Positions 1-20,302 of a stretch of DNA of 20,302 nucleotides are shown piece by piece. The notes below the pieces were generated by a model that searched no databases, was not told the DNA's origin, and was given only the letters and a program-made list of their open reading frames with translations. The stretch comes from a virus. The stretch covers positions 1 to 20,302 of the IMG/VR virus record IMGVR_UViG_3300017728_000151. The stretch is one strand, 5' to 3'. A program made the position numbers and the translations under genes. Position 1 is the stretch's first letter; each line of letters opens with the position of its first letter.

Positions 1-541
1 ATTCTGCTCCATCATGATCATCTATTGCAAATCTAATTTTAGCCCACCATGGTTTACCCGCTGCACATTTAAAAGGTTTTGCTGCTGTTGATAATGATGT
101 TTGATTACCATTAGTACCACCAGTAGTTAAAGTAAATCCACCATGTATAAAATCAGTTGCGGTTCCAATAGATACTACGGCACTTGAATTATCAGTATCG
201 GTTTCCCACATGTTAGTATTAGCCTGAGTATTTCCAAATACAGCTTCATGCATTACTGTGTGTGGATTTAATAAGAAAGTTTTAATATGGGGTTGTAATC
301 CTGCTACAAATGGTGGTGCAATAGCATCAAATGCTTCAGCACTACCACTAGCTACTGATAAACTAGTACCAAATCCTGTTTTTTGAACAGTTAGATAGTT
401 TGAGGAAGTAACGTTTCCTGTTATGTTTCCTCCGTCTGTTAAATTTAATTTGCTATCAATTAGATCAGCAAATTGAGCTTCTGTAGGTTTATCACCTGTA
501 TTGAAGTAAGTTTTTAAAGTTATTCCTGTTTGTGTTGACAT
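1..541 (-). CDS. Phage virion appendage or head-fibre-like protein, C-terminus cut by window edge
   Basis: Reading the minus strand from the ATG at 541 gives an open frame of 180 codons that runs off the left edge, so the end of the protein is missing. The protein begins MSTQTGITLKTYF. It then has a segment around residues 20-40 (AQFADLIDSKLNLTDGGNIT) of the kind seen at the start of phage fibre and appendage proteins. Near residues 160-175 it has a segment with KPWWAKIRFAIDD, which resembles beta-jelly-roll virion proteins of marine phages. That resemblance is from memory, not a search. It is the last gene of the appendage run and follows a 48-base gap carrying a promoter-like motif, so it may have its own transcript. 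No catalytic motif is visible. A receptor-binding or capsid-decoration role is an inference. Confidence 0.7.
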   Translation of the reverse strand, partial: MSTQTGITLKTYFNTGDKPTEAQFADLIDSKLNLTDGGNITGNVTSSNYLTVQKTGFGTSLSVASGSAEAFDAIAPPFVAGLQPHIKTFLLNPHTVMHEAVFGNTQANTNMWETDTDNSSAVVSIGTATDFIHGGFTLTTGGTNGNQTSLSTAAKPFKCAAGKPWWAKIRFAIDDHDGAE

Positions 542-568
542 AATCGTTTAAATGTGATTTTTATTCTG

Positions 569-580
569 GTTATACATATA
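569..580 (-). promoter_or_regulatory. Candidate late promoter element upstream of the left-edge gene
   Basis: In the 48-base gap before the ATG at 541, the sense (minus) strand reads ATATGTATAAC. This is one mismatch from the ATATTTATAA motif found in the other three longest gaps. It lies 27 bases before the start codon. The gap as a whole is A/T-rich and shows no strong hairpin. The promoter role is inferred only from the recurrence of the motif. Confidence 0.3.
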
Positions 581-589
581 TTAAAAATA

Positions 590-847
590 TTAAGTATCGT
601 ATCTTACTACAAAAGTAGTATCTGTTTCATCAGACATACGTATTGGTTGTCCTAGCTTTCCCACAACTAATAATTCATTTTCTTCATTATATAATCCTAT
701 TGTAGTTACAAATGGTTTAAAGAAAGAACTTGTTGTAAAATCTGCAAGTTGGTTATTAGTAGATGAGGGGATAATTCTTGCAGATAAATTCGTTGTAGAG
801 TTATATTCATGTTCTTGTACTGTACATTGGTATTCGTGTTCATATAT
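590..847 (-). repeat. Shared C-terminal module, copy 1 (in the 619-residue protein)
   Basis: Residues about 535-619 resemble residues about 273-351 of the upstream gene product. Common features are EYN.T.N, a [FV].TT[IV]GLY segment, NELL.V.KL.QP and a final VR.D or VK.D strand. Even the DNA around 660-715 resembles 2535-2580. This suggests duplication or shuffling of a common attachment or folding domain. Confidence 0.65.
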
Positions 848-2449
848 TAAATGGGAACCTTGGAATTGAAGGGTTTGAATACCATTTCCTATAGGACCTA
901 TAGAAAAATTATCTCCTACTGCTAAATCACCTACACCCGCATTATCTAATATATTAGTATATTTTGGGTGAGTAATAGTAGCAAATCCATTTCTATAAAA
1001 TAAATTACCTATATAAGGTGACCCATTAATACTTTCTGATATATTAGTAACTTGAGTACTATTATATGCTTTTGACCATATGTTTATATTACTTAAACTT
1101 CCTGATAAATATTTTCCTTTTCCTTGAGCGGGGATTGCTGTAGATGCGTCTATATTACCGTGGGGTCCTTTTGCTCCTATATATAAATTAGCCGTATTTC
1201 TAGTTTGTTTTTCAAAAGTAGTATTAGTAGATGTTATTAAAGTACCATCAAACCATATTTGCATTACAGAAGCTGAATTTTGACATAAAATATGAGAGGT
1301 TCTTAAAGAAGTATTACTAGATGTAATAAATGCATTTATAGAATATGTAGTATTACCATCTGATCTATCAAAATATAAAGACTGACTTACCATATAAATT
1401 TCGTATGGAAATTGAGGTTCAGCATCTACATCTTGAGAATGGGATCCACTATTTACTATTGTCTTGGTTCCACTTTTAGCTATTATATATCTTTTTTCTG
1501 TTGAAGCAGTAGCTGGGGTTACAAAGAATGAAATAGAAAAATCATCTGTTTTATTAAAATTAAAACGTTCATTGTGTTTACATTCTATATATGATCCTAT
1601 TTTACTGTTTAAATTTATTTGGGGAAATTTATTAGTTGCACTTCCTAATAAAGAAGTACTAAATTGTATTTTATTATAAAGTAATTTATTAAAGAAATAG
1701 CTATCATCTAAATCAAAAGTATTAGGATTACGACCTGATTTTTCTAAAAGAAACTGTTTGTCGGTAGTTGTATATGATGAAGAAAATGCTGGATTATTTT
1801 GTCCTTGTCTATAAAATTGTTTATATATTAATTCATAAGGTATATCGGGAGCAGTAGAAATTATTCTATCATTTTTTACAATATCTCCATCTCTAACTAT
1901 TTGAGAATTTTCTATAGCATAACCATCAAATACACTTAAATCATATTTTTTAAATCCTTGAATAGGATCTAATCTAAAAACATTTTGTTGAACATCATTA
2001 GGATAATTATCTACGTTAGTACCACTAATAATTAAATTTCCAAATGAATCATCTATTACTTCTTGGCCACTAGCACTTAAATAAAATGAATTAGGTTTAA
2101 TTTCATAACCATATAATCCTGTGGGGATTGATAGTATATTAGCTCTTTTATATAAATCTCTTCTTTGTTTAAGATAATTTTTAAAATCTTTTTTAGAATC
2201 TATTTTTTGTTTATAATTTCTATAAAATAAGTGATCTATTTGATTATATTTAACTACATTTATAGTATCTCCTCCATAATCTGAACTGGCAGAACTATAT
2301 GAGGAGACAGATTCGGATGTATGATTTGCTGTATAATGAGATATTTGACTGATGGCTGCAGAAGCAGATGTAAAATTGTATTGCTTATGAGCATTAAAAG
2401 GGATTAGTGCCTTATCTTGGGCTGTAAATTTTTTATAGACTGACGCCAT
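590..2449 (-). CDS. Tail fibre or appendage protein with concanavalin/LamG-like domain
   Basis: This 619-residue protein is probably a structural, carbohydrate-binding part of the tail or baseplate periphery. Residues 1-110 are polar and Ser/Tyr-rich. Residues 110-145 (GYEIKPNSFYLSASG, then DDSFGNL) resemble segments I recall from marine phage fibre proteins. Residues about 285-475 have the strand pattern of a LamG/concanavalin-A-like fold: FSISFFV, then a central MQIWFDGTLI, then SGSLSNINIWSKA. Residues about 535-619 form a module (FVTTIGLYNEENELLVVGKL, then RYDT) that recurs at the end of the neighbouring 351-residue protein. The ATG at 2449 is preceded by AT-rich sequence without a Shine-Dalgarno site, 12 bases after the upstream stop. 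The LamG fold is read from pattern only. The precise ligand and position in the virion are unknown. Confidence 0.7.
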   Translation of the reverse strand: MASVYKKFTAQDKALIPFNAHKQYNFTSASAAISQISHYTANHTSESVSSYSSASSDYGGDTINVVKYNQIDHLFYRNYKQKIDSKKDFKNYLKQRRDLYKRANILSIPTGLYGYEIKPNSFYLSASGQEVIDDSFGNLIISGTNVDNYPNDVQQNVFRLDPIQGFKKYDLSVFDGYAIENSQIVRDGDIVKNDRIISTAPDIPYELIYKQFYRQGQNNPAFSSSYTTTDKQFLLEKSGRNPNTFDLDDSYFFNKLLYNKIQFSTSLLGSATNKFPQINLNSKIGSYIECKHNERFNFNKTDDFSISFFVTPATASTEKRYIIAKSGTKTIVNSGSHSQDVDAEPQFPYEIYMVSQSLYFDRSDGNTTYSINAFITSSNTSLRTSHILCQNSASVMQIWFDGTLITSTNTTFEKQTRNTANLYIGAKGPHGNIDASTAIPAQGKGKYLSGSLSNINIWSKAYNSTQVTNISESINGSPYIGNLFYRNGFATITHPKYTNILDNAGVGDLAVGDNFSIGPIGNGIQTLQFQGSHLIYEHEYQCTVQEHEYNSTTNLSARIIPSSTNNQLADFTTSSFFKPFVTTIGLYNEENELLVVGKLGQPIRMSDETDTTFVVRYDT

Positions 2450-2461
2450 TCAAATAACATT

Positions 2462-2701
2462 TTAATAGTCTAATTTTACTCTAATAAGTGCTTCTTTTGT
2501 GAAGTCTTTAGCTACTGGTTGGCTTAATTTAGCTACACCTAATAATTCATTAGAATCACTATATAATCCTACAGTAGTAATAAATGTTTTTGGATTATTA
2601 ATCATAGAATCATGTAAAAGATTATTATTATTATCTATAAATGATTCATTGTTAGTATAATTATATTCATTATTTCTTGCTCTTACAAAATAAAATTGTG
2701 A
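2462..2701 (-). repeat. Shared C-terminal module, copy 2 (in the 351-residue protein)
   Basis: This encodes residues about 273-351 and matches copy 1 at the end of the 619-residue gene: NEYN, TTVGLYSDSNELLGVAKLSQP and a terminal basic/acidic strand ending DY. The two copies have diverged at the DNA level, so the duplication is not recent. Confidence 0.65.
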
Positions 2702-3517
2702 ATTAATTTCTTCTGTAGTATCAACTATAAATTGGTTAGCTCCAGAAATATGATTTAGAAGTTTTAAATGGTTACGATCAGTATTAGTTCCTTGAGAGGA
2801 ACCAGTTACTGGTTGTAATCCTCCTTTTGTAAATTGATCTGGGTTTAATAAAATTAATCCTGCTTCTGGGTAAAATAAACCATATGAACCACTTGTTGTT
2901 TGATTAATTCCACTTGATCCTGATACTACACCAAAAGCACCTGAAACTATATTATAAAAAGGTCCTAAATTAGAATCTCCTGAAGAACCATTAGTTACAC
3001 TATCGTCAGTTAAACGAACTGTAGCTATAGTATCTGCTCCAGTATACCCTCCTGAGATTGTTAAGCTTAAAGAGCCTAAAGTTAATCTTTGTTTATATCT
3101 AGCTCTATTAATATTAATTACATAAATATGGTTTGGGGTATGAGAACCAAAAGTAAAATCTTGGGTTTCATCATTAAATACTAATTGACGGTATTGGTTA
3201 TATACTACTCTAGAAGCACCTATACCAATTGAACCTGTATCATCAGTAAATGCTGTTGAACCTGAACCTAATCTATTTCCATAAGCAACTGCATATTGTA
3301 CTTCTGCTGCTGTGTCTGTAGCTGGATTAGCATTATGTACATTAATAAAAAATTGTCCTGAACTTGTAGGCGAATTGAAAGCTGTTCCATTATCTGAATT
3401 ATCAGCTGAAGCCGTAAAAGCTACTGTTAAATTATTAACGTTATTAGTCCATGTTGAGGTTACTAATTCTTGTTTTTCTTGAGTTACTATATCTCCTTCA
3501 AAAAATCTACTATACAT
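2462..3517 (-). CDS. Phage structural protein sharing a C-terminal module with its neighbour
   Basis: This 351-residue protein has no enzymatic motif and looks like a beta-rich virion protein, rich in Ser, Thr, Gly and Asn. A central block at residues about 105-150 (VVYNQYRQLVF, then HIYVININRARYK) resembles conserved structural proteins I recall from marine T4-like phages whose role is not established. Residues about 273-351 (FYFVRARNNEYNYT, then TFITTVGLYSDSNELLGVAKL) form the module also found at the end of the 619-residue protein downstream. The ATG at 3517 follows AATAAATAAAAATT, an A/T leader without a Shine-Dalgarno site. It lies 12 bases behind the preceding gene, so co-transcription is likely. 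A fibre, collar or baseplate-periphery role is inferred from context. Confidence 0.7.
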   Translation of the reverse strand: MYSRFFEGDIVTQEKQELVTSTWTNNVNNLTVAFTASADNSDNGTAFNSPTSSGQFFINVHNANPATDTAAEVQYAVAYGNRLGSGSTAFTDDTGSIGIGASRVVYNQYRQLVFNDETQDFTFGSHTPNHIYVININRARYKQRLTLGSLSLTISGGYTGADTIATVRLTDDSVTNGSSGDSNLGPFYNIVSGAFGVVSGSSGINQTTSGSYGLFYPEAGLILLNPDQFTKGGLQPVTGSSQGTNTDRNHLKLLNHISGANQFIVDTTEEINSQFYFVRARNNEYNYTNNESFIDNNNNLLHDSMINNPKTFITTVGLYSDSNELLGVAKLSQPVAKDFTKEALIRVKLDY

Positions 3518-3529
3518 AATTTTTATTTA

Positions 3530-4183
3530 TTATTTTGCGTTTACTACTAAAGGAACAGTTAATCTAGCACCTGAAGTTCTACCTTCAATTATTATACTAG
3601 TTGTTTTAGAAGTTACTGTGGTACTAAATAATTGATTTGAAGTAGTACCTGTTATTATTACTGATGTTCCTACGGCTGATTCTGCTGTTGCTAAACTAGA
3701 ATAAGCATTTGCTGTAAATGTTGTTCCTTCTCTTTGTTCATCTCCTACAAAACTATCTGTTAATCTATTATCTATAATAGTAAAGATATAAGTTTCTGTA
3801 GATACAGTATTAATACCATTTAAGTTAGTTGTTGTTGGTGAAAGAGTTACTGGATCTCCTTGTGAAATACTAATACCAGTTGTTGGGTATGATGTAGTAA
3901 TAAAAGGAATTACTGAAGTTCCTCTAGCTAAAGTAATTAATTTTGAATGCATTGAATTAGAACCATCAGGAATAGCTTCAATTAAGGGCATATTTTCAAT
4001 CGCTTCAGAAGCGTATTGTGTCCCGTTTGGGTGGCTTTCATTAAATAAAGTATAATCTACTTCATCATCACCTAATGCAAATTGTGTTATTCTAAAGGAT
4101 CCATCGTTTCTAGCTAGAAGTTCACGTCCTCTTTTTGTTAAAATTGCATCTACTGTGATGCTTGAATTATCTAAATATCCCAT
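3530..4183 (-). CDS. Conserved phage structural protein (MGYLDNSSITVDAILTKRGR family)
   Basis: This 217-residue protein starts MGYLDNSSITVDAILTKRGR and continues with ELLARNDGSFRITQFALGDD and, near residues 50-70, SHPNGTQYASEAIENMPLIE. I recognise this N-terminal half from memory as a frequent conserved structural protein of marine T4-like phages, with no firmly assigned role. Residues about 95-217 are Thr/Ser-rich beta sequence that could form an Ig-like domain (a guess). The start is well supported: ATG follows AACAAATAACAAACAACA, a flavobacterial-type A-rich leader, in a 44-base gap with a promoter-like motif. It probably heads the transcript that continues into the two downstream fibre-like genes. 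No membrane segment or catalytic signature is visible. Confidence 0.75.
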   Translation of the reverse strand: MGYLDNSSITVDAILTKRGRELLARNDGSFRITQFALGDDEVDYTLFNESHPNGTQYASEAIENMPLIEAIPDGSNSMHSKLITLARGTSVIPFITTSYPTTGISISQGDPVTLSPTTTNLNGINTVSTETYIFTIIDNRLTDSFVGDEQREGTTFTANAYSSLATAESAVGTSVIITGTTSNQLFSTTVTSKTTSIIIEGRTSGARLTVPLVVNAK

Positions 4184-4198
4184 TGTTGTTTGTTATTT

Positions 4199-4212
4199 GT
4201 TATAAATATATA
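4199..4212 (-). promoter_or_regulatory. Candidate late promoter element upstream of the 217-residue gene
   Basis: The sense (minus) strand of the 44-base gap reads TATATATTTATAAC, ending 15 bases before the ATG at 4183. The same ATATTTATAA core recurs in the other longer gaps of the window. Read on the plus strand the site contains TATAAATA, which equals the T4 late-promoter consensus but points away from the gene. Orientation and use therefore need testing. Confidence 0.4.
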
Positions 4213-4227
4213 TGTTTTTAAGAAATA

Positions 4228-6114
4228 TTATTTTTTCGTACTATAATTTAAATTTTGTTTAGTATTTGTAGTTTTAGTTTTAATACCTGCTTTTTCTAGA
4301 TAATATTCTAAATTATCTTTTATTGTAGATTTTAAATGATTAGGAACAATTAATAAACCGTTTTCACCAATTCCATCAAATAATTCTGATTCTTTATCTA
4401 AATCTACTATTAGAGTATGGTCTTTATCTAAAAATGATAATTGATAATCAAATGAACCAGAATAATAATTATCTACTTTCATAGAACTAGCTAAGGGATT
4501 ATAATAAAAACCTGAACCACTATGAAGATTTCCAGCAAATCCTACGGCTCCTAAAGCTCCCCCCTGTACATAGATGTCAACATTATCTAGTTTATCAATA
4601 GTGATGCCTCTTTGTAAATTATCACTTGTAATACTTGCTGAATGGTGGACACATCCAACTTCACCATCATTAAGCATACTTTGAAAATAAGCATTATTAA
4701 TATCATCTTCAAAAGTAGTAGATGGGGTTAAAGGTTTAAATCTAGTATCATTTACTCCTTTAAAAACTAAATCATGGGTTATTGGTAAACCACCATTACA
4801 TGAGTCGGTTGTAGGTAAAGATTGATTTCTATCTACTTCAAAAGTACCTATACTTCTTTCATCAAACGATCCTGAACTAAAATCTTTAGTACCCTCAAAA
4901 AATGTTACATGAAGTTCGGTTTTATCTTGTTCATCTAATGTTGTATCATCATTATTGTTTGCTAAGAATTGTAATGTTTCTACACCTATAAATCTACTTG
5001 CAGAACCAAAAGCTGTAGCTGATATTAATGCACCTTGGGTCTGGGCATTTGTATAAGCCGTATCTCCATTGTTATGTGTAAATAACCCATAACTACCTGT
5101 ATAATATTGTTGAGTGAATTTATTTTGTATAATTGATGATGAAATATAATTAGGACCTATTCTACCCAAATTTGCAGTGCGTTCTTCCCCACTATTAGCA
5201 TTAGGTATTATATCAACAACACCATATTTAAATCTTATAGTTTCACCCAAAGAAGAAGAAACTGCTGTTCCTAATGTCCCCGTAGCATCAGATGATGTTG
5301 GAAATGATTGTGATCCTGTAAGAAAATTTCTACTTATAAAATTTTCGCTTTCACTTCCTCCTTTATAAAGATATAAAGAATTATTAGTTATTAAACATGA
5401 TCCTGAATCATCAAGTGAACCTGTTAATGAAGCTACACCTCCATCATATGCCCCAAATTTTTCTCCCGCAAAATTAAAATCTAAGGTTTTAAGTAAATAA
5501 CCTTTATTCATTTTTACTCTATATGTATCTCTTATATTCGAAGAAATAGATTCATCTATAATTTTAACACTACATTTTTCCCCAGTAGGAAAATCATTAG
5601 TTATAAATCTGTGAAATACATTAAAGGGTTCTGCTACTCTATCTATAATTTGGACTTCATCACTTATATCATCAATTAAAAGTATTTTACTAATACCAAT
5701 ATAAGAGTGGTTTTTAATAGTAGTAAATTGATTATCTTCATTACCTCCTATAACTGAATTAGCTATGTATATAGCTGTTGTTTGGTTGTTGATCACAGGA
5801 TCTAATCCTATTGTTTGGTCTCCTTCCCATCCTACAAGTCCTACAGGAAAGTTTCCTACTATAAAATTATCTTCAATTATAGCAGTTCCTATACTTACTT
5901 GTCCCGTTTCGGGTGCATTAAATTCATTAATTTTTTTACCTTTTAATTTAGAACCTTCATATCTTGAATTTTTCCAGGGTGCTTGATCTGCTAAAGCATC
6001 ATCAAATTCAGCTGTTAAAAGTCTATCATCAAAACTTCTGGATATAACTTTATTAGTACCAGGAAGTACTGGAATTTGATGTGGTTCTAATGGTGCGTCA
6101 GGTGTATATGGCAT
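4228..6114 (-). CDS. Large structural protein of unknown function, probably tail or baseplate
   Basis: I cannot assign this 628-residue protein to a named family. Its N-terminus (MPYTPDAPLEPHQIPVLPG, then DQAPWKNSRYEGSKLKGKKI near residues 43-62) is Pro-rich and then basic, as in proteins that dock on a larger assembly. The middle is beta-rich with many Ser/Gly/Asn turns. Near residues 505-545 it is rich in Gly and hydrophobics (IYVQGGALGAVGFAGNLHSG). The last 40 residues are Lys/Asn-rich. There is no signal peptide or catalytic motif. It sits between the 1197-residue wedge-like protein and a conserved small structural protein, with an 11-base gap upstream, which suggests one transcript with the baseplate genes. 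A peripheral baseplate or fibre-connector role is an inference. Confidence 0.65.
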   Translation of the reverse strand: MPYTPDAPLEPHQIPVLPGTNKVISRSFDDRLLTAEFDDALADQAPWKNSRYEGSKLKGKKINEFNAPETGQVSIGTAIIEDNFIVGNFPVGLVGWEGDQTIGLDPVINNQTTAIYIANSVIGGNEDNQFTTIKNHSYIGISKILLIDDISDEVQIIDRVAEPFNVFHRFITNDFPTGEKCSVKIIDESISSNIRDTYRVKMNKGYLLKTLDFNFAGEKFGAYDGGVASLTGSLDDSGSCLITNNSLYLYKGGSESENFISRNFLTGSQSFPTSSDATGTLGTAVSSSLGETIRFKYGVVDIIPNANSGEERTANLGRIGPNYISSSIIQNKFTQQYYTGSYGLFTHNNGDTAYTNAQTQGALISATAFGSASRFIGVETLQFLANNNDDTTLDEQDKTELHVTFFEGTKDFSSGSFDERSIGTFEVDRNQSLPTTDSCNGGLPITHDLVFKGVNDTRFKPLTPSTTFEDDINNAYFQSMLNDGEVGCVHHSASITSDNLQRGITIDKLDNVDIYVQGGALGAVGFAGNLHSGSGFYYNPLASSMKVDNYYSGSFDYQLSFLDKDHTLIVDLDKESELFDGIGENGLLIVPNHLKSTIKDNLEYYLEKAGIKTKTTNTKQNLNYSTKK

Positions 6115-6125
6115 ATTTTATAAAC

Positions 6126-9100
6126 TTAATATAAGCTTGAAGATACTATAGGGTATTCAGCATATTTGTAATACCTATTAGATGTTTTTCCTTTAAGCGC
6201 AGTTCCTAAAAAATTATTTGATCTTTTTCTTCTAACTACTCCTGATCCTGTGCTATTAGGGATTAAAGGACCTTGATGAGATTGGTTATTTTCAGCATTT
6301 GGATCTTTATTAAAAGGATTTAAATGATCATCATAAATTTCTATAGTTCCATTAGTTCCAGTTTCTTTTCTATCACCTCTACTAGATGTTGTTGTAGATA
6401 CAGTATTAGCAGAAATAAAACTTGAATCACTTAGTGAGTATAAAGAACCACTATTATAATCTTTTTTAAATTCTACTTCTAATGTTTGGTGTGAACCAGT
6501 AACCATTGTTTGACCATCATTTCTAGATGGTAATTCTCTTTGGAATTTATTTCTTTCTAAAAAGTGAGGTTCTATTAATAAACCTGTTTTTAGATTTGCT
6601 TTAAAGGGGACAAATTGTTCTATTATTTTAAAAAGTGTATGGTCAAAATATTGAATTTGTTTAATATAATCACCATACCTATATCTATTTCCTTTTACTT
6701 TTTTAAAGTAAAAATCTTTAATTTCTTTTAAATCTTCATATTTAGAAGCTGTTTGAGCTGAAGGAAGTGGGGAACCAATATAATCATCTAGTCTAAATGA
6801 ACCTAAAGTATATATTATATCTTCGTTTAATTCATTTGTAGGAGAGAAAAATATACCTAAATCTTCAAAATCTTGTGGTTGTCTATCTAATGTAGAAGTT
6901 TCTAATTTTCTATCTACAACTAAAGAATTATCATCTATAGTTCCTTCATCTATCCTAACTTTTTCGCTTGTCATTGAAGCTCCTACTGTATCTGGAGTTG
7001 GTAAATAGTGATTTTCTACTACCTCTTCCCATTCTGGAGTAGATAAATTGCTAGCTATATTGCTATCTAAATAAGCTACATCTATATTAGGGTGAAAACT
7101 TGAGCTATCTTGTTTATCATTACTACCTAAAGGTAATCTTAAAACTACATTATTAAAAGAAGAAGTAAGTGCATTACCCGCATACATAAAAGGTTCAAGT
7201 GCATGTTTTTTTAAAGTACTATGATTTAATAATTCCCCAAAATGGTATTTAATTTCTTGAAGTGAACCTGAATAACGTAAACCATCTATAGGATTATAAT
7301 TAGCTGATGTGTTTGAAGGAACACCTCCAAAATATACTTCTAAAGCACCTCCTATATTATTGCCTCCATAATATGGATCTCCAAATGTTAATTGTCTTTC
7401 TGCTTCTAATTGAGAGACACTTGCGGTATAAAATAATATATTTTTATTAAAATTAGCTTGATAAGCACCAAACTCAATATTAGATGCACTACCTGATGTA
7501 CCTGAAAGACCTATAAAAATATTCCAAAAATCTCCATTAAATACAGGGAAATTAATTGTAGAACCTGATATATCTCCTCCTATAAATAAATCTATTTTAC
7601 CATATTGATTTGAATCCCCCGAAGAAGATATATCACTACTACCAGTATAAGGTGTTAATACTAAATGTGGATCTAAATCATCTCTACTACCTGATAAACT
7701 AAATAAATGATAATCTGTAGTTGATCTTTTTGGTTTAATTCTAAATTCAATAGTTTTAGCTGATGCCGATAATGCGTCTGTTAAAGAAGAAGAAAAATTT
7801 GTTTTTATAAAATAACCAGTAGATGTTCCTGAGTCTCCTTTTAATGCTAATCCTGATTTTTCGTATGTAAATGTTTTATAGGTGTCTGCTGTATCTAAAT
7901 CCTTTAAGGGACCACTTACAGGTGTAGAACCACCATATTCTTTTATATTTAATACTGTTGAGGGTATACCATAACAATTCATTAGTGCTTTAATTCCTCT
8001 TTCTGTTCCTTTAGTTTTTAAAAGATAGGGAGCATTATGGTATAAACGTTTCCAAATTTCTTTAGTAATATCTTGTTTAGGAATTGAACCTTCATTTGAG
8101 GCAGTAACTAAAGTTTCATGGCCATTAGTATTGTAAAAATTTTGATTATTTCCTCCTATAATATAATCCCCTATTTCTATTAATCCTACAGTGTTTCTAG
8201 GTTGACCCTCTCCTAAAATATATTCTGTTAAATTTGAATTTTCAAATTGATCAAAAGTATCTATTCCTAAACTTTTAAGTTGAAAATAAACTAAATCTTT
8301 AGATATACCTGTATTATTATTGGAATTATTTACTTCTGTTAAATGTTTTATATAAGTCCATGTTTGATCAAAATGTTGACCCATCATGTTTACAAAATTA
8401 ATATATAAACTATTATCATCATTATCTACAATATGAGTGGGAATTAATTTATTTAAATTATATTCATTTTGTTTATCATATAAAGAAGCTGATAATAATT
8501 GCCCCCCATAATTTGAAAAAGCTGAATTTTCATTTCCTAACCAAGTTGTAACTTGTGATGAAGTTACTGAATAAAGATTAAAAGGATTTTCAGTATTTGA
8601 TTTAGGCCACGAAAACGCTCCTGATTCAAAATATAAAAATTGTTCATATCCATCAAAACCTTTAATAAGATTTTCCTTTTTTTTATTAATATTATTTTTA
8701 TTATCTATAGTGAATATAGACGCAGACGTTGAACCTTCAATGGAGTCTATGTTACTTATTTGAGAATCGTATAATTCAATTAATTTTATTTTATAATTGA
8801 AATTTTTTAGGCGTTCCGTAGCACTACTAAAATGAGTAAAATTTTCAAAATGATAAGTTGTTTCGTCAGTGCTTTCTGATATGGGTCTAATATAATCATA
8901 TTGAATATTTAAATCAGCCCCACCATCTTCTAATTTACTTAGTAAGTGCTGATAAGAAGATGTAAAACTGTAAGTTAATAATTCATCATAATTTTTAAAA
9001 CCAGAAGGAACAGAATTATTTTGTCTAATATCAATAGTAAAATTAGGACCCATTAATTCAGTACTATCATCTACTAGTTGTGGGTCTCCTAAATCAACAT

Positions 9101-9719
9101 CTACTGATATTGGGTTTACTATTTCTTCAACTAATTTAAAGGGTAAATTAATTCTTATAGATGAAGGTAGGGGATTTAATGTTTTTAATAATAATTCATG
9201 TTTTAAAGGATCTTTATTAAGTAATACATTAATAATAGGTATTATTATATCATTATCTAAGTTTATTGATAATTCTTTAAAATATGCTGAGCTTTCTATT
9301 TCGGATATAAGACTACTAACTGTAGGGTCTAGTGTCTCGTTTGTAATTGATGTAGCTATTGATTTTATTTCTCTTTTATCACTAGATATTTCTTTAATAG
9401 TAAAAGGAAGTTGATCAGTATTAAATAATTTATTTCTTAAAATATTTAATTTAATAGTATATTGTCCTGAAGTATAACCTCTATCTAATAAGATTTGTTC
9501 AGGGTCAAAAGAAATAGTACTAGATAAAGAAGATGGTAAAATATAATCTTTAAAAGACATTTCAGAAAATATTCTTTGATTACTAGTATTATATATATGT
9601 AATTCTATATAATCTTCAGGTCTACCAAAGGTTTTAGTTATAGTTTTAGATGAAACTGTAGTTAAATTATTTTCTATACCTAATGGATTTTCATTATTAT
9701 TTATATTATATTCAGCCAT
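6126..9719 (-). CDS. Very large baseplate/tail protein with tail-protein-like core and LamG-like domain (possible gp7 counterpart)
   Basis: This 1197-residue protein is the largest in the window. Residues about 430-600 contain FVNMMGQHFDQTWTYIKHL, then IWKRLYHNAPYLLKTKGTER, then GIKALMNCYGIPS and EYGG. That pattern recalls the phage tail protein I (P2 gpI) family and large baseplate proteins of marine phages. Residues about 640-845 have a concanavalin/LamG-like strand pattern (TIEFRIKPK, then WNIFIGLSG, then YSGSLQEIKYHFG). Near residues 1040-1085 is a conserved tail region with FDHTLFKIIEQFVPFKANLK and LLIEPHFLERNKF. T4 gp7 (1032 residues) lies downstream of gp6 and is also very large. Similar size and position suggest a wedge counterpart, but I see no direct sequence identity to gp7. 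It starts 2 bases after the preceding stop. Confidence 0.7.
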   Translation of the reverse strand: MAEYNINNNENPLGIENNLTTVSSKTITKTFGRPEDYIELHIYNTSNQRIFSEMSFKDYILPSSLSSTISFDPEQILLDRGYTSGQYTIKLNILRNKLFNTDQLPFTIKEISSDKREIKSIATSITNETLDPTVSSLISEIESSAYFKELSINLDNDIIIPIINVLLNKDPLKHELLLKTLNPLPSSIRINLPFKLVEEIVNPISVDVDLGDPQLVDDSTELMGPNFTIDIRQNNSVPSGFKNYDELLTYSFTSSYQHLLSKLEDGGADLNIQYDYIRPISESTDETTYHFENFTHFSSATERLKNFNYKIKLIELYDSQISNIDSIEGSTSASIFTIDNKNNINKKKENLIKGFDGYEQFLYFESGAFSWPKSNTENPFNLYSVTSSQVTTWLGNENSAFSNYGGQLLSASLYDKQNEYNLNKLIPTHIVDNDDNSLYINFVNMMGQHFDQTWTYIKHLTEVNNSNNNTGISKDLVYFQLKSLGIDTFDQFENSNLTEYILGEGQPRNTVGLIEIGDYIIGGNNQNFYNTNGHETLVTASNEGSIPKQDITKEIWKRLYHNAPYLLKTKGTERGIKALMNCYGIPSTVLNIKEYGGSTPVSGPLKDLDTADTYKTFTYEKSGLALKGDSGTSTGYFIKTNFSSSLTDALSASAKTIEFRIKPKRSTTDYHLFSLSGSRDDLDPHLVLTPYTGSSDISSSGDSNQYGKIDLFIGGDISGSTINFPVFNGDFWNIFIGLSGTSGSASNIEFGAYQANFNKNILFYTASVSQLEAERQLTFGDPYYGGNNIGGALEVYFGGVPSNTSANYNPIDGLRYSGSLQEIKYHFGELLNHSTLKKHALEPFMYAGNALTSSFNNVVLRLPLGSNDKQDSSSFHPNIDVAYLDSNIASNLSTPEWEEVVENHYLPTPDTVGASMTSEKVRIDEGTIDDNSLVVDRKLETSTLDRQPQDFEDLGIFFSPTNELNEDIIYTLGSFRLDDYIGSPLPSAQTASKYEDLKEIKDFYFKKVKGNRYRYGDYIKQIQYFDHTLFKIIEQFVPFKANLKTGLLIEPHFLERNKFQRELPSRNDGQTMVTGSHQTLEVEFKKDYNSGSLYSLSDSSFISANTVSTTTSSRGDRKETGTNGTIEIYDDHLNPFNKDPNAENNQSHQGPLIPNSTGSGVVRRKRSNNFLGTALKGKTSNRYYKYAEYPIVSSSLY

Positions 9720-9721
9720 TA

Positions 9722-10384
9722 TTATCTTATTGTGTTTTCTTCTTCAATTATTTGTATGTTATTTAAATTACCTGAACTTTGTCCTACATAAGTATTAACT
9801 TCAGTAAAAGGTGCCCATACTTGATTAATAGTTCCAATAGGAGGTCCATTTTTAATTAAGTTTATAATAGTTGGGGGTAAAAATATTAAAAATTCTTCAT
9901 CTGATTTTCCAATTCCTAATTGTACTCGTAAAGATTCATAAATAGATTTTTTAGTAATTTTTCTCTTTTTTCCTGAATATATTAAAAATATTCCTTGAAA
10001 TTGATCTCTTCCTATATCATCAATAGCAGTGGTAGCTTGATCTTTATAAATATCTGATACTATAACTGAATTATTTTTTAAAATAGGATGTCTATTTTCT
10101 AATGAATCTATTTGGGTTTGTTTTGAATCTAGTTGTTCTGATAAAGTATCAATTTCTCTTTGTTTAGGATTTATATAATTACTAATATAATTTATACTAT
10201 TATCTATAAAAAAATCGTGGGTTTCTTGTGGGATATTATAAAAATTTTGATTATAAGCATTAAAAAACTCTTTAGTATTTTTTACATTAGGAGCAAATTC
10301 TTTAAATTCTTCATTAAGTTCTCTTAATGTTCCTTTAGCCCCATATATATTTTTAGATAAATTTATTGATATAGAATTTGACAT
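9722..10384 (-). CDS. Baseplate-locus protein of unknown function, short paralogue of the preceding gene
   Basis: This 220-residue protein of unknown function resembles the N-terminal half of the 423-residue product encoded just upstream. Shared positions include INLSK near the start, FYNIP (residues about 48-52), FFIDNS (58-63), DQFQG with Y.GKKR (127-141), SIYESLR (147-153) and NGPPIG (179-184). Between them lies a predicted coiled coil at residues about 72-97 (heptads around REIDTLSEQLDSKQTQIDSL). The ATG at 10384 is 2 bases from the upstream stop, with no Shine-Dalgarno site, so it is surely co-transcribed. No membrane segment or enzyme motif is visible. A structural role in wedge or fibre attachment is inferred from location only. 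Confidence 0.7.
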   Translation of the reverse strand: MSNSISINLSKNIYGAKGTLRELNEEFKEFAPNVKNTKEFFNAYNQNFYNIPQETHDFFIDNSINYISNYINPKQREIDTLSEQLDSKQTQIDSLENRHPILKNNSVIVSDIYKDQATTAIDDIGRDQFQGIFLIYSGKKRKITKKSIYESLRVQLGIGKSDEEFLIFLPPTIINLIKNGPPIGTINQVWAPFTEVNTYVGQSSGNLNNIQIIEEENTIR

Positions 10385-10386
10385 AA

Positions 10387-11658
10387 TTAGTTAAAAATAG
10401 GGGTGGATAGATGTTTTAACATTCGATCTTGGGGTACTGGGCAATTTAAAAGTTTATAATTTTCTTCAGCAGGTCCCGGACTATATTCTTTTATTTCTAC
10501 TACACCCTCTACATTTAATATTCCATCATATAATCTTTCATACCCCCAAATTCTAGTTTGTGGTTGAGGGAAACCATAAGAATTATTTCCAACAAAACCT
10601 GGAGTAGAATATTCAGCATAAGCATCATATACTTTATTTGAATCATAGGGATCCCAAAATGGAGAAGGGATGCCTACTTTAGATAAAGTTGTTTCTCCCC
10701 CAAAATTTTGGGCTCTAGCAAAACTAATTGTTTTTGATTCACCTGGTTTTAAATAAAGATCTTTAATTTCATAGGATATAGGGTCTCCTTCAAATTCATT
10801 AAATATATATTGTATACGACATCCCAGATTAGAATCTTGTGCTTGGGTAAAATAATATTGGGAGCTTCCCTGGTTAATCGTTGTAAAGGTTCCATCTGAG
10901 TAAGTATTATTAATAGTAGGAAAATCAATAGTGGAATTTGAAGGATAATAAAAAACAGGACCAGCTGTAATGTTTGATGAAGCGTAAAACAAAAAGGGGA
11001 TTCCATAACATCTTACTGAAACATTATAATAACGATAATTTTGGAAAATTTCATCATTAGTTATTGTTAATTTTGAAATATTAAAATTTGCAAATGATTC
11101 TAATGGTGAACCATTATCAATACTATTTAAATCATCTATTGATAAATAATTTAATTGAGAAAAATCTAGAGGTAATCCTTCTATTTTTCTTAATGTATAA
11201 TATAAAGAATTTTCACCATCATTATTAGCTACTGCTCTTTTTACTCCTTGCTGCATGTAATATACAGTATTCATTCCCTGAAATTGTTGTTGTAATTCAG
11301 GATCACCTGCAGTTAAAAAAGAACCATTAGGATATAATGGATTTTCTGCTGGAGGTTGTAATGTATTTTGATATTCTTGTTCTTTTTGATTATTAGCATC
11401 TAATAGTGCTTTAATTCTTTGGTCTAATATTAAATTTTCTTGTGTTTTAGTATCAAAACTTTGATCTATTATAAAAGAATGAGAATTTTTTCCTGTTTTG
11501 GGTATAGAATAAAAAAGATCATTATATAATGATTTAATTTCTTCAGGATTATAATTTTTTTTAGATTTAGCTAAATTATTAAAAGCTTTAGGAGTAATAT
11601 TATTAGATGCTTTATTACTAATAATTGTTTTTGATAAATTTACATTTTGTTTAGCCAT
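10387..11658 (-). CDS. Baseplate-locus protein of unknown function, long paralogue
   Basis: This 423-residue protein belongs to no family I recognise. Residues about 7-187 are related to the 220-residue protein encoded directly downstream: VNLSK, FYSIP, SFIIDQS, QQFQG with Y.QQGVKR, SLYYTLR and NGSPL. The segment around residues 75-100 is probably coiled coil. Residues about 190-423 are unique to this copy. They are beta-rich and aromatic (YRYYNVSVRCYGIPFLFYAS, then SKTISFARAQNF, then RIWGYERLYDG), as expected for an added globular or receptor-facing domain. Its ATG overlaps the upstream stop by one base (TAATG), indicating translational coupling with the DNRLRE-like gene. It is an accessory structural protein by context; its exact role is unknown. 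Confidence 0.7.
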   Translation of the reverse strand: MAKQNVNLSKTIISNKASNNITPKAFNNLAKSKKNYNPEEIKSLYNDLFYSIPKTGKNSHSFIIDQSFDTKTQENLILDQRIKALLDANNQKEQEYQNTLQPPAENPLYPNGSFLTAGDPELQQQFQGMNTVYYMQQGVKRAVANNDGENSLYYTLRKIEGLPLDFSQLNYLSIDDLNSIDNGSPLESFANFNISKLTITNDEIFQNYRYYNVSVRCYGIPFLFYASSNITAGPVFYYPSNSTIDFPTINNTYSDGTFTTINQGSSQYYFTQAQDSNLGCRIQYIFNEFEGDPISYEIKDLYLKPGESKTISFARAQNFGGETTLSKVGIPSPFWDPYDSNKVYDAYAEYSTPGFVGNNSYGFPQPQTRIWGYERLYDGILNVEGVVEIKEYSPGPAEENYKLLNCPVPQDRMLKHLSTPIFN

Positions 11659-12821
11659 TATCTTATAACTTTAAAATAATAGTTATTGTCATATACTCTT
11701 GTACCTTCGTTATTAACATGTTTAAATAATATTCTATAATATCTTTCAGGTTGTAGACCTTTCATATATATTTTAAAATGCATTCCATCATTATCAGCAC
11801 TTAATTTTGTACATGTAGTATCAAAAGGAATTATTTCTTCTTCTGAATCAGCATCTCGTACACTGTAAAATGAGGACGTTGTAAAGTATCCTACATTTAA
11901 ATAATTAGAAGACGAAGCAAATTGTCTTGCTGGATATTTATCTCTTACATGGACTCTAAAGATAGCTTCATCATTTTGATTATATTCTTCTTGGTTTCTA
12001 TAAAGAGATACATTTAACTCTCCACTTTGTTTAGCTAATGATTGAAAATTATGTATACTATCATCCCATTTAAATGTTAATTTAGGTGGAAAAATTGTAT
12101 GTGTATCTACAGAAAAATATTGTAACTCTCCAAAACTACGAGATACATCCATTTCTACAGAATCTGGTTTTTTTAATAAAAATCCATTATTATGAATTCC
12201 TGTAGGGTAAGTTTGACTAGCAAATAAACTTGCACTAAATTTTTGTACTATAGATGAAACATCTATATTAGTATCTAATGTATCTCCTACTTTAAATTGT
12301 TGACTAGCTCTAAATTCGCTTCCCGTATACCAAACACCACCACCAGGGGTTAAAAGTATATTATTTCCAGAAGCACTTACGGATCCCGTAGATTCGTTTC
12401 CAAAACTTGCTGTAGTCCATTCAGTAGCTGTTGTAGTATTATTTCTATATATCCAACTAGCTCCATTTGAACTAGTAGGTAAATTTGAATATCTACCTGT
12501 GCCTTCATCCCAAGACTGAGATATAGCATATACATTAACATTTAATGTTGTTGCAACATTTTTTCCTTGAGCAGAAAACAATTGTAAACTTGAAGATGTA
12601 CTTGTTTGAAAATTAGTATGTCCTATAACATCAGATATAGCTGATTGGATTTCTTCATTTTTAAATTTAATTAAAACTCTTGAAGGGTATAAAAGTTGGT
12701 TTGTAGTTCCTCTTTCTTTAACTAATTCTAAAATTTCATCATTACCTGTGTTCATTTTAGATCTATCAGGATGACTGTATAGTGTTGTGTCGATTTCGGG
12801 AAATAAAAAGTAATATGCCAT
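11658..12821 (-). CDS. DNRLRE-like structural protein next to gp6
   Basis: This 387-residue protein has a pattern I associate with DNRLRE-type (CBM96-like) beta domains. It shows DTTLYS at residues 11-16, VYAISQSWDEGTGRYSNLP at 97-115, then GASWIYRN (120-127), a WTT segment near 135, GGVWY (161-165), IDVSSIVQ (186-193) and GFLLKKPDS (213-221). A second conserved block follows: FSVDTHTIFPPKLTFKWDDS, residues about 236-255. DNRLRE domains in other proteins are linked to surface polysaccharide binding. Directly after gp6 in the operon (1-base gap), T4 would have gp7 and gp8. This protein could therefore fill a wedge position or carry a carbohydrate-binding appendage. No enzyme motif is visible. 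The domain call is moderate; the virion role is inference. Confidence 0.7.
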   Translation of the reverse strand: MAYYFLFPEIDTTLYSHPDRSKMNTGNDEILELVKERGTTNQLLYPSRVLIKFKNEEIQSAISDVIGHTNFQTSTSSSLQLFSAQGKNVATTLNVNVYAISQSWDEGTGRYSNLPTSSNGASWIYRNNTTTATEWTTASFGNESTGSVSASGNNILLTPGGGVWYTGSEFRASQQFKVGDTLDTNIDVSSIVQKFSASLFASQTYPTGIHNNGFLLKKPDSVEMDVSRSFGELQYFSVDTHTIFPPKLTFKWDDSIHNFQSLAKQSGELNVSLYRNQEEYNQNDEAIFRVHVRDKYPARQFASSSNYLNVGYFTTSSFYSVRDADSEEEIIPFDTTCTKLSADNDGMHFKIYMKGLQPERYYRILFKHVNNEGTRVYDNNYYFKVIR

Positions 12822-12822
12822 A

Positions 12823-14715
12823 TTAGTATGTTGTTACGCGTCCTTTAATATCAGTATTAGGGTATTTTAATTCAAAAATGCTTGGGTCCATTGATGGGTA
12901 GATTATATCGTTTTTAGTTGCTTTATTAAACCCATATTTATATTGTGAATATCCTAAAAATGTACCACTTTTATTTGTAAATGTTATATCTTCTACTGTT
13001 TGGACACCTTCTATACCTCCAATTAAATTTTTAACTTCAGAAATTATAATAGGTTGATTAATTTGCCACTTATCAATATTAAAATAGTTTTGAATTTCTG
13101 AAACACAATCTAATAATACTCTTTGGTTATTATAATTTTTAAAAACTGTTATTTCAAAATCTAAAGCAAAATTAATTACAAAAGCATCTTTAATATTAAT
13201 AGCATCTGTTAGCATTCTATATTGTTCTAAATATGTAGCTAAATTTGTTTTAGTAGCTGTGTTTAGGGTTGTTACATATTTATTTGAATCATATCCTAAA
13301 GTATATAAATTTAAAGCTAAAGGATTAGGAATACGATTTGGTTCGGTTGTTAGAGGTGATATTTGATCATCTTGTGTTATATAAGCTTTAGCAACTCTAC
13401 CAAATTTAGGGGGCATAGATAATGTTCTTATAATATAATCATCTTTAGTTACTGTTCTTTGTTGAGCTGAAAAATGAGCTGCTGTATTAAGTCTAATGTC
13501 TTCAATAGAATCTCCTGCTCCACCACCTTTTGCTGCTTGTACATTTGTAGATAATATACTAGATTTAACAAAATTTAACATACTTGGGTTAATATTAGGA
13601 TTATTAGTTATAGATAATGTTTCTTTTTCTGTAATAGTATTACTGTTAACATTAGAATCTATACCACCCCCTATTAAATAAGTAACAGTTAGTGTTGTAT
13701 TTGAAGGGACTTGTCCATATGCTTTTGTATATAAAAAATTGGATGGGTCATAAGCAGTATCTAATTTACTTCTTCCATCTTTAATTCCTAATCCAATATT
13801 ATCGGGATTAGGTATTATTTGTTCATCAGCTTTATCACTAGTACCCGCCCCAAATTGAATTTCTAATTGATTATTTGGCTTTACTCTAGTAATAAATCTT
13901 CTTGGTACTTTTTTTAGTTTTAAAAGATAGGGGGTTTGTTGATTGTAACTCTGTAAATCAGGATCATTAGCTGCTGTGTTTTCTATAGGTTCAAATATAG
14001 TATCTTGTGCTAAATAAGGTACTTCAGAATAAGTATTTCCATCTGAATCTATTATAGATTCTATTGATATAATATTAGTATCGAATAATGTTAATGTTTT
14101 AAATTTTTCAACATCTCCTATTGTGAAAGTTTGTGTTTTAGTTTCAGCAGAAATAGCATTAACTGATTTTTTAAGTAAAAAATATTGTGGATTATTTGAA
14201 GAATCATATTGATATATACTTATTTCAGTTGGGTCAAAAGAAGAAGAAAAATCAAATCTTACATCATTTGTTATATAAAAAGAAGGACCTTCAGTTGATG
14301 AAAAAGTCGAATTTTCATTTATTGTTAAACCATAGTCATAATCAGGTTGGTATATAGAACCATTTAGTTTAGAAGGAACTAATTGAGTGATATCTAAAGT
14401 TACGTTAGCTGCATTAGTTACAGATGGTTTATATCCTAGTGTATAAGCTAAATTATATAAATTTTCTCTATCTTGAGCTAAATTTAAAAATGATTCTCTT
14501 AATTGAGTATCTGTATAGAATGATAAAACATCTCCTACGTAAGCAGCCATCTCTAAAAACATCATACCAGGATTCCCTTCACTAAAATCATTAAAATTTT
14601 CAGGAAAATAAGTTTGAGTAAATTCTATAAGTTGATTTTTAAAAGAATTATAATCTTTACTTAGATATTTAACATCTTTATCTTGTGTTTTATTTGATAC
14701 TTTATTATAAGCCAT
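12823..14715 (-). CDS. gp6: Baseplate wedge protein gp6 (baseplate J-like)
   Basis: This 630-residue protein is close to T4 gp6 (660) in length. The N-terminal region is characteristic: LSKDYNSFKNQLIEF (18-32), YFPENFNDFSEGNPGMMFLE (36-55) and AAYVGDVLSFYTDTQLRESF (57-76). The central baseplate-J-type features are also present: LEIQFGAGT at 284-292, GGGAGDSIEDIRLN at 397-410 and QQRTVTKDDYIIR at 418-430. In T4, gp6 dimers form the inner ring of wedges around the hub and bind gp25 and gp53. The gp25 gene directly upstream overlaps the gp6 start by one base (TAATG), so the two wedge partners are translationally coupled. The reading frame is intact. The ATG at 14715 fits the family's usual N-terminus. 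Confidence 0.95.
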   Translation of the reverse strand: MAYNKVSNKTQDKDVKYLSKDYNSFKNQLIEFTQTYFPENFNDFSEGNPGMMFLEMAAYVGDVLSFYTDTQLRESFLNLAQDRENLYNLAYTLGYKPSVTNAANVTLDITQLVPSKLNGSIYQPDYDYGLTINENSTFSSTEGPSFYITNDVRFDFSSSFDPTEISIYQYDSSNNPQYFLLKKSVNAISAETKTQTFTIGDVEKFKTLTLFDTNIISIESIIDSDGNTYSEVPYLAQDTIFEPIENTAANDPDLQSYNQQTPYLLKLKKVPRRFITRVKPNNQLEIQFGAGTSDKADEQIIPNPDNIGLGIKDGRSKLDTAYDPSNFLYTKAYGQVPSNTTLTVTYLIGGGIDSNVNSNTITEKETLSITNNPNINPSMLNFVKSSILSTNVQAAKGGGAGDSIEDIRLNTAAHFSAQQRTVTKDDYIIRTLSMPPKFGRVAKAYITQDDQISPLTTEPNRIPNPLALNLYTLGYDSNKYVTTLNTATKTNLATYLEQYRMLTDAINIKDAFVINFALDFEITVFKNYNNQRVLLDCVSEIQNYFNIDKWQINQPIIISEVKNLIGGIEGVQTVEDITFTNKSGTFLGYSQYKYGFNKATKNDIIYPSMDPSIFELKYPNTDIKGRVTTY

Positions 14716-15122
14716 TAGTTAAAATTTAATTGTATATTATCAGTAGAATTATCTAGTAAAAATCTATAAGTTATACTAATAAAAATAGTATGTCCATCTT
14801 CGGATAATCCTGTTCTAAGGTTTGCTAAAACTATATTAGGAATATATATATTTATTTGTTGAGTGATTTTTTCTTCTAATAATTCTAAATTTACTTGTTG
14901 TTCAAATAAAAGATTTTTTAAACCTACTCCAAAATTAGGTAAATTTACTCTTTCTCCTTGTTGAGTTAATAAAAGATTTATTAAATTAGCTTTTGCTTGA
15001 TCTTTTTCAGTTTGGGTACCTTTAAATAAATTTGTTTCATCCAAGGGAAAAGCTACCCCAATCGTAACATTTTTGTTAAGATCTAAGGGACTTATTCTTT
15101 TTACTCCTTGGATTATTGGCAT
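14715..15122 (-). CDS. gp25: Baseplate wedge protein gp25 (GPW/gp25 family)
   Basis: This 135-residue protein is almost the length of T4 gp25 (132). It has the family signature LLLTQQGERVNLPNFG (residues 50-65), followed by GLKNLLFE (67-74). The GER and P.FG elements are the usual hallmark. The protein helps join the wedge to the inner tail tube and sheath and is related to the W protein of P2 and to type VI secretion TssE. Its start overlaps the upstream stop (TAATG), and its own stop overlaps the gp6 ATG in the same way. Before its ATG is AAGGA with 5-base spacing. This is one of only two Shine-Dalgarno-like sequences here, but it lies in the Lys/Gly codons ending the upstream gene and may be chance. 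Confidence 0.95.
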   Translation of the reverse strand: MPIIQGVKRISPLDLNKNVTIGVAFPLDETNLFKGTQTEKDQAKANLINLLLTQQGERVNLPNFGVGLKNLLFEQQVNLELLEEKITQQINIYIPNIVLANLRTGLSEDGHTIFISITYRFLLDNSTDNIQLNFN

Positions 15123-15568
15123 TATTTTCCTTTTTTCTTATTTATTGCTTTCATTAAACCACTATAATCTCTTGTAACAGCACTCGCTACTTCAGCAGGC
15201 ATACCTGTCGTATCCATTGGTAATGGAGCTCCTGTTGCAAATGGTTGAGCTAAACTTACAGGTGCATTACCCGAATCTAAATTTGTATCACCCATTGCTG
15301 TTTCGTTTAATAAATCATTTAATGTATTATCTCCTGAAAAATGTTGTTTTGAACGTGGTTTAATAGGTTGTGTACCCATAATTTTTTCTCTTAAGGAGGT
15401 TTTTGTAGCTTCAGGAATTTCAACTATTTTTTCAGTATGTTCTACTATAGTTGGTTTAAATTCATCACGTAAATCTTCCCTAAGAGTTTTAATTTCTCTG
15501 CGTAACGCATAATCGATTTCTTCTCTAACTACTTTTCTAATTAGATTTTCAAAAGTTTTTGCTTTCAT
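15122..15568 (-). CDS. Small coiled-coil protein of the baseplate operon, unknown function
   Basis: This 148-residue protein starts with a highly charged helical stretch (residues about 1-50, including VREEIDYALRREIKTLREDL) that should form a coiled coil. A Pro/Ala/Gly-rich, disordered-looking region follows at about 60-130, then a basic end (INKKKGK). It lacks a membrane segment and any catalytic motif. An assembly, chaperone or scaffolding-like role would fit a charged coil plus disordered tail, but this is inference. The ATG at 15568 is preceded by AACAAACACAATTAACA, an A-rich leader without a Shine-Dalgarno site. The 35-base gap upstream holds a promoter-like motif, so this gene may head a gp25-gp6 wedge transcript. 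Confidence 0.7.
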   Translation of the reverse strand: MKAKTFENLIRKVVREEIDYALRREIKTLREDLRDEFKPTIVEHTEKIVEIPEATKTSLREKIMGTQPIKPRSKQHFSGDNTLNDLLNETAMGDTNLDSGNAPVSLAQPFATGAPLPMDTTGMPAEVASAVTRDYSGLMKAINKKKGK

Positions 15569-15582
15569 TGTTAATTGTGTTT

Positions 15583-15595
15583 GTTAATAAATATA
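15583..15595 (-). promoter_or_regulatory. Candidate late promoter element before the coiled-coil/gp25/gp6 group
   Basis: The sense strand of the 35-base gap reads TATATTTATTAAC, ending 14 bases before the ATG at 15568. It matches the ATATTTAT core of the other three gap motifs, with one extra base before the AAC. The spacing to the start codon is almost the same as upstream of the 217-residue gene (15 bases). The promoter function is inferred. Confidence 0.38.
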
Positions 15596-15603
15596 AATTA
15601 TTT

Positions 15604-16572
15604 TTAAGATTCATCATTTGTTGATGTAGAATCAGAATTATTATTAGATAAAAGGAGAGGATTAATTACTTCGTAACTAATTTGTTGACCAAGAGAAAAA
15701 TTTTCTCCTATTTTATATATTCTTTTAACAAGTTTTCCATCACTATAATCTATATTTGGATTTTGTTCTTGTAAAATATTTAAAAGATCTTCATATATGT
15801 TAATAGAAGCATCTAATATATCTTGTTGTTCTAAATTTAAAATATTATTAGGGTCTAAAACTCCCGTACCTGTGTTATCATCTAAACCACTATATAAATT
15901 TAAACATCCTTGTTCAAATTGTAATGATAAATATTGTTGAAATGCCTCTAATTTTTCTACTTGAAATAATACTTGTTGTAATTGATTTTTTCCTAAAGAA
16001 GTTATACTAACTATTGATGATGCCTGATTTCTATAATTTGCAAACATTGAAGGTAAAATTGCAAATAAAGCTATATATTCTCCAATTTTACCTTTAGCAT
16101 TTTTCTTTTTTTCAGACAATGTATCTATTCCTAAACCTGTACCTATTCCTCCTAATACTGATAATGCTAGGGGGGTTACTGCTACTACTATTTGAAGAAT
16201 TCTTAAAATAGGTTCTATTATTCTTTGTATTCTAGTTATCTGCAGTATAGGACCACCTCCATTTATTATATTTAGTAAGTCATTTTCTGTTTTTTCTAGT
16301 TTTGCTATTCCCTTATTTAATTGGTTTTTTATTCTTTCTATTTTAGCCAATTGAATATCACTATTTTTTCTAAATTTTTCTTTACCCTTTTCACTACAAG
16401 TACCTTCATTAATTTCAGGTGATAATTTTTTTACTAATTCTTGGGGGGTAGGTATTTGTTTTTTTAATTCTCTTAGTTTTTTACCTGCCTCATTTTTAGC
16501 ATTTTTCTTAGCATTATCAATTATAGGGTCTAATTGGGTAAATATTATATTTCTTATTTGTTGTGTTGACAT
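15604..16572 (-). CDS. Hydrophobic, coiled-coil-containing protein in the hub/wedge cluster, unknown function
   Basis: This 322-residue protein is of unknown family. Residues 1-100 are strongly charged and helical (Lys/Glu-rich). Residues about 117-150 form a long hydrophobic segment (IIEPILRILQIVVAVTPLAL, then SVLGGIGTGLGI). A second hydrophobic segment lies at about 164-178 (GEYIALFAILPSMFA). Residues 190-260 are again helical and Gln/Glu-rich, with many Leu. There is no signal peptide at the N-terminus. It lies one base behind the spike-like gene and before the gp25 group, so it belongs to the hub region. Possible roles are a tail-tip component that contacts the host membrane, or a tape-measure or chaperone-like protein. 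The sequence does not decide between these. Confidence 0.65.
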   Translation of the reverse strand: MSTQQIRNIIFTQLDPIIDNAKKNAKNEAGKKLRELKKQIPTPQELVKKLSPEINEGTCSEKGKEKFRKNSDIQLAKIERIKNQLNKGIAKLEKTENDLLNIINGGGPILQITRIQRIIEPILRILQIVVAVTPLALSVLGGIGTGLGIDTLSEKKKNAKGKIGEYIALFAILPSMFANYRNQASSIVSITSLGKNQLQQVLFQVEKLEAFQQYLSLQFEQGCLNLYSGLDDNTGTGVLDPNNILNLEQQDILDASINIYEDLLNILQEQNPNIDYSDGKLVKRIYKIGENFSLGQQISYEVINPLLLSNNNSDSTSTNDES

Positions 16573-16573
16573 T

Positions 16574-17047
16574 TTATACTAATTTAGTATTTAAACTTTT
16601 AATATTTTCAATTTCACTTTTTAATTGTTGTATTTGTGATCTCCTTCTTTGTAATACAGGAGTATTAGCAGGATTAGGTGCAGTAGGAGACGAAGGTACA
16701 GTAACTATATATCCTACCTTATACTCAATATCGTCTAGCATTCCACCTATTAAATCTAACATTTCGTTTAATAAATCTTCTAATTGATCTCCTAATACCG
16801 CGGGTTCTGTAGGGTAAGTATTATCAAATTCTAAACCTAAATATATATTAGGTGAATTTACTACAAATTTACTTTCGTTTTCATCAGGACTAGTATCAAA
16901 ATGAAAACTACCATTAGTACTAAACCCAATAGCTTTATCTGAAAATAATAAGATACTATCTTCTTTAGCATTAAAAATTAATCTATCTGAATTAATTATT
17001 ACTTGGTTTCCTTGATATGTGTTAGGGGATTGTGGTATATATGACAT
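16574..17047 (-). CDS. Small beta-rich spike-like protein, possible C-terminal gp5 equivalent
   Basis: This 157-residue protein has short alternating beta-strand units at residues about 14-52 (NQVIINSDRLIFNAK, then SILLFSDKAIGFST, then GSFHFD). This is the rhythm of a stacked beta-helix or spike. VNSPNIYLG follows (63-71), then PAVLGDQLEDLLNEMLDL (82-99), which recalls the end of gp5-type phage spikes. Residues 130-157 are a charged helix. I do not see the repeated octapeptides of the T4 gp5 needle, so this would be a shorter variant. Its ATG overlaps the stop of the M15 peptidase gene by one base (TAATG), so spike and peptidase are probably made in matched amounts. The role as central spike is inferred from pattern and location. 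Confidence 0.65.
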   Translation of the reverse strand: MSYIPQSPNTYQGNQVIINSDRLIFNAKEDSILLFSDKAIGFSTNGSFHFDTSPDENESKFVVNSPNIYLGLEFDNTYPTEPAVLGDQLEDLLNEMLDLIGGMLDDIEYKVGYIVTVPSSPTAPNPANTPVLQRRRSQIQQLKSEIENIKSLNTKLV

Positions 17048-17613
17048 TATATTAAATTTTCGTCTGCTGAGTTAATACCATGAGTATAATTTCCTTTTCT
17101 ATAAGTATTTTCTGATATAAGTTCTTTATGTAGATTTTCTAATTTACTTGCTACACTATTTAATTTTATATTTTTATCTTCTTTATATGAAATATGGATC
17201 CATGATGTTTTTTTACCTGGTTTAAAAACCCCCAATTCAGGATATTCCCATATAATTTGATAATAATCAGATAAATTATTATAACACCAATTCCAAAGTT
17301 CAGAAGATGGTCTTGAAATTGATATTAAATCAACTGCTTGACCTTTAGTATGAAGTGAATTTTTAACACCAGGAATAGGTTTAATTGAGGCATTTAGCGC
17401 TTTACATCTATAGGCTGAGGTAATTCCTATTTCTTCGGGAAAAGCAGCCATCAAGGGAGATACACATTTAGAAAATAATAATTGTAAATTATTTTTTATA
17501 TATTGTTCTGTTAATATTGGGTCAGAATCTACATCTACACCTGGAATGTTGCTAATTCCTTGGTTTTTAGCTAATTTACTTGCTATTAATTGTTTATATA
17601 AAAATTGTGCCAT
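17047..17613 (-). CDS. M15-type peptidoglycan peptidase, probably tail-associated or endolysin
   Basis: This 188-residue protein carries the full metal-binding signature of zinc D,D-peptidases of family M15 (VanY/endolysin-like, probably M15_3). It shows SAYRC with Arg69, SLHTKGQAVDL with His88 and Asp95 as metal ligands, and SWIHISY with His140 as the third ligand. Glu123 in IWEYPE may be the catalytic acid/base. Such enzymes cleave the stem peptide or cross-link of peptidoglycan. It has no signal peptide or membrane anchor. It lies between a gp5-like hub gene and a spike-like gene. T4 uses a lysozyme domain inside gp5 at this place, so a tail-tip role (local wall opening during infection) is likely. 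A lysis endolysin is the alternative. Upstream is AGGAT at about 7 bases, a weak Shine-Dalgarno candidate. Confidence 0.88.
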   Translation of the reverse strand: MAQFLYKQLIASKLAKNQGISNIPGVDVDSDPILTEQYIKNNLQLLFSKCVSPLMAAFPEEIGITSAYRCKALNASIKPIPGVKNSLHTKGQAVDLISISRPSSELWNWCYNNLSDYYQIIWEYPELGVFKPGKKTSWIHISYKEDKNIKLNSVASKLENLHKELISENTYRKGNYTHGINSADENLI

Positions 17614-17617
17614 ATTT

Positions 17618-18562
17618 TTATCCTATTGGTTCTTCAAAATCTATACTATCGGGTAGATCATTGGGGATACTATTACTATCTCTATTATCGGGTAATATTA
17701 CTTGATCTTCTGTATCTGCTATATCATAATAAGGATTTTCTGTTTCTTCTATTTCGTTTATTTCACTTTGTTGTAATTCTTCTGGTGGTAAATTATTAGG
17801 AGAAGCCATAATAGTATCTTCTTCTATATTTTCGGGCATTTCATTATTATTAATAATTGGTTCTTCTTTAGTTTCCAAAGTTAAATTAGCACCAAAAGAT
17901 AATTGGTATGTAGAAGAAGGAGTAAAATTATCTAATTGTTGATTAGAACATAAATAAATACTTGAATTATCCCCATTTATATCTTCTAATATATGGTCAA
18001 AAGGTTCTCCTTCATTAATTTCTGTTTGTCCATTTCTAATAATAGTTATGGGGTCTCCTAATTCTCCATTATTACTCCATCTATTAGGAATAGCAATATT
18101 ATTATTAGTAGTAGCCCCTAGTCTAACGGAATTACCAAACCTACCTTCTAACATAATATCACCTTCATATGGTCTTAGGGGTCTAATATTTTCTATTTCT
18201 TGAAAATACTCTCCTAACCTAAATTCTCCATTTTCATCTAATACGTTTGGATATGCATTATTATTAGGAGATTTATTTATAGATATAGGAGGTAAATAAT
18301 AAGCTTCAGCATTATTATTTTCATTATATTCTGATGTAGGAGCTCCTAATATATATACTATTTCATTAGCTATGGGGTAATGTGAAATATTATAAAATAA
18401 TGGTTTAGCTGTGGGAAGTTGAGTAAAATCATTATCTATAGGAGTAGAAGTATTTAGGGGTGTATATAAAATAGTTCCAATAGAATTTTCACCCAAATAT
18501 CTTGGGTGATTATTATCTAAAATAATATCTTGTACTCTTACTACCTCTAAATTAGTTTTCAT
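17618..18562 (-). CDS. gp5-like baseplate hub protein (probable OB-fold), with acidic tail
   Basis: This 314-residue protein begins with VRVQDIILDNNHPRYLG (residues 8-24). It has PLFYNISHYPIANEIVYIL near 54-71 and the conserved PYEGDIMLEGRFGNSVRLG at 131-149. I associate this with the N-terminal hub part of gp5-like proteins in marine T4-like phages. In T4, the OB-fold of gp5 connects hub and spike. Residues about 200-230 complete the folded part (SSIYLCSNQQ, then TYQLSFGANLTLE). From about 231 to the end the protein is low-complexity, very acidic and Asn-rich (EEDTIMASPNN, then EINEIEETENPYYD), probably disordered. The gene overlaps the end of the preceding small gene by 11 bases. It lacks the lysozyme domain found in T4 gp5; the peptidase next door seems to take that place. 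Confidence 0.72.
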   Translation of the reverse strand: MKTNLEVVRVQDIILDNNHPRYLGENSIGTILYTPLNTSTPIDNDFTQLPTAKPLFYNISHYPIANEIVYILGAPTSEYNENNNAEAYYLPPISINKSPNNNAYPNVLDENGEFRLGEYFQEIENIRPLRPYEGDIMLEGRFGNSVRLGATTNNNIAIPNRWSNNGELGDPITIIRNGQTEINEGEPFDHILEDINGDNSSIYLCSNQQLDNFTPSSTYQLSFGANLTLETKEEPIINNNEMPENIEEDTIMASPNNLPPEELQQSEINEIEETENPYYDIADTEDQVILPDNRDSNSIPNDLPDSIDFEEPIG

Positions 18563-18929
18563 TTGGTTTTTCTAATTGTTTAGGTTTAGATTCAACAGTT
18601 TTAGCTATTTCTTCAGTTAAATCCTGAAGTTGAGCCATTTCATCTTCTGTTAATAACCCACCATCACCTGAACTTGCTGTACCTGTAGATAAACGTTGTA
18701 CAATAGCTGCCATTTTTATTAATGCATCATCATTTTTAACACTAATTTCCATATATTCTTTAATTAATGGTACTACAACGGTAGCATCACCTAAAGATTG
18801 GACTAGTGGTTTTAATTCTGATATTAAAGAGGCTAATTGTTTAGCTTTTTTCTTTTGATTTCCATGAATATCTTTTAATAAATCAGAAAAAGACACATCA
18901 TCGAATAATACTTGATTTAATGGATCCAT
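18552..18929 (-). CDS. Small helical protein of unknown function upstream of the hub genes
   Basis: This 125-residue, mostly helical, charged protein begins MDPLNQVLFDDVSFSDLLKD. It has a Leu/Ile-rich helix near residues 30-75 (LASLISELKPLVQSLGD, then VVVPLIKEYMEISVKND) and a Gly/Ser-rich linker around 83-91. A second acidic helix follows at 93-110. It has no membrane segment and no recognised family. It lies directly before the hub gene and overlaps it by 11 bases, so its translation is coupled to hub production. That fits a small chaperone or assembly partner, but this is a guess. The ATG at 18929 is 27 bases from the sigma gene and follows a promoter-like motif, so this gene may head the hub transcript. 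Confidence 0.65.
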   Translation of the reverse strand: MDPLNQVLFDDVSFSDLLKDIHGNQKKKAKQLASLISELKPLVQSLGDATVVVPLIKEYMEISVKNDDALIKMAAIVQRLSTGTASSGDGGLLTEDEMAQLQDLTEEIAKTVESKPKQLEKPNEN

Positions 18930-18937
18930 ATTATTTT

Positions 18938-18948
18938 ATTATAAATAT
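18938..18948 (-). promoter_or_regulatory. Candidate late promoter element before the hub gene group
   Basis: The sense strand of the 27-base gap reads CCATATTTATAATAAAATAAT directly before ATG. It carries the ATATTTATAA core shared with the other longer gaps. It lies only 8 bases before the start codon. If it is a -10 type element, the transcript would be almost leaderless. Support is by recurrence only. Confidence 0.38.
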
Positions 18949-18956
18949 GGAAAAAT

Positions 18957-19724
18957 TTAAACTCTTACGTATCCTGTTTCTGCATACTCAGTATAAAGTT
19001 TTTTATATAATTTTTTAAGTACTTTAGTTACTTTAGTAATTACAGGAGTATCAACATCTGTTATTTCTCTTATATAGATATAAAGTGCTTTTTTATTAAA
19101 TATTTCTAAATTTTCTCTACGTTTAAAAAGTATATTAATTGCATCACAAACTTTTCTATCTTTATCTTTTTTAAATAATATAAACATATTTTTATCAACA
19201 TATTCTGTAAAATAATCGATAAATTCTTTTATATCTTGTTTACGACCATCTCTACCTAATTGACGTAATACACCATCATCCTCATCTGCTGATAATACGG
19301 GTACTGTTGCTTTTTTCTTTTTATAGTTGTTGTTATTATATAATATAAGATAATTTTTACCTACAATAGAAAAATAACTAAATGCTTTTGAACCTTTTTC
19401 TGGTTTAAAATAATCTAATTTTTCTAAGAAAAAACAACACACTTCATGTTTTAGATCTTCTAACGATTCTACTTCTGTATAATAAAATTTAAATGTATGG
19501 ATTAGATTTTCAGCTAATTTATAAAAAGCATATGCTATACGATCACGATAAATTTCATTTCTTTCTTCTTGATTAGATGAAGATAAATATTCTTTTATAG
19601 CTAAATCTACATCTGAAGTAAAATATTGTTTTTTAGAAGGTTTTCTACCTCTTTTTTTCTTAACAACTGGTTCTGGAGTAAGAGAACCGGAACTAGCCGG
19701 TTCTTGTTTTTTTTCGTTTGACAT
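18957..19724 (-). CDS. gp55: gp55-like sigma factor for late transcription
   Basis: This 255-residue protein resembles T4 gp55 (185 residues), the sigma factor that directs host RNA polymerase to late promoters. The sigma region 2-like core is at residues about 60-135: LAENLIHTFKF (70-80), LEDLKHEVCCFFLEKLDYFK (88-107) and a Tyr/Phe-rich FSYFSIVGKNYLI (115-127). A basic patch NNYKKKKA follows at 132-139. Two additions are visible. The first is an N-terminal basic stretch with KKKRGRKPSKK (22-32), similar to an AT-hook. The second is a C-terminal part (about 165-250) with IREITDVDTPVITKVTKVLK, which could be a helix-turn-helix like sigma region 4. It is followed by structural genes with a shared AT-rich motif, its likely targets. 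Family placement is by pattern; the extra domains are inferred. Confidence 0.8.
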   Translation of the reverse strand: MSNEKKQEPASSGSLTPEPVVKKKRGRKPSKKQYFTSDVDLAIKEYLSSSNQEERNEIYRDRIAYAFYKLAENLIHTFKFYYTEVESLEDLKHEVCCFFLEKLDYFKPEKGSKAFSYFSIVGKNYLILYNNNNYKKKKATVPVLSADEDDGVLRQLGRDGRKQDIKEFIDYFTEYVDKNMFILFKKDKDRKVCDAINILFKRRENLEIFNKKALYIYIREITDVDTPVITKVTKVLKKLYKKLYTEYAETGYVRV

Positions 19725-19732
19725 TTAGGGGA

Positions 19733-20002
19733 TTATTTAATAGTAAATTCGTTTAAAGCATCTTGTATTTTTTTAATATCTACCCAAAACCATCCTATTT
19801 CATCATCACTTTTAAATATTCCTCTATCATCAATCTGTTTTAATCTTTGATCACATGCATTGATGGCTTCACTTTGTTTAGAAATAAAATTTTCATATTC
19901 TATTTGTATATCTTCTAATTTTTCTATTTGTTTAAGTAAATTTCTAATTATAAAAAAAGAAGTTACAATTATTACTGCTAATGTAATACTAAGTGTTAAC
20001 AT
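19733..20002 (-). CDS. Small membrane-anchored coiled-coil protein, unknown function
   Basis: This 89-residue protein has one clear N-terminal membrane helix at residues about 3-21 (TLSITLAVIIVTSFFIIRN). A coiled-coil stretch at about 22-60 (LLKQIEKLEDIQIEYENFIS) and a conserved-looking C-terminal part (IDDRGIFKSDDEIGWFWVDI) follow. Small phage proteins with this layout occur in several T4-like marine phages as far as I recall, with no known function. There is no cleavage motif, so it is probably anchored in the inner membrane with the bulk in the cytoplasm. It lies 8 bases before the sigma gene, 2 bases after another small gene. A role in late gene expression or host takeover cannot be shown from sequence. 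Confidence 0.7.
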   Translation of the reverse strand: MLTLSITLAVIIVTSFFIIRNLLKQIEKLEDIQIEYENFISKQSEAINACDQRLKQIDDRGIFKSDDEIGWFWVDIKKIQDALNEFTIK

Positions 20003-20004
20003 AA

Positions 20005-20256
20005 TTAATCTTTAAAAAATGAATCTATAACATCTAATGTTGCTGATGCTAATTTTGGGTTATTTTCTGCATTTACTTTTTTAGCTGCTCTTAGTGTTTT
20101 ATCACCTTTAGTAGCGTTTGCTGGTTTATTAGTTTTAGGCACTGCATCTGTTGCATTATTCCATTCTTCAAATTCAATTTGAGCAGCCATATGATCTGCT
20201 TGATGCATTAATAATGGTAAATGTGTTCTTAATCTAGTTTCTTTTTGACTAGACAT
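20005..20256 (-). CDS. Small protein of unknown function, possibly the end of a longer gene
   Basis: From the ATG at 20256 this encodes 83 residues: MSSQKETRLRTHLPLLMHQA, then a segment rich in Lys/Ala/Asn, ending VIDSFFKD. The frame has no stop before the right edge. A TTG at 20286 is a weaker start, and the frame may continue past the window (upstream residues KIHDGLYDESNKFYF). The gene may therefore start outside and only its end be seen here. It contains His/Met-rich residues near 13-20 (PLLMHQADHMAAQ) and no membrane segment or known motif. The stop lies 2 bases before the next start, so it is in the same transcript as the membrane protein and sigma gene. Confidence 0.5.
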   Translation of the reverse strand: MSSQKETRLRTHLPLLMHQADHMAAQIEFEEWNNATDAVPKTNKPANATKGDKTLRAAKKVNAENNPKLASATLDVIDSFFKD

Positions 20257-20302
20257 AAAGTAGAACTTATTTGACTCATCATACAAACCATCATGAATTT
20301 TA

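Follow-up and report, generated by a model that had tools for sequence, protein, structure and literature searches.

Three consecutive genes in the window, the whole 20,302-base virus record analysed here, probably encode the part of a contractile tail that punctures the cell, a tip split once into separate chains and equipped with a virion-borne peptidoglycan peptidase. We propose that the 314-residue protein, with an OB-like barrel, the first beta strands and a linker, would be one half of an ancestral OB-spike protein of the same type as gp5, gpV and VgrG, and that the 157-residue protein would be the other half, with the rest of a short beta-prism and a helical end. Both may assemble into one trimeric device, on which the linker would hold an M15 peptidase encoded in the same operon. 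The peptidase would ride in the virion and cut the peptide bonds of peptidoglycan during entry, and the separate chains would stand in for the maturation cut of T4 gp5. The larger finding is best read as a tip that was split once and whose enzyme slot is interchangeable. A putative function is thereby given to a family present in hundreds of aquatic viral contigs and annotated as hypothetical in the few isolates that have it. The locus suggests that separate chains can make up a puncturing tip, the break falling where a protease acts in T4. It further indicates a site at which wall-cutting domains are swapped in nature, and this opens the function of the maturation cut, as well as the fit between an enzyme and the wall type of its host, to direct testing.

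The three genes and their fused relatives

All major genes of the window are located on the minus strand, and the presence there of the three ORFs reported by the first-pass annotation (157, 188 and 314 amino acids) was confirmed. The gene for the first half of the puncturing protein (314 amino acids, 17618–18562; ORF list and tblastn) is separated by 4 nt from the gene of an M15_3 zinc peptidase (188 amino acids, 17047–17613; Pfam PF08291, PHROG 894), which is in a different frame. The stop codon of the peptidase gene and the start codon of the second half, the spike part (157 amino acids, 16574–17047; tblastn), overlap by one shared base in the sequence TAATG (17045–17049), as originally read. 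Joining of the three products by read-through or frameshifting was ruled out by the different frames and the stop codons present. Two baseplate wedge proteins are encoded close by on the minus strand, one gp25-like (14715–15122; PF04965, 2e-10; PHROG 261, 2.3e-15) and one gp6-like (12823–14715; PHROG 219, annotated as baseplate wedge subunit, 1.5e-20), identified as gp6 from its position and length.

The gene upstream of the first half (18552–18929, minus strand) encodes a 125-residue protein without a family, which has the same place in Flavobacterium phage immuto and in locus L004 of the survey described below. It is very conserved (95% to L004, pN/pS 0.10). Directly after the spike gene, a 322-residue protein (15604–16572) with charged helices and a hydrophobic stretch evolves far faster than the measured neighbours (54% to L004, pN/pS 0.63); the immuto protein at this position is annotated as a RecN-like ATPase. 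The region 18957–19724 weakly matched families of sigma factors for phage RNA polymerase, namely PHROG 1740 (E = 0.0025) and, for late sigma, PHROG 234 (E = 0.42), and a gene resembling it is located near the tail-tip genes of immuto and L004.

The two outer proteins were searched with tblastn against 50,697 phage records. The 314-residue protein matched the N-terminal and middle part of one ORF in Microcystis phage Mel-JY01 (E = 3e-14) and in immuto (E = 3e-5), as well as an unannotated 484-kb phage record. The 157-residue protein matched the C-terminal part of the same ORFs (Mel-JY01, 5e-15; immuto, 5e-13) and no further phages in these records. In both phage lineages the matches lie back to back in one ORF, of 503 amino acids in Mel-JY01 and 378 amino acids in immuto, and both ORFs are annotated as hypothetical. 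Since both proteins match adjacent parts of one ORF, a single protein there equals two genes here, with the M15 gene between them. At the level of sequence, these matches show that the outer two proteins are the two halves of what relatives make as a single chain. They also support the earlier proposal that an OB or hub part, a peptidase and a spike part are carried by three genes. Nothing significant was found for either half in Pfam or PHROGs, and no earlier account of a fused or split OB-spike family was found in the open literature searched. The tail modules of Mel-JY01 and immuto resemble the window in having the homologous protein in the same gene neighbourhood, and differ from it in that the halves are fused in one ORF with no M15 gene between them. 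In Mel-JY01, a chitinase/endolysin-like gene, visible in PHROGs only, lies directly downstream of the fused ORF. The host of immuto is Flavobacterium, and relatives were present in genome bins named Winogradskyella and Flavobacteriaceae, and in one named Gammaproteobacteria. The window comes from an uncultured T4-like phage that probably infects Flavobacteria; a Bacteroidota host is likely.

The peptidase and the enzyme slot

The 188-residue protein matched PF08291 (4.5e-8) with 33.6 bits, above the Pfam gathering score of 23.2. No lysozyme match that would indicate a T4-lysozyme-like glycosidase was found in it with Pfam, in agreement with the first-pass view that the enzyme is a zinc peptidase and not a glycosidase. 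In an alignment of 36 relatives, H88, D95, W122, E126, W138 and H140 were invariant. The M15 profile found the carboxypeptidase 1LBU, whose residues 154 and 161, taken by us to be zinc ligands, face H88 and D95 in the alignment. The residues of the predicted zinc site (H88, D95 and H140) are thus in place, and given the invariant residues and the 1LBU match the peptidase would be expected to be active. In L003 (1402–2240), the M15 gene has at its end an insert of approximately 270 bp that lengthens the ORF to 261 amino acids; the ending GACGAAAATTTAATATAATG can be found downstream, a pattern like that left by a small insertion that duplicates its target.

The best PHROG match of the peptidase was PHROG 894 (4.8e-15), which is annotated as endolysin, and peptidases in 112 other phage records matched it with a best identity of about 34–36%. 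Both results fit an alternative in which the M15 gene is an ordinary lysis endolysin located between two tail genes, so that only the OB-spike split would be structural. We consider this unlikely in view of what occupies the same place in related loci, how it is joined to the neighbouring parts and how it diverges with them.

Viral contigs were scanned with family alignments, and loci were annotated with profiles of the first half, the spike and M15. The counts are those of a sample and should not be taken as a census; all refer to the matches listed. The survey yielded at least about 230 loci, of which at least 213 had both parts (145 fused in one ORF, 68 split); after dereplication at least 160 loci remained (115 fused, 45 split). 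In the 145 fused loci, 7–27 residues separate the two profile regions and the ORF is without M15. Among the 45 distinct split loci, the slot between the halves was occupied in nearly all. M15 was present in 33 of the 45: as its own gene in 21, preceded by a small linker gene in four, in one gene with the linker in two, and fused to the first half in six (nine loci before dereplication), which counts against a lysis endolysin and argues for incorporation of M15 into the virion. The fused protein of L031, for example, matched M15_3 at 4.6e-14 (Pfam).

Wall hydrolases other than M15 are shown by their domain matches to occupy the same slot, also as fusions, which again does not fit a lysis gene. 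They comprise fused Amidase_2 (three of the 45; Pfam, 1e-12 and 7.5e-9; L029 was put in this group by similarity and not by its own scan), C39-like domains (two; C39_2, 6.3e-12 and 2.5e-4, one below the Pfam cut-off), M23 (one; Pfam, 9.9e-8) and an endolysin-like domain (one; L144, endolysin PHROGs, 6e-13), which in our reading would be CHAP-like. According to Pfam, the Amidase_2, M23 and C39_2 domains sit fused at the same place as M15 does in other loci. In a BFVD fold search, a 549-residue protein named GH19 was matched (E = 1.3e-7), which suggests one further class of slot enzyme. Three of the 45 loci had unknown slot domains; those in L072 (2593–5004) and L081 (3081–5474) are about 540 residues long, and the one in L077 (5404–7104) contains cysteines. 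The slot was empty in L025, L083, L085 and L086 (two of the 45 distinct loci), indicating that the enzyme is not indispensable at that place. L025 (334–1803) was placed inside the Amidase_2 group, so that its empty slot appears to reflect a recent enzyme loss or a chimeric contig.

In the loci seen, the border of enzyme and spike invariably coincided with a gene boundary: a fusion of the spike with a recognised enzyme was absent from all 45, and the first half, M15 and the spike did not occur together in any ORF among the loci listed. In 35 of the 45, the start of the spike gene overlapped the upstream stop or was at most 5 nt away from it. Beside the fused genes, Pfam named no typical wall hydrolase in 33 downstream proteins. 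CarboxypepD_reg-like domains were present in six of these 33 proteins, e.g., in L157 (1570–3906).

The linker is a conserved, acidic module of approximately 88 residues with the motif EDxIxxSPxxLPxxELQ...YYDIAxTExQ. Profile searches located it at the C-terminal end of the first gene in the window (residues 227–314 of the 314-residue protein; 17621–17884, minus strand), in a stand-alone gene in L022, L023, L024, L026, L036 and L046, and at the N-terminal end of the M15 gene in L021, L056 and L058. Gene boundaries thus move along a constant order of OB, linker, enzyme and spike. The fusions and fissions of OB part, linker and enzyme are good evidence that these parts work together, and a linker that occurs on either side of the gene boundary speaks against an unrelated endolysin gene.

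An unrooted tree was constructed from the first half and the spike (90 rows), leaving out enzyme and linker. The 43 rows of the split core grouped as a single clade (SH-aLRT 99) embedded among fused rows, and the SH-aLRT was 89 for a wider set of 46 rows to which the long-branched fused Mel-JY01 belongs. The fused or split state required as few as two changes on this tree and the eleven architecture classes required 16, and a single old event that split the OB part from the spike is supported by these alignments. As gpV and VgrG are generally single-chain, this prior knowledge led us to take the fused form as ancestral on the unrooted tree. The M23 locus was placed inside an M15 group (19-row group, 99; nearest neighbours, 80) and one C39-like locus was sister to a linker-M15 locus (support 96), so the content of the slot seems to have been exchanged. 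The divergence of M15 tracked that of the first half and the spike (Mantel r = 0.65 and 0.67, reached in 0 of 2000 permutations), a co-divergence that likewise weighs against the endolysin reading.

The split tip with a virion-borne peptidase may be one case of a wider design. Among far-T4-like phages, a large and unannotated group would have a tip that serves as a holder for an exchangeable enzyme cartridge: OB and spike parts would have been split once, the slot would have taken up peptidases, amidases and other hydrolases, and an obligatory gene boundary before the spike would replace the proteolytic maturation by which the T4 enzyme is set free. We put this generalization forward tentatively, at slightly less than an even chance.

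Predicted folds and conservation of the halves

The 314-residue protein consists of an OB-like barrel (approximately residues 1–95), a beta-rich conserved block (approximately 125–215; GDIMLEGRFGNSVRLG...PITIIRNGQ...SSIYL) and the linker. An AlphaFold2 model from 46 sequences contained five strands in residues 6–89 (pLDDT about 80–94) and further strands at 136–205. Its PDB matches were singly insignificant (best E = 0.74). Much of the list consisted of OB-type proteins: RNase II, S17-type ribosomal proteins, a cold-shock domain, RPA and agrin NtA, all of which we take to be OB folds. In the model of the 157-residue protein, approximately 60 beta-rich residues (12–72; strands at 39–43, 47–51 and 60–64) are followed by a helical hairpin (86–111 and 126–146). 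This is a monomer model, which cannot show a trimeric prism, and, as was to be expected from this, Foldseek gave no useful PDB match for it. The description of this protein as a small beta protein holds for the beta-rich segment, whereas about half of the chain is predicted to form the hairpin; the model offers no support for a long beta-helix.

No meaningful match was obtained when each half alone was searched against PDB sequence profiles. With the profile of the fused family, the best PDB match was a VgrG spike at the beta segment (E = 0.07, insignificant alone), and a second VgrG spike was found further down the list (E = 1). DUF2345 matched three of 58 family members (best 4.4e-4), two baseplate PHROGs matched two and one of the 58, respectively, and the BFVD fold search weakly matched proteins named 'baseplate hub subunit and tail lysozyme' (E = 0.066 and 0.74). 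Taken at the level of models, OB and beta-prism folds of the halves are moderately supported. In the fused consensus, the pattern SSIYLTSxQKI / DxILLSSxKSI is repeated, which raises the suspicion that the beta-prism already starts at the end of the first half, and we suspect that the chain break may lie some strands into the prism.

The first-pass annotation had called the 314-residue protein gp5-like, and such a resemblance was not detectable: hhalign against an alignment of six T4-type gp5 proteins gave a probability below 1%, and no sequence homology was detected. This negative comparison, the weakness of the fold matches and the half-helical 157-residue protein would all be compatible with another baseplate component that has a peptidoglycan enzyme attached and is not the central puncturing device. 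That reading appears rather improbable to us, given the predominance of OB folds in the PDB list of the first half, the VgrG spike as the best match of the fused family at the beta segment, the DUF2345 and baseplate PHROG matches in a few members, and the BFVD matches, weak as they are. The pairing with a wall hydrolase is, moreover, typical of gp5-like tips.

Gene order was kept in L002 (100% identical), L003 (94–95%) and L004 (77–88%), and also in dozens of remoter contigs, a repetition that excludes an assembly error. Comparison of the window with L004 indicated purifying selection on the first half (pN/pS 0.32), M15 (0.20) and the spike (0.24), comparable to the gp25-like gene (0.26). That the split is a decayed or mis-assembled single gene has a negligible probability: the window is a metagenomic contig of 20.3 kb and the fused form is commoner (115 vs. 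45 among the matches listed), but the same split recurs in L002, L003, L004 and dozens of distinct contigs, and the three genes have their own start codons and compact junctions, so that conservation across contigs and purifying selection rule it out.

Comparison with known tail tips

T4 gp5 consists of an OB domain (1–129), a lysozyme domain (174–339) and a beta-helix (389–575) (PMC4576200, PMC7650644). Its cleavage site, Ser351/Ala352, lies in the linker that joins the lysozyme to the beta-helix, and both parts stay in the virion (PMC7650644, PMC3004832). The tip in the window shares with gp5 the order of putative OB part, linker, peptidoglycan hydrolase and spike, a chain break between enzyme and spike, which results from proteolysis in T4 and from a gene boundary here, and the proximity to baseplate wedge genes such as gene 6. 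It differs in that gp5 is one gene with a single precursor, whereas three ORFs in different frames are present here; in that the enzyme is an M15 peptidase and not a T4L-like lysozyme; and in that the beta part of the spike is much shorter and followed by helices. The parallel is close in order and in the site of the chain break, and on this evidence the tip would work like gp5. A gene boundary at the place of the gp5 cut may mean, by analogy, that no proteolytic maturation is needed. As the hub ring of T4 is gp27, 'hub' is a loose term for the 314-residue protein, whose counterpart in gp5 is the OB adapter part.

Compared with the spikes of P2 gpV and VgrG, the immuto and Mel-JY01 relatives appear alike in that an OB-like part is directly followed by the spike part in one chain. 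No enzyme domain was detected in these fused chains, and the VgrG and DUF2345 matches are weak. The window is unlike gpV and VgrG in that its chain is split with an enzyme gene in between; the effector domains of VgrG are located at the C-terminal end (PMC3004832). In Anabaena phage A-1(L), gp15 is the hub and gp25 the spike, and enzymes are carried on the trimeric hub protein (PMC10966104). A-1(L) resembles the window in that its tail is contractile, the tip has an OB/beta spike, and domains that cut the wall, a peptidase among them, are found on a separate protein (PMC10966104). In contrast to the window, where OB part and spike flank the enzyme, A-1(L) carries its enzymes on a hub with a barrel domain common in myophages.
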